Positions 1-55,377 of a DNA stretch of 55,377 nt are shown piece by piece. This stretch comes from Synergistaceae bacterium (GTDB lineage: Bacteria > Synergistota > Synergistia > Synergistales > Aminobacteriaceae), in contig JAFSJJ010000033.1 in NCBI GenBank assembly GCA_017439345.1, forward strand, positions 1 through 55,377. Direction: 5' to 3'. The position numbers and the translations under genes are program-made. How positions within the stretch are numbered: position 1 is the stretch's first letter; each line of letters starts with the position of its first letter. Under the pieces are notes generated by a model. The model had not been told where the DNA came from and did no database searches. It was given only the letters and a program-made list of their open reading frames with translations.

Positions 1-25
1 AGCCACGAGCCACGAGCCACGAGCC
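1..25 (-). repeat. Heptamer tandem repeat (GGCTCGT)n, edge-truncated
   Basis: On the minus strand the 7-base unit GGCTCGT is repeated about 3.6 times and runs off the window edge. The first unit starts at the base right after a TATAAT -10 element, so transcription should start inside the repeat. The same layout with a different heptamer is seen at 945-1026. Confidence 0.85.
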
Positions 26-55
26 ATTATACTGATTTGCGCGCAATTTTGTCAA
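26..55 (-). promoter_or_regulatory. Sigma70 promoter abutting heptamer repeat
   Basis: On the minus strand TTGACA (50-55) and TATAAT (26-31) are perfect consensus hexamers with an 18-bp spacer. It reads leftward, towards a gene outside the window. The flanking bases (GGTTGACA, then AATTGC, then GTATAAT) match the promoter at 1027-1056. Confidence 0.85.
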
Positions 56-98
56 CCCTTTCATTAATAAATAATGCAAGCTAATTATATAATAAATT

Positions 99-120
99 CC
101 CCGGATAAAGCTCATCCGGG
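99..120 (-). terminator. Rho-independent terminator of the methyltransferase gene
   Basis: An inverted repeat, CCCGGAT (114-120 on the minus strand) pairing with ATCCGGG, lies just after the stop codon of the methyltransferase and is followed on the minus strand by a T-rich stretch. Confidence 0.7.
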
Positions 121-132
121 AGAAAATTTTAA

Positions 133-882
133 TTAAATCTTTGCTGCCTTCTCTGCCAGGACATGATAGCCGAAGCATAACAATTCACCGGAGCTGTTAT
201 CGTTCTTGTCCATCAAGTATAACTTTCTCAGCATAATTTCTTTCGCAAGCCGTCCTGTAATTCCCAAGTTAAGACCTGAATATTTTTTACCTACACCATC
301 AAGCCTGCGGAGTTCTTGAGCAATATAACTGAAATAATTTCCGTTTCTTGTTATCGATACAGGAATCAAATTATTTTCTTTCAAGACCCTTTCATACCAG
401 TAAGAATTAAACCCGGTCGCAAAATGATACGGTGCAAAGTGAGTCAAGCTGCAGAAAGGAGCAGTAATTATAAGTCGGCCTCCAGTCTTCAAGAGCCTTG
501 CAAATTCCCTTACAGCATCAGCGGGATTAAATAAATGTTCGAATACTTCAGTGCATAAAATTACATCGAACGAAGCATCAGGTTCAGGAATATTAACTAT
601 ATCGCTTACAATATCAATTCTGCTGGTGTCCCATTTACCTGTTTGAAGACCTTTGCCGTCTCCTGTGCCTGTGTATTGATTAAAGTCCTGACTCACATAA
701 ACAAGATGGCTGCAGTATTCTTTGTATTTGCACTCTCCTGCGCCTGCATCGAGAAGCCTTTTACCTGAGGGAATTGCCTGAAGCTGAGATTTTACCCATT
801 CATCACGATTTGAGGGATTATCTTGGCCTATATTGCCGGTTGCACCGATAAGAAACTTTACTAGAGAAGCTGCAATATTCAT
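133..882 (-). CDS. Class I SAM-dependent methyltransferase
   Basis: A 249-residue soluble protein. The SAM-binding motif I is LLDAGAGE (about residues 43-50). Further on, the stretch around residues 100-118 (SFDVILCTEVFEHL) matches the Methyltransf_11 fold that binds SAM and ends beta strand 4. The substrate cannot be told; relatives act on quinones, sugars or lipids. An AGAGAGG Shine-Dalgarno site about 8 bases before the ATG at 882 supports the start. The gene is transcribed alone, between the recA terminator and its own terminator, from a strong promoter at 1027-1056. Its leader would be about 135 nt, more than half of it heptamer repeat, which is unusual. Confidence 0.8.
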   Translation of the reverse strand: MNIAASLVKFLIGATGNIGQDNPSNRDEWVKSQLQAIPSGKRLLDAGAGECKYKEYCSHLVYVSQDFNQYTGTGDGKGLQTGKWDTSRIDIVSDIVNIPEPDASFDVILCTEVFEHLFNPADAVREFARLLKTGGRLIITAPFCSLTHFAPYHFATGFNSYWYERVLKENNLIPVSITRNGNYFSYIAQELRRLDGVGKKYSGLNLGITGRLAKEIMLRKLYLMDKNDNSSGELLCFGYHVLAEKAAKI

Positions 883-944
883 TATATTGACCTCTCTACT
901 TGCTCAAACGTTGAAACTATATTAGATTTAGAGACAAGAATTAC

Positions 945-1026
945 GCGAACTGCGAACTGCGAACTGCGAACTGCGAACTGCGAACTGCGAACTGCGAACT
1001 GCGAACTGCGAACTGCGAACTGCGAA
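945..1026 (-). repeat. Heptamer tandem repeat (TTCGCAG)n, about 11.7 copies
   Basis: On the minus strand the unit TTCGCAG is repeated perfectly over 82 bp. The first unit directly abuts the -10 hexamer at 1027-1032. The repeat would form the 5' end of the methyltransferase mRNA. Perfect copies suggest recent expansion by slippage, so copy number probably varies between strains. Confidence 0.95.
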
Positions 1027-1056
1027 ATTATACGCACATTTTTGCAATTCTGTCAA
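1027..1056 (-). promoter_or_regulatory. Consensus sigma70 promoter for the methyltransferase
   Basis: TTGACA (1051-1056) and TATAAT (1027-1032) on the minus strand with an 18-bp spacer. Transcription should start near 1020, inside the first heptamer. It shares spacing and flanks with the promoter at 26-55. Confidence 0.88.
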
Positions 1057-1090
1057 CCTCCTTTATACTTAAAAAAATAATTTCTAAAAA

Positions 1091-1130
1091 GTTTCCTCCA
1101 GCTGAATACACAAATTATACCAGCCAGAGG
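1091..1130 (-). terminator. Rho-independent terminator of recA
   Basis: On the minus strand CCTCTGGCTG pairs with CAGCTGGAGG (10 bp, two GU pairs) around an AT-rich loop, and AAACTTTTT follows. It lies directly after the recA stop. Confidence 0.85.
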
Positions 1131-1139
1131 AATAATTAT

Positions 1140-2294
1140 TTACCTGTCATCGTCAGAAATATCAAGTACGTCTTCTTCTGGTAATTCTGACTCCGGGTTA
1201 AAATCATCTTCTGTGACTCCTGAAGGCGGCAGAACACCACTCGAGTTAATATCTTCATCATCGGTCGTGAGGCCTATTCCCTTATTTACTTCTGACATGA
1301 TTTCCTTCACGATCTCGTCTTGAAGCGCAGGATTCTCCGACAAGAATTTTGCTACTGTCTCCTTGCCCTGTCCTAATGTCTCGCCTTTGTATGCAAGCCA
1401 ACCGCCTCTCTTAGTCATAACTCCATAATCAATGGCCATGTCAACAACAGCGACTCCAACAGGGATGCCTTTGCCGTAAATAAGACTCGCGTGAGCTGTC
1501 CTGAACGGAGGAGCTAATTTATTCTTCACGATTTTCAAGTAAAGCTCATGTCCGATAGTAACATCGCCTTTGTCTAATTTCTTGCCCCGTCTTACTTCAA
1601 GCCTTACTGACGCATAAAATTTCAGAGCCCTGCCTCCTGTCGTAGTCTCACTCGGTCCGGGTGCATATCCTGTTGAGATCATTGCTCTTAACTGGTTAAT
1701 GAATACAACTATGCAATTTGTCTTTGATATTATCCCTGTGAGCTGCCTCAATGCATATGACATCAAGCGCGCCTGAAGTCCCATTTGACTCTCGCCTATT
1801 CGTCCTTCAATTTCTGCCTGAGGAGTCAACGCTGCAACTGAGTCTATAACTACAATATCAACTGCACCGGTTCTTACGAGCTGATTCAAGACATACATAG
1901 CCTGTTCACCGCTGTCGGGCTGAGCAAGATACAAATCATCGATCTTAACTCCTAAAGTAGCTGCCATTCTCGGGTCTAATGCGTGTTCAGCGTCAATGAA
2001 TGCTGCTACGCCTCCTGCCTTCTGAGCTTCTGCAACTGCACATAAAGCTATCGTTGTCTTTCCTGAACCTTCAGGCCCGAAGATTTCTATTATGCGTCCC
2101 TTAGGGTAGCCTCCGATTCCTAATGCAACATCAAGGGGCAGAACTCCGCTTGAGATTACTTCAATATTTTTCTTGGCCTGCTCTCCGAGCTTCATTATTG
2201 CGCCGTCTCCGAATTTGGATTTTATATCGCTGATTGCTTCGTCTAGTATCTGGTCGCGTGTTACCGCAGCTTTCTTAGCTGTCTTAGCTGCCAT
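1140..2294 (-). CDS. recA: RecA recombinase
   Basis: The 384-residue strand-exchange ATPase of homologous recombination and SOS induction. Walker A GPEGSGKT is at residues 73-80 and the Walker B strand is VVIDSVAAL. The QMGLQARLMS and NQLRA loops and the C-terminal lid region are intact. The last 40 or so residues form an acidic tail (DDEDINS onward), which in RecA proteins damps DNA binding. The start is set by AAGGTG six bases before the ATG. It is last in the minus-strand operon but has its own promoter at 2339-2366. I saw no clear LexA-type palindrome there. Confidence 0.99.
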   Translation of the reverse strand: MAAKTAKKAAVTRDQILDEAISDIKSKFGDGAIMKLGEQAKKNIEVISSGVLPLDVALGIGGYPKGRIIEIFGPEGSGKTTIALCAVAEAQKAGGVAAFIDAEHALDPRMAATLGVKIDDLYLAQPDSGEQAMYVLNQLVRTGAVDIVVIDSVAALTPQAEIEGRIGESQMGLQARLMSYALRQLTGIISKTNCIVVFINQLRAMISTGYAPGPSETTTGGRALKFYASVRLEVRRGKKLDKGDVTIGHELYLKIVKNKLAPPFRTAHASLIYGKGIPVGVAVVDMAIDYGVMTKRGGWLAYKGETLGQGKETVAKFLSENPALQDEIVKEIMSEVNKGIGLTTDDEDINSSGVLPPSGVTEDDFNPESELPEEDVLDISDDDR

Positions 2295-2338
2295 GATTTC
2301 ACCTTCTTGAATTTATTTTATATTTCTTGAGCCTGAAT

Positions 2339-2366
2339 AGTATAGCATTCTATAATTTCGGCTCAA
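2339..2366 (-). promoter_or_regulatory. recA promoter with extended -10
   Basis: On the minus strand TTGAGC (2361-2366), a 16-bp spacer, then TGC-TATACT (2339-2347), an extended -10. The -35 lies inside the end of cinA, so recA can be expressed apart from the upstream operon. Confidence 0.65.
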
Positions 2367-3576
2367 GATTCTTATTGTGAAGAGTCCTCCAGAGTTCAGC
2401 CAATGCAAATCTCACTGCACGAGTCCTTATCTCGCTCCGGTTACCGGGTAAAACTTTCATGAACGCGCAAGCCTTCTCTCGAGACGCTAACCCAAAATAT
2501 ACAGTTCCTACAGGTTTTGACTCAGTTCCTCCGTCAGGTCCTGCAATTCCTGTTATAGAGACTGCATAATCAGAGTCATAAATTCTTAACGCTCCCTCAG
2601 CCATCGAGACAGCACACTCTTTACTCACTGCACCGAAATTAGCAATTATATTCCCGTCAACGCCTAATATTTTATGCTTTGCGTTATTGCTGTAAGTTAC
2701 CGCGCTCCCGTTAAAGACTTCAGAACTTCCGGCTATCTCAGTCAACGCTGCTCCGACAAGTCCGCCTGTACATGACTCAGAACATGAAATTTTTGCATGA
2801 TTAATCTTTGCTTCGTATAACACTGCTTCAGCAAGAGACTTACACCCCTTAGGCAATACATCATCAAATCTTGAACGCGTTAATTTTTCGGCTTCGTCAA
2901 CATCGTCAGGCTTACCTCTGATTATTAACTCAACTTGAGGGAACGCAGGCAAAATCGACACATGAAGAGCATGATTATTAATCACTTCGGGGATTCGTTC
3001 CGCAATAGTCATCTCAGGAAGACCGAGAATTATAATTGATGCCCAAACGTGTTTATTATCCTGAGCAAATATCTCCGGGAGTTCCTGCCTCGTCATTGCT
3101 TCATATTCCATAGGGACTCCGGGAAGGGCTATAACTTGAGTGTTATCTTTCGTGAACTTGATTCCCAATGCTGAACCAGTAGGGTTATAAACTGGCTGTG
3201 CTTTAACAGGAATCATTGCTTGAGTGCTGCGGCTCTTCTCGAGTCTTGCAAGTCTGTCCGGGTTATCTTTGACTCTTGATAATATCTTGTCATACATTGA
3301 GTCAGAATATAACTCACAGCCTAAATATTTTGCTATTGCGTAACGTGTTTTATCATCATGAGTCGGGCCGAGTCCTCCTGAGAGAATCAACAAGTCGGTT
3401 TTGCCAATCCAGCGCGACAATAAATTAATAATCTCGTCTTCATAATCAGAAATTACTTCGATAGCCTTGACCTCGATCCCCTTGTTATGCAGGTGCCACG
3501 CCATGAAGTTAGCGTTCTTCTCGAGCCTTACTCCGCTTAGCAGCTCATCACCGATTGCAGTTAATACAGCATTCAT
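2350..3576 (-). CDS. cinA: CinA: nicotinamide-nucleotide amidohydrolase family
   Basis: 408 residues in two domains. The N-terminal MoCF-like domain (about 1-170) starts TAIGDELLSG and holds LSGGLGPTHDDKT. The C-terminal CinA/PncC domain (about 250-400) has CSESCTGG, GSSEVFNGS and SITGIAGPDGG. Known CinA proteins deamidate NMN in pyridine-nucleotide recycling; the N-terminal domain has been linked to ADP-ribose hydrolysis in some bacteria. The pairing with recA is common, but a role in competence is not shown here. The start lies 4 bases after the pgpA stop with AGGAG just upstream, so the two are probably coupled. Confidence 0.96.
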   Translation of the reverse strand: MNAVLTAIGDELLSGVRLEKNANFMAWHLHNKGIEVKAIEVISDYEDEIINLLSRWIGKTDLLILSGGLGPTHDDKTRYAIAKYLGCELYSDSMYDKILSRVKDNPDRLARLEKSRSTQAMIPVKAQPVYNPTGSALGIKFTKDNTQVIALPGVPMEYEAMTRQELPEIFAQDNKHVWASIIILGLPEMTIAERIPEVINNHALHVSILPAFPQVELIIRGKPDDVDEAEKLTRSRFDDVLPKGCKSLAEAVLYEAKINHAKISCSESCTGGLVGAALTEIAGSSEVFNGSAVTYSNNAKHKILGVDGNIIANFGAVSKECAVSMAEGALRIYDSDYAVSITGIAGPDGGTESKPVGTVYFGLASREKACAFMKVLPGNRSEIRTRAVRFALAELWRTLHNKNLEPKL

Positions 3577-3580
3577 GCTA

Positions 3581-4066
3581 TCATGCTCCTAACGTATTTA
3601 TTAACTCGTGAATCCAGCCGCGATGATACAAGTAAGCGTTAAAGACCTGCAATATAATATTTCCCATTACGCCGCCGACTATATCATCAGCCATTATGCC
3701 CCAGCCTCCTGGTAACTTTTCCATTGCAGAGACCGGCCAAGGCTTGAGAATGTCTATTAACCTGAACAGAAAGAATCCGGGAATAATAAAGCTCTTAGGC
3801 AGCAATAACAACGTTATCCACATTCCAGGAACTTCGTCGATATTAAGAAAGCTGGGATCCTTCATGTTAAAGAATTTCTCTGATTTATCCGTTGCCCAGA
3901 CTCCGACCAGACTAACGAGGACTATTGCCCATAAGGGAACATCAACGAACACGCTTACTACACATGCTGCAAATGAACTGACAGTGCCGGGCATTCCTGA
4001 TGGTATAAAGCCTAGACCGAATAAACTTGCTATATATACATAAATTGGATACTTTTTTATTTTCAT
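3581..4066 (-). CDS. pgpA: Phosphatidylglycerophosphatase A
   Basis: A 161-residue integral membrane phosphatase of the PgpA family that makes phosphatidylglycerol from its phosphate in the inner membrane. The N-terminal stretch FGLGFIPSGMPGTVSS and the later motif PSFLNIDEVPGMW match the family, which normally has D-E-x-x-G-M near the second position. The segment LIDILKPWP is also typical. Its ATG overlaps the rimO stop as ATGA, pointing to translational coupling. Confidence 0.93.
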   Translation of the reverse strand: MKIKKYPIYVYIASLFGLGFIPSGMPGTVSSFAACVVSVFVDVPLWAIVLVSLVGVWATDKSEKFFNMKDPSFLNIDEVPGMWITLLLLPKSFIIPGFFLFRLIDILKPWPVSAMEKLPGGWGIMADDIVGGVMGNIILQVFNAYLYHRGWIHELINTLGA

Positions 4067-5358
4067 GAATTAATCACCTCACCGAATAAGTCATTTTCTA
4101 CACAGTCATAAATTTTTGCCTTGATAATATCTCCGGGCTTCGAGTCCCTGACTCCTGACACGCATACTAAGCCGTCAACTTCAGGTGCATCACGATAGCT
4201 CCTGCCCCAGAACTCCTGAGACTCTGAGTCAAAGTCTTCGAGTAACACATCAAGTTCACGGTTCATGAATAACCCTCCTCGTTCCTGTGAAATCTCTGAC
4301 TGAAGACTCATCAATCGGGCGCATCGTTCTTCAGCGGTCTTGATGTTGACTCTATTGGGAAATTTCGCAGCCCTAGTGCCTTCTTCAGGTGAGTAGACAA
4401 AGCAGCCAAGTCTGTCGAATTCTATTTCACTGATGAAGTCTTCGAGCCTCGCAAAACTTGACTCGCTCTCACCGGGGAAGCCTGTCATTATAGTAGTGCG
4501 TAACGTGAAGAGATTATCTATGCTCCTGATATAGTTAAATATATGCTCTAAGTGTCCGGGCTTAACTGGTCTGTTCATTCGAGATAATATTTCAGGATCA
4601 GCATGTTGAATCGGTATATCAAGATAGTGCAGAACTTTTTCTTGACTCATCAGGAAGTCTATTAACGCCTCGTCGACTCTGTTAGGGTGAAGATATAAGA
4701 GTCTCAGCCATGTCCCCGAAGGCAGCTCATGATTCAGAGTCTTAATGAGAGTCTCTAAGTTAGTCCCGTCGTTAAAGTCCTGGCCGTAAACCGTTAAATC
4801 CTGACCGACAAGACATAATTCTTTCGCTCCTGAAGCACACAGCATTAACGCTTCATCTACTAAGAGATTCAAAGGAATGCTTCTCAATCTGCCTCTGATC
4901 ATGGGAATAGCACAATATGAGCAAAGTGTATTGCAGCCCTCGCTGATTTTCAGGTAACGAGTCCAGAAAGTTTTATTCAACGCAGGAGCTTTATTCTTGC
5001 AATTTGAGTTCTCTCGACCGCCGAGAAATTTTATTATCGAGTCCCAGTCTTCTGACTTAACGAACAAATCAACGCTTGGGAATTCCTTCGCGAGTTCAGA
5101 GCCGTAACGGTTATACAGACAGCCTGCTACTATGAACTTCTTGATAACTCCTTTAGCCTTCAAGTCTTCGATGTCAATAATAGCGTTTATATTCTCCTTC
5201 ACAGCTTCCTGAATGAAACCGCACGTGTTAATTATCACCGTGTCTGACTCTGAAATATCATCAGCGATTTCGTGACCGTGTGCTGTTAATAAGCGCAACA
5301 AATTTTCACTGTCCGCAGTATTCTTCGCACAGCCCATACTTTCAATATAAATCTTCAT
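4063..5358 (-). CDS. rimO: Ribosomal protein S12 methylthiotransferase RimO
   Basis: A 431-residue radical-SAM enzyme that methylthiolates the conserved aspartate of ribosomal protein S12. The N-terminal MTTase domain supplies three cluster cysteines: MGCAKN (C10), INTCGF and VAGCLYNR. The radical-SAM triad is CNTLCSYC (about 142-149). A TRAM domain closes the protein (about 365-431). The opening MKIYIESMGCAKN is RimO-like, and LGCFVYSPEEGT is also characteristic. It sits 10 bp after the Mrr-like gene and overlaps pgpA. Confidence 0.97.
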   Translation of the reverse strand: MKIYIESMGCAKNTADSENLLRLLTAHGHEIADDISESDTVIINTCGFIQEAVKENINAIIDIEDLKAKGVIKKFIVAGCLYNRYGSELAKEFPSVDLFVKSEDWDSIIKFLGGRENSNCKNKAPALNKTFWTRYLKISEGCNTLCSYCAIPMIRGRLRSIPLNLLVDEALMLCASGAKELCLVGQDLTVYGQDFNDGTNLETLIKTLNHELPSGTWLRLLYLHPNRVDEALIDFLMSQEKVLHYLDIPIQHADPEILSRMNRPVKPGHLEHIFNYIRSIDNLFTLRTTIMTGFPGESESSFARLEDFISEIEFDRLGCFVYSPEEGTRAAKFPNRVNIKTAEERCARLMSLQSEISQERGGLFMNRELDVLLEDFDSESQEFWGRSYRDAPEVDGLVCVSGVRDSKPGDIIKAKIYDCVENDLFGEVINS

Positions 5359-5368
5359 GAGTTAATAA

Positions 5369-6760
5369 TTACTGCCTCTCGTACTCGCTGAAGCTCTCCG
5401 TGTCGATTGATTTGATCTCGAAAACTTTTTCAATGCTTACACAGAAATTATTCGTTATCATCAAGTTAGCAAGCCTTGAGCCGTCTATCAGCATAATTTT
5501 TTCTGCCCTAGCATAATTCACAGCCTGAGCCGAGAAACTTGCCGTAGTAGCAAAGAGTCCCTTGCCTCCCTTGTCTGCCAATGCCCTGACGAAAGTTTGA
5601 ATGTCGCCCTTGCCTACTTTCTTGGACGGAGATAACTTGCGCGCCTGAATGTAGATAGGACTCAAACCGGGCTCATTCTCGAGTATTACACCGTGAATGC
5701 AGTCATCGCCCGAGACTTCAGTTGTATATCTTGCGTTCTGGAATGCCCGATAACCCATCTTGGAGAGCAGATCTATCACCAGCATTTCGAATCTGTCTGA
5801 AGGTATAGCCGCAGTCTTTCGCAGGACTTCATTAGCAAGTTCTTCGTTGAATTTCTCTAAGACGCTCTCAAGTGAATTTACGGACGAGTTTGCAATATTA
5901 TTTTCTGGTTCGTGTTGAGCAGCTGAAGGAGTTATCACGAAATTTGACTCTGACTCTGATTCTGAATCTGAATCTGAGTCTGATTCTTGTTCTGGTTCTG
6001 ACTCTGACTCTGACTCTGAGTCTGACTCAAGTTCTGACTCTGAGTCTTCAGGGTCTGCGTAAAATTCTGAAGCGTCATCATCGCCGAAATCTTCAAGAGC
6101 GTTGTTATCATTATCTTCTGTTTCGATTACCTGATTATCTTCCGGAGTATCTATTATCATGTTATTATCTTCTTCGCCTCCTGTTAAGTCTAAGTCCCCT
6201 TCGGTGTCTTCAAGTAATTCTGATTCTGATTCTGAGTCTGCTTCTGATTCAATTACTGACTCTGACTCTGACTCTGAGTCTGACTCTTCGTAAGTATCTT
6301 GCGCTTCTGGTTCTGACTCAGACTCAGACTCAGACTCTGACTCAAGTTCTGCTTCAGTCCCTGATTCTGACTCTGAGTCTGCTTCTGCTTCAGGTTCGGG
6401 CGGCAATTCGAATTCAGACTCTGCCAGAGCTTCTGACGTTCCCCGAGTCCTGAGTCTTGCTAAATAGTCATCGTCAATGCTTACAGGGTCATCATCAAGG
6501 ACATCGAGTCCCAAGTTAGTAATCATGTAAGTATTCTTAGAAGGACTTGAAATTAAACCGTGCTGTTTCAAATCGCTTCGAGCCTTCTTAATATGTTCGC
6601 GCAGAATATTTTTATCACCTGAAGACATCTCATTTGGGTCTTCGCCTATATATCTGGTTATTATGCTGAACAATTCCCCTATAACGTAGCTGTGAGGCAT
6701 CTCATCTCTGAAAGCCTCGAGAAGGGGCTTGCGTATTTCCTGAGTGATGGGAACAGGCAT
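5369..6760 (-). CDS. Mrr-like protein with long Ser/Glu/Asp linker, probably not a nuclease
   Basis: 463 residues from the ATG at 6760, chosen because GAGGTG lies 8 bases upstream; a longer reading would start at 6796 without a site. Residues 1-90 look like the Mrr N-terminal winged helix (DEMPHSYVIGELFSIITRY, ending in a helix that reads ITNLGLDVLDDDP). Residues 115-285 are a highly acidic tract of SE, SD and ES dipeptides. Residues 305-450 resemble the Mrr catalytic fold (FEMLVIDLLSKMGYRAFQNA, then SPIYIQARKLSP). In active Mrr domains the motifs read IDG and QAK; here they read IHG and QAR, so two catalytic positions appear lost. It heads the rimO-pgpA-cinA-recA operon. Confidence 0.75.
   Translation of the reverse strand: MPVPITQEIRKPLLEAFRDEMPHSYVIGELFSIITRYIGEDPNEMSSGDKNILREHIKKARSDLKQHGLISSPSKNTYMITNLGLDVLDDDPVSIDDDYLARLRTRGTSEALAESEFELPPEPEAEADSESESGTEAELESESESESESEPEAQDTYEESDSESESESVIESEADSESESELLEDTEGDLDLTGGEEDNNMIIDTPEDNQVIETEDNDNNALEDFGDDDASEFYADPEDSESELESDSESESESEPEQESDSDSDSESESESNFVITPSAAQHEPENNIANSSVNSLESVLEKFNEELANEVLRKTAAIPSDRFEMLVIDLLSKMGYRAFQNARYTTEVSGDDCIHGVILENEPGLSPIYIQARKLSPSKKVGKGDIQTFVRALADKGGKGLFATTASFSAQAVNYARAEKIMLIDGSRLANLMITNNFCVSIEKVFEIKSIDTESFSEYERQ
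5940..6400 (-). repeat. Low-complexity hexamer-like DNA encoding the Ser/Glu/Asp linker
   Basis: Two blocks (about 5945-6055 and 6215-6390) consist of imperfect repeats of TCTGAC, TCTGAG and TCTGAT. They encode alternating serine and acidic residues in one frame. Six-base units keep the frame when they expand or contract. The opposite strand reads as a leucine/threonine-rich open frame, which is a shadow. Confidence 0.85.
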
Positions 6761-6807
6761 AAAATTTTCACCTCGTAAATATGAATGAATAATCATGACT
6801 GCGAAAA

Positions 6808-6838
6808 ATTATACTTCAAATTACGAATTTATTATAAT
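6808..6838. promoter_or_regulatory. Divergent -10 elements between Mrr-like gene and deacetylase
   Basis: TATAAT on the minus strand (6808-6813) faces the Mrr-like operon and TATAAT on the plus strand (6833-6838) faces the deacetylase, 19 bp apart. No good -35 is visible for either. After the minus -10 comes a single TTCGCAG, the same heptamer that is amplified at 945-1026. Confidence 0.5.
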
Positions 6839-6860
6839 TTGCAAAAGGAGTGAAGTAATC

Positions 6861-7805
6861 ATGAAGGCTGCAAGACTTTTCACAGCAATATTGTTAACAG
6901 CGTTGACGTTCACAAGCTCACATGCTCAAGACTGGGCGAAAGATAATCTTGACCTGCGCAAGGCTCTCCCGAACATCACAGACTCACCGGTGCGCAAAGT
7001 TCCTGTTAATTCGTTAGCTCCTATTGCAGACTCACAGGGCATTATACGGCGCGTTAGGCTCTATGACGATGAGTTAAAGGCGTGTGCATTGACGTTCGAT
7101 ATGTGCGAGCTTGATACTGTAACGACCGGCTGCGACATGGACGTTATTAATTTCCTGAGAGAAAAGAATATTCCTGCTACTTTATTCATGGGCGGCAAGT
7201 GGATGAGGACTCATTCAAGACGTGTGAAGCAAATCATGACTGCAAAAAATTTTGAGATAGCGAATCACAACTGGTCTCACGGTAACTGCGCATTATTATC
7301 AAGTGAAGGACTCAAGGCTCAAGTATTATGGACTCAATCGCAGTATGAATTATTACGTGAAGAAGCAGGACTTGATGACATTCAACCTGTTCCGACTCTG
7401 TTCAGGCTGCCCTATGGCCGGAGCAGTGAGTCAGCTGTCAAGATCATCAATGAGTTAGGACTTCGGGTCATTCAATGGGACGTAGCTGCGGAGTCAGGGG
7501 ATAACTCTAACATGAAGCGCGCTAAGAGGTCTGCGAGACTCGTTGCTGACATGACGAGGCCGGGGAGTATTTTATTATTTCATGCTAATCTTGTTCCAAA
7601 GGGGACGATTAATTTATTGCGTGAAGTAGTAAGTATTCTTGAGTCAAGGGGCTATGAGTTCGTGAAAGTGAGTGAGCTGCTCGAGATGGGAGAACCTGAG
7701 ATTACTCGTGATGGATATTTCACGAAGCCTGGAGATAATAAAGCACTTGATAAGAAGTTCGGCATTGACGGCACAGGAAGAAAAACGAGATTCACAGGTA
7801 AATAA
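6861..7805 (+). CDS. Secreted polysaccharide deacetylase-family protein
   Basis: 314 residues from the ATG at 6861, which has AAAGGAG 10 bases upstream and opens a signal peptide (MKAARLFTAILLTALTFTSSHA, cleavage after SSHA). The NodB-homology domain shows ACALTFDMCE (motif 1), NHNWSHGN (motif 2 histidines), FRLPYGRSS (motif 3), QWDVAAESGD and GSILLFHAN. Motif 1 carries Met-Cys-Glu where the usual family has Asp-Gly, a variant seen in a subset of the family, so the metal site may differ. Likely periplasmic; the substrate (peptidoglycan or surface glycan) is unknown. A terminator follows. Confidence 0.88.
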   Translation: MKAARLFTAILLTALTFTSSHAQDWAKDNLDLRKALPNITDSPVRKVPVNSLAPIADSQGIIRRVRLYDDELKACALTFDMCELDTVTTGCDMDVINFLREKNIPATLFMGGKWMRTHSRRVKQIMTAKNFEIANHNWSHGNCALLSSEGLKAQVLWTQSQYELLREEAGLDDIQPVPTLFRLPYGRSSESAVKIINELGLRVIQWDVAAESGDNSNMKRAKRSARLVADMTRPGSILLFHANLVPKGTINLLREVVSILESRGYEFVKVSELLEMGEPEITRDGYFTKPGDNKALDKKFGIDGTGRKTRFTGK

Positions 7806-7828
7806 TAAGTGATATAATGACTCGTTAG

Positions 7829-7860
7829 GCAGTTCTTGTGAATTAACGGGAGCTGCTTTG
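7829..7860 (+). terminator. Terminator after the deacetylase
   Basis: GCAGTTC (7829-7835) pairs with GAGCTGC (7850-7856), followed by TTTGTG. The T tract is short, so efficiency is uncertain. Confidence 0.55.
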
Positions 7861-7861
7861 T

Positions 7862-7886
7862 GTTACTAATACATTTACTAATACAA
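7862..7886. repeat. 25-bp two-iteron element, copy 1
   Basis: GTTACTAATACA, one base, then TTACTAATACAA: the same 11-mer TTACTAATACA twice, 12 bp apart. A copy with one mismatch at the central base lies at 53657-53681. It sits between convergent genes here. Function unknown. Confidence 0.85.
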
Positions 7887-7949
7887 GAAGGTTGACTCGC
7901 TTTAAGACTCATCTAGGCTCGCAAAGATTTTTTCACGAATAAGAATGCA

Positions 7950-8306
7950 TTATTTGATTAACAACTGAAAGAGTGCAAGAACAGCACCTACTCCGACACC
8001 GAACAGAGTCAAATACCAGCCGAACTTCATTTGCATAGCGTCCACTTTCGCTGACAACGCCTTAACGTCCCCTCGTATATCGCTTATTTCGGCTCTCATA
8101 TCACTAGCTATTTTTTCCTGATTCGCTATAGTCTTCTCGAATATTAACTCTATCCTTGCAAGTTTCTCATCAAAAAGTCTTTCCATCGAGATTAAACGCT
8201 CGTCCGTTCTAGTACCCTGATGCGTTATCTTGTCATCAATGTTTCTGAGTCGTAAATCTAATTCGCCTTTAGTAACATAGATCGGCACGTCTGTAATTGC
8301 TGCCAT
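7950..8306 (-). CDS. Small coiled-coil protein with C-terminal membrane anchor
   Basis: 118 residues. Residues 15-90 are a charged heptad-like coiled coil (LRNIDDKITHQ through ISDIRGDVKALSAKVDAM). A single membrane helix (YLTLFGVGVGAVLALFQLLI) ends the protein. The layout resembles tail-anchored coiled-coil proteins such as the XhlA/DUF1640-like groups, but I cannot assign a family. Strong AAGGGAG-type site before the ATG. It is a single gene, convergent with the deacetylase. No function is proposed. Confidence 0.75.
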   Translation of the reverse strand: MAAITDVPIYVTKGELDLRLRNIDDKITHQGTRTDERLISMERLFDEKLARIELIFEKTIANQEKIASDMRAEISDIRGDVKALSAKVDAMQMKFGWYLTLFGVGVGAVLALFQLLIK

Positions 8307-8409
8307 TTGTAAAACTCCCTTTCTTGATTAATTAATTACTTGTCCGAGTGAAAATAATGATAAAAAAATTATAACATGCAGAAAAATTTTAACGCTCTAA
8401 GTCTTGTTA

Positions 8410-8443
8410 AAGATTGACTCAAGATTGACTTAAAATGTAGAAT
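8410..8443 (+). promoter_or_regulatory. rny promoter with tandem 11-bp direct repeat
   Basis: AAGATTGACTC (8410-8420) is followed at once by AAGATTGACTT (8421-8431). The first TTGACT (8414-8419) is 18 bp from TAGAAT (8438-8443), a good sigma70 pair. The second TTGACT falls in the spacer, so the repeat may be an operator or a duplicated -35. Confidence 0.6.
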
Positions 8444-8569
8444 TGCATTATTTGCCAAAATCTCGGGATAAACAAATAAATAAATAATTCAGCACCCTTC
8501 TTTTTGGGAACATAAATTTTTTTAAATCAAGTTACAAGTTATAAAACTAGAAAGGAATAATAAATAATT

Positions 8570-10099
8570 ATGCAGTTTGTGTTGGCACTAGTCTTCTTCA
8601 TGACCGGTTCAGGGCTTGGCTATATAGCTCTGAGGGCGTGGGACAACTCGCGGATCAACGGCGTGAAGAATCAAATTAATAACATGCTCAAAGAAGCAGA
8701 AGAGACTTCAGAGAGAATAAAGCAGGAAAAAATTTCTGAAGCACGAGATGAAGTAAATAGACTCAGGCAGGAAGCTCAAAGGGACATCAAGGAACGTAGA
8801 ATCGAAATTCAACGCACTGAACGCAAACTTGAGCAGAAAGAAGACAATCTCGACAAGAAAATTGACAGGGTCTCACGCAAAGAAGACGAACTTAAATCAA
8901 GACATGAGGAACTCGAAAGACGACGCTCTGTCCTTGAAGATAAAATCTTGCAGCAGGAAATCAAGCTCCAGGAAATAGCCGAACTCACGAAAGAACAGGC
9001 TCAGGAAATCTTACTCAACAAGACCGAACAGGACGCTACTCACATGTTAGGACTCAAACTCAAGGAACTCGAAGAACGTGCCCAGCGTGAGGCAGACAGG
9101 AAAGCCAGAGATATTATCATAAGTGCAATGCAGCGTTGTGCAGTCGAGTCAGCAGGCGAGTCAAGTATCAGTGTCGTACCTCTCCCGTCAGAAGAAATGA
9201 AGGGACGTATAATTGGACGTGAAGGGCGGAATATCCGGGCATTCGAGAGCTTAACCGGCGTTGACTTAATAATAGATGACACTCCTGAAGCTGTAACTCT
9301 TTCAAGTTTTGACCCTATTAGACGCGAAATAGCAAGACGTGCAATGGAAAGACTCGTTGTTGACGGACGAATTCACCCCGCAAGAATCGAAGAGTTAATC
9401 GAGAGAGCAGCAAGAGACATTGACGAAGAAATGATTACAGAAGGCGAGAATGCTGCCCTTGAAATGGGAATAAAGAATATTCACAGCGAGTTAGTCAGGA
9501 CTCTTGGCCAGTTAAAATTCAGATTCAGTTATGGTCAAAACGTGTTAGCTCACTCAATGGAAGTTGCCCAGATTGCAGGAGTCATTGCGGCTGAACTCGG
9601 AGTCGATGAGGAAATTGCCCGCAGGGGAGGCTTGCTTCACGACATAGGCAAGGCAATAGATCACCAAATCGAAGGACCTCATGCTTCAATAGGTGCGGAC
9701 TTGGCCAGGAGATTCGGTGAACGTCCTGAAATCGTAAGTTGTATCGCTGCTCATCATGATAATCTCGAAGTAAGTTCTATTTATGAAGTCATTGTGTCAT
9801 TATCTGATGCAATAAGTGCTGCAAGACCAGGCGCAAGGCGTGAAAGCGTTGACGCATATATAAAACGACTCCAGCAGCTTGAAGAGATAGCACAGACTTT
9901 TGACGGAGTAACCAGGGCTTATGCTATCCAGGCAGGGCGTGAAGTTCGAGTCATTCTCAATGCAGGCAAGACAGACGACGGGGCAGTTCATAAACTGGCA
10001 TATGACATAGCGCGCAAGATTGAGTCAGAGATGAAATATCCCGGTCAAATCAGAGTCAACGTTGCTAGAGAAACCAGAGCTACGGAATTCGCAAAGTAG
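8570..10099 (+). CDS. rny: Ribonuclease Y
   Basis: A 509-residue membrane-anchored endoribonuclease that starts mRNA decay. The order is typical: N-terminal membrane helix (about 2-22), a long charged coiled coil (about 30-190), a KH domain (MKGRIIGREGRNIRAFESLTGVDLIID, about 205-245) and an HD domain with RRGGLLHDIGKAID (about 355-368), where His-Asp bind metal. The length matches the family. AGAAAGGAATAAT precedes the ATG. It is followed 15 bp later by the YmdB-like phosphodiesterase, a partnership also found in Firmicutes. Confidence 0.98.
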   Translation: MQFVLALVFFMTGSGLGYIALRAWDNSRINGVKNQINNMLKEAEETSERIKQEKISEARDEVNRLRQEAQRDIKERRIEIQRTERKLEQKEDNLDKKIDRVSRKEDELKSRHEELERRRSVLEDKILQQEIKLQEIAELTKEQAQEILLNKTEQDATHMLGLKLKELEERAQREADRKARDIIISAMQRCAVESAGESSISVVPLPSEEMKGRIIGREGRNIRAFESLTGVDLIIDDTPEAVTLSSFDPIRREIARRAMERLVVDGRIHPARIEELIERAARDIDEEMITEGENAALEMGIKNIHSELVRTLGQLKFRFSYGQNVLAHSMEVAQIAGVIAAELGVDEEIARRGGLLHDIGKAIDHQIEGPHASIGADLARRFGERPEIVSCIAAHHDNLEVSSIYEVIVSLSDAISAARPGARRESVDAYIKRLQQLEEIAQTFDGVTRAYAIQAGREVRVILNAGKTDDGAVHKLAYDIARKIESEMKYPGQIRVNVARETRATEFAK

Positions 10100-10114
10100 A
10101 TAAGGCAGGTAATC

Positions 10115-10921
10115 ATGAAGATATTATTTTCAGGCGATATAGCATGGAACACAGGGCGTGAAGTTCTTGAAATATCATTACCGTTTTTGAGGCATCAATA
10201 CGGAGCTTTTGACTTCGTTATTATTAACTGTGAGAACGCTGCTCACGGCAAGGGCATGACAGACAAGATATTCAATAATTTTATTTCACTGGGAGTCGAT
10301 GCAATGACGAGCGGCAATCACATTTGGGACAAGCCTGCATTCTTTGAGACTTTGGACTCAGAGACTCGGGTCTTCAGGCCTGCTAATTATGACAACTCAT
10401 GTCCGGGTCGTGGCTACGGTGTAATAGAGCGTAAAGGCAAAAAGTTAGGGATAATTAATCTTCAGGGTCAAATCTTTATGCCTCCGATTGACTCGCCGTT
10501 CTATTGTGCAGATAGAATAATAGACGAACTCAAGAGCAAATACGGTGAAAATCTTCCCATATTCGTGGACTTTCATGCAGAAGCTACCAGCGAGAAGCAG
10601 GCACTTGCACACTATCTTGACGGAAGGGTCAGCGCAGTAATAGGGACTCATACTCATGTTCAGACGGCGGACGAGAGAATTTTTCCTCATGGTACGGCTT
10701 TCATGTGCGATGCAGGAATGACTGGAGGTCACGGGGGCTTGTTAGGATGCAGCATTGAGTCCGGTGAGCCTAAATTTCTACACGGTCTGCCCTGTAAGTT
10801 CGAGCCTTGCATTGAGGAGCCTGCCTTCAACGGAGCAATAATTAATATCGATGACTCAACAGGTTTAGCGGAAAGTATCAAGCGTATAAATATTCCCCTT
10901 GAGATTGATTTAGATCCATAA
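10115..10921 (+). CDS. ymdB: YmdB/TIGR00282-family metallophosphoesterase
   Basis: 268 residues. Metal-binding positions fit the YmdB family: D8 (FSGDIAWN), E-N of NCENAAHG (39-40), N-H of TSGNHIWD (67-68), H of VDFHAEATSEK (about 150), and the HTHVQTAD histidines (about 175-177). Characterised relatives are 2',3'-cyclic nucleotide phosphodiesterases. Co-transcribed with rny; a near-perfect terminator follows. The product is cytoplasmic, with no signal peptide. Confidence 0.93.
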   Translation: MKILFSGDIAWNTGREVLEISLPFLRHQYGAFDFVIINCENAAHGKGMTDKIFNNFISLGVDAMTSGNHIWDKPAFFETLDSETRVFRPANYDNSCPGRGYGVIERKGKKLGIINLQGQIFMPPIDSPFYCADRIIDELKSKYGENLPIFVDFHAEATSEKQALAHYLDGRVSAVIGTHTHVQTADERIFPHGTAFMCDAGMTGGHGGLLGCSIESGEPKFLHGLPCKFEPCIEEPAFNGAIINIDDSTGLAESIKRINIPLEIDLDP

Positions 10922-10955
10922 CGCATTATTTTTGTGAAGGGTGCTGAAAATTTTA

Positions 10956-10994
10956 TTCTCTCTCTTGTAATTTTACAGGGGAGGGAAATTTTTT
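10956..10994 (+). terminator. Strong terminator after rny-ymdB
   Basis: A 15-bp stem with GU pairs (10956-10970 with 10973-10987), a 2-base loop, and ATTTTTT directly after. Confidence 0.9.
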
Positions 10995-11051
10995 AGTGAT
11001 AATATTATGTAACTATTTTAATTAATTAATTCAGGAGGAATGAGTTTCATT

Positions 11052-11621
11052 ATGCACAAATCGTTGTTGTTCAAGTTCCTTGCTCTCGGAGCTGCTGTTA
11101 TTCCCTTCATGAGCGCGCCTGCTTTTGCTGACGAGGACACCAAGAGACCAATTGCTAATTTCGTTACTAACATGGGAGACTTCAAGATCGAGTTATATTC
11201 TGACTTAGCACCGAATACAGTTAAGAATTTCGTTGAACTCGCGAATAAAAAATTCTATGACGGAGTAATCTTTCACAGAGTAATTGACGGCTTCATGATT
11301 CAGGGCGGAGACCCTACAGGTACAGGAATGGGCGGACCCGGTTACGCAATACCTGATGAGTTCGGCGAAGGACTCAAGCACAATGCTCCAGGAATTCTCT
11401 CAATGGCAAACGCAGGCCCTGACACTGGAGGTTCGCAATTCTTTATAACTTTAGCCCCTACTCCTTGGCTTGATGGTCATCACGCTATATTCGGTCATGT
11501 TATCGAGGGCATGGACATAGTCGAGAAGATAGGACACACTCACACTAACAGGCAGGACAGACCAGTTAAAGACGTAGTTATTAAATCAATCACGATCACT
11601 GAGCCTGAGTCAGAGGAGTAA
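11052..11621 (+). CDS. Exported cyclophilin-type peptidyl-prolyl isomerase
   Basis: 189 residues from the ATG at 11052; an earlier ATG at 11040 lies only one base from the AGGAGG site and is unlikely. The signal peptide [25 protein letters not shown] ends at AFA-DE. The cyclophilin core is intact: [19 protein letters not shown] (catalytic Arg), [28 protein letters not shown]. Expected to speed proline isomerisation during folding in the periplasm. First gene of the long run to mutS2, 6 bp before the dehydrogenase. Confidence 0.95.
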
Positions 11622-11627
11622 ATAATT

Positions 11628-12590
11628 ATGAATAAGAAAGTTTACGTTACAAGAAGACTCCCTGAAAAAGTAATGCAGCTCATGAATAAAACGTTTGAAT
11701 ATGACGTGAACCCTGAGCCAAGACTCGCGACTCGTGAAGAGCTTATCAATGGAGTCAAGAATTACGGTGCAATAATTACTATGCTGAATGACAATATTGA
11801 CTCAGATATAATCAGCATGGCAGGCCCTGACTTGAAGTTAATCGCAAATTACGGAGTCGGCTTCAATAATATTGACGTTAAGGCAGCTAATGAACGCGGC
11901 ATTTACGTTTCTAATACACCGGACGTATTGACTGACGCGACGGCAGATATAGCTTTCACGTTGTTATTTGCGGCAGCACGCAGAGTCATCGAGGGTGATA
12001 ATATAGTACGCACTTCAAGTTTTGCATGGGCACCTGAATATATGCTAGGCTATGACATCACAGGCAAGACCATTGGCATTATAGGCGCAGGCAGAATAGG
12101 AGCTAACTTCGGCAGAAAGGCTGCGTTAGGCTTCAACATGAAAGTTTTATATTACAGTCATAGAAATTCAGAACAGCTTGACTCAATCGATGCAGAGAAG
12201 GTTGAACTCGATGAATTATTAACGCGCTGTGATTTTATTTCGCTTCATGTGCCTTTGACCCCTGAGACCAAGCACTTAATCGGAGCTGCTGAACTCGCCA
12301 AGATGAAGAGTACTGCAATATTAATTAATACTGCAAGAGGTCCTGTGATTGATGAGAAGGCTTTAGCAGAAGCACTGACTCAAAAAGTTATAGCCGCCGC
12401 CGGTCTTGATGTCTACGAACATGAACCCGATGTAGAGCCGGTACTCAAGACTCTTAAGAATGTAGTATTAATGCCTCATGTAGGGTCAGCAACGTTTGGA
12501 ACACGAGATAATATGGGCTTCTTAGTAGTCCGCAACGTTGAAGCAGTCCTTGAAGGCAAAGAGCCTGTTAACATGGTGAGAGTCAAATAA
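11628..12590 (+). CDS. D-2-hydroxyacid dehydrogenase (glyoxylate/hydroxypyruvate reductase-like)
   Basis: 320 residues. The Rossmann motif is GIIGAGRIGANFG (about 147-159). The catalytic triad is visible as NTARGPVID (Arg), YEHEPDVEPVL (Glu) and MPHVGSAT (His). ANYGVGFNNIDVKAANERGIYVSNTPDVLTD is typical of glyoxylate reductases, though SerA-type and other 2-hydroxyacid substrates cannot be excluded. NAD(P)-dependent and cytoplasmic. The next gene starts directly after its stop codon. Confidence 0.93.
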   Translation: MNKKVYVTRRLPEKVMQLMNKTFEYDVNPEPRLATREELINGVKNYGAIITMLNDNIDSDIISMAGPDLKLIANYGVGFNNIDVKAANERGIYVSNTPDVLTDATADIAFTLLFAAARRVIEGDNIVRTSSFAWAPEYMLGYDITGKTIGIIGAGRIGANFGRKAALGFNMKVLYYSHRNSEQLDSIDAEKVELDELLTRCDFISLHVPLTPETKHLIGAAELAKMKSTAILINTARGPVIDEKALAEALTQKVIAAAGLDVYEHEPDVEPVLKTLKNVVLMPHVGSATFGTRDNMGFLVVRNVEAVLEGKEPVNMVRVK

Positions 12591-13430
12591 ATGAACGTTG
12601 AAGATTTAAGAAAATTATTACCCCTTAGACCTGAAGACATGCATAAAGGCTTTCGGGGAAGATTATTAATTGCAGGAGGTTCATCGAAATATCCCGGTGC
12701 GCCTGCTTTGAGTGCTTTAGGTGCGTTAAGAACCGGTGCAGGAGTCGTTACTCTGTTGTCGATTCAGAAAGTTTGTGAAGCGTGTGCAGCAAGACTCCCT
12801 GAAGTAATTTACTGCTTTGAAGATGATAAATTCAGGTGGCAGGATGCAGCATTTGCCCAGAATAATATTGACGCTGTAGTTATAGGTCCCGGACTCGACA
12901 GGAGCGTAGCCGCAGAAATTTTCACGTCCCGAATGTGGAAGGAATGGCCGAGAAAAATTCTCGTTGACGGTGATGGATTAAACGCTCTTGCAGTTGTCAA
13001 AGAAGAGTTAAAGCCGCGTCTTGACTCTGTGTTGACTCCTCATGAGGGAGAAGCCGCAAGATTACTCGAAGTTACTCCTGATGAGATAAGAGCAAACAGA
13101 GCTGCTGCAGTAAAAGCATTATCTGAAAAGTGGGGCTGTGTTGTCTTGAAGGGTCATAAGACGTTAATAGCTTCAGGCGATAAATTAATAGAGATCAATC
13201 ACGGAGGCCCTGAGCTTGCTGTTCCAGGTTCAGGCGATGTTTTATCGGGCTGTATCGGGGCATTTCTCGCTAACGGTCTTGAAGCGTTTGACGCTGCTGT
13301 TCTGGGTGTAACTGTTCACGGCATGGCAGGCGATATATTATCACGTGAGGGCGTTGATGGAGTCTTGGCTTCTGAAATTGCAGATACTATCAGGAAAGTA
13401 ATTAACGGTTTGAGGCGCAGTAATTCATGA
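12591..13430 (+). CDS. nnrD: ADP-dependent (S)-NAD(P)H-hydrate dehydratase
   Basis: 279 residues of the YjeF C-terminal (ribokinase-like) fold, which repairs hydrated NAD(P)H. Seen: AGGSSKYPGAPALSALGALRTGAG (about 23-46), VIGPGLDRS, DGDGLNAL, LTPHEGEAARLL, KGHKTLIAS and PGSGDVLSGCIGAFLANG with the catalytic Asp. The usual N-terminal epimerase half (YjeF_N/NnrE) is absent, so the protein is the dehydratase alone. Its ATG abuts the stop of the dehydrogenase. Confidence 0.94.
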   Translation: MNVEDLRKLLPLRPEDMHKGFRGRLLIAGGSSKYPGAPALSALGALRTGAGVVTLLSIQKVCEACAARLPEVIYCFEDDKFRWQDAAFAQNNIDAVVIGPGLDRSVAAEIFTSRMWKEWPRKILVDGDGLNALAVVKEELKPRLDSVLTPHEGEAARLLEVTPDEIRANRAAAVKALSEKWGCVVLKGHKTLIASGDKLIEINHGGPELAVPGSGDVLSGCIGAFLANGLEAFDAAVLGVTVHGMAGDILSREGVDGVLASEIADTIRKVINGLRRSNS

Positions 13431-13708
13431 CTGTTAGTTATAGAAGTAAACGCAAGCGGGTTGACTGGGACGAGGAAATTCGCAAGACAGATAGAATCAA
13501 GCAGCGGGGTATGTTCATAAGTGCTTTGAGTATGGCTATGGCATGTGCATTCATTTTCGGAGCAGGTAAATTCACAGGCTCTGAAATAGAGATTCCCCGA
13601 AGCGTAATCTTTGCAGTATGTTTTTGCGTGTCATGCGTTATATTTAGATCTATCATCAGGCACAGGGCATCAAAGCGCAATAAAGATAATCGTAATCATG
13701 AAGACTGA
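13427..13708 (+). CDS. Small membrane protein of unknown function
   Basis: 93 residues with a basic start (SYRSKRKRVDWDEEIRK), two membrane helices (about 30-50 and 60-77) and a basic tail (RHRASKRNKDNRNHED). It overlaps nnrD by 4 bp and tsaE by 11 bp, so it is translated in the operon and the frame is probably real. I do not recognise the family. Confidence 0.7.
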   Translation: MTVSYRSKRKRVDWDEEIRKTDRIKQRGMFISALSMAMACAFIFGAGKFTGSEIEIPRSVIFAVCFCVSCVIFRSIIRHRASKRNKDNRNHED

Positions 13709-14129
13709 AAAATTTATCACTCACTCAGAACTTGAGACTCGGGAACTTGGCCGGAACTTTGCAGAAAGATTAACGCCCGGTCAAGTTATTTTGCTTTACG
13801 GTGATTTAGGCTCTGGGAAAACCGTATTTGTTCGCGGAGTCTGTGAAGCATTTAATATTTCCTGCGTCAGGAGTCCTTCTTTCACGTTAATAAATGAGTA
13901 CGAAGCTGACTCAGGATTATTTATCATTCATGCTGACTTGTACAGGCTTGAAAGTTCCGGAGTCTATGCCCTCGGCCTTGAGGAGTACGCTGACTCAAAA
14001 GATTCTGTGATGTTCATTGAGTGGCCTGAACGCTGGAAGGATGTCCCGGAGTATGCGAACTTGACTAGAATTTATTTCACTGCCCTTGATGAGTCAACGA
14101 GAGAAATAAAACTGGAGGCTAAATCATGA
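13698..14129 (+). CDS. tsaE: tRNA t6A biosynthesis ATPase TsaE
   Basis: 143 residues from the ATG at 13698, which overlaps the previous gene; longer frames upstream lack family homology. Walker A is LYGDLGSGKT (about 35-44), then SPSFTLINEY (switch region), HADLYRL and FIEWPERW, all TsaE hallmarks. It works with TsaB and TsaD to put threonylcarbamoyl on A37 of tRNAs. tsaB follows with a 4-bp overlap; tsaD is not in the window. Confidence 0.97.
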   Translation: MKTEKFITHSELETRELGRNFAERLTPGQVILLYGDLGSGKTVFVRGVCEAFNISCVRSPSFTLINEYEADSGLFIIHADLYRLESSGVYALGLEEYADSKDSVMFIEWPERWKDVPEYANLTRIYFTALDESTREIKLEAKS

Positions 14130-14752
14130 ATATTCTTGCTGTAGACTGCTGCTTGAAGTTCACAGGACTTGCGTTAATGCTGAATGACTCTGTTGTTGAT
14201 TTTGACTCTCAGGACTTGGGAAGGCTTCAATCAAGGGAGCTGCCTTTGATGACAGAAAGAATTCTTGCTCGCAATAATATAACGTTCGCTGATATAGATT
14301 ATATTGCATTGACTAACGGACCCGGATATTTCACAGGAATCAGAGTCGGTGCTGCGTATGCTTCAGGGCTTGCCTATGCCTGCGGAGTGAAAATTATTCC
14401 TGTGTCGCCGCTTGAAGTGCTTGCTTATGATTATAATTCGAGTCATGAAAAAGTTCTTGTGCTTGTGTATGCTGGTCACGGTTTCGTATATGCTTCGTGC
14501 AAAGATTTATTGCCTGAAGGCGAATATTCTCACCCTCAAATAATTTCATGGCTTAACGAGAATCCTGACTCAAGAATAATTTCTGATGATCCTGAAAAAA
14601 TTAATCTTAATCTTGATGTTAATATAAATATTTCGCGAGTCAAACCTGATGTAAAATCGTTATGCAGGATTGCCCGTGAAAATATAAATCTTGCTGTCAG
14701 TCCGCTTGAACTAAAAATTTTGTATTACAGAGCTCCTCAGGGAGTAAATTAA
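14126..14752 (+). CDS. tsaB: tRNA t6A biosynthesis protein TsaB
   Basis: 208 residues of the ASKHA-fold TsaB (YeaZ) family, the scaffold partner of TsaD. Seen: MNILAVDCCLKFTGLAL at the start, DIDYIALTNGPGYFTGIRVGAAYASGLAYA (about 55-85), and IIPVSPLEVLAYD. Shorter than E. coli TsaB, as is common. Its ATG overlaps the tsaE stop as ATGA. Confidence 0.94.
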   Translation: MNILAVDCCLKFTGLALMLNDSVVDFDSQDLGRLQSRELPLMTERILARNNITFADIDYIALTNGPGYFTGIRVGAAYASGLAYACGVKIIPVSPLEVLAYDYNSSHEKVLVLVYAGHGFVYASCKDLLPEGEYSHPQIISWLNENPDSRIISDDPEKINLNLDVNINISRVKPDVKSLCRIARENINLAVSPLELKILYYRAPQGVN

Positions 14753-14785
14753 TTAATTGATTGATAATATGGAGGGAATTATATT

Positions 14786-15319
14786 TTGAATAACATTGCT
14801 TTAATCGTTGATATTATCATAGCTGTAATCCTGCTGTTCTTTATCTACAGGGGCTTCGTTAAGGGCTTCTCGGGCGAGATTATAGGCTTCGTAGGACTCT
14901 TCGTGAGTATATTCTGTGCATGGAACTTCTTAGACCCTGCCGTTGATCTTGTCTTCAAGCATTTTTCTCACCCTGCACTTGATAGAAATATAGTATCGCT
15001 TATCTGCGCAGTAGCAATATTTTTCACCGTCGAGATTATCTTTGCAATTATAGGCTTGATATTATCTTATGTAGTAAGGGTAACTCAGCTCTCGATGACT
15101 GATCACTTTTTCGGAATGCTTATAGGCGCGCTGAAAACTTCGTTCATAATCATAGCAGTCTATGCAGTGTTGACAGCCTTTGCCCCCTTGATGCCTACTG
15201 ACTGGATGAAGGAAAGCTACACAATGAGGGCAGCAGAGTCCGTTTGGCCCTACGTTAGAGATTTCATGCAGTCTAAAGGCTTGCTTGACTTGACTCACTT
15301 GACCGGCAATGCTAATTGA
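14786..15319 (+). CDS. CvpA-family membrane protein
   Basis: 177 residues with four membrane helices (about 5-22, 28-48, 65-95, 105-130), matching CvpA (colicin V production family): ALIVDIIIAVILLFFIYRGFVKGFSGEIIGF is the typical opening. The start is a TTG with GGAGGGAATT spaced correctly upstream. CvpA is linked to envelope homeostasis and bile tolerance in some bacteria. The mutS2 start overlaps its end by 11 bp; cvpA-mutS2 pairing is frequent. Confidence 0.9.
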   Translation: MNNIALIVDIIIAVILLFFIYRGFVKGFSGEIIGFVGLFVSIFCAWNFLDPAVDLVFKHFSHPALDRNIVSLICAVAIFFTVEIIFAIIGLILSYVVRVTQLSMTDHFFGMLIGALKTSFIIIAVYAVLTAFAPLMPTDWMKESYTMRAAESVWPYVRDFMQSKGLLDLTHLTGNAN

Positions 15320-17663
15320 GAAAACTACAGCTGACATATTAGAGCTTGATAAAAATTTGCTCCCCTTCCGTGAGAATTTGCGCGGTGAACTCGGGGAGTT
15401 TGTTTTGTCCGGGTTGACTCCTGCTGAGGACTTCGAGAGCCTTAAATCACGCGAGAGACTTTTGACGGAGTGGCTTGACCTAATAGATCACAACGGAGAA
15501 TTTAAATTTAACGCAGCACTTGAAGCAGTATCGCCAATGTTCGGACACGCTAAGAAAAGCGGAATTTTATCCGGCGAAGAGCTTTTGAAGGTAAGAATAT
15601 TATTGCAGTCGGCCCGGAACATTCGCGAGGGTCTTGCAGAAGTCGCAAGTAAATATAAGAGCGTTGATGATCTGCGTCACGGTATAAGAGATTTTGCTCC
15701 TGAAATTGAAGCGTTAAGTGTGATTGAGGACTCAGGAAGATTAGCAGATAATGCTTCAGGAAAATTAAGCAGTATTCGTGAGGAGATCGAGAACTTAAAG
15801 CGTAACGGCAGGAGAATTGCTCAAAAGTTATTTGATGACTCTGATATTCTTAACATGTTACAGGAGAAGTCTTTATCATGGCGCGATGGAAGATTCTTAT
15901 TGCTCGTTCGTCAGGAGTATATTAACAGGTTTCCTGGTCTGGCTCTAGAACGTTCGAGTTCAGGGAATTCTGTTTATATGGAACCTAAAGCCTTATCGCA
16001 CGTCAATAACGAGTTAATAATTAAGACCCACGATGAGCAGGACGAAGAGAGATTAATATTATTAGAGCTTACCAGAAAAATTTTGTCGAGAGAAAATGCT
16101 ATTATCAATGCTGAAAGAATAATCGGAACGTTTGATTTACTCTGCGCGTGTGATTATTTAATCAGAGTCAAGAAATGGGTAATACCTGAATTGACTCAGC
16201 AAAAAGTTTTCAGACTCGTAGGCGCACGTCATCCAATGTTAAGAGATAAGGCAGTTCCTATTGATGCATCATGCGGAGAAAATTTCACTACTCTTGTCAT
16301 AACAGGCTCTAACACAGGAGGCAAGACAGTAACTCTCAAGACAGCAGGAGTCATGATTGCAATAGCGTGGCTCGGTCTGCCATTACCTGCAAGGGACGGG
16401 ACACTAATCGGCACGTTCGATAATATCTTTGCGGACATCGGCGACGAACAGAGCATAGAGCAAAATCTTTCTACATTCAGCTCACACCTTAAGAAGATAA
16501 TATATATTCTGAACAATGCAAGCGACTCTTCACTTGTATTGCTCGATGAGTTAGGAGCAGGCACAGACCCTCATGAAGGGGCAGCTTTGGGAGTAGCGAT
16601 ACTTGAGACTCTAAAGGAGAAGGGCAGCATAGTTTTAGCTACGACTCATCATAACCCTATTAAGCAGTATGCATTGACAAGTCCAGGAGTCGAGACTGCA
16701 AGCATGGAATTTGACATTAACAAGCTCGAACCGACATATAAATTATTAATGGGAATTCCCGGCCGGAGCAGTGCTTTATTAATCGCCAGACGTTACGGAA
16801 TGCCCGAAAGTGTTATAAGACTTGCTCAAGGTGAATTAGACTCGAGAGAACTCACAGCAGAGGACATCATGAGCGAACTTAATGAACGAAAGGCAGCCCT
16901 TGACCATGCAGAGAGAGAATTTCAAGTTACAATGCAGCAGGCTCAAGACTTGAAGCAGCAATATCAATCAAGAGTCAGGGAGATAGACATTCAGCGGGAT
17001 AAAATCATGAAGGCAGCGGACAGAAAAGCTGAGAAGTTCATAGCTCAAGCCGAAGAGACTTCAAAAGAAATTATCAGGAGCGTTGAAGAGTCAGCAAGAG
17101 ATTTAGCAAGACAGGGGTATAACGTGAAGAGACGTGAATTAAAAACTCTGCGCAGTGTCATGGAGAAGCGCGACAAGAAACGAACTGAACGAGAAATAGC
17201 TAACAGTCCCAAACCCTTTGAACCCGCTGTAGGAGTTACTGCAATGGTGGCAGGTTCGGGCTTTGTAGGAATAATCAACGAGATCAAGAACGGCCGGGCT
17301 TACATGACGGCAGGAGCATTGAATATCGATGTTCCTTTGTCGCAGTTAATAGCCACTGACAAGAAAGCACATGTTGCAACACCTTTGACAGATACGAGCC
17401 AGCTTCCAAAAGTCGAGAGCGTCCCTCCGTCTATAATGGTTCGCGGAATGGTCGTAGCTGAAGCAATGCCTCTGGTAGCAAATTATCTTGACAGGGCTTA
17501 CAGGTCAAATCATTCTGTCGTTACTGTCATTCATGGTAGGGGGGAAGGAATTTTGCGGCGTGAAGTTCATGCCTTGTGTTCGAGGCTTCCCTACGTTAAG
17601 AGCTTCAGGCTTGGCGGTGAAGGTGAAGGCGGTTTCGGAGTTACAATCGTTACGTTCAAATAA
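15309..17663 (+). CDS. mutS2: Endonuclease MutS2
   Basis: 784 residues. The MutS-type ATPase core has Walker A GSNTGGKTVTLKT (about 334-346), Walker B LVLLDELGAGTDPHEGAA and the H-loop TTHHNPIK. A long coiled coil follows (about 515-640). The C-terminal Smr nuclease domain (about 697-784) has VIHGRGEGILR. MutS2 suppresses homologous recombination or rescues collided ribosomes, depending on the species; it lacks the mismatch-binding N-terminus of MutS. A bidirectional terminator follows. Confidence 0.97.
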   Translation: MLIEKTTADILELDKNLLPFRENLRGELGEFVLSGLTPAEDFESLKSRERLLTEWLDLIDHNGEFKFNAALEAVSPMFGHAKKSGILSGEELLKVRILLQSARNIREGLAEVASKYKSVDDLRHGIRDFAPEIEALSVIEDSGRLADNASGKLSSIREEIENLKRNGRRIAQKLFDDSDILNMLQEKSLSWRDGRFLLLVRQEYINRFPGLALERSSSGNSVYMEPKALSHVNNELIIKTHDEQDEERLILLELTRKILSRENAIINAERIIGTFDLLCACDYLIRVKKWVIPELTQQKVFRLVGARHPMLRDKAVPIDASCGENFTTLVITGSNTGGKTVTLKTAGVMIAIAWLGLPLPARDGTLIGTFDNIFADIGDEQSIEQNLSTFSSHLKKIIYILNNASDSSLVLLDELGAGTDPHEGAALGVAILETLKEKGSIVLATTHHNPIKQYALTSPGVETASMEFDINKLEPTYKLLMGIPGRSSALLIARRYGMPESVIRLAQGELDSRELTAEDIMSELNERKAALDHAEREFQVTMQQAQDLKQQYQSRVREIDIQRDKIMKAADRKAEKFIAQAEETSKEIIRSVEESARDLARQGYNVKRRELKTLRSVMEKRDKKRTEREIANSPKPFEPAVGVTAMVAGSGFVGIINEIKNGRAYMTAGALNIDVPLSQLIATDKKAHVATPLTDTSQLPKVESVPPSIMVRGMVVAEAMPLVANYLDRAYRSNHSVVTVIHGRGEGILRREVHALCSRLPYVKSFRLGGEGEGGFGVTIVTFK

Positions 17664-17666
17664 TAA

Positions 17667-17704
17667 AGTCCCCCTGAGAGACTCAAATCAGAGGGACTCT
17701 TTTC
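17667..17704. terminator. Bidirectional terminator between mutS2 and the cupin gene
   Basis: AGTCCC (17667-17672) pairs with GGGACT (17693-17698), with further pairing inside. CTCTTTT follows on the plus strand and TTTATTATTT on the minus strand, so it can serve both converging genes. Confidence 0.8.
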
Positions 17705-17729
17705 GTTCATAAACTAAATCATTAAATCA

Positions 17730-18581
17730 TTATTTATTCAGCGCGTGGTTCTTTGCTATCAGGTCAATAAAGATTAAATCTTCAGTGCCTGTATTATATA
17801 GTGCGTGAGACTCTCCAGGACATGCTATAGTTACTGACTTAGGGCCGACTTCTGTTTTATTGCCGCTGCCGTCCTCAAAAGTTCCAGTCCCAGAGAGAAT
17901 AATATAAGTGTCCTCGTTGTCAGAGTGTGAATGAAGTCCGATAGAGTCTCCGGGTTTTAGAGTCATTAAGCCGATCTCTTTTATTGCCTGGTCGTCCGTA
18001 GCCTGTTCTCGTCTGAATGCGAACTTGCCGTACAGAGTCCCGACTCCCTTTCCTGCTCCTGCCTTCTCTACGTTCTTGTCAAATAATTTCTCTAACGGGA
18101 AGAACTGCCCGGTCGGATTAGCTTTGATTGACTCTAAATTTGCTCCTGAATTCTTTGCGATGATGTCAAGAAAGACTAAATCATCCTTATATAAATTCGC
18201 GAGTCCGTGAGCCTGTCCCGGTCTTGCAATGGTCATGTCTCCGGGCTTGACTATCCAGGCGTTGCCGTAAGAGTCCGTGAAAATTCCTGTGCCTGCGATG
18301 ATTAAATATGCGTCCTCGTTGTCATTGTGAACATGAGTTCCGATAAAGTCCCCATGCTTGAGAGTCATGAAGCCGATCTCTTTAATAGCATCGTCATCAA
18401 GTGCGTCATCTCTGGTAAAAGCAAATTTCCCGAACAGAGTCCCTTTGCCTCCTGCTACGTCCTGTTTGTCGAGAGTCTTTAACTGCGATTCGGTGTAACA
18501 CTGCCCGTGCTTGACAGGTTCAGAATAAGCGCAAGAAGTAAATAACGCGAGAATAAATAAAGCTGCAAATAATTTTTTCAT
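17730..18581 (-). CDS. Bicupin lipoprotein
   Basis: 283 residues. The signal peptide MKKLFAALFILALFTSC ends in a lipobox (LFTSC), so the protein is probably membrane-anchored outside the cytoplasm. Two cupin domains follow (about 40-150 and 170-280). They are clear internal duplicates: GTLFGKFAFTRDDA and GTLYGKFAFRREQA; IKEIGFMTLKHGD and IKEIGLMTLKPGD; HVHNDNEDAYLI and HSHSDNEDTYII. Histidine and acidic metal ligands are present in both. The substrate is unknown. Third gene of the minus-strand set at 17730-20908. Confidence 0.85.
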   Translation of the reverse strand: MKKLFAALFILALFTSCAYSEPVKHGQCYTESQLKTLDKQDVAGGKGTLFGKFAFTRDDALDDDAIKEIGFMTLKHGDFIGTHVHNDNEDAYLIIAGTGIFTDSYGNAWIVKPGDMTIARPGQAHGLANLYKDDLVFLDIIAKNSGANLESIKANPTGQFFPLEKLFDKNVEKAGAGKGVGTLYGKFAFRREQATDDQAIKEIGLMTLKPGDSIGLHSHSDNEDTYIILSGTGTFEDGSGNKTEVGPKSVTIACPGESHALYNTGTEDLIFIDLIAKNHALNK

Positions 18582-18610
18582 GATAAAACCTCCTGAGTAA
18601 ATAAAATAAA

Positions 18611-18934
18611 TTAATTCAAATTAGCTTCTTCGGTCTTTATCTCCCAGTGAATTAAGAGAGTCAAAGCTCCCCGTAAAGCTATAATCGCTCCCAAAATTGC
18701 AAGTTCGCTCCATTCACGTACTATGACAGTTCTTAACACTTCACCTCCTAACTTGAATTCGAGTGCTAAGGCTATTCCCTTCGCAAGTGTTAATCTCACA
18801 TGAGGGTCTTTCGTGAGGCAGCCTATTATGCTCTTGAAAGTCGTGTAGAGCAAGATAATTACTCCTACGCATTCCATTAATAATATGCCCCACTGGACTA
18901 CGACTTGAAAAATATCTTCTATGTATGCAAGCAT
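18611..18934 (-). CDS. DUF1622-family membrane protein
   Basis: 107 residues with three membrane stretches (about 10-35, 45-62 partly amphipathic, 75-95). Features match DUF1622: VVQWGILLMECVGVIILL, VRLTLAKGIALALEFKLGGEVLRT and ELAILGAIIALRGALTLLIHWEI. Function unknown in the family. It lies between the antiporter-like subunit and the bicupin lipoprotein with short gaps, so an operon is likely. Confidence 0.85.
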   Translation of the reverse strand: MLAYIEDIFQVVVQWGILLMECVGVIILLYTTFKSIIGCLTKDPHVRLTLAKGIALALEFKLGGEVLRTVIVREWSELAILGAIIALRGALTLLIHWEIKTEEANLN

Positions 18935-18961
18935 AAAAGCTCCCTCCCTGATAAATAAATA

Positions 18962-20908
18962 TTACAGCATTATGAACGCAATCACGAACAACAAGCCTAT
19001 TGCGAAGGTCATGAGTCCGTATGCTAAACTCGACGGCAGCAAGTTCCCTACTGTTTCGCCTTTTGACTCATCGTGATAGAACCCGAAATCTAAATCTTCA
19101 GGCGGTTTGATAAACTTAATTCGTGAAGCATGTGAGAGAATCAGACTCACCGGGCCTGCTGTGATTAAGTCAAGGACACGCGCGAACAATGCACCCATGA
19201 AAGGCAGTATCACACAAATTAACGGTCTGAATAAAGCATTCTCGATGTTAAGCCATTCCGGCCAAAGATTTATATACTCTGAATCTTTTATCAAGACTCG
19301 CTTTATGAACAGGAAATATACAAGTACTCCGATTGTGATAGAGATAAACGAGCCTTCAAGATTCTCGAACGTGAAATAGTTAATCATGTGATGATGTTCA
19401 GGGCCATTCATGAATCCTGAAGCTAACACGCTTAATTTATCTCCTGTGTTATATGGCAGCATTCCAATTACAGGCAGTATTAACGCGCTGAGAGTCAACA
19501 ACGCAGCATTTGAGACCGAAATATATTTTTCCTTCTCGTGTAAATCCTGAGCAGGTTTATCGATAAATAACGCAATGAATAACTTGATGACGTACGCAGT
19601 TGTTAAGCCTCCTGAGATCAAGAAGAGCCACTCGCACACACTGAACAATAATTTTTCACTTGATACGCTCAAGAATGCAAGAGTCCCTGTTGTATGGTGA
19701 ATGTGTTCAACGATGCTCTCATGTATTAACGTCTTTCCGAGATAACCGTTCCACAGAGGAGCACCCATCAGGCCAAGACCTCCCATAAGAAATGCGAACA
19801 TCAAAACTTTCTTGCCGCGTCCGAAGCCTTTTATATCATTCAGTTCAAGTTTATGTGTATTCATATGAACGACTCCGGCACACAGGAATAACACGAGCTT
19901 GATTAACGAATGACCGACCATATATAAAATCGTGCCTCGAACTGCAAGATCATTCTCATGACCAAGAAAACACTGCATTGCGACTCCTGTTAAGATAAAG
20001 CCTAGCTGAGACATTGACGAACATGCAAGAGTCCGTTTGATATTCACTGAGAAGACAGCTAAGACAGCTCCTAAGACCATAGTTATAACAGCGAGAACTA
20101 ACAGCATGAAGCCCCAGTAAGCATCATGTAAGAACGGCCCGGAACTTAATACCAGAATCCCGAATAATCCCGACTTAGTTAATAAACCCGACAATAACGC
20201 GCTCGCCGGAGCAGGTGCAGCAGTGTGAGCAGTAGGCAGCCAGATATGCGAGGGGAATATAGCAGCCTTTGCAGCAAATCCGATAAAGATTAACACTCCC
20301 GGTAAATACAAGCTGTGTCTGTCAACTTTGAGTCCTGATAACGAGTCAATATCAAGAGTCCCCGTTTGAGCGTAAAACAATATCAAGCCCGTTAGAGTCG
20401 CGAGACCTCCTATAATTGCTATTGCCAAGTAAGTCTGAGCGGCCCTCTGAGCTTCCGGAGTCTCATCCTGAACGACCATTACGTACGAGAATAAAGACAT
20501 CATCTCGAAAAATATAAACGTCGTGTATAAATCTCCTGACAAGAAGACTCCCATGATAGAGCCTAGAGTCATTAACACGTAAAGATAATAACGGTTGCGA
20601 TTCCTGTGATGAGTCAAATATTCACGTGAAAATATCGTAGTAACTGCCCACATGAACGCGATAATAACTGCATAAATGAATCTGAAGCCGTCAAGATGTA
20701 ACTTGAGTCCCATACCGCAGACTCCCGGAGCTGTGAACGAACTGCCTATGAAGTTATAAGAGTACAACGCAACAGCAAGCTCAATGACGCAAATTATATC
20801 GGCTGTGTAATCGCGGACTTTCCTGCTGGACTTTCCTGCGAAATATGAGAGGACTCCCCCGAACATAGGCCAGAGGATCAAGAACAATAGCGCAAAATTT
20901 CCCTTCAT
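18962..20908 (-). CDS. Orphan complex-I-like antiporter subunit (Proton_antipo_M)
   Basis: A 648-residue polytopic protein of the NuoL/NuoM/MrpD superfamily. The key charged residues of the proton channel are visible: E135 in the helix FIFFEMMSLFSY, K214 in FAAKAAIFPSHIWLPTAHTAAPAPASALLSG, and K245 in GLLTKSGLFG. No other Nuo, Mrp or hydrogenase subunit lies nearby, so its partner is unknown; candidates are a formate-hydrogenlyase, Mrp or Ech-type complex encoded elsewhere. The start follows an extended -10 promoter at 20991-20999. Confidence 0.88.
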   Translation of the reverse strand: MKGNFALLFLILWPMFGGVLSYFAGKSSRKVRDYTADIICVIELAVALYSYNFIGSSFTAPGVCGMGLKLHLDGFRFIYAVIIAFMWAVTTIFSREYLTHHRNRNRYYLYVLMTLGSIMGVFLSGDLYTTFIFFEMMSLFSYVMVVQDETPEAQRAAQTYLAIAIIGGLATLTGLILFYAQTGTLDIDSLSGLKVDRHSLYLPGVLIFIGFAAKAAIFPSHIWLPTAHTAAPAPASALLSGLLTKSGLFGILVLSSGPFLHDAYWGFMLLVLAVITMVLGAVLAVFSVNIKRTLACSSMSQLGFILTGVAMQCFLGHENDLAVRGTILYMVGHSLIKLVLFLCAGVVHMNTHKLELNDIKGFGRGKKVLMFAFLMGGLGLMGAPLWNGYLGKTLIHESIVEHIHHTTGTLAFLSVSSEKLLFSVCEWLFLISGGLTTAYVIKLFIALFIDKPAQDLHEKEKYISVSNAALLTLSALILPVIGMLPYNTGDKLSVLASGFMNGPEHHHMINYFTFENLEGSFISITIGVLVYFLFIKRVLIKDSEYINLWPEWLNIENALFRPLICVILPFMGALFARVLDLITAGPVSLILSHASRIKFIKPPEDLDFGFYHDESKGETVGNLLPSSLAYGLMTFAIGLLFVIAFIML

Positions 20909-20990
20909 GGTCTTCTAATCATCTCCTGACTAATTAATAACGAGCAGGGTAATATATATTAAACTGTGAAATTATCGGTGAATGCAAAAG

Positions 20991-20999
20991 ATTATAACA
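20991..20999 (-). promoter_or_regulatory. Extended -10 promoter for the antiporter-like operon
   Basis: On the minus strand TGT-TATAAT (extended -10) lies about 85 bp before the start of the antiporter-like gene, just past the tctA stop. No -35 match was seen. Confidence 0.55.
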
Positions 21000-21005
21000 T
21001 GCTGA

Positions 21006-22169
21006 TTACTTGTAACGTTTATATATCTCTGTCCGAGTCACTAACACGACGGCTAACAGAATTAATATTGCGATAGAAATATAGCTCTTGAATACGCTGC
21101 CTAAGAGTGCCTTCACTGTCCCTCCGCTGACCATGACTCCGCGCCTGAAATGTTCTTCACAGAGTCGAGTTAAGATTATTCCGAATACAACAGGCTCAAG
21201 ATTATAATCAAATCTCTTCAGCAAGTAACCGATAAAGCCTAACACGAACACGAACACTACATCATGTAAACTGTTTCTAATCGTGAATGAAGCTATAACA
21301 GCAAGAATTAATATCACGGGCATTAATATTTCTCTGCGAATAATAATTTTTCTGATGAACGCTTTTAGTCTCGTCATTCTGATTATTGACATGAAGATTA
21401 CAGCAGTGAATAAGCTCACGACTATAAGCCAGAACGTGTCAGGAGTCTGTGAGATAAAGTTTGCGCCCGGTTTCAAGCCTTGAATCATTAACGCACTGGT
21501 TAAGACTGCACTAACAGAATTTCCCGGAATTCCAAGAGTCAGCATAGGTATAAACGCTCCTCCGATTAATAGATTTGACAGCTTTGATGACTCTACAGCT
21601 TCAAGACTCTCTGAGTCCTTAATGTCCGCGAGCTGAATTAATACTTCTGAGACACAGAACAAAGCGATCATTGCAGCAAGAGAGTCAATTCCCGAATTAA
21701 GATAATCAATGCCGAACGTAAAGCGTGTTATTGCCGTCTGACCGTCAACACCTATACAGCCTAAGAATATTCCTATAGAGCCTCCCAGCAGCCCGGACTT
21801 AATCGAACGTCCCGAAAGTATCAAAGCAATCAAGACTAACATTAAGTAATCGACAGCGTGAAACTTTTTAGCGATTAATGCAAGTAACGGCGCACATACT
21901 GCAAGAGCTAATACTCCCAGCAAAGCCCATTTTACAGAACGCGACTCCCCGAACATTGAGCCTGCATATACTCCTATCATGACTGCCCACGCTGAATGCT
22001 GCTCCCATCCAAACGAGAACGAGACTAACAGGGGCATTAACATAACGCATGACAGTCCTGGAATTGATGAGACATGAAGACCTGCGTAAGTTCCAAAGGC
22101 AATAAGGACTATCAGCCAAGGCTCACGAAATATAATGCTCATGTAAGATAATATTTCAAATATTTCCAT
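21006..22169 (-). CDS. Shortened TctA-family transporter permease
   Basis: 387 residues, against roughly 500 for TctA. The second conserved loop is present (GGAFIPMLTLGIPGNSVSAVLTSALMIQGLKPG, about 195-228). The first equivalent loop is missing: after IGVYAGSMFGES the sequence goes straight into RSVKWALLGVLAL, where the family has a glycine/proline-rich substrate motif. About 10 membrane helices remain. It may be a degenerate or altered tricarboxylate-type transporter. tctB is just upstream; no TctC binding protein is in the window. Confidence 0.8.
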   Translation of the reverse strand: MEIFEILSYMSIIFREPWLIVLIAFGTYAGLHVSSIPGLSCVMLMPLLVSFSFGWEQHSAWAVMIGVYAGSMFGESRSVKWALLGVLALAVCAPLLALIAKKFHAVDYLMLVLIALILSGRSIKSGLLGGSIGIFLGCIGVDGQTAITRFTFGIDYLNSGIDSLAAMIALFCVSEVLIQLADIKDSESLEAVESSKLSNLLIGGAFIPMLTLGIPGNSVSAVLTSALMIQGLKPGANFISQTPDTFWLIVVSLFTAVIFMSIIRMTRLKAFIRKIIIRREILMPVILILAVIASFTIRNSLHDVVFVFVLGFIGYLLKRFDYNLEPVVFGIILTRLCEEHFRRGVMVSGGTVKALLGSVFKSYISIAILILLAVVLVTRTEIYKRYK

Positions 22170-22191
22170 GTTGAATTAACACTCTCTTTCA

Positions 22192-22641
22192 CTAGGGCAG
22201 TACGATACTGAATACAATCCTGAAGACCAGAATTATTAACGCCGTAACGAGTCCTGTTATGATTATATTTCTAATATAATCTTTGCGCATTAGGCAGGAC
22301 ATCGAGGCATAAAGAAATACAGGAGATGCAATATAAAATCTCACTCCCATTAACAACGCTGCACAGTAAATTATTATCAATGCGAGAATTATTAGCACGT
22401 TCGGTGGCAGAATATATCGAAGAGTTAATGACTCTGACTCAATCCTGAAATTTTTTATCACTATACACAGCGAAATCAATACCCATAATGAACTCACTAT
22501 AACAGGGACTACAGCAGCCGAAGATATTCGAGGGGCTTTGTGAGTCGATATGCTGAACCATAAATTTATTGATAGATATAACGCAAGACAGCCTATGAGC
22601 AATAATATAAACGCAAAAACTTTTTCACCGGGCTTTAGCAA
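22192..22641 (-). CDS. TctB-family small transporter subunit
   Basis: 149 residues with four membrane helices (about 8-28, 42-62, 75-98, 118-145), the size and topology of TctB, the small membrane subunit of tripartite tricarboxylate transporters. Sequence conservation in this family is low, so the call rests on topology and on the TctA-like gene 22 bp downstream. It is divergent from pckA. Confidence 0.75.
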   Translation of the reverse strand: MLKPGEKVFAFILLLIGCLALYLSINLWFSISTHKAPRISSAAVVPVIVSSLWVLISLCIVIKNFRIESESLTLRYILPPNVLIILALIIIYCAALLMGVRFYIASPVFLYASMSCLMRKDYIRNIIITGLVTALIILVFRIVFSIVLP

Positions 22642-22689
22642 AATAACGCGCCTCCTAAAATAAATATTTATATATTATTATAAGCAAGG

Positions 22690-22698
22690 TGCTATAAT
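22690..22698 (+). promoter_or_regulatory. Extended -10 promoter for pckA
   Basis: TGC-TATAAT, an extended -10, lies about 60 bp before the pckA start in the divergent gap with tctB. Confidence 0.6.
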
Positions 22699-22759
22699 TA
22701 CGCAGAAATTCTAAATTCAACTGATTCAATAACTTTAAGAGAGGAGCAAATTTTTATAT

Positions 22760-24436
22760 ATGTCAACAATCGGTTATTATGATCCCGAAAACTTCAAGAA
22801 AGTTTATCACGCTCAGCCCCGCACGACTATCGAAACACTTTTTTACTCTAACAATGTTCATCACGTTTCAGATCTTCACGAAGCATATAATATGGCAAAG
22901 AATTCCCCCGGCACAATCGAATTAACAGGAATGCCCGTCTACAAGCCCGAAGAACAGGGTCTGCCTATGGGAGCTAATGTCTTATTATTCAACGACGGCG
23001 GAATTTTCGGACGTACAGCAGCTGCAAGACGCATTGTAGGTTATCCTGATGTCAACGTTGCGAGCTACTGCAAGATTATTCGTGAAGCAATATTCAACAT
23101 GCGTTACAGAAAACTTTATCAGGCCGATGCTTACGTAGGACTTGACGAAGACTTCATGACCAGCGCGCATATTATCCTGCCTGAGGGTTACGAGAACAAT
23201 TTATACAACTGGATGATTAACTTCCAGTACGCAAACGAGGCATACAAGCCCAGATACGAGAAATCAAGACACATTTCAGATCATGACGGCGATATATTCT
23301 TTGTAGCTGATCCCGACTGGCCGCACGGAGACGCTAAATTACAGGAACAGTTCCCGCTTGGAATCGCATTCTTCTCACCTGAAGAGAACTGCGCAATAGT
23401 CTTAGGCTTGAGATACTTTGGAGAACTCAAGAAAGGCACTCTGACCCTTGCATGGGGAATCGCTGCACGCAACGGCTATGCTTCATGTCATGGAGGCTTA
23501 AAGCGTTACACACTGAAGGACGGCTCAGGCAAGAAATTTGTTGTAGCTGCATTTGGTCTGTCAGGTTCAGGAAAGTCAACGATCACTCACGCAAAGCATG
23601 ACGGTAAATATGACGTTATGGTTCTTCACGATGATGCGTTTGTCGTAAATGTGAAAGATAAGTACGCAATCGCCCTCGAGCCTACATATTTTGACAAGGT
23701 CGCTGATTACCCGATAGGCTGCCCGGACAATAAATATATTTTGACTCTTCAGAACTGCGGATGTGTCAAGACTGCAGACGGAAAGTTAATCGCTGTAACC
23801 GAAGATATTCGCAATGGAAACGGACGCGCTATAAAGTCCCGTTTATGGTCTCCTAACAGAGTCGACAGAATCGATGAACCCCTTAACGCAATTTTCTGGC
23901 TCATGAGAGATCCTACCCTGCCTCCTGTGTTAAAGCTCGAAGGCCCGTCGCTTGCTTCAGTACTCGGAGCTACCCTCGCAACCAAGAGAACCAGCGCAGA
24001 GAACTTAGCACCCGGCGTTGACCCTGATGCTTTAGTTTGTGAACCCTATGCTAACCCCTTCAGGACTTACCCGCTTGGAATGGACTACGAGAGATTCAAG
24101 CAGCTCATTGCTGACGGCGTAGAGTGCTACATTCTCAATACAGGCAACTTCATGGGCAAGGCAGTAGGCAAAGAGAATACACTCATGATCATTGAGCGCA
24201 TTGTTGAAGGCAGAGCTAACTGGGTACCGTTCGGAAAGTTAAGCGGCATTAAGACAATGGAGATCCCAGGCTTTGAGGCTGACCTCAAGAACGAAGAGTA
24301 TCGCACTCAATTAAAGAAGCGTTTCCAGGACAGATTGAACTTCATCAAGTCAAGAGAGACTGAGAGAGGCGGAATTGACAAGCTGCCTGCTGATGCTGTA
24401 GAGGCTGTTGAGAAGTTAATTGCAGAAATCGGCTAG
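22760..24436 (+). CDS. pckA: Phosphoenolpyruvate carboxykinase (ATP)
   Basis: A 558-residue cytoplasmic enzyme that converts oxaloacetate and ATP to phosphoenolpyruvate and CO2, or the reverse in fermenters. The kinase P-loop is AFGLSGSGKST (about 269-279), preceded by ASCHGGLKRYTLK and followed by HDDAFVV, where Asp binds metal. GRAIKSRLWSPNRVDRID and WLMRDPTLPPV fit the ATP-type family. A GAGGAG site lies upstream. It is a single-gene unit closed by a clear terminator. Confidence 0.95.
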   Translation: MSTIGYYDPENFKKVYHAQPRTTIETLFYSNNVHHVSDLHEAYNMAKNSPGTIELTGMPVYKPEEQGLPMGANVLLFNDGGIFGRTAAARRIVGYPDVNVASYCKIIREAIFNMRYRKLYQADAYVGLDEDFMTSAHIILPEGYENNLYNWMINFQYANEAYKPRYEKSRHISDHDGDIFFVADPDWPHGDAKLQEQFPLGIAFFSPEENCAIVLGLRYFGELKKGTLTLAWGIAARNGYASCHGGLKRYTLKDGSGKKFVVAAFGLSGSGKSTITHAKHDGKYDVMVLHDDAFVVNVKDKYAIALEPTYFDKVADYPIGCPDNKYILTLQNCGCVKTADGKLIAVTEDIRNGNGRAIKSRLWSPNRVDRIDEPLNAIFWLMRDPTLPPVLKLEGPSLASVLGATLATKRTSAENLAPGVDPDALVCEPYANPFRTYPLGMDYERFKQLIADGVECYILNTGNFMGKAVGKENTLMIIERIVEGRANWVPFGKLSGIKTMEIPGFEADLKNEEYRTQLKKRFQDRLNFIKSRETERGGIDKLPADAVEAVEKLIAEIG

Positions 24437-24451
24437 AGAATAATTATTACT

Positions 24452-24486
24452 GCGGTGTCCTGAGTGTTCGGGAGACCGCTTTTTTA
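24452..24486 (+). terminator. pckA terminator
   Basis: GCGGTGTCC (24452-24460) pairs with GGAGACCGC (24471-24479), followed by TTTTTT. Confidence 0.9.
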
Positions 24487-24524
24487 TTGCGTGTATTACC
24501 TTCTTAATATAATTATATACTTTC

Positions 24525-24554
24525 TTGACATCGCAGCTTTTAGAGTAATAAAAT
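24525..24554 (+). promoter_or_regulatory. Promoter of the metNIQ operon
   Basis: TTGACA (24525-24530), an 18-bp spacer, TAAAAT (24549-24554). The leader of about 50 nt has no room for a SAM riboswitch, and none was seen. Confidence 0.65.
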
Positions 24555-24613
24555 CACTCGCATTATAAATTATCGTCCGCTATTTTTATAATACAGGAGG
24601 TTTGCTGTTTACA

Positions 24614-25645
24614 TTGATTGAACTTTTACACGTTTCTAAAAATTTCGGTGTTGACATTCACGCTGTCAATGACGTATCACTCACGATCAACAACGGCGAT
24701 ATTTACGGAATAATAGGCTTCTCCGGTGCAGGAAAGTCTACCCTTGTACGGTGCATAAATCTTCTTGAACGTCCTGACTCAGGCCAAGTAATAATTGACG
24801 GGGTCGACATGATGAAGCTCAAGCCTAAAGAATTATACAAGGCACGCACTAAGATCGGCATGATATTCCAGCAGTTTAACTTGATGCCTTCACGTACTGT
24901 ACTCGGCAATATAGCTTACCCGTTAAAGAACATGACACGAGAGCAAATTAATTCACGAGTCAAAGATTTGTTATCGCTCGTAGAGATTCCGGACAAGATT
25001 AACGCCTATCCTTCTGAATTATCAGGAGGACAGAAGCAAAGAGTCGCCATAGCAAGAGCCTTAGCCAATGACCCGAATATTTTATTATGCGACGAAGCTA
25101 CAAGTGCCCTTGATCCTCAGACTACAGGGTCAATTTTGCAGTTACTCAAGGATTTGAATAAAAAACTCGGCCTCACAATCGTAGTAATCACTCACGAGAT
25201 GGAAGTAGTCAAGCAGATCTGCCGTAAAGCCGCTGTTATGGACGCAGGAAAAATCATAGAGTCAGGCGATGTCTTCGAGATATTCTCTAACCCTCAGCAC
25301 CAAGTTACAAAAAATTTCGTCAGGACAACTTCAAATCTTTCCAAAATAGAGACTCTTATACGTGATGACTCTCCTATGGTAAAGCTAAAACCGGGCGAGT
25401 TAATGGCAAGACTTGTTTATATTCATGCTGATGTCTCGGAGCCTCTGATTTCTTACGCGTCAAGGGCATTTGACATTGAGATAAATATTATTCTCGCTGA
25501 CGTTGAGATTGTCGCAGGCGCAATGGTAGGCGGCACGGTCGTAATATTTAACGGCCCCCGAGAAAGGATTAACCAAGCAATAGAATATTACAAGAGCAAA
25601 GATATTAGAGTCGAGGTGATTGCAGATGCAGGAATTACTGCCTAA
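24614..25645 (+). CDS. metN: Methionine ABC transporter ATPase MetN
   Basis: 343 residues from a TTG at 24614, giving the family opening MIELLHVSKNF; an upstream TTG at 24602 lies too close to the AGGAGG site. Walker A GFSGAGKST (about 36-44), signature LSGGQKQR, Walker B LLCDEATSALD and H-loop ITHEME are intact. The C-terminal NIL domain (about 265-343) senses methionine and inhibits transport in known MetN proteins. It overlaps metI by 20 bp. Confidence 0.96.
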   Translation: MIELLHVSKNFGVDIHAVNDVSLTINNGDIYGIIGFSGAGKSTLVRCINLLERPDSGQVIIDGVDMMKLKPKELYKARTKIGMIFQQFNLMPSRTVLGNIAYPLKNMTREQINSRVKDLLSLVEIPDKINAYPSELSGGQKQRVAIARALANDPNILLCDEATSALDPQTTGSILQLLKDLNKKLGLTIVVITHEMEVVKQICRKAAVMDAGKIIESGDVFEIFSNPQHQVTKNFVRTTSNLSKIETLIRDDSPMVKLKPGELMARLVYIHADVSEPLISYASRAFDIEINIILADVEIVAGAMVGGTVVIFNGPRERINQAIEYYKSKDIRVEVIADAGITA

Positions 25646-26294
25646 CTTAATGCGCAGACTCCCGGAATTCTGGAAGGCCTGCGGTGATACCCTCTTAATG
25701 GAAGTCTGGTCGGGAGCAATAATTTTCGTGTTCGGCCTTATATTCGGTATAATCTTAACAGTTACGAAGCCCGGCGGAATCATGGAGAATAAATTTCTCT
25801 ATCAGGTTCTCGACAAGATCATAAATTTATTCAGGTCTATCCCGTTCATTATATTGCTCACAGCTTTAATGCCTCTTTCACGCTTTATCATGGGAACAGC
25901 TATTTACGTCCGGGGAGTTATCGTTCCCCTAGTGTTCGGAGCTACTCCCTTCTTCTCGAGACAGATAGAGAGCGCGCTTGCTCAGACAGATAAGGGACTC
26001 GTTGAAGCTGCGTTGTCGATGGGTTCAAGTCCGTTTGAGGTCATATTCAGAGTCTATTTACGTGAGAGTCTTGCACCGATAATCAGAGCAATAACTATAA
26101 CGATAATAAGCCTTCTGGGTTTAACAGCAATGGCTGGAGCTGTCGGAGCAGGAGGACTCGGAGATTTCGCAATTCGTTACGGTCATGATAGAAACATGAT
26201 TGATATAACGTGGGTTGTAGTTATCGTTCTTGTCTTGGGAGTGAGTCTCGTTCAGTGGCTCGGCGAATACTTTGCACGAAAGAACACGCATTAA
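25626..26294 (+). CDS. metI: Methionine ABC transporter permease MetI
   Basis: 222 residues, five membrane helices, with the coupling-helix motif QTDKGLVEAALSMGSSPFEVIFRVYLRES (about 118-146) that docks on MetN. The ATG at 25626 has GAGGTG seven bases upstream and lies inside the end of metN, implying coupling. It imports D/L-methionine with MetN and MetQ. Confidence 0.96.
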   Translation: MQELLPNLMRRLPEFWKACGDTLLMEVWSGAIIFVFGLIFGIILTVTKPGGIMENKFLYQVLDKIINLFRSIPFIILLTALMPLSRFIMGTAIYVRGVIVPLVFGATPFFSRQIESALAQTDKGLVEAALSMGSSPFEVIFRVYLRESLAPIIRAITITIISLLGLTAMAGAVGAGGLGDFAIRYGHDRNMIDITWVVVIVLVLGVSLVQWLGEYFARKNTH

Positions 26295-26316
26295 TTTACG
26301 AAAGGAAGTTTGCAGC

Positions 26317-26646
26317 ATGAAAGGTATATTTACTCATCACAAAGATACTCAGGTTAAAGACTTAGGCGGAGGATCTTCACGCAGGATTCTTGCATATAAT
26401 GACTCGTTAATGTCCGTTGAAGTCAATTTTGAGTCAGGTTCAGAAGGCGCACTTCACACTCACCATCACACACAGTGCAGCTATGTCTTATCAGGGAAAT
26501 TCATTTACACTGTCGAAGGCGAGGACGTTGAATTAAATCCCGGCGACTCTGTTGTAGTTCCGAGTAATGCAGTTCACGGCACTAAATGTCTTGAGGCGGG
26601 GACGTTATTAGATATATTCACACCTATGCGCGAAGATTTCATTTAA
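26317..26646 (+). CDS. Single-domain cupin protein
   Basis: 109 residues from the ATG at 26317 (AAAGGAAG upstream). Cupin motif 1 is ALHTHHHTQCSYVLSGKF (about 46-63), with Gln where Glu is usual; motif 2 is NPGDSVVVPSNAVHG. Four close histidines suggest a metal site. It lies between metI and metQ, so it is co-transcribed with methionine uptake; the role, such as sensing or a small-molecule enzyme, is unknown. Confidence 0.85.
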   Translation: MKGIFTHHKDTQVKDLGGGSSRRILAYNDSLMSVEVNFESGSEGALHTHHHTQCSYVLSGKFIYTVEGEDVELNPGDSVVVPSNAVHGTKCLEAGTLLDIFTPMREDFI

Positions 26647-26693
26647 GGATTATAATAACAAAATATTTTTTCACGAAAGGAAGTATGTTTTTT

Positions 26694-27524
26694 ATGACCA
26701 GAAAAATTTTGCTCGCGTTAGTGTTAGTTCTTGCGTTAGTATTCTCTGCATGTGCAGCCGATAAGACCGTAAGACTCGGAGTTACAGGCAGCGTCTATGA
26801 TGAGATGTGGGAACCTGCGAAAAAATTATTAGCCGCTCAGGGAATCAATCTCGAAGTTATCCAGTTCACTGATTACGTAACGCCTAACAGGGCTCTTGAT
26901 GACGGAGATATTGACTTGAACGCATTCCAGCACCAGATTTATTTTGCTGATGAGTTATCTTCACGAGGCTATAAACTTAGCAACATAGCAAATACTTTCG
27001 TAGTTCCGTTGAATCTTTACTCGATTAAGATTAAGACTCTCGACGAGATCAAAGACGGCGATGTTATAGCAATTCCCAACGATCCGACCAACGGAGGCAG
27101 GGCAATCAAAGTTCTTGCGACATCAGGATTAATCACTCTCAAAGAAGGTGCAGGCTTCAACCCTACCAAAGAGGACATTGCGAAATATAATAAAGCTATC
27201 ACGATTCAGGAACTTGCAGCGAACACGATTCCTTCAGCTCTTCCCGACATTGCAGCAGGTGTAATCAATGACACATACGCCCTTGATTACGGCTTAAAGG
27301 CAAGCGATGCAGTTTTTGCAGACCAGGCAAGAGAGCATGAATACTGGAACTTGATAGCAGCACGAACAGCAGACTTGAATAACCCGGAAAAATTCGCGCT
27401 CTATGACGCAGTAGTCAAAGCCTATCACAGCCCCGAAATGAAAGAAAATCTTGCTAATCTTTACGGCGGATTCTTCAGACCTGTAGGCTGGGACGAAGAT
27501 TTATTAGCTCCCTTCAGAAAATAA
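26694..27524 (+). CDS. metQ: Methionine-binding lipoprotein MetQ
   Basis: 277 residues. The ATG at 26694 is preferred over 26685, which is almost on top of the AGGAAG site. Signal peptide TRKILLALVLVLALVFSAC with a lipobox. NlpA/MetQ family features: VRLGVTGSVYDEMW, FTDYVTPNRALDDGDIDLNAFQHQIYF, IAIPNDPTNGGRAIKVLATSGLI. It delivers methionine to MetIN outside the inner membrane. The cupin gene separates it from metI. Confidence 0.96.
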   Translation: MTRKILLALVLVLALVFSACAADKTVRLGVTGSVYDEMWEPAKKLLAAQGINLEVIQFTDYVTPNRALDDGDIDLNAFQHQIYFADELSSRGYKLSNIANTFVVPLNLYSIKIKTLDEIKDGDVIAIPNDPTNGGRAIKVLATSGLITLKEGAGFNPTKEDIAKYNKAITIQELAANTIPSALPDIAAGVINDTYALDYGLKASDAVFADQAREHEYWNLIAARTADLNNPEKFALYDAVVKAYHSPEMKENLANLYGGFFRPVGWDEDLLAPFRK

Positions 27525-27529
27525 TAATC

Positions 27530-28210
27530 ATGCTGCGGCGTTTAATGCTTCTCTCTCTGACTTTATTCCTAGTGATTGAATGGGGGACTCTTTCAGACGA
27601 GAGGAGCAAATACGGAATTGCTTCGGGTAATCCTTTTGTCCGTGAAGTTGTCTTGACGTTCGATGACGGACCGAGACAGGACAACATGCAGCCGATTATA
27701 GCAGCTCTGAAGCCTTATAACGTTTATGCTACGTTCTTTCTAGTCGGGAAATTTGCAGAACGCTACGGGAATATTACTCTAATGCTTGCACGGGCAGGAC
27801 ATGAATTAGCGAATCACAGTTATACGCACCCAAGATTATATAAACTCTGGGTAGAGAAAATTATGCGGGAGGCTGAACGCTGCGACGAAGTATTAGAAGC
27901 ACTGGGACTCAGGAAGACTCGATTTCTCAGACCTCCGGGCGGACACTTCAACATGAAGATATTTAATGCTATGAGGCGGATGAATTTATGTATGGGTCTC
28001 TGGAGCTTGAATACAGCAGATTATACGGGACGGCCTGCTGAAGAGATTTCGCGGTTAGTGTTAAGCTCAGTCAAGAACGGCGATATTATCTTGATGCATT
28101 CAGGTATGCCGGAGTCAGTGAAAGCCCTTCCGGTTATTATCGAGAATCTCAGGGAACGGGGATTTAACTTCGTGAGGCTTGAGGAGCTTCGAGACAACGG
28201 ACGAATTTAG
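27530..28210 (+). CDS. Membrane-anchored polysaccharide deacetylase
   Basis: 226 residues. An N-terminal hydrophobic segment (about 4-20) should anchor or export it. NodB-domain motifs are all present: VVLTFDDGP (motif 1, about 41-49), ANHSYTHPR (motif 2), RFLRPPGGH (motif 3) and ILMHSG (motif 5). Likely removes N-acetyl groups from peptidoglycan or a surface glycan. It starts 6 bp after metQ, so it is read from the same mRNA, with a terminator after it. Confidence 0.92.
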   Translation: MLRRLMLLSLTLFLVIEWGTLSDERSKYGIASGNPFVREVVLTFDDGPRQDNMQPIIAALKPYNVYATFFLVGKFAERYGNITLMLARAGHELANHSYTHPRLYKLWVEKIMREAERCDEVLEALGLRKTRFLRPPGGHFNMKIFNAMRRMNLCMGLWSLNTADYTGRPAEEISRLVLSSVKNGDIILMHSGMPESVKALPVIIENLRERGFNFVRLEELRDNGRI

Positions 28211-28224
28211 TTAATAATATTTAT

Positions 28225-28260
28225 CCCTCTTGTGTGTCAGAGCGCAGGAGGGTTTTATTT
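28225..28260 (+). terminator. Terminator of the metNIQ operon
   Basis: An 11-bp stem with GU pairs, CCCTCTTGTGT against GCGCAGGAGGG, then TTTTATTTT. Confidence 0.9.
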
Positions 28261-28268
28261 TGCCCTTA

Positions 28269-28277
28269 TGCTAGAAT
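28269..28277 (+). promoter_or_regulatory. Extended -10 promoter for gtrA-ade
   Basis: TGC-TAGAAT, about 30 bp before the gtrA start; no -35 match was seen. Confidence 0.5.
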
Positions 28278-28307
28278 TACTCTCAAAAAAGGAGCGCACT
28301 TCACTTC

Positions 28308-28697
28308 ATGCAATTAAACACCGGCACTATTAAGCAATTATTTCTTTACGGAATTTTCGGAGTCTTGACTACTATACTTGCTGTATTTCTTTACTGGCTG
28401 TTCACTAGGCTTGCAGGCTTCAGCGTCGTCATCTCAAGTGCCTTGTCATGGGTTTTAGCTGTCATATTCGCATTCATAACTAATCGGTGCTGCGTATTTC
28501 ACAGTTCAGGAAATATTTTTCACGAGTTCTATTCGTTCGCTGCTGCCAGAGTCTTCACAGGTCTGCTTGATATATTTATCATGTATTTATTCGTTGACGT
28601 ATTAAAATTTTACGATATGCCCGTAAAAATTATCTCGAATATAATAGTCATAATAGTAAATTACATTGCGAGCAAATTTTTTATTTTCAGGAGGTAA
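28308..28697 (+). CDS. GtrA-family membrane protein
   Basis: 129 residues, four membrane helices, with the GtrA openers QLFLYGIFGVLTTILAVFLYWLF and WVLAVIFAFITNRCCVF and a final NYIASKFFIF. GtrA proteins are thought to flip or present undecaprenyl-linked sugars, often with a glycosyltransferase, but none is adjacent. It lies 8 bp before ade. Confidence 0.9.
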   Translation: MQLNTGTIKQLFLYGIFGVLTTILAVFLYWLFTRLAGFSVVISSALSWVLAVIFAFITNRCCVFHSSGNIFHEFYSFAAARVFTGLLDIFIMYLFVDVLKFYDMPVKIISNIIVIIVNYIASKFFIFRR

Positions 28698-28705
28698 TTT
28701 TATTT

Positions 28706-30436
28706 ATGAACAAACTTGCTGCTGCTGCACGAGGTGAGATCCCTGCGGAACTCGTTATTCACAATGCAAGAATCGCAAATGTTTTAACTCAGTCATACGA
28801 ACTTGCTGACGTTGCCATTCAATCCGGGAAAATTGCAGGTATTGCAAATCACTACGAGGGCGAGAAAAATTTTGACGCTTCCGGACGAGTCTTAATTCCA
28901 AGCTTCATTGACGGCCATATTCACATTGAAGATACTTTCATGACTCCCCCTAACTTCGCGAAAATCGCTGCTCTTCATGGTACTGGTTCGGTGTTCGCTG
29001 ACCCTCACGAGATCTCTAATGCTCTAGGTATTGCAGGACTTGAATTCATGTTCAGGGCATCGCTTGGACTTCCCATTAACATTTTTTACGGTGCTCCATC
29101 ATGTGTCCCGGCTTCTGAGTTCGAGACTCCATATGAGGAACTTGACATTAACGCAATTAAATCTATGTTCGATAGAAATTTGGTGAATCACTTGGGCGAA
29201 ATGATGAACTTTCCTGCGATTATTTCCGGAGACTCTGATTCATGGGCAAAGGTTCTCTTAGCAGGCAAATTACCGGTTACAGGCCATGCCCCCGGAGTGT
29301 CAGGGAAGAGTCTTAACGCATATATTTCTGCCGGTATAAGCTCAGATCACGAATGCACGGACTTAAACGAAGCACGCGAGAAATTATCACGGGGAATGTA
29401 TATCATGATTCGAGAAGGCTCATCGTTCAGGGACTTGAAGACTTTGCTGCCTTTGATTCACGACAACCCTTTGAACGCTTCAAGATGTATGATAGTCAGT
29501 GATGATATTACAGCCAGAGATTTACTCGCTAACGGACATATGGACTATAAATTAAGAATCATGCTCCGTGAAGGTCTTAACCCGTTTATTGCTTTACGAA
29601 TGATAACGCTGACTCCTGCCGAATATTTCAGAGTTTATGAACTTGGCCTCATTGCTCCGGGCTATAACGCTGATTTTGTGTTATTAGGAGAGTCAGAACT
29701 TGACGAGAATTTTAGCGTTAAAGAAGTCTGGAAGTCAGGAAGATTAATCGTTCGCGATAATGACGTTTTCGACATGAACGACACAGAACACCTTGCACCG
29801 GTAATTAAGACTCAAATTAAGAATGTCCCTTCACAAGAAGATATTCAAGTTTCATATTCAGGTCATGAGGGCGAATTAATTAACGTCATAGGCATTACAG
29901 AAGGTACGACCATAACAAAGACTTTGCAGGTTACTCCTAAAGTTCACGAGGGCTTTGTAGTTCCTGACACTGAGAATGACATTGCAAAAATCGTAGTCCT
30001 TGAGAGACATAGAGATACAGGCCAATTTTCAGCAGGTTTTGTCAGGGGACTGGGAATAAAACGGGGCGCAATAGGTTCAAGCGTTGCTCATGATGCCCAT
30101 AATTTTGTCGTTGCAGGTTCGGACGATGAGTCAATTATCACGGCTCTTAAGGCTCTTGCAGAAATGGGCGGGGGACTCGTTATAACAGAAGGAAAGAATA
30201 TAATTGCTTCGTTCGCTCTTCCAATAGGGGGACTCATGTGCTATTTGCCTCCTGAGAGGATAGCATGCGATTTAACTTCAATGGAAACTCAGGCAGAGAC
30301 TCACGGCGTAAAGATTCCTCATCCTTTTATGGTGCTTTCGTTCCTGTGTCTGAGCGTCATTCCTGAATTAAGAATCACAGATCAGGGCTATATAGATATT
30401 ACTAACGGAGGCAGGCAAAATATTTTTGTGAGATAA
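28706..30436 (+). CDS. ade: Adenine deaminase
   Basis: 576 residues. Converts adenine to hypoxanthine and ammonia. Metal-site motifs of the amidohydrolase fold: FIDGHIHIED (about 67-76), VFADPHEISNALG, LVNHLGEMMNFP, VTGHAPGVSG and SSDHECTD. The C-terminal part has VAHDAHNFVVAGSDDESI and GGLVITEGKNI, both typical of Ade. A good AGGAGG site lies upstream. It is paired with a purine permease, so adenine salvage or use as a nitrogen source is likely. Confidence 0.97.
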   Translation: MNKLAAAARGEIPAELVIHNARIANVLTQSYELADVAIQSGKIAGIANHYEGEKNFDASGRVLIPSFIDGHIHIEDTFMTPPNFAKIAALHGTGSVFADPHEISNALGIAGLEFMFRASLGLPINIFYGAPSCVPASEFETPYEELDINAIKSMFDRNLVNHLGEMMNFPAIISGDSDSWAKVLLAGKLPVTGHAPGVSGKSLNAYISAGISSDHECTDLNEAREKLSRGMYIMIREGSSFRDLKTLLPLIHDNPLNASRCMIVSDDITARDLLANGHMDYKLRIMLREGLNPFIALRMITLTPAEYFRVYELGLIAPGYNADFVLLGESELDENFSVKEVWKSGRLIVRDNDVFDMNDTEHLAPVIKTQIKNVPSQEDIQVSYSGHEGELINVIGITEGTTITKTLQVTPKVHEGFVVPDTENDIAKIVVLERHRDTGQFSAGFVRGLGIKRGAIGSSVAHDAHNFVVAGSDDESIITALKALAEMGGGLVITEGKNIIASFALPIGGLMCYLPPERIACDLTSMETQAETHGVKIPHPFMVLSFLCLSVIPELRITDQGYIDITNGGRQNIFVR

Positions 30437-30477
30437 TTATTACTCATTCTTTATAAAAACAGGAGAGTGATTTATCA

Positions 30478-31830
30478 ATGTCGTTATTCAGAATCCGCGA
30501 GACAGGCAGCACATTCTTTACTGAAGTCCTCGCAGGCGTAACCACTTTTGTAACAATGTCGTATATCATCATCGTCAACCCTGCTATTTTAGGCAATACA
30601 GGCATGGACAAGGGCGCATTAATCACGGCAACTTGTTTAGCTTCTGCTCTGGGAACGCTGTTAATGGCACTCTTTGCTAATTATCCTATAGCACTGGCTC
30701 CTGGTATGGGCTTGAATGCTTTCTTTGCTTACGGGGTAGTTCTGAGTATGCAAATCAACGGCCAGGCAGTAACATGGCAGCAGGCACTTGCAGCGGTCTT
30801 CATTGAGGGAGCAATCTTCGCAGTCTTGACCCTCACGAATATACGAGAAGCAATAATGAGCTCGATACCCAAATCGCTAAAAATAGGCATATCGGCTGGC
30901 ATAGGGTTATTTATTACGTTAATAGGGCTCATCAATGCAGGAATAATCGTCAGCAATCCGGCTACAGTTGTTGCACTGGGAAAATTTGCAGCTCGAACTG
31001 AAGCAGGAATGACTTTTAATGTTCCAATGTTAATGTCAATGTTAGGGTTATTCTTAATGTCAGTCATGATAGCGTTAAACATCAAAGGCGCGCTGTTAAT
31101 CGGCATAATAATTATCACGGGCATAGCAGCATATTTCGGACTTCCTGCGGGTGCGGGGCTTCCGGCGGTTGCAGTTCCTGAAACGTTCGTCTCTGAGCCA
31201 AATTCAATAATGCCTTTACTTGGACAGCTTGACTTCTCGCTTATAAAAGAGCCTCAGTTCTGGATAGTAGTATTCTCATTCTTCTTTGTTGACTTCTTTG
31301 ACACATTAGGAACGTTAGTAGGAGTCTGCAACAGGTCAGGACTTCTTGACGAGAACGGAAATTTACCCAGAGCTAAGGGCGCACTCATGGCCGACGCAGT
31401 AGCTACAATGGCAGGAGCAGCAATGGGAACTTCGACAGTAACGAGCTATGTAGAGTCATCTTCAGGAGTTGCTCAGGGAGGACGCACAGGACTCACGTCA
31501 ATAATCACGGCGTTATTATTTGTCGGAGCTATGTTCTTTGCCCCGTTTGTTAATATGGTTCCGGGCTATGCGACTGCTCCGGCGTTAATCATAGTAGGAA
31601 TTTACATGATGATGAGTCTTAGAGACTTGAACTTTGAGGACTTCACGGAACTTGTACCGGCATTATTAGGATTCTTCATGATGCCGTTTGCTTATAGTAT
31701 CTCAGTAGGAATCGAGTTCGCAATAGTGAGCTATGTCGTTATCAAGATATTCACCGGTAAATTCAAAGATATATCGTTCTTGATGGTATTGCTTGCTGCT
31801 GCGTTCATTGCCAAAGAAATTTTTGCGTAG
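30478..31830 (+). CDS. NCS2-type hypoxanthine/guanine/adenine permease
   Basis: 450 residues, about 13 membrane helices. AzgA/PbuG-like signatures: VTTFVTMSYIIIVNPAIL, LAPGMGLNAFFAYGVVL, FFFVDFFDTLGTLVGV, and TSTVTSYVESSSGVAQGGRTGLTS. Family members import purine bases with protons. It follows ade by 41 bp with its own GGAGAG site. No purine riboswitch was seen before either gene. Confidence 0.94.
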   Translation: MSLFRIRETGSTFFTEVLAGVTTFVTMSYIIIVNPAILGNTGMDKGALITATCLASALGTLLMALFANYPIALAPGMGLNAFFAYGVVLSMQINGQAVTWQQALAAVFIEGAIFAVLTLTNIREAIMSSIPKSLKIGISAGIGLFITLIGLINAGIIVSNPATVVALGKFAARTEAGMTFNVPMLMSMLGLFLMSVMIALNIKGALLIGIIIITGIAAYFGLPAGAGLPAVAVPETFVSEPNSIMPLLGQLDFSLIKEPQFWIVVFSFFFVDFFDTLGTLVGVCNRSGLLDENGNLPRAKGALMADAVATMAGAAMGTSTVTSYVESSSGVAQGGRTGLTSIITALLFVGAMFFAPFVNMVPGYATAPALIIVGIYMMMSLRDLNFEDFTELVPALLGFFMMPFAYSISVGIEFAIVSYVVIKIFTGKFKDISFLMVLLAAAFIAKEIFA

Positions 31831-31847
31831 AATTAATTAATATTATC

Positions 31848-31882
31848 AGCCTTCAGAGAGTCAAACTCTGGGGGCTTTATTT
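31848..31882 (+). terminator. Terminator after the purine permease
   Basis: AGCCTTCAGAG pairs with CTCTGGGGGCT, then TTATTTG; it lies between the permease and the next ABC operon. Confidence 0.85.
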
Positions 31883-31907
31883 GTATAGTTAAGGAGGTAT
31901 TAATTTA

Positions 31908-32975
31908 ATGGCAGCAATAAAATTTATCAACATATCATTTGCTTACGGGGATAAAAAGATTCTCGAGAACTTCTCGCTAGACGTTGAGGACTCGCAAATT
32001 ATGTGTCTGTTAGGTCCTTCGGGCTGCGGTAAGACAACGTTAATGCGGTGTTTATTGGGACTCAATAAGCCTTCAACCGGTGAAATCTATGTAGGCGACC
32101 GCTGTGTCTTCTCACGTGAGAAGCGTATCAACATCCCCCCCGAACGCCGGGGAATCGGGGTCGTCTTTCAAGATTATGCAGTGTGGCCTCATATGACGGT
32201 CTTAGAAAACGTATGCTACCCAATGAAGAAGCACGGACTCTCAAGAGACGAAATCGACAGCAAGGCACGTTACGCCCTCGAACAGGTCAGAATGAGTGAT
32301 TACGCGCCCTATTTACCCAGCCAGTTATCAGGAGGCCAGCAGCAGAGAGTCGCAATCGCACGAGCGTTAGTAAGTTCCGATGAAGTTATAGTGATGGACG
32401 AACCTATTACTAATCTTGACGCTAAATTACGTGAAGAGATGTTAATAGAAATTAGACAAATTCAGAAAAATATCGGGACTACGATTTTATATATCACTCA
32501 CGATCAAGAAGCCTCGCTGCAACTCTGCGACAAAATGGCAATCATGGACTCTGAAGGAAAATTGACTCAGATAGGAACGGACGAAGATATTATTTTGCGT
32601 CCTGCTTCACGTTTCGTATTCGAGTTCATAGGAGTATCAAACTTTTTCAGGCTCTCAAGAATTAATGATACATGGTGTTTTCACGATAATAATTCAATCA
32701 CGTACACTGACTCAGTTCCCGATAAATATAATTCTCGTGTCGATATGGGAGTCAGACCGAATGACATTATATTTGATGACTCTTCAAGTGTTCGCGGAGT
32801 CGTGAAGCGTTCTGTATTTCTTGGCAGCGAGTACAACATGTTCATAGACTTTGACGGCCAGGAAGTCAGAGTCCAGCGCAGTACTTTCGATGACGGAGTA
32901 GGCAGCGTTAAAGAAGGCTCTGAAGTCGGCTTGAAGTTTCTAAATCCCGTTTTCTATAATGCAAAGGAGGCGTAA
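31908..32975 (+). CDS. ABC importer ATPase, FbpC/PotA-like (first of two)
   Basis: 355 residues. Walker A GPSGCGKTT (about 36-44), Q-loop FQDYAVWPHM, signature LSGGQQQR, Walker B VIVMDEP, D-loop TNLD and H-loop THDQE are all intact. A TOBE-like C-terminal domain follows (about 240-355; RVDMGVRPNDIIF). It resembles ferric-ion, putrescine or phosphonate importers. Only 2 bp separate it from the permease gene. A second ATPase follows the permease, which is unusual. Confidence 0.92.
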   Translation: MAAIKFINISFAYGDKKILENFSLDVEDSQIMCLLGPSGCGKTTLMRCLLGLNKPSTGEIYVGDRCVFSREKRINIPPERRGIGVVFQDYAVWPHMTVLENVCYPMKKHGLSRDEIDSKARYALEQVRMSDYAPYLPSQLSGGQQQRVAIARALVSSDEVIVMDEPITNLDAKLREEMLIEIRQIQKNIGTTILYITHDQEASLQLCDKMAIMDSEGKLTQIGTDEDIILRPASRFVFEFIGVSNFFRLSRINDTWCFHDNNSITYTDSVPDKYNSRVDMGVRPNDIIFDDSSSVRGVVKRSVFLGSEYNMFIDFDGQEVRVQRSTFDDGVGSVKEGSEVGLKFLNPVFYNAKEA

Positions 32976-32977
32976 TC

Positions 32978-34696
32978 ATGTTTAAGCGCAAAAGTAACTC
33001 AGACCTCGCAGCAATGGAAGGCCGCAAATTTGGTCTTGACGGAATTATGACAGCTCTAAGTTTCGTATTATTATTCATAATCGTTGTAATTCCTATCTTC
33101 ATGATTATATACAACGCGTTTTTCTATCAGGGAAAATTTGATTTGACTCTCTTCACGTCAGTTATATTCGACAAAGAAAATCTCAAGGCAATGGGCAACA
33201 CTATAATCATCGCCGTAGCTGTTACGATTTTCGGGACAATTATGGGCTTGTTCTATGCGTGGCTTCTGGGACGGAGCGACATTCCCGCAAAAGGTTTCAT
33301 GAGGGCGTTATTCACGATTCCCTATATGTTCCCGCCGTTCTTCGGGGCTATGGCTTGGGATTTGCTATTCTCAGGCAGGGCAGGCTACATAAACCGCTGG
33401 CTGATGTCAACGTTTCATTTGAGGACTCCTCCTGTAAATATAAATTCGTTAGGCGGAATAATTTTCGTTGAGTGTTCTTATTATTTCCCGTTCGTATTCA
33501 TGCAGGTAGTAAGCGCGCTCGAAAGAATGGATCCTACCCTTGAGGAGTCAGCAAGAATAGCAGGGGCTAGGCAGTCTCAAGTCATCTGGAAAATCACGCT
33601 CCCTCTTGTGAAGCCTGCAATCTCGGCCGGAGCTTTGTTAATTCTCATATCGTCATTAGCACATTTCGGAGTGCCTTCTATATTGGGATTCTCGAAAAAT
33701 ATTTTTACCCTACCGACAATGATTTACGCGTTAATTAATAAATCCGGGGGCAGCTTTGAGGGCATAAGGCAGGGTACAGCGTTATCTATATTATTAGTTG
33801 CTGTAGTTGCTGTAGCTCTCGTGATTCAGAAAAAAGTTTTAAGCTCAGGAAGCTACGACATAATCAAAGGCAAGTCAATGCGTCCAACGTTAATTAAATT
33901 GCGCGGTGCAAAGTATCCGTTATTATTTCTTGCTTGCTTAACTCTCTTAGTTATCGTTGTAGTTCCCCTAGTTATGATCTTCCTTGTAGCTCTCGTTAAG
34001 GCTTACGGTCTGCCCTTGGTCTGGAAAAATTTCTCACTGAGCAACTATCAAAAAGTTTTCGCGTCTCCTGCAACGATGGACTCAATTTGGAACTCGCTGT
34101 TCTTGTCAGTTACGGCCGGAGTCGTGTGTATGTTCTTGGGAGTCATGATAGCTTACGTCATTAACCGCATTAAACCAAGAGGGCGCAATGTATTAGAAAT
34201 TCTCTCGATATTACCCTACTCAATTCCCGGAACTGTCTTAGCTATAGGCGTAATTCTGGCGTGGTCAGGAGCTATCTTCAAGATTACGTTATATAACACA
34301 ATTTGGATTATTCTCGTTGCGTATATGGCCCGTTATCTTTCTTTCTCAATGAAGAGCGCATCAGCTTCGTTACAGCAGGTAAACTCATCGCTTGAGGAGG
34401 CTTCAAGGGCGTGCGGAGCTACTCACACGGAATCACTCAGAGATATAACTCTCCCGTTAATAAAACCTGCAATGGTATCCGGCTTCTTCCTGATATTCTT
34501 ACCTGCAATGAGAGAATTAACAACTTCAATATTACTTTACGGACCTTACAGCAGGACTCTCGGTGTTCAGATTTTCGCGTTACGTGATGCAGGAATGATA
34601 CCTCAAGCGGCGGCTCTGGCTTCTGTTGCTATAGTCATAATCATAGTATGCAACTCAATCGTAACATGGATAACTAAAGACAGGAAGGGAGCATAA
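32978..34696 (+). CDS. Fused two-domain ABC permease, FbpB-like
   Basis: 572 residues with two permease domains in one chain. Both carry the coupling (EAA) motif: DPTLEESARIAGARQSQVIWKITLPLVKPA (about 183-212) and NSSLEEASRACGATHTESLRDITLPLIKPA (about 467-496). About 12 membrane helices. One chain replaces the usual permease pair, as in FbpB. The substrate cannot be deduced; no binding protein is encoded nearby. Confidence 0.93.
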   Translation: MFKRKSNSDLAAMEGRKFGLDGIMTALSFVLLFIIVVIPIFMIIYNAFFYQGKFDLTLFTSVIFDKENLKAMGNTIIIAVAVTIFGTIMGLFYAWLLGRSDIPAKGFMRALFTIPYMFPPFFGAMAWDLLFSGRAGYINRWLMSTFHLRTPPVNINSLGGIIFVECSYYFPFVFMQVVSALERMDPTLEESARIAGARQSQVIWKITLPLVKPAISAGALLILISSLAHFGVPSILGFSKNIFTLPTMIYALINKSGGSFEGIRQGTALSILLVAVVAVALVIQKKVLSSGSYDIIKGKSMRPTLIKLRGAKYPLLFLACLTLLVIVVVPLVMIFLVALVKAYGLPLVWKNFSLSNYQKVFASPATMDSIWNSLFLSVTAGVVCMFLGVMIAYVINRIKPRGRNVLEILSILPYSIPGTVLAIGVILAWSGAIFKITLYNTIWIILVAYMARYLSFSMKSASASLQQVNSSLEEASRACGATHTESLRDITLPLIKPAMVSGFFLIFLPAMRELTTSILLYGPYSRTLGVQIFALRDAGMIPQAAALASVAIVIIIVCNSIVTWITKDRKGA

Positions 34697-34702
34697 ATCA
34701 TC

Positions 34703-35815
34703 ATGTCAGATAAAAATCAAGTTGTGTTAAGGCACGTTACTAAAAAATTTACGACCAGGACAATGGGAACTGTAACAGCTGTCGATGATTTCAACCTTGA
34801 GATTAAAGAGGGCGAGTGCTTCTCATTTCTTGGGCCTTCAGGGTGCGGGAAGACTACGACTCTGAGAATGATTGCGGGCTTTGAAGACTTATCCGAAGGT
34901 GAGATAGAACTCTGCGGGAGACTCGTTTCAAGCAGTGCGAAAAATTTATATATCCCTCCTGAAGAGCGCGATTTGGGTATGGTCTTTCAGGCGTTCGCGG
35001 TGTGGCCTCACATGAATATATTTGATAATGTAGCTTTCCCGTTGAAGATTCGCAAGGTCGCCAGACGTGAAATAGAATCCAGAGTCAAGGACGCATTAAA
35101 GCACTGTTCACTTGACGGCCTCGAAAAGTTATATCCCGGTGAACTCTCAGGAGGTCAGCAGCAAAGAATCGCCCTAGCCCGTGCAATAGTTACGAACCCT
35201 AAAGTTATGCTCCTCGATGAGCCATTGAGCAACCTTGACCCTAAATTACGCGAGACAATGAGATTCGAGATTAAAGAGTTACAGCGTCAATTCGGGTTTA
35301 CTATCATATTTGTAACTCATGACCAATCCGAAGCAATGGCTATTTCAGACAGAATGATGGTGTGCGACATGGGCAGGATTATGCAGATTGACACACCGGA
35401 AAATTTATACAGGAAACCTAATTCACGTTTCGTTCATAACTTTTTAGGCGAGTCAACTTTCATTAACGTAACTATCAAGGACAGCCGAGTTTATCCCAAA
35501 GGCGACGAGACTCAGGCAATAAATATCACTCCTCCTGATGACGCACTAAGTGAGATGGTCATAGCGACAAGACCTAACGCAATAAGACTCACGAAAGACT
35601 CGGGATTCAGGACTCGAATCGAGAAAAGAATTTTCTTGACTGACAAAACAGAGTATCTTGTCCCTGTCGGTGAACAGTTAGTGAAGCTTCAGACTCCTCA
35701 CAGGGTAGTATTTGCACCTGGTGAAAGTTGCTGCATAGAAATAGCTTCTCCGGGCTGGTATCCTCCTGAAGATAAAGAAGCCGAAGCAGAGAGAGCAAGA
35801 AGACAGCGATTCTAA
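34703..35815 (+). CDS. ABC importer ATPase, FbpC/PotA-like (second)
   Basis: 370 residues. Walker A GPSGCGKTT (about 43-51), Q-loop FQAFAVWPHM, LSGGQQQRIALARA, Walker B VMLLDEP, SNLDPKLRE and THDQSEA are intact. The C-terminal TOBE part is about 245-370. It is a diverged paralog of the ATPase at 31908, and both share the VWPHM stretch after the Q-loop. Possibly a heterodimer with it on the single fused permease. Confidence 0.92.
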   Translation: MSDKNQVVLRHVTKKFTTRTMGTVTAVDDFNLEIKEGECFSFLGPSGCGKTTTLRMIAGFEDLSEGEIELCGRLVSSSAKNLYIPPEERDLGMVFQAFAVWPHMNIFDNVAFPLKIRKVARREIESRVKDALKHCSLDGLEKLYPGELSGGQQQRIALARAIVTNPKVMLLDEPLSNLDPKLRETMRFEIKELQRQFGFTIIFVTHDQSEAMAISDRMMVCDMGRIMQIDTPENLYRKPNSRFVHNFLGESTFINVTIKDSRVYPKGDETQAINITPPDDALSEMVIATRPNAIRLTKDSGFRTRIEKRIFLTDKTEYLVPVGEQLVKLQTPHRVVFAPGESCCIEIASPGWYPPEDKEAEAERARRQRF

Positions 35816-35819
35816 CATC

Positions 35820-38525
35820 ATGAACACTGACTCAAAGATTGCAAATATAACTGAGAAAAGCAATACTCAAATATTCTGGCTGGGATTATTACGGGACGTT
35901 CTGGGACTCGAGCAGCCTGAAAATTATATCGAGTTCGAAAAGAGAGTCGAGCTTCACCACATGAGTTTCATTGACGCCTATATCCCATCAACTGGAATCA
36001 TAATCGAACAGAAGAGCAGCGATGTAAATCTTGATACGCCTATAAAGCAGTCGGACGGAAGCACCCTCACACCGTATGAGCAGGCATTGAGATATTATTA
36101 CTACCTGCCGTACTCTCAGAGGGGACGCTATATCATAACCTGCAACTTTCACGAGATAAGAATTTACGACACAGAGACTCCGAAAGCTCAACCAAGAATA
36201 ATTTTATGTGAGAACATCGAACGCGAGAAAGATAACCTTGCATTTATCGTAAAACCTGAGCGCAATATCTCTCATGAAGTCGAACTGTCAATCAAAGCAG
36301 GCGAACTCGTCAAGAAGCTCTATGACTCTCTATTAGAACGCTATATCAATCCCAAAGACAAAGACTCGTTGCGGAGTCTCAATATATTCTGCGTCCGTGT
36401 AGTGTTCTTGTTATATGCAGAGGACTCCGGACTCTTCGCTAAATCACAGTTTCACGACTACTTGAAATCAAGAGAGAATACAGCACGCGACTCACTCAAG
36501 AAATTATTTGCTGTCCTTAACCAATGGCCTAACGAGCGCGACCCGTATTTAGAGGCAGACTTGAAGGCTTTCCCATGCGTCAATGGCGGATTATTCGAGG
36601 CTGACGATATCGAACTCCCACAGTTAGACGGCGAACCCCTGCGAATCATTCTCGACGAAATGAGCGAAGGATTCAACTGGTCAGGAATATCACCCGCTAT
36701 ATTCGGCGCAGTCTTTGAGTCGACTCTGAACCCTGAGACCAGACACTCCGGCGGAATGCACTACACTTCACTTGAGAACATTCACAAGGTCATTGATACC
36801 CTCTTTCTTGACGACCTTCACAAAGAGTTCAACGCTTGCGACACTCCTGCGAAATTGAGGAAGCTCCAGAAAAAATTAGCGTCCCTGAAGTTCTTTGACC
36901 CTGCCTGCGGTTCCGGGAATTTCTTAACAGAGTCTTATTTGTCATTGAGACGGCTTGAGAATAAAATTTTGTCGAAGCTCTTTAGTCAGATTTCATTCTC
37001 AGAGTCAGAGTCAGACTCTCCGATTCAAGTTTCTATATCGCAATTCTACGGCATAGAAATTAACGACTTCGCTGTCAACGTCGCACGAACTGCCCTATGG
37101 ATTGCAGAGTCCCAAATGTGGATAGAGACAAGGAAAATTATTCAATTCTACGGTGAACGCCTGCCCCTCAAAGAATACGAGCAGATTATAGAGGGCAACG
37201 CATTAACCCTCGACTGGCAAACGATAATCAAGCCTCAAGATAATTTATACATCATAAGCAACCCCCCGTTTCTTGGCTACTCGATTCAGAATAAGACTCA
37301 GAAGCAGGAAATAATGAATCTCTTCAGTGAAAGCAAGACTTCAGGCAAGATTGATTACGTATCAGGTTGGTACTACAAAGCGTGCGAGTTCATGAAGGGC
37401 TCAAGGGTCAAAGCTGCATTTGTCTCTACGAATTCAATTACTCAGGGCGAACAAGTATCTTACGTGTTCAAGACTCTGAGTCAGAAATTCGGCATTGAGA
37501 TAGATTTTGCTCATCAAAATTTTGTCTGGGACAACGAGGCAGCGGACAAGGCACACGTTCATGTTGTGATTATAGGCTTCAGCACGAGTCATGACTTCGG
37601 TAAAAAGAGACTCTATACTCATGAAGATGTAAAGTTCGTTGATAACATAAATTTTTATCTTGTTCCCGGTCCGAATGAAGACATTGCAGAATCCGTTAAT
37701 AAACCGTTGAGTAAGAATATTCCGCCCATGCTTCTGGGAAATCTGCCGCGTGACGGAGGATTCTTATCACTCGACCAGGAAGAATGCAAGGTACTTCTCA
37801 AACGCGAACCTAAAGCAAAAAAGTTTATCAGGCGTTATATCGGTGCAGATGAATTCATAGGCAACAAATTACGTTATGTCCTCTGGCTCGTTGATGCAAC
37901 ACCTCAAGAATTATATGACATGCCGAGAGTAAAGAAGCTCATAGCGTCAGTAAGGAATTTCAGACTCAACAGCACCCGTGAAGAGACTCAAAAAGCTGCG
38001 GATACTTCATGGCTGTTTGCAGAGATTCGGCAGCCCTCAGGAAATTATATAGCTGTCCCCCTTACGTCTTCAGAGAATAGAATGTATATTCCGATTGGGT
38101 TTATGTCCCCTGACATCATAGCGAGCAATGCAATTAGTATTATCCCGAACGCGACTCTATATCATTTCGGAGTCTTAACTTCCTGCGTTCATATGGCATG
38201 GATGAGAAGAGTCTGCGGTCGTCTCAAGAGTGATTACAGATATTCAGGGACTCTTGTATATAACACGTTCGCCTGGCCAAGTCCGACAAAGAGTCAGCGC
38301 GCAAAGATTGAGTCAACGGCGCAAATGATTCTTGACGCAAGAAATTTGTACCCTAATAGTTCGTTCGCAGCGTTATATAACGATTTGCTCATGCCCTCGG
38401 AACTCAAGAAGGCTCACAGACTCAATGATGAAGCAGTGTGCGAATCTTACGGCTGGGATAAGGATATTAGCGAAGACGAAATAACGGCGCGTTTGTTCAG
38501 GCTGTATCATCAGCTCACGGAGTAA
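35820..38525 (+). CDS. MmeI-like single-chain restriction-modification enzyme
   Basis: 901 residues, the length of type IIL/IIG enzymes. The N-terminal nuclease region has FIDAYIPSTGIIIEQKSS (about 50-67): an Asp, then ten residues, then E-x-K; MmeI itself has nine between. A helical spacer follows (about 160-330). The gamma-type m6A methyltransferase core has FFDPACGSGNFLTES (motif I, about 358-372), QFYGIEINDFAVNVAR and SNPPFLGYS (motif IV NPPF). The C-terminal target-recognition part includes MYIPIGF, YHFGVLTS and SDYRYSGTLVYNTFAWP. It should methylate one strand and cut at a distance. Starts 4 bp after the ABC ATPase with no clear ribosome-binding site. Confidence 0.92.
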   Translation: MNTDSKIANITEKSNTQIFWLGLLRDVLGLEQPENYIEFEKRVELHHMSFIDAYIPSTGIIIEQKSSDVNLDTPIKQSDGSTLTPYEQALRYYYYLPYSQRGRYIITCNFHEIRIYDTETPKAQPRIILCENIEREKDNLAFIVKPERNISHEVELSIKAGELVKKLYDSLLERYINPKDKDSLRSLNIFCVRVVFLLYAEDSGLFAKSQFHDYLKSRENTARDSLKKLFAVLNQWPNERDPYLEADLKAFPCVNGGLFEADDIELPQLDGEPLRIILDEMSEGFNWSGISPAIFGAVFESTLNPETRHSGGMHYTSLENIHKVIDTLFLDDLHKEFNACDTPAKLRKLQKKLASLKFFDPACGSGNFLTESYLSLRRLENKILSKLFSQISFSESESDSPIQVSISQFYGIEINDFAVNVARTALWIAESQMWIETRKIIQFYGERLPLKEYEQIIEGNALTLDWQTIIKPQDNLYIISNPPFLGYSIQNKTQKQEIMNLFSESKTSGKIDYVSGWYYKACEFMKGSRVKAAFVSTNSITQGEQVSYVFKTLSQKFGIEIDFAHQNFVWDNEAADKAHVHVVIIGFSTSHDFGKKRLYTHEDVKFVDNINFYLVPGPNEDIAESVNKPLSKNIPPMLLGNLPRDGGFLSLDQEECKVLLKREPKAKKFIRRYIGADEFIGNKLRYVLWLVDATPQELYDMPRVKKLIASVRNFRLNSTREETQKAADTSWLFAEIRQPSGNYIAVPLTSSENRMYIPIGFMSPDIIASNAISIIPNATLYHFGVLTSCVHMAWMRRVCGRLKSDYRYSGTLVYNTFAWPSPTKSQRAKIESTAQMILDARNLYPNSSFAALYNDLLMPSELKKAHRLNDEAVCESYGWDKDISEDEITARLFRLYHQLTE

Positions 38526-38539
38526 CTTGCAAAAAAATT

Positions 38540-38581
38540 CTCCCTCTATAGTTCAGTTCATGACTCTAGGGGGAGCTTTAT
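38540..38581. terminator. Bidirectional terminator between the RM enzyme and oadB
   Basis: CTCCCTCTA (38540-38548) pairs with TAGGGGGAG (38567-38575). CTTTATTAT follows on the plus strand; AATTTTTTT follows on the minus strand, where it ends the oadB transcript. Confidence 0.85.
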
Positions 38582-38609
38582 TATATATTCAGACTGTATT
38601 AATTTATTC

Positions 38610-39782
38610 TTACTGCGATAAAAGCGTTAACATGACTCCTGCTGCAACTGCTGTGCCGATGACTCCTGCGACGTTCGGGCCCATTGCGTGCATTAATAAG
38701 AAGTGTCCGGGATATTCTTTCTGGACGCACCTTTGAACTACACGAGCCGCCATAGGTACTGCCGAGACTCCAGCTGCTCCGATCATGGGGTTAATCTTGC
38801 CTCCTGATAAGTGCTTCATTATCTGGCCGAATAAGAGCCCTCCGAATGTCGAGAACGCAAACGCTACGAGTCCGAGTGCTATTATTGCGAGCGTCTGAAG
38901 TGTCAGGAATTTATCGGCTTCCATCGTTGAACCTACTGACAAAGCTAAGAATATCGTAACTATATTCATTAACTCGTTCTGAGCAGTGAGGCTTAATCTT
39001 TCAGTAACTCCGCACTCCTTGAGAAGATTTCCGAACATCAGAGTCCCTACGAGAGGCACGCACGCAGGAAGTATTAAACCTGATACGACGGTGCATATAA
39101 TCGGGAATAAAATTTTCTCGCGCTTGGTAACCGGTCTTAACTGTCCCATAACGATTCCCCTGTCCTTCTTGCTGGTCATTGCATAAATAACAGGAGGCTG
39201 AATCATAGGCACTAATGACATGTAGCTGTACGCGGCGACTGCAACAGCTCCGAGAATTTGTTTTTGACCTAACATGACCGTTAAATAAATGCTCGTAGGC
39301 CCGTCAGCTCCTCCGATGATTGCGATACTTGCAGCTTCTTTGATGTTGAACGATACAAGACCGTTTGTCAAAGCTCCGACCCAGTTAGCTCCGATGAATG
39401 CAACGAAGACTCCGAACTGTGCAGCAGCTCCAAGCAAGAACGTAATGGGATTAGCTATCAGGGGTGCGAAGTCCGTCATTGCTCCGATGCCTAAGAATAT
39501 TAATATCGGGTAAATCTCGAACTCAGCTCCGTAATAAAGTGAACGTAAGAAGCCTATTGTGTGGGTCTCAGGGTTGAAGCCGTCCGTTATACCTGATAAA
39601 GGCAGGTTAACGAGTAAGCAGCCAAACGCTATGGGAACGAGTAATAACGGTTCGAAGCCCTTGCCTATAGCGAGATATAACAGGACGAACGAGACAATAA
39701 TCATGATGATATTTCCCTGCGTAAGACCCATGAAGCCTGATTGAGCAAGCAAATCTTTTAACGCTGTTAAATACATCTCCAT
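38610..39782 (-). CDS. Na+-translocating decarboxylase beta subunit (OadB/GcdB/MmdB type)
   Basis: 390 residues from the ATG at 39782; a TTG at 39794 sits too close to the GAAAGGA site. Membrane carboxybiotin decarboxylase that pumps Na+ outward. Family signatures: PLIANPITFLLGAAAQFGVFVAF, EAASIAIIGGADGPTSIYLT (the conserved Asp involved in Na+ and carboxybiotin), and GKINPMIGAAGVSAVPMAARV. No alpha, gamma or biotin-carrier gene is adjacent, so which decarboxylase it serves is open. Confidence 0.94.
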   Translation of the reverse strand: MEMYLTALKDLLAQSGFMGLTQGNIIMIIVSFVLLYLAIGKGFEPLLLVPIAFGCLLVNLPLSGITDGFNPETHTIGFLRSLYYGAEFEIYPILIFLGIGAMTDFAPLIANPITFLLGAAAQFGVFVAFIGANWVGALTNGLVSFNIKEAASIAIIGGADGPTSIYLTVMLGQKQILGAVAVAAYSYMSLVPMIQPPVIYAMTSKKDRGIVMGQLRPVTKREKILFPIICTVVSGLILPACVPLVGTLMFGNLLKECGVTERLSLTAQNELMNIVTIFLALSVGSTMEADKFLTLQTLAIIALGLVAFAFSTFGGLLFGQIMKHLSGGKINPMIGAAGVSAVPMAARVVQRCVQKEYPGHFLLMHAMGPNVAGVIGTAVAAGVMLTLLSQ

Positions 39783-39861
39783 ATTGTGAATCAAATCCTT
39801 TCGAGAAAAATTTTTGTGTGAATAACGTTGCTGTAATTTATCACAGATTCAATCAGCACGC

Positions 39862-39901
39862 AAAAAAATTTACCCCCCTGAATTTATGAAACTCAAAGAG
39901 G
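39862..39901 (-). terminator. Terminator of the antiporter gene
   Basis: On the minus strand CCTCTTTGA pairs with TCAGGGGGG (three GU pairs), followed by TAAATTTTTTT. It separates the antiporter from oadB. Confidence 0.75.
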
Positions 39902-39938
39902 CACTTTATATTTTTATAGTCATTATGATGTCAGCTCG

Positions 39939-41363
39939 TTAATAATTCGTGTTGTTAGATCTGAAGTGCTGAATAATCGGGTGCATTCGTCCGGGTCTTG
40001 AGGTGTTCACTGTCTGAGTCGCTATTGCCGGTTCATGTCTGGGAAGCTCGTTTTGAATCTCCCTGATTCTCTCGATTAACAGATTCACGATTAATTTATC
40101 TTCATCTTGAGGCTTGATAACTTTCTCATCAAGTGAGTCCCTATCATAAGAATGTGAGAGAGCTAACGACAACTTAGCACACGCCGGGCCTATGAGTTCG
40201 TAAAGAACGCTCGAAGCAAGTATAACAGTTCGTAACATGCTGCCCATGTCTCCGCCCAGAGTACGCGCTCCCAATTCAGCGAGACCGATTGCGACCCCTG
40301 CCTGAGGTATCAATGCGAGTCCAAGATAATTGCGAACAAGTTTATTCTTTCCTGTAATCATGCAGCCCGTGAAAGCTCCTGTGTATTTGCCTGCGATTCT
40401 GACAAGAAAATATGTTACTCCCAAAGTTAATAATATTCCGTTGCCGTTAGTTAATGCTCCGAGATCGAAACACACACCAGACCTCACAAAGAATAATAAC
40501 AGGAACGGCGGCGAGAAATAATTTAGCTGCTTGAATAATTTGTCATCGTCAGTGATATTAATATAAACCGTAGACATGAACATACAGCCGAGAAGGGGCG
40601 AGACTTCGAGAATCTCACAGACTCCGCAGAAACCGAATAACACAGCAACAGATATAATTAACCTGTTGTCAGTAGATCTCTTCTCAGGAAGCAAAATCTT
40701 TAGCAATACTCCCAACGACGCGCCTATGATCACACATGCAAGATTGATTAACACAGGCTTGATTACGTTGCTTAACTCGAAGCCCTTTTGCGACTCAGAA
40801 GAAGCCAATGCGATAGAAATAGCTATACTGTAAGCGATGAGTCCTACAACGTCATCAAGTGCAACGACCTGAAGCAGAGTATTCACAAAATCACCGTGCG
40901 CCCCTGTCTGCCTAATCGTCATCATAGTAGAAGCAGGAGCAGTCGCCGAAGCAAGAGCAGCTAAGACTACAGAGAACGCAAGATTCATATTAAGCACGTA
41001 ATAAGCTGCGATAAACACGAACACTGACGCAACACACGCCTCAAGTATAGTAATTATTAAGACTTTGGAACCGCTGCCCTTCAATGCGTTCAACCTGAAG
41101 AACTGCCCCGTACTGAAGGCAATAAAAGCCAGTGCGACATCAGGAAGGAAACCCGTATATTCAGTTACGATCTTAGGCACGAGATTTAAGCAATACGGAC
41201 CGATTAATATTCCCGTTATTATATAAGCCGTAACGTTCGGAAGTTTTAAGAGCCTCGTTATCCTGGTGAGTGCAAATCCGCACAAGAGCATTATTGCAAC
41301 GGTGATGATCCCCACGCTGGCCGATGAACCCGAGTGAAGATATTCTACGAACTGAGCAAACAA
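39939..41363 (-). CDS. CPA2-type cation/proton antiporter
   Basis: 474 residues, about 12 membrane helices and a hydrophilic tail of about 75 residues. NhaA/CPA-fold marks: LPNVTAYIITGILIGPY (about 41-57), ALAFIAFSTGQFF, and VVALDDVVGLI with the paired aspartates that bind the ion (about 167-177). The start is TTG, with AGGAGAGGAG five bases upstream. The leader holds a minus-strand terminator hairpin at 41405-41458. With OadB next door, a role in the Na+ cycle is plausible but not shown. Confidence 0.9.
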   Translation of the reverse strand: MFAQFVEYLHSGSSASVGIITVAIMLLCGFALTRITRLLKLPNVTAYIITGILIGPYCLNLVPKIVTEYTGFLPDVALAFIAFSTGQFFRLNALKGSGSKVLIITILEACVASVFVFIAAYYVLNMNLAFSVVLAALASATAPASTMMTIRQTGAHGDFVNTLLQVVALDDVVGLIAYSIAISIALASSESQKGFELSNVIKPVLINLACVIIGASLGVLLKILLPEKRSTDNRLIISVAVLFGFCGVCEILEVSPLLGCMFMSTVYINITDDDKLFKQLNYFSPPFLLLFFVRSGVCFDLGALTNGNGILLTLGVTYFLVRIAGKYTGAFTGCMITGKNKLVRNYLGLALIPQAGVAIGLAELGARTLGGDMGSMLRTVILASSVLYELIGPACAKLSLALSHSYDRDSLDEKVIKPQDEDKLIVNLLIERIREIQNELPRHEPAIATQTVNTSRPGRMHPIIQHFRSNNTNY

Positions 41364-41404
41364 TTTACTCCTCTCCTTTCTCTTCTTGTTTGCTTTATTA
41401 ATTA

Positions 41405-41458
41405 TCCCGTAAAAAACAAAATTTACCCCCTCAGTCTGACGCAGATTAAAGGGGTAAA
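41405..41458 (-). terminator. Terminator-like hairpin in the leader of the antiporter gene
   Basis: On the minus strand TTTACCCC (41451-41458) pairs with GGGGTAAA (41422-41429), with inner TCTG/CAGA pairing, and TTTTGTTTTTT follows. No minus-strand gene lies just upstream, so it would stop transcription about 40 bp before the antiporter start. Confidence 0.7.
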
Positions 41459-41552
41459 GTATTTAATAAATATTCTATCTTTTTTTCGTGCGTTTGCATT
41501 AGGCTTATTACGTACTTTGATGACATTACGAAAAATTTTTACGAGAGAAATA

Positions 41553-41580
41553 TTGACAGCAAAAAATTTCAGGCTATAAT
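41553..41580 (+). promoter_or_regulatory. Strong sigma70 promoter of the candidate ncRNA
   Basis: TTGACA (41553-41558), 16-bp spacer, TATAAT (41575-41580): both hexamers are perfect. The start would be near 41587. No protein-coding frame begins downstream before 41841. Confidence 0.8.
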
Positions 41581-41586
41581 GTTTGA

Positions 41587-41798
41587 CGTAACGAACAAAT
41601 ACGAAATATAAATCAATCAATCAGAGCTTTACACCTGCAAGAAGGCTTATGATGTGAAATGAACACATAAATCATGACATTGATGAACCCTCGTTCTTGT
41701 TCGATCGTTTTATTTTTATAAGTAAGTTTTACCCCCCTCAAAAAAGTAAAAAAGGAGAGTTCCGGATTAAACAAGAATGAGACGGCCTCTCTTTTTTT
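41587..41798 (+). ncRNA. Candidate structured small RNA, rod-like
   Basis: From the predicted start the RNA can fold into a rod. 41592-41604 pairs with 41691-41703 (11 of 13 pairs, one 2x2 internal loop). Inside that, 41613-41623 pairs with 41675-41686 with small bulges. A bulged hairpin around 41648-41670 caps it. A terminator hairpin with a seven-T tail ends at 41798; the mature 3' end could be near 41710. The 5'-to-3' closing stem with internal bulges recalls 6S RNA, but the rod is shorter and I cannot assign a family. No ribosome-binding site or good frame was seen. Confidence 0.55.
41748..41798 (+). terminator. Terminator after the candidate ncRNA
   Basis: AAAAAGGAGAG pairs with CTCTCTTTTTT (one GU pair), with CCG/CGG pairing inside, then TTTTTTT at 41792-41798. 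It lies just before the glycosyltransferase promoter. Confidence 0.75.
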
Positions 41799-41804
41799 AT
41801 GCGC

Positions 41805-41810
41805 TATAAT
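41805..41810 (+). promoter_or_regulatory. -10 element for the glycosyltransferase pair
   Basis: TATAAT about 30 bp before the first glycosyltransferase start; the -35 position falls in the terminator and is not convincing. Confidence 0.4.
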
Positions 41811-41840
41811 AGCCCCTAAATTATCAAGGAGTATGAATTT

Positions 41841-42611
41841 ATGCAGATCGAGAAAATTTCGCTTTATGTAATAACGTTGAACGAAGAGAAGAGACTCGCA
41901 AGGACTCTTGAAGCTGCAAAAAGTCTTGTCGATGAGATTATAGTTGTTGACTCGGGAAGCACGGATAAGACTCAGGAAATAGCAGAGTCATTCGGGGCAA
42001 AGTTCATTTATCACAAATGGGAGTCAGTCGGCCATCAGGTCAAATTTGCTGAAGAACAATGCGCTTATAGATGGGTCTTGAGGCTCGATGCTGATGAAGT
42101 TATATCACCTGAACTAGCGGACGAGATTAGGGCAATAAAACTTAATGCAGATAAAGACGGCTATATTTTGCGAATCGGTGAGGTTTTTCCGGGAATGCAG
42201 CACGCTAATAAATGGGTCAGGCACTATAAGCAAATCAGGCTCTATAATCGGGATTTCTGGACAATGAGCGGCACTCTTGGACACGATGACGTTATCAGAG
42301 TCAATAATAATGCGACTTTCGGGACATGCAAGAATTTCATAGATCACTACTCGTTTATTTCGATTAGCCAGATAATAGAGAAATATAATATAGAGTCATC
42401 AAGGCTTGCAGAACGATCAATAACTCAAAACAAAAATTATTCACCGTTCAGACTTGCAGGAGCAGCGACTCTTGAGTTCTTGAAGTTCTATTTACTGGGA
42501 AGATTCTTTTTACTGGGCTGGTGGGGATTCATTCACTGCGTTAATTTATCGTTCTTGAGATTCCTGAAATTTGCAAAATTCTATGAGTACTATCACAATG
42601 AGTATAAATAA
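41841..42611 (+). CDS. Family 2 glycosyltransferase, WaaE/KdtX-like
   Basis: 256 residues, GT-A fold. Seen: SLYVITLNEEKRLARTLEAAK (about 6-26), IIVVDSGSTDKTQEIAESFGA (nucleotide-binding), VLRLDADEVISPEL (DxD-like metal motif), and a C-terminal hydrophobic stretch FYLLGRFFLLGWWGFIHCVNLSFLRF. The layout matches LPS-core glucosyltransferases of the WaaE type, which supports a Gram-negative envelope. AAGGAG site upstream; it overlaps the next gene by 14 bp. Confidence 0.9.
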   Translation: MQIEKISLYVITLNEEKRLARTLEAAKSLVDEIIVVDSGSTDKTQEIAESFGAKFIYHKWESVGHQVKFAEEQCAYRWVLRLDADEVISPELADEIRAIKLNADKDGYILRIGEVFPGMQHANKWVRHYKQIRLYNRDFWTMSGTLGHDDVIRVNNNATFGTCKNFIDHYSFISISQIIEKYNIESSRLAERSITQNKNYSPFRLAGAATLEFLKFYLLGRFFLLGWWGFIHCVNLSFLRFLKFAKFYEYYHNEYK

Positions 42612-43596
42612 ATTAATCAGCGTAATAATTCCTGCGTACAATGCCGCTTCACGAATCAAATTCACCCTTGAGAGCATTATTAATCAGGACTACGAAAATA
42701 TAGAAATCATTCTTGTCAATGACTCTTCAAGTGATGACACTGCTTCAATTGCAAACAAAATACTTTCTGAGAGCAATAAAACTTTCAGGATAATTAACCA
42801 CGAATTTAACAAGGGAGTATGCGCTTCACGAAATACAGGGCTTGAGGTTTCACGGGGCGAATATATATGCTTTGTTGACGCTGATGATGTCTTAAAGCAA
42901 AATTTTATCTCGTGCTTGTATCAAACTATAACGCGCGATGACTGCGAGATTGCTTTTTGCGGTCTGGTCGACAGGTTCACGGACGGAACACCTGATAAAA
43001 ATTTTCATTCGTGCAGTGATGAGCCTTATATCGAGTCCGGCGGACACTTTATCATTAATAATTTTGTGCCTCCGTTCTTCTGCTGCATGTATAATTCATG
43101 TTTTCTGAGTAAATATAATTTGTTATTTCACAATGGCTGCATTTACGGTGAAGATATTGAATTTATCACCAAAGCACTTTGCACGGCTCAAAGAGTCTCA
43201 TTCACTCAGGAGCATTTATATATTTACGTTCACCATAACGAAATGGGTTCAGTTCGAGACAACGACACTAAAGCAAAGAAAATTTTGCGCTACGAACACA
43301 ACACTCAAGCTCAGGAACGGACGGCAGAATATTTGCTCAGGCATTCTCAATCTGAACAAGTAAAGACTCTTGCTGAAAAAATATTGATGCCTCAAGTCAT
43401 AATCAGGAAGTGTAATATATTCGCCTTGAATAATAATTATGACGGGTTCAAATCTTTTATTCATGACCCGAATAACAGAAAAGTTTTAATCAGCTCGCAA
43501 AGTCTCAGAGTCTTAATTCACAAGCCTGAAGTGTTCTTGAAAGCGTTTATGCTGCTTCACATTCCGGGTATATATTACAAGCTGAGAAATAAATAA
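42598..43596 (+). CDS. Family 2 glycosyltransferase
   Basis: 333 residues from the ATG at 42598; an ATG at 42583 in the same frame is possible. GT-A marks: ISVIIPAYNAASRIKFTLESI (start), IEIILVNDSSSDDTASIA, GVCASRNTGLEVSRGEYICFVDADDVL (the DADD metal motif, about 72-98) and IYGEDIEF. No membrane helix. Likely adds a sugar to a surface glycan with the overlapping upstream enzyme. Its stop lies at the 3' end of the opposing SRP RNA gene. Confidence 0.88.
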   Translation: MSINKLISVIIPAYNAASRIKFTLESIINQDYENIEIILVNDSSSDDTASIANKILSESNKTFRIINHEFNKGVCASRNTGLEVSRGEYICFVDADDVLKQNFISCLYQTITRDDCEIAFCGLVDRFTDGTPDKNFHSCSDEPYIESGGHFIINNFVPPFFCCMYNSCFLSKYNLLFHNGCIYGEDIEFITKALCTAQRVSFTQEHLYIYVHHNEMGSVRDNDTKAKKILRYEHNTQAQERTAEYLLRHSQSEQVKTLAEKILMPQVIIRKCNIFALNNNYDGFKSFIHDPNNRKVLISSQSLRVLIHKPEVFLKAFMLLHIPGIYYKLRNK

Positions 43597-43597
43597 T

Positions 43598-43693
43598 GCC
43601 CGGTATTCAATGGCACCCGAAGAATTCTGCTTAGTGCTGCTCCCTTCCAGGCCTGACACGATTCACAGGTCTCCGCCGCATTGAGCCGGACGC
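43598..43693 (-). ncRNA. ffs: Signal recognition particle RNA (small bacterial type)
   Basis: The minus strand holds the universally conserved SRP apical segment: GTGTCAGGCCTGGAAGG followed by GAGCAGCA. The two ends pair (CCGG with CCGG, CAATG with CATTG), giving a single 96-nt hairpin of the 4.5S type. A TATAAT at 43699-43704 sits 6 bases before the 5' end. Binds Ffh for membrane targeting of nascent proteins. Confidence 0.95.
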
Positions 43694-43698
43694 AAATA

Positions 43699-43704
43699 AT
43701 TATA
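43699..43704 (-). promoter_or_regulatory. -10 element of the SRP RNA gene
   Basis: TATAAT on the minus strand, spaced correctly from the 5' end of the SRP RNA; the -35 is weak and lies inside hemW. Confidence 0.65.
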
Positions 43705-43706
43705 CA

Positions 43707-44804
43707 CTATAAATCAATAATTTCTGACCAGATAGAATTGCCTAATCTCATTCCCCGTTTACTTAACGCGACTCGTTCAGGTGTGAAGATAAATAAATCT
43801 TCTGGAAGCCGGGAGATTACCTGCTCAACTTCCGGCAATAAATCCACGCGCTTAATTCCCCATTTAGTCCGGAGCTTTAATATTGCGAGTTCTATTGCTC
43901 TTTCATGAGGAGTCAATCTTTCACGTGTTAATAGTTCATCAGGAAAATTATTTTTTGCCAGATAAATATATTCGTCAAGACTCGAAGGATTCTTTATGCG
44001 TTCATGATTTATATAACTCACAGCAGAAGGCCCGAGTGCAATAACTTCATCGTGAGTCCAGTATGCAATATTATGCAGGCATTCTTTATGTTCAAGAGCA
44101 AAGTTTGAAATCTCGTACTGAATAAAATTCTTTCGCGGCAAATAATACTGTGCATATCTGTAAAATTTATAACCTGCTTCATTGAGTGCTTGATTGTCGT
44201 AATCGCGTGCTAATAAAGTCTCAGGTTCTAACGTCAATTGATAAGTAGAAACATGTTCGGCGGACTCTATAACTTTCTTGATAGAAGCTGCCCACGTCCT
44301 AAGAGTCTGCCCCGGTATCGCAAAGATTAAATCACAGCTCAGAGTCAAATTTGAGTCTCTCACCAGTTCCATAGCTTTTATTGCAAGTTTTGAGTCGTGA
44401 AGTCTGCCGAGAGTCTTAAGCTCAGAGTCATTCAGGCTCTGAACACCCAGACTTAACCGCGTGAAAAAGTTTGACTCAAGAAAACTCACAAGCTCAGGAG
44501 TTAAAGAATTAGGGTTTGCTTCCGTTGTAGCTTCCTGCAAATTATCGAGATTAAAATTTTTCGTGATGATATTAATTAACTTCTGCCACTGAGAAATATT
44601 TAATACACTGGGAGTCCCTCCGCCGACGTAAAGAGTCTTTAACGGGATTTTATTTTCACAATGATAGCGCGCTGCTTCAAGTTCGAGGGCTTCAAGCCAC
44701 GAGTCAATATAATCCTCACGGCCTGAAACACTGTAGAATGAGCAGTAAAAGCACTTACGCTCACAAAATGGAACGTGAATATATAAACTAGTTTTCGCTG
44801 CCAT
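43707..44804 (-). CDS. hemW: Radical-SAM heme chaperone HemW
   Basis: 365 residues. [20 protein letters not shown] (about 6-25) has the CxxxCxxC cluster site followed by the Phe that separates HemW-like proteins from true HemN oxidases. [14 protein letters not shown] and [19 protein letters not shown] are typical. HemW proteins bind heme and deliver it to cytochromes; HemN activity is usually absent. The ATG overlaps lepA by 17 bp, a common lepA-hemW order. Confidence 0.95.
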
Positions 44805-46602
44805 CTACCTGCATGAACGCAAGAAAAGCCTCTTGAGGTATAGAAACCTTGCCTATCTGCTTCATTCTCTTCTTGCCTTCCTTCTGCTTCTCTAATAATT
44901 TGCGCTTTCGGGTTATATCGCCCCCGTAGCACTTGGCCAAGACATCTTTGCGCAATGCTTTGACATTCACACGAACTATGACGCGCCTCCCGATTGAAGC
45001 CTGAATGGGAATCTCGAATAACTGAGACGGTATTAACTCCTTCAATTTCGTAACTGTTGCATGACCTCGATTATATGCCTGATCCTTATGACACACGAAT
45101 GAAAACGCGTCCGCTGCCTCGCCGTTCACGAGAATATCAACTCTGACTAATTCGCTTGCTTTGAGTCCTATCAGCTCGTAATCAAGTGAAGCATAGCCCC
45201 TAGTCTGAGATTTTAGCTTATCGTGAAAGTCTACAATGAACTCAGATAAAGGCATTTCGTAAATAATTCGCACTCGTTCAGGAGTTATATAGTCCATTGA
45301 TTTATATGTGCCTCGTCTGTCTTGAATGAGCTGCATGACTCTCCCCGTAAATTCAGAAGGTACGAACACAGAAAGTTTTATATAAGGCTCGCGAATCTCT
45401 TCTATCTCTGAAGGATCAGGAAAATCTCCGGGTCTGTGAGCTTCGATTATCTCCCCTGATGTCTTGACAACTTCATATATGACATTAGGAGCAGTCGCAA
45501 CAAGTTCAACGTTATACTCTTCACGTAATCTTTCGCGTACTACGTCCATGTGAAGCAGTCCAAGGAATCCGCATCTGAAACCGAATCCAAGAGCCTCGCT
45601 GCTTTCAGGTTCGTAAGTAACGGCAGAGTCATTCAGGCATAATTTTTCTAATGCGTCTCGTAACTGCGGGTAATTGTCGCGTTCAACAGGATAGAATCCG
45701 CAGAATACTACGCTTTTAACTTTCTTGTAGCCGGGTAATGCCTCACTCGCAGGGTTAGCAGCGTCCGTTACAGTGTCGCCGACCTGAGCTTCAGCAAGGG
45801 TCTTAATGCTTGCAGTGATATAACCTACTTCACCGGGGCCGAGTTCTCTGACAGGAGTAAAACCAGGCTTGAACACTCCGGCTTCATTCACGGGGTAAGT
45901 TATGCCGTTAGACATGAACATTATATTTTGTCCTGCCTTGATTACCCCGTTAACGACTCGAACATAGCAGATAACACCGCGATAATTATCATATACTGAG
46001 TCAAAGATTAGAGCTTGTAAAGGCTTCTCTCTATCACCTTTGGGAGCAGGAATTTTTTTCACGATCTCTTCAAGTATCTCATTCACTCCGAGTCCTGTCT
46101 TTGCGCTGGCTAGAACTGCATCAGAAGCGTCAAGGCCTACAACGTCAGAAATTTCCTGTTTAGCGTTATCCGGTCTTGCTGAGGGTAAATCGATTTTATT
46201 TATTACGGGTAAGATTTCGAGTCCCTGTTCGATTGCCTGATATGCATTTGCTACGGTCTGGGCTTCGACTCCCTGTGAAGCGTCAACGACTAACAAAGCT
46301 CCTTCACATGCTGCTAACGAGCGCGAGACTTCATAAGCAAAGTCAACATGTCCGGGGGTATCAATTAAATTCAAGATATATTCTTTGCCGTCCTGAGCTT
46401 TATAATTCATTCGGACCGGGACCAGCTTTATTGTTATTCCCCGTTCGCGTTCAAGAGCCAGAGAGTCAAGAATCTGGGCTTTCATGTCCCGTGAAGCTAT
46501 CGTGCCGGTTGATTCGAGTAATCTGTCAGCAAGAGTAGATTTGCCGTGATCTATGTGAGCGATTATGCAAAAGTTGCGTATATTGTCATTATTATTATTC
46601 AT
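44788..46602 (-). CDS. lepA: Elongation factor 4 (LepA)
   Basis: 604 residues. GTPase motifs: [13 protein letters not shown] (G1, about 15-27), RERGITIK (G2), [31 protein letters not shown] (G3), NKIDLP (G4). The LepA-specific C-terminal domain ends [23 protein letters not shown] in family style (here [10 protein letters not shown]). Acts on ribosomes, likely in initiation or back-translocation. AGGTGA upstream of the ATG. Confidence 0.98.
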
Positions 46603-46701
46603 GTATTCTTATCACCTGAGAATAATATAACATAACCCCTCTAAATAGTTATTAGTCCGTCCTTGTGAAGGGACTGCAGGGAAGGATTGAAGTTACCACC
46701 T

Positions 46702-46727
46702 AAATCCCCCCTTAGCAGGAGGGACTT
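46702..46727 (-). terminator. Terminator of the tyrosine phosphatase gene
   Basis: On the minus strand AAGTCCCTCC pairs with GGGGGGATTT (10 bp, two GU pairs), 9 bp after the stop codon. The T tail is short. Confidence 0.65.
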
Positions 46728-46735
46728 GCACATTA

Positions 46736-47206
46736 TCACGCCTGAAAGTTTCTGTTCTCATAAAACTTTAATAAAGCCCCGCAGCCTTGATATATATCAT
46801 TATAAGCGCGTTCAAAATTTCTTGTGTACCATGGATCAGAGACTTCTTTATTATTATTACCTGCGAACGACATTAAGAGCTTCACTTTTGACTCAGACTC
46901 TCGGCCGAGAATATATAAAAGATCTTCAACGTTCTCTTTATCCATTGCAAGAATCAAATCCCATTCATGAGCTTCACCCTTCGTAATCTTTCTGGCTCTA
47001 TGCTTCTCGAATTCAATATTATGCTTTCTTAACTCTGCCTTAGCGTTCGGGTACATGTCATTGCCTGACTCTTCACTGGTAGCTGCTGCTGAGGAGATCA
47101 AAAATTTATCTTCACAGCCTGACTCTCTCACTAAGTGCTTCATGATAAATTCTGCCATAGGAGACCTGCAAATATTTCCGTGACAGATAAATAAAATTCT
47201 TATCAC
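46736..47206 (-). CDS. Low-molecular-weight protein tyrosine phosphatase
   Basis: 156 residues from a GTG at 47206, preceded by AAGGAGG at good spacing; an upstream ATG at 47248 would add 14 residues. The catalytic loop FICHGNICRSP fits C-x5-R with the trailing Ser-Pro, and the acid motif DPWYTRNF supplies the general-acid Asp. Bacterial members often reverse tyrosine kinases of exopolysaccharide export or dephosphorylate arginine; no kinase lies nearby. Confidence 0.92.
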   Translation of the reverse strand: MIRILFICHGNICRSPMAEFIMKHLVRESGCEDKFLISSAAATSEESGNDMYPNAKAELRKHNIEFEKHRARKITKGEAHEWDLILAMDKENVEDLLYILGRESESKVKLLMSFAGNNNKEVSDPWYTRNFERAYNDIYQGCGALLKFYENRNFQA

Positions 47207-47437
47207 CCGCTTAGTTCCTCCTTCATTTAAATAAATAATTACTGGCAATAATAAAATATTTTCAGATACATTTGCAATATAAAAATTTTTTGTCAGCCGT
47301 ATTTAGAACCTGTGATTTTCGCCGCCGATTAAAGAAATTCGTAATATAACAAATTGCATGATAATATAAACTATATTTCACATTTAATAATTTCAAAATT
47401 TATATATAAATTTATAACATGGAGGAAAATTACTCTC

Positions 47438-48640
47438 ATGAAAGTGCTTCATACTTCCGACTGGCACATAGGCAGGAGACTCAAAGAACACGACAGATTT
47501 GACGAGTTCAGAAAATTTTTTGCGTGGCTTGAAGACTTAATTACACGTGAAAATATTGATGTGCTTCTAGTTGCAGGAGATATATTCGACAACACGACTC
47601 CTTCAGTTCAGGCTCAGGACATTTATTATAATTTCCTCAGCAGGCTTGCAAAGTCCTCATGCAGACACACTGTTATTATTTCAGGCAATCACGACTCGCC
47701 GGCATTCATTGACGCCCCTAGTGAATTACTCAAGCTGAATAATATTCATGTTGTCGGCCAAGTATCAGAGAACCCTGAAGATGAGATAATAACGCTTTAT
47801 GACTCGAATAATAAGCCCGAATTAATAGTGTGTGCAGTGCCGTATTTAAGAGACCGCGACGTTAGGACTTCAGATAATAACAATAATCTTGAGCAGGCAC
47901 TCAGAGACGGAATAAATCATCACTATGAAAGAGTATTTAATCAGGCTGCGAGTTATTCCGGAGTTCCTGTTATCGCAATGGGACATCTATTTATTCACAA
48001 CGGTAAAGTCGCTCACGGTGAGGGTATCCGCTCTCTTTACGTAGGGACAGCATTAGAACTCGAAAGCAGCATATTCCCTGAAAATATAATTTACACGGCA
48101 TTAGGTCATCTTCATTCGCCTCAGACAGCAGGACGCAATAATATTCGTTACTCAGGTTCACCGGTTGCAATGACTTTCGGAGAATGTGAGACTCAAAAGT
48201 CAGTAACTATCATAGAACTTGACTCAAATAATAATTCAGTAATTCGTGAAGTTCCTGTCCCGGTCTTCCAGAGACTAGAGCGCTTTTCAGGAGATATTAA
48301 CGAGATAATTTCAGACTTGAGGCAGCTTGCTCTTACTGATGAGTCAATATGGCTCGAGATAACTTACACCGGACGGGAAGTAATAGGCGACTTGCAGGAA
48401 AGATTTAATCAGGTCATGAAAGATTTTCCCAATCTCGAAATATTAAGCATATATAATGAAGGCGGCAGGGCTTCACAGGAGAACGAGTCACTTAAGACAA
48501 TACCTGAAGGACTCGAGAATATAAAGCCTCTTGACATGCTTACGATGTGCTTTGACGAGAACAAGACTCCTAAAGAACAGAGAACAATTTTTGCGAATCT
48601 ATATCAAGAAATACTGCGCGAAATGGAGATAAATTATTAA
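47438..48640 (+). CDS. sbcD: Exonuclease subunit SbcD
   Basis: 400 residues from the ATG at 47438 (TGGAGGAAA upstream); the frame extends back without homology. Mre11-type phosphoesterase motifs: HTSDWHIGR (about 5-13), VAGDIFDNTTPS, ISGNHDSP, MGHLFIH and LGHLHSPQ. With SbcC it cuts hairpins and DNA ends during repair. sbcC starts 2 bp after its stop. Confidence 0.96.
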   Translation: MKVLHTSDWHIGRRLKEHDRFDEFRKFFAWLEDLITRENIDVLLVAGDIFDNTTPSVQAQDIYYNFLSRLAKSSCRHTVIISGNHDSPAFIDAPSELLKLNNIHVVGQVSENPEDEIITLYDSNNKPELIVCAVPYLRDRDVRTSDNNNNLEQALRDGINHHYERVFNQAASYSGVPVIAMGHLFIHNGKVAHGEGIRSLYVGTALELESSIFPENIIYTALGHLHSPQTAGRNNIRYSGSPVAMTFGECETQKSVTIIELDSNNNSVIREVPVPVFQRLERFSGDINEIISDLRQLALTDESIWLEITYTGREVIGDLQERFNQVMKDFPNLEILSIYNEGGRASQENESLKTIPEGLENIKPLDMLTMCFDENKTPKEQRTIFANLYQEILREMEINY

Positions 48641-48642
48641 TC

Positions 48643-51318
48643 ATGAAAATATTGAATATCAAGTTCAAGAATCTTAACTCACTAAAAGGCGAATGGTTCA
48701 TAGATTTGACTCATAATATTTATATATCTGAAGGCATATTCGCGATCACCGGACCTACAGGAGCAGGCAAGACTACTATATTTGACGCTGTATGTCTGGC
48801 TCTCTATGGAAGGACACCCAGACTTGGCAGGCTTGGAGGACAGTCAAACGAGATAATGACAAGGCGAACTCGTGAATGTTATGCTCAAGTAGAATTTGAG
48901 TCAGACGGTAAAAAATATAAATGCTTATGGAGTCAGAAAAAGGAAGGCAAAAAGTTACAATCAGTGAAACACATTCTGTCAGAAGCCCGCGAAGGAGGAA
49001 AAATCTTCAGTGAACTGACACGCGATACAGTGCCTAACGTTGAAGATTTAACAGGTCTTGACTTCAAGAGATTCACTCAAGCAATGATGCTCGAACAGGG
49101 CAGATTTGACGCATTCCTGAAGGCAAATTCTACGGAAAGATCAGAGATACTTGAACTCATCACAGGCACGGAGATTTACAGCGGGATTTCAACACGGGTC
49201 TACGAACGCTGCCAGGCTGAACGGGACAAACGAGAGAAATTATTACTCAGACTCGATGAAAAGAAGCCTAATGACTCTTTCGGTTCAGACAGTGAGATTC
49301 AAAATAATCTTGCACAGAATAAAAAAATGCTCGACCTCATAGAACGCAAGCACAAAGACACTCAGGCAGATGTATTGCGGCTCAAGGAGATTGCTAAATT
49401 ACGCGCTGAACTTGCACAGAATCAAAGCGATATAGAGACTCAACACAAACGCTCAGAATTATTTGCACCTGACAGACAAAAACTTGAATCAGGACTCAAG
49501 GCTCAAGAACTAATGCCCGAACATGCAGCACTCGAGGCCAAACGCAATGAATTCAAGACCTGCAAGACACGATGTGATAAGAACGAGTCAGAGATAACGG
49601 CCTTTACAGAACGAGTCACTCAGATAACGAATAACGAAATTCCAAATTGCGAATCAAAATTAAAGCAGGTTCGACGCGATATAACAGAGAGTCCGGAGAC
49701 TATCTGCGAAAGGGTTATGAGTCTCGTGAAAACTTTTGAGGACGCTTATACACGCAAGAAAAATCTTGAGGACTTGAAAGCAAAACTTGAGTCAGAACTT
49801 GCAAAGGCTCAGGCAGTCATGAAAGCAGCTCAGTCAGAAGCAGCCAAAGCACACGCTCTTCATGAACAGGCAATAAACGAACTCAGCGAATTAACGAACA
49901 CCAGAACTGAATTAATTATTGACGGACTCAGAAAGACTCTTAAGCACGGCCGCCCTTGTCCTGTATGCGGATCACTTGAACACCCTGACGCAGGCAAGCA
50001 TTCAAAATTTGCAGGAATCGACATCAACGAGAAATTCAAAGAGTTAAAGACTCGTGAAAACTATGCTCACAAGAAATATAACGAGTCGAACTCTAAACTA
50101 ATGCAGGCAGCTAGTTACGAGAGCAGAATACGCGCTGACCTTGACAACTGCATAAAAGAACTCGGCCAAGCTGTAGAAACTTTTGCGGACTCAAGAACTG
50201 CAGTAAGTGAAGCTATTGCACCTTTGGGAATCTATGACGCTAAGACCAAGAGCGAAATATTATCAAGAGTCAATCAATGGTCATCGAACGTTAAGAATCT
50301 CGAACAGTATCTTGAACGCCTCACGAAAGAGTCAGACTTGCTTCAATCACGAATTCAGGCTATAAGCAAAACTCTATCAGACGAGAAAATTACGCTTGAG
50401 AGATTAACAGCAGAACTTGACTCGCTTGAGAAAACTTTTCAGGCTTCATTAATCGACAAAAATTTTCAGAGCGAACAGGATTTCAACAACGCAAAACTTT
50501 CACCGGACGTACTCGCGAAACTTCAGGCAGGGGCGCAGGCTATCGACGACAGAATAAAGCAGCTCGAAGCAGTAAAATTAAATCTGACTCAGAAACTTGA
50601 CTCAAAACTTGCGGAGAATATAAATATAACAGAGTCAAATCTTGACGAACTCGAAGAACTATTTAAGACTCAAGAAGACTCTATCAAAGAAATCATGAAA
50701 CGCAACGCAGAACTTGAGTCAGCACTTGAGACCCGCAAAAAGATTCGTGAAGAGTATCAGGCACTCAAAACAGAATTTCAGGCTCAAGACAAAATTTATT
50801 CGGAGTGGGCAGGACTTAACGACTTAATAGGCACCAAGAACGGCAGCAAGTTTCGTAATTTCGCACAAAAAGTTACACTCTCAATGATGATAGCACTTGC
50901 AAATAAGCAGCTTGAGAAATTATCAGAACGCTACGAACTAACGGCAACTCCTGATGATTCAGGTCTTGCACTCAGCGTTATAGATCACGAACAGGCAGGA
51001 GAAATCAGACCTACTGCTAATTTATCAGGCGGTGAAAGATTTATCGTAAGTCTTGCTCTTGCTCTGGGACTCTCGCAAATTTCAGGAAGCAAGGCACGTG
51101 TTGATTCATTATTTCTTGATGAAGGTTTCGGCTCACTTGATGAAGATTCATTAAATACTGCTCTTGAAGCTCTAAGTGAAGTCAGGCGTGAAGGCAGAAT
51201 GATAGGGATAATTTCTCACGTCCAGGCTTTGAAAGAGAGAATACGCGCTCAGATTAACGTTATTCCCAAGAGTGAAGGCATAAGCATAATCGAAGGCGCA
51301 GGGTGTAAATCTCTATAA
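48643..51318 (+). CDS. sbcC: Exonuclease subunit SbcC
   Basis: An 891-residue SMC/Rad50-type ATPase. Walker A GPTGAGKTT (about 38-46), a long coiled coil with a zinc hook RPCPVCGSLEHPDAG (about 437-451), the signature NLSGGERFIVSLALALGLS and Walker B LFLDEGFGSLDED near the end (about 825-838). The length is a little shorter than E. coli SbcC (about 1050). A terminator shared with groEL follows. Confidence 0.96.
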   Translation: MKILNIKFKNLNSLKGEWFIDLTHNIYISEGIFAITGPTGAGKTTIFDAVCLALYGRTPRLGRLGGQSNEIMTRRTRECYAQVEFESDGKKYKCLWSQKKEGKKLQSVKHILSEAREGGKIFSELTRDTVPNVEDLTGLDFKRFTQAMMLEQGRFDAFLKANSTERSEILELITGTEIYSGISTRVYERCQAERDKREKLLLRLDEKKPNDSFGSDSEIQNNLAQNKKMLDLIERKHKDTQADVLRLKEIAKLRAELAQNQSDIETQHKRSELFAPDRQKLESGLKAQELMPEHAALEAKRNEFKTCKTRCDKNESEITAFTERVTQITNNEIPNCESKLKQVRRDITESPETICERVMSLVKTFEDAYTRKKNLEDLKAKLESELAKAQAVMKAAQSEAAKAHALHEQAINELSELTNTRTELIIDGLRKTLKHGRPCPVCGSLEHPDAGKHSKFAGIDINEKFKELKTRENYAHKKYNESNSKLMQAASYESRIRADLDNCIKELGQAVETFADSRTAVSEAIAPLGIYDAKTKSEILSRVNQWSSNVKNLEQYLERLTKESDLLQSRIQAISKTLSDEKITLERLTAELDSLEKTFQASLIDKNFQSEQDFNNAKLSPDVLAKLQAGAQAIDDRIKQLEAVKLNLTQKLDSKLAENINITESNLDELEELFKTQEDSIKEIMKRNAELESALETRKKIREEYQALKTEFQAQDKIYSEWAGLNDLIGTKNGSKFRNFAQKVTLSMMIALANKQLEKLSERYELTATPDDSGLALSVIDHEQAGEIRPTANLSGGERFIVSLALALGLSQISGSKARVDSLFLDEGFGSLDEDSLNTALEALSEVRREGRMIGIISHVQALKERIRAQINVIPKSEGISIIEGAGCKSL

Positions 51319-51351
51319 TAAAAAACTCCCGAAGATGCGAGTCTCCGGGAG
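51319..51351 (-). terminator. groEL terminator
   Basis: CTCCCG (51326-51331) pairs with CGGGAG (51346-51351), with inner GAG/CTC pairing; the minus strand continues TTTTTTATTATAG. On the plus strand it is A-rich, so it mainly serves groEL. Confidence 0.85.
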
Positions 51352-51377
51352 AAAATGTTCTTGCTCTATGAAAAATC

Positions 51378-53018
<1,641 letters not shown>

Positions 53019-53052
53019 TTATGCCTCCTAATGATGATTAGCTTGTTATTAA

Positions 53053-53343
53053 CTATTTCTCGATGATTGCGAGTACGTCTCTCTCGCTGAATATTACAAA
53101 GTCTTCGCCGTCAAGTTTGACTTCTGTGCCTGCGTATTTGCTGAATATAATTCTGTCGCCTACTTTGAGTTCAACGGGCTGCTTCTGGCCGTTATCTAAT
53201 ACTTTGCCTGTTCCGACTGCTACAACTTCGCCCTCTGTAGGCTTCTCTTTTGCTGTATCCGGAAGGAAGAGTCCGCCTTTCGTTTTCTCCTCGCGATCTA
53301 AGACTTTTACAACTATTCTATCGCCAAGCGGCTTGAGTTTCAT
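53053..53343 (-). CDS. groES: Co-chaperonin GroES
   Basis: 96 residues: [21 protein letters not shown] at the start, the mobile loop [12 protein letters not shown] (about 20-31), and [32 protein letters not shown] before the ATG. First gene of the heat-shock operon; its leader carries the CIRCE operator at 53385-53411. Confidence 0.99.
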
Positions 53344-53384
53344 AATAATATTTGCCTCCTCGTAAAATTTCTATCTTCTCTCTA

Positions 53385-53411
53385 ATGGCACTCAACGTTA
53401 AAGAGTGCTAA
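53385..53411 (-). promoter_or_regulatory. CIRCE operator (HrcA site)
   Basis: On the minus strand TTAGCACTC, nine bases, then GAGTGCCAT. The first arm is a perfect CIRCE half; the second (consensus GAGTGCTAA) has two changes. HrcA is expected to repress groES-groEL from here; hrcA itself is not in the window. Confidence 0.95.
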
Positions 53412-53427
53412 TCGAACAACGCGCGAA

Positions 53428-53456
53428 ATGATAGCCCAATGAGTCGAAAAGTGCAA
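53428..53456 (-). promoter_or_regulatory. groES-groEL promoter
   Basis: On the minus strand TTGCAC (53451-53456), 17-bp spacer, TATCAT (53428-53433). The start would fall just before the CIRCE element. Confidence 0.7.
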
Positions 53457-53745
53457 TACGTGATTTTACGTAGAGATTAAATTTTTGTGAGAGAACTTAT
53501 AGCTAACGTACTTGCAAATAACTTTAACACGATTATTAGAACGTAATTATATATTTAATTTATTCAAGCTGATTCATTCCGTCAGATTTTTACGAGTTTT
53601 AGATTATAATATAAATATCATTTCACGATAAGTTTTCACGAGAATAAATCTGCTGAGTTACTAATACAATTACTAATACAAAAAGTTTTCTTTCACGCAA
53701 TATTCATGACACTTTACACGGAAAAAATTTCTATTAACACTGCGA
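53457..53745. other. AT-rich intergenic stretch
   Basis: No convincing coding frame was seen. It holds the second copy of the 25-bp two-iteron element (53657-53681) and several TATAAT-like words (for instance at about 53597-53602) without good -35 partners. Confidence 0.5.
53657..53681. repeat. 25-bp two-iteron element, copy 2
   Basis: GTTACTAATACA, A, TTACTAATACAA: identical to 7862-7886 except for the central base. It is intergenic here too, about 100 bp before the truncated hydrolase copy. Confidence 0.85.
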
Positions 53746-53751
53746 TATAAT
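53746..53751 (+). promoter_or_regulatory. -10 element before the hydrolase pair
   Basis: TATAAT about 40 bp before the ATG at 53789; no -35 match was seen. Confidence 0.4.
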
Positions 53752-53788
53752 GACGTGCAAAATTTTTTATTCGCAAGGAGCATATATC

Positions 53789-53950
53789 ATGAGTAATGTA
53801 ATTTTATATTTTCACTGGCTCTCAAAGAATCTTCAAGGCTTCGATGTCTTAGGAGTCAATTACGATGATAAAAACCTGCCTCACATTGTAAAGAGTCAGA
53901 TTCAGAAAGCATATGATATGACGAGTGAAACAAGGAGCATGTTATCATGA
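53789..53950 (+). pseudogene. Truncated tandem copy of the hydrolase N-terminus
   Basis: 53 residues from the ATG at 53789 (AAGGAG upstream). It matches the first 55 residues or so of the next gene: LQGFDVLGVNYDDKNLPHIV against LHGFDILGVDYDDSYLPQIV, and SQIQKAYDM against PQIRAAYNT. About 12 residues covering the HGKGGSSQEANEF loop are missing. The copy then reads straight through the ribosome-binding site of the second copy and stops in its ATGA. All catalytic residues are absent. It looks like the remnant of a tandem duplication, now translationally coupled to the intact gene. Confidence 0.75.
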
Positions 53951-54609
53951 AAAAAATAATCTTGTACGTTCACGGCAAAGGAGGCTCTTCACAGGAAGCT
54001 AACGAGTTCGTGAAAAATCTTCACGGCTTCGATATTCTGGGAGTCGATTATGATGATAGTTACCTGCCTCAAATAGTAATGCCTCAGATTAGGGCAGCTT
54101 ATAACACGGCTCATAAAACGCATGACAAAATTTATATTCTCGCTAACAGTATAGGCGCGTACTTTGCTATGCTCTCACTTCAGGGATTTAATATCACGAA
54201 AGCATTATTTATCTCGCCTGTTGTCGACATGGAAGGGCTTATGTTAAATATGATGAAGTCTGCCGGAGTCTCTGAAGAAGATTTGCGCTCAAGGGGTGAG
54301 ATCGTTACGAGTTTCGGGGAGACTCTTTCATGGGAATATCTGCGCTTCGTTCGAGAGAATCCCATAAGCTGGGACGTTCACACTGAAATATTATATGCTG
54401 AGGGCGACAAATTAATTTCACGTCAAAGCATAGAAAATTTTATTAACACCCACAATGCAGGACTCACTATAATGCACGGCGGAGAACACTGGTTTCACAC
54501 TGATGAGCAAATTGCGTTTCTTATTCACTGGCTGATTAATATTCTGATTGATTCGTGTGAGGCTTCACGAAATATCCGTCGCACACTAGTGACTTCAGTC
54601 ATGAGTTAG
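53947..54609 (+). CDS. Small alpha/beta hydrolase
   Basis: 220 residues. The opening KIILYVHGKGGSSQEA (about 3-18) gives the oxyanion-loop HGKGG; the nucleophile elbow is ILANSIGAYFA (Ser about 68), the acid is probably the Asp in YAEGDKLIS, and the His is in HGGEHWFHT (about 178-186). The substrate is unknown. AAGGAG lies 9 bases before its ATG, which overlaps the stop of the truncated copy. The last 20 residues or so (SCEASRNIRRTLVTSVMS) look non-conserved and may reflect the adjacent insertion. Confidence 0.8.
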   Translation: MKKIILYVHGKGGSSQEANEFVKNLHGFDILGVDYDDSYLPQIVMPQIRAAYNTAHKTHDKIYILANSIGAYFAMLSLQGFNITKALFISPVVDMEGLMLNMMKSAGVSEEDLRSRGEIVTSFGETLSWEYLRFVRENPISWDVHTEILYAEGDKLISRQSIENFINTHNAGLTIMHGGEHWFHTDEQIAFLIHWLINILIDSCEASRNIRRTLVTSVMS

Positions 54610-54618
54610 GCGACCTTA

Positions 54619-54627
54619 TGTTAGAAT
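54619..54627 (+). promoter_or_regulatory. Extended -10 promoter directly before tnpB
   Basis: TGT-TAGAAT ends 7 bases before the tnpB ATG, so the transcript would start one or two bases before the start codon. No ribosome-binding site is present, fitting a leaderless mRNA. Confidence 0.55.
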
Positions 54628-54634
54628 TAAAATT

Positions 54635-55377
54635 ATGAAAATTTTGTCAACGTATAAAATAAAAATTCGTAGTGCACACGCAGCGTTTAAATATACTGTC
54701 GGGCAGTATCGTATGGCTGTGGATTTTTTTATCAAAGCAGCGTTGACAGAATGGGAATATATTTCACAAGTTAAATCACCTCTTGAGCGTCAAAGAATTA
54801 TTGAAGTCCTGACTCATAAGACACGAACTAATCCTGAGCCTAAATATAAATTTGACCAGGATTTTTACAAATTCCCAAGTTATATGAGACGAGTAGCAAT
54901 CACTGAAGCCATAGGTAAAGTAAGCTCATATAAAAGTAATTACGAGAACTGGAAAAATTCTCAGCAAGGCAAAGAACCAAGACATCCCAAAGCCGGAAAA
55001 GTTTATCCTGCAATGTACCGCGATAACTGCTTTGTCAGAACCGGAACATTAACAGTACGTTTAAAAGTTTTTATAAATAATACTTGGGACTGGCTTAACA
55101 TTGAGTTAAAGAAAACGGACGTAAACTATATTCAGAGACATTGTCAAAACCGTAAAGAGTGTGTTCCAACATTACGAAGACGTGGAAAAAACTGGTATTT
55201 AGATTTTGCGTATGAAGAGGAGGTGAAAATTCAGGAAAAAGAAATAAGCAGGCAAATAATACTCGGAGTAGACTTAGGAATAAACAACGATTGTGTATGC
55301 AGTGTAATGAAGTCCGACGGCACTATCATTGGCAGAAAATTTTTAGATTTGTCAAGAGAAAAAGACTGTCTGACACA
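54635..55377 (+). CDS. tnpB: TnpB-like RNA-guided nuclease of an IS200/IS605-family element, cut by window end
   Basis: An open frame with no stop before the window end; 247 residues are visible. The N-terminal wedge-type region starts MKILSTYKIKIRS and includes YKFDQDFYKFPSYMRRVAI and WKNSQQGKEPRHPKAGK, then KNWYLDFAYEEE. The first RuvC motif is IILGVDLGINNDC (about 207-219), with the catalytic Asp kept. The rest of RuvC, the zinc finger and any guide RNA lie outside. No tnpA is seen on the left side. The start lies 26 bp after the hydrolase stop, so the element probably inserted at the hydrolase end. Confidence 0.85.
   Translation, partial: MKILSTYKIKIRSAHAAFKYTVGQYRMAVDFFIKAALTEWEYISQVKSPLERQRIIEVLTHKTRTNPEPKYKFDQDFYKFPSYMRRVAITEAIGKVSSYKSNYENWKNSQQGKEPRHPKAGKVYPAMYRDNCFVRTGTLTVRLKVFINNTWDWLNIELKKTDVNYIQRHCQNRKECVPTLRRRGKNWYLDFAYEEEVKIQEKEISRQIILGVDLGINNDCVCSVMKSDGTIIGRKFLDLSREKDCLT

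What the first reader, a model, noticed from the sequence alone, without database searches (positions are those of the whole stretch)
1..1056. Two near-identical sigma70 promoters that each run straight into a heptamer tandem repeat
Seen directly: minus-strand promoters at 26-55 and 1027-1056 both have perfect TTGACA and TATAAT, an 18-bp spacer, and shared flanks (GGTTGACA, AATTGC, GTATAAT). In each, a 7-bp tandem repeat starts at the very next base after the -10 (GGCTCGT in one, TTCGCAG x about 11.7 in the other). The two heptamers differ in sequence but not in length or position. Transcription must start inside the repeat, so copy-number slippage would change the length of the 5' leader in 7-nt steps without touching the promoter. 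A single TTCGCAG also follows the minus-strand TATAAT at 6808-6813. Inference: a promoter class in which the initially transcribed heptamer is amplified, perhaps for phase-variable expression or by a transcription-linked mechanism.
Basis: partly seen in the sequence, partly recalled or inferred. Interest (0 to 1): 0.78.

Follow-up and report, generated by a model that had tools for sequence, protein, structure and literature searches.

The report
Repeat-switched surface genes in rumen bacteria
Bacteria of one gut-dwelling Synergistaceae genus carry dozens of surface-sugar genes whose start is interrupted by a 5- or 7-letter DNA stutter, so each gene is probably switched on or off by gaining or losing a copy, and every such stutter sits right behind a near-perfect promoter-like sequence whose purpose is not known.

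Summary
Both perfect TTGACA-N18-TATAAT sites run into heptamer arrays. In about 1.5 Mb of this genome, 15 of 17 heptamer arrays of at least 3 copies, and 4 of 5 pentamer arrays with visible flanks, lie directly behind TTGACA-N16-18-TAnAnT. The arrangement is spread across the genus and near absent outside it.

The interpretation needs changing. A ribosome-binding site lies just before TTGACA, and a start codon lies inside the 'promoter spacer'. The array is therefore in coding sequence. Of 88 sites with enough flank, one of three copy-number phases gives a fused long ORF (40) or a leader ORF ending at the next gene's start codon (41). None of 50 distinct units contains a sense-strand stop. A separate extended -10 promoter lies about 32 nt upstream. 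The genes are mostly surface-glycan enzymes. These look like translational on/off contingency loci, not variable-length 5' leaders.

What stays unexplained is why a near-consensus promoter-like element, with its predicted start inside the array, is invariant there. In the held papers the closest precedents are H. influenzae hmw1A and S. gallolyticus pil1. No RNA or switching data were available.

The parts
1..26 (-). heptamer array GGCTCGT x3.7, cut by the contig end; continues in contig C2 (same unit)
26..55 (-). internal promoter-like element P2: TTGACA-N18-TATAAT; TTG start codon at about 46-44
56..62 (-). SD-like GAAAGGG before the -35
   Evidence: sequence; consensus
84..89 (-). candidate upstream promoter P1, -10 TATAAT, 34 nt before TTGACA
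133..882 (-). SAM-dependent methyltransferase gene, controlled by the 945-1026 array; its ATG (882-880) overlaps the stop of the leader ORF in one phase (TAATG)
945..1026 (-). heptamer array TTCGCAG x11.7, perfect, stop-free in all frames
1027..1056 (-). internal promoter-like element P2: TTGACA-N18-TATAAT
1045..1047 (-). leader start codon TTG, 9 nt after AAGGAGG; the ON phase would need +2 (or -1) units
1057..1063 (-). Shine-Dalgarno-like AAGGAGG
   Evidence: consensus
1114..1119 (-). candidate P1, extended -10 TGGTATAAT

Best explanation
Each site is a simple-sequence-repeat contingency locus with a shared 5' design: P1 (extended -10, TGnTATAAT), about 20 nt, SD, TTGACA, start codon (ATG/GTG/TTG), TAnAnT, a perfect 5- or 7-bp array, then coding sequence. 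Slipped-strand mispairing changes copy number by one unit. Because 5 and 7 are not multiples of 3, each change shifts the reading frame. In one of three phases translation from the start codon runs through the array into the enzyme (fused type), or into a leader peptide that ends on the start codon of the enzyme and promotes its translation (coupled type, as for the methyltransferase in the window). In the other two phases translation stops soon after the array. Most genes served are surface-glycan enzymes, so the population would be a mosaic of surface types. Shown by sequence: the layout, stop-free units, open phases, stop-start overlaps, restriction to the genus, gene functions. Inferred: slippage rate, P1 transcription, ON/OFF protein switching, coupling. 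Unknown: the role of TTGACA-N16-18-TAnAnT, which may be a real second promoter starting inside the array.
For: One of three phases opens: 40 fused and 41 coupled of 88 sites with enough flank. Stop-start overlap of exactly -1/-4/+2 nt in 27 of 48 non-fused sites (counted) against 15% in ordinary genes. 0 of 50 distinct units carry a sense stop, 18 carry an antisense stop. Only 5- and 7-bp units: 0 of 58 hexamer arrays lie at such sites. SD purines and start codons at nearly all sites. P1: perfect TGnTATAAT in 50 of 100 sites against 0.55 in shuffles, clustered at -30 to -35. GT2, GT4, GT8, sugar transferase, MBOAT, LicD and acyltransferase families. A duplicated GT2 gene in contig C36 has 7.6 and 5.6 copies in otherwise nearly identical flanks. 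The orthologous methyltransferase in G018 lacks the cassette.
Against: No reads, strain pairs, RNA or protein data. In coupled types the downstream gene often has its own SD, so OFF might be leaky. Start codon to SD distance is long (about 15 nt) in a subclass. P1 is clear in about 80% of sites only. Of 30 single-ATG fused loci, only 4 assemblies are in the open phase (p=0.07 against equal thirds). 7 of 88 sites open in no phase.
Confidence: 0.85

Rival explanations
1. One reading: the only promoter is TTGACA-N18-TATAAT, RNA starts inside the array, and copy number tunes the 5' leader length, as in hmw1A where expression falls with repeat number.
For: Near-invariant -35/-10 with 16-18 bp spacing. 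Weak Y/R preference at +5/+6 after the -10. hmw1A precedent, where the heptamer overlaps the -10 of P2 (PMC8262952).
Against: Fused-type genes have no start codon after the array, so such RNA could not be translated. Units exclude 6-mers and sense stops. A second promoter and an SD lie upstream.
Confidence: 0.06
2. Both: frame-based switching by P1 mRNA, plus a genuine P2 promoter firing into the array whose job is to raise repeat instability (transcription-coupled mutator).
For: TTGACA before the start codon in 3 of 740 ordinary genes but at nearly all arrays. Not needed for coding. -10 and array always abut.
Against: Copy number does not differ between TATAAT and weaker -10 sites (p=0.9). 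One intact array has TTGCAA instead (L387). No instability data.
Confidence: 0.2
3. Mobile or gene-converted 5' cassette: the conserved parts are simply shared ancestry, copied in front of different genes.
For: Subfamilies share spacer and unit (TTCGCAG, CGCACAT, CGGTTAT) across loci and species. The G018 orthologue lacks the cassette.
Against: Spacers diverge widely while -35 and -10 stay; no transposase or terminal repeats seen.
Confidence: 0.15
4. Ribosome-guided transcription attenuation by the leader peptide, as in S. gallolyticus pil1.
For: Coupled-type layout resembles it (PMC3894217).
Against: No excess structure after the array: mean z -0.03 over 90 sites.
Confidence: 0.05

Closest known systems
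Haemophilus influenzae hmw1A/hmw2A promoter heptamer (ATCTTTC)n
   Same: 7-bp array abutting or overlapping a -10 box; two promoters; phase-variable surface trait (PMC8262952)
   Different: there the array is in the 5' UTR and tunes expression gradually; here it is in coding sequence with an SD and start codon upstream, with many different units and dozens of loci
Streptococcus gallolyticus pil1/pil3 GCAGA leader peptide
   Same: pentamer array in a short leader ORF upstream of a surface gene; phase decides leader length (PMC3894217)
   Different: there it acts on a stem-loop terminator; here no such structure, and the leader stops on the next start codon
Coding-region SSR contingency loci (e.g. 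H. influenzae and Neisseria LPS genes)
   Same: non-triplet repeats near the start of surface-glycan genes, ON in one of three frames (PMC2651432)
   Different: 5/7-bp units of about 50 kinds with an invariant promoter-like element between SD and array
Marine Beggiatoaceae TAACTGA heptamer repeats
   Same: many 7-bp repeats next to start codons across a genome (PMC4679880)
   Different: one fixed unit, upstream of the start codon, contains stops, no gene bias, no TTGACA

Membership tests
SSR contingency locus (translational phase variation) | perfect tandem repeat of non-multiple-of-3 unit inside the 5' end of an ORF | tested here: met
SSR contingency locus (translational phase variation) | one of three copy-number phases opens the gene | tested here: met
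   81 of 88 sites
SSR contingency locus (translational phase variation) | copy number varies between cells of one strain | not testable with these tools
   only a paralogue pair differs, 7.6 vs 5.6 copies
SSR contingency locus (translational phase variation) | bias to surface-structure genes | tested here: met
   Pfam counts, (no genome-wide background computed)
hmw1A-type promoter/5'UTR repeat | repeat adjoins a -10 box | tested here: met
hmw1A-type promoter/5'UTR repeat | repeat lies in untranslated leader | tested here: not met
   SD and start codon upstream; fused ORFs
pil1-type leader-peptide attenuator | repeat-bearing leader ORF before the gene | tested here: met
   41 coupled sites
pil1-type leader-peptide attenuator | terminator hairpin between repeat and gene | tested here: not met
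sigma70 promoter (P2) | -35/-10 consensus with 16-18 bp spacing | tested here: met
sigma70 promoter (P2) | RNA 5' ends at the predicted start | not testable with these tools
   no RNA data

The most novel reading that the evidence does not exclude
A consensus promoter is kept at every phase-variable start in this genus in order to open the repeat DNA and drive its slippage: a built-in, transcription-coupled mutator element dedicated to contingency loci.
Probability: 0.18. Interest if true: 0.88.

Novelty: new variant of a known kind. Interest (0 to 1): 0.66.

Why it matters
It reveals a large set of phase-variable surface-glycan genes in uncultured ruminant-gut Synergistaceae, for which three targeted searches of the held open-access papers found no earlier report. 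It gives a sequence signature by which all of them can be listed. It also makes a general question testable: whether transcription starting inside a repeat controls how fast a contingency locus switches.

Tried and rejected
Single TTCGCAG at 6799-6805: chance. Post-array motif (roughly YATTNTGYCCTT) as RNA structure or as partner of the SD: no excess folding, and own pairs bind no better than permuted pairs. Post-array motif as a fixed protein motif: the reading frame differs between loci. Link between -10 strength and copy number: none. Sites outside the genus: chance level without 5/7-mer arrays; one Clostridia contig has a tetramer array in a similar place. Relatives' sites were found by TTGACA patterns, so the invariance of TTGACA rests on the unbiased array scans only.

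Full report
OBSERVATION. The two minus-strand TTGACA-N18-TATAAT sites are exact, and three such sites in the window compare with 0.10 expected. Heptamer arrays follow at once: TTCGCAG x11.7 at 945-1026 and GGCTCGT x3.7 at 1-26. The window is the start of contig C29 of a 2.54 Mb, 46-contig genome, so the second array is truncated. Contig C2 ends in the same unit. Several other contigs also begin or end in such arrays, as short-read assemblies do at long repeats. The neighbours are recA, cinA, pgpA, rimO and rny (names from the translations, by recognition).

MORE THAN TWO CASES. A pattern search of the genome gave 26 TTGACA-N15-20-TATAAT sites, and 9 of them run into a heptamer array of about 2 or more copies. 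An array scan of 1.52 Mb found 27 exact heptamer arrays, of which 17 abut a promoter-like element, and pentamer arrays in the same position. None of 58 hexamer arrays does. Counting only arrays of 3 or more copies and asking simply for TTGACA upstream, 15 of 17 heptamer arrays have it, at 26-30 nt (one of the 15, L089, is a marginal low-copy case). The two exceptions are a contig end and an AT-rich repeat. For pentamers it is 4 of 5 with visible flanks. In 400 kb of a relative read without selection, 2 of 4 heptamer arrays have exact TTGACA; of the other two, one has TTGCAA in the same layout and one is a different kind of site. In ordinary genes with an SD, TTGACA before the ATG occurs in 3 of 740.

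GENUS-WIDE. AAGGAN{1,4}TTGACAN{16,18}TANANT matches in 34 of 43 genomes of the genus, with almost no matches of the reversed control. In other genera of the order it is at chance level. In the family search, 40 genomes outside the genus give matches in one, without arrays. Named relatives are mostly ruminant-gut Synergistaceae and Fretibacterium assemblies; 27 of 31 such sites carry arrays. A curated set of 100 sites has 79 heptamer and 21 pentamer arrays, with 50 distinct units, median about 5 copies, up to 14.7.

THE ARRAY IS CODING. Purines like AAGGAG precede TTGACA, and a start codon lies 0-15 nt after it at nearly every site, usually 0-3 or 8 nt after it. Translating from it with 0, 1 or 2 extra units, one phase opens a long ORF in 40 sites and a leader ORF that ends at the start codon of a downstream gene in 41; 7 show neither and 12 were too short. 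Exact -1/-4/+2 overlaps occur in 27 of the 48 non-fused sites against 15% for ordinary genes treated alike. No unit contains a stop on the sense strand, whereas 18 of 50 do on the other strand; shuffled units average 6. In the window the leader from TTG (1047-1045) ends in TAATG on the methyltransferase start; as assembled it is two units (or minus one) from that phase. A duplicated GT2 gene has 7.6 and 5.6 units with otherwise nearly identical flanks. The G018 methyltransferase orthologue lacks the cassette.

TWO PROMOTER-LIKE ELEMENTS. Half of the 100 sites have a perfect TGnTATAAT upstream, against 0.55 in shuffles, mostly 30-35 nt before TTGACA. RNA from this P1 would carry the SD and start codon. 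The TTGACA/TAnAnT element (P2) would start RNA inside the array. Position +5/+6 after the -10 shows a weak pyrimidine/purine preference, consistent with but not proof of initiation. -10 quality does not track copy number. One natural site has TTGCAA yet keeps its array. P2 is therefore real as a sequence element and unexplained as a function.

GENES. Pfam hits are GT2, GT1/4, GT8, bacterial sugar transferase, MBOAT, LicD, acyltransferase 3 and methyltransferases.

KNOWN RELATIVES. hmw1A heptamers adjoin a -10 but lie in the 5' UTR (PMC8262952). pil1 uses a pentamer leader peptide with an attenuator (PMC3894217); no such structure is found here. Beggiatoaceae TAACTGA repeats have one unit upstream of start codons (PMC4679880). 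Three searches aimed at this group found no report; the library holds open-access papers only.

LIMITS. Everything is sequence evidence. Copy-number switching, P1 and P2 activity, coupling and protein expression are inferred.

Noticed in passing
G000 C41:131584-131614 (L049:11584-11614): Promoter with a 15-G run inside its -35/-10 spacer (TTGACA-G15-CATG-TATAAT) upstream of a 1057-aa secreted protein with a C-terminal hydrophobic anchor: looks like a separate, spacer-length type of phase-variable promoter.
   Followed up: partly
window 5945-6387: Hexamer-based Ser/Glu/Asp repeats inside a 475-aa ORF (5369-6796, minus); in-frame repeats, unlike the 5/7-mers.
   Followed up: no
G000 contig ends C29:1, C2 end, C41:1, C25:1, C1:1, C4:1, C23:1, C26: Contigs break inside 5/7-bp arrays; matching units suggest joins such as C29-C2 and C25-C1.
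   Followed up: partly
L345 (uncultured Clostridia contig): SD-TTGACA-ATG-TATAAT followed by a GACA tetramer array of about 19 copies, outside the genus.
   Followed up: no
after arrays in many loci, e.g. L052:1858, L273: A loosely conserved post-array motif (about YATTNTGYCCTTTT, G-poor) of unknown role.
   Followed up: partly
L182, L198, L108:2030-2062, L239: Sites with SD, TTGACA and -10 but a lost or eroded array, i.e. apparently dead contingency loci.
   Followed up: partly
L124 (G018): Orthologous methyltransferase after recA lacks the cassette and its ORF appears frameshifted.
   Followed up: partly
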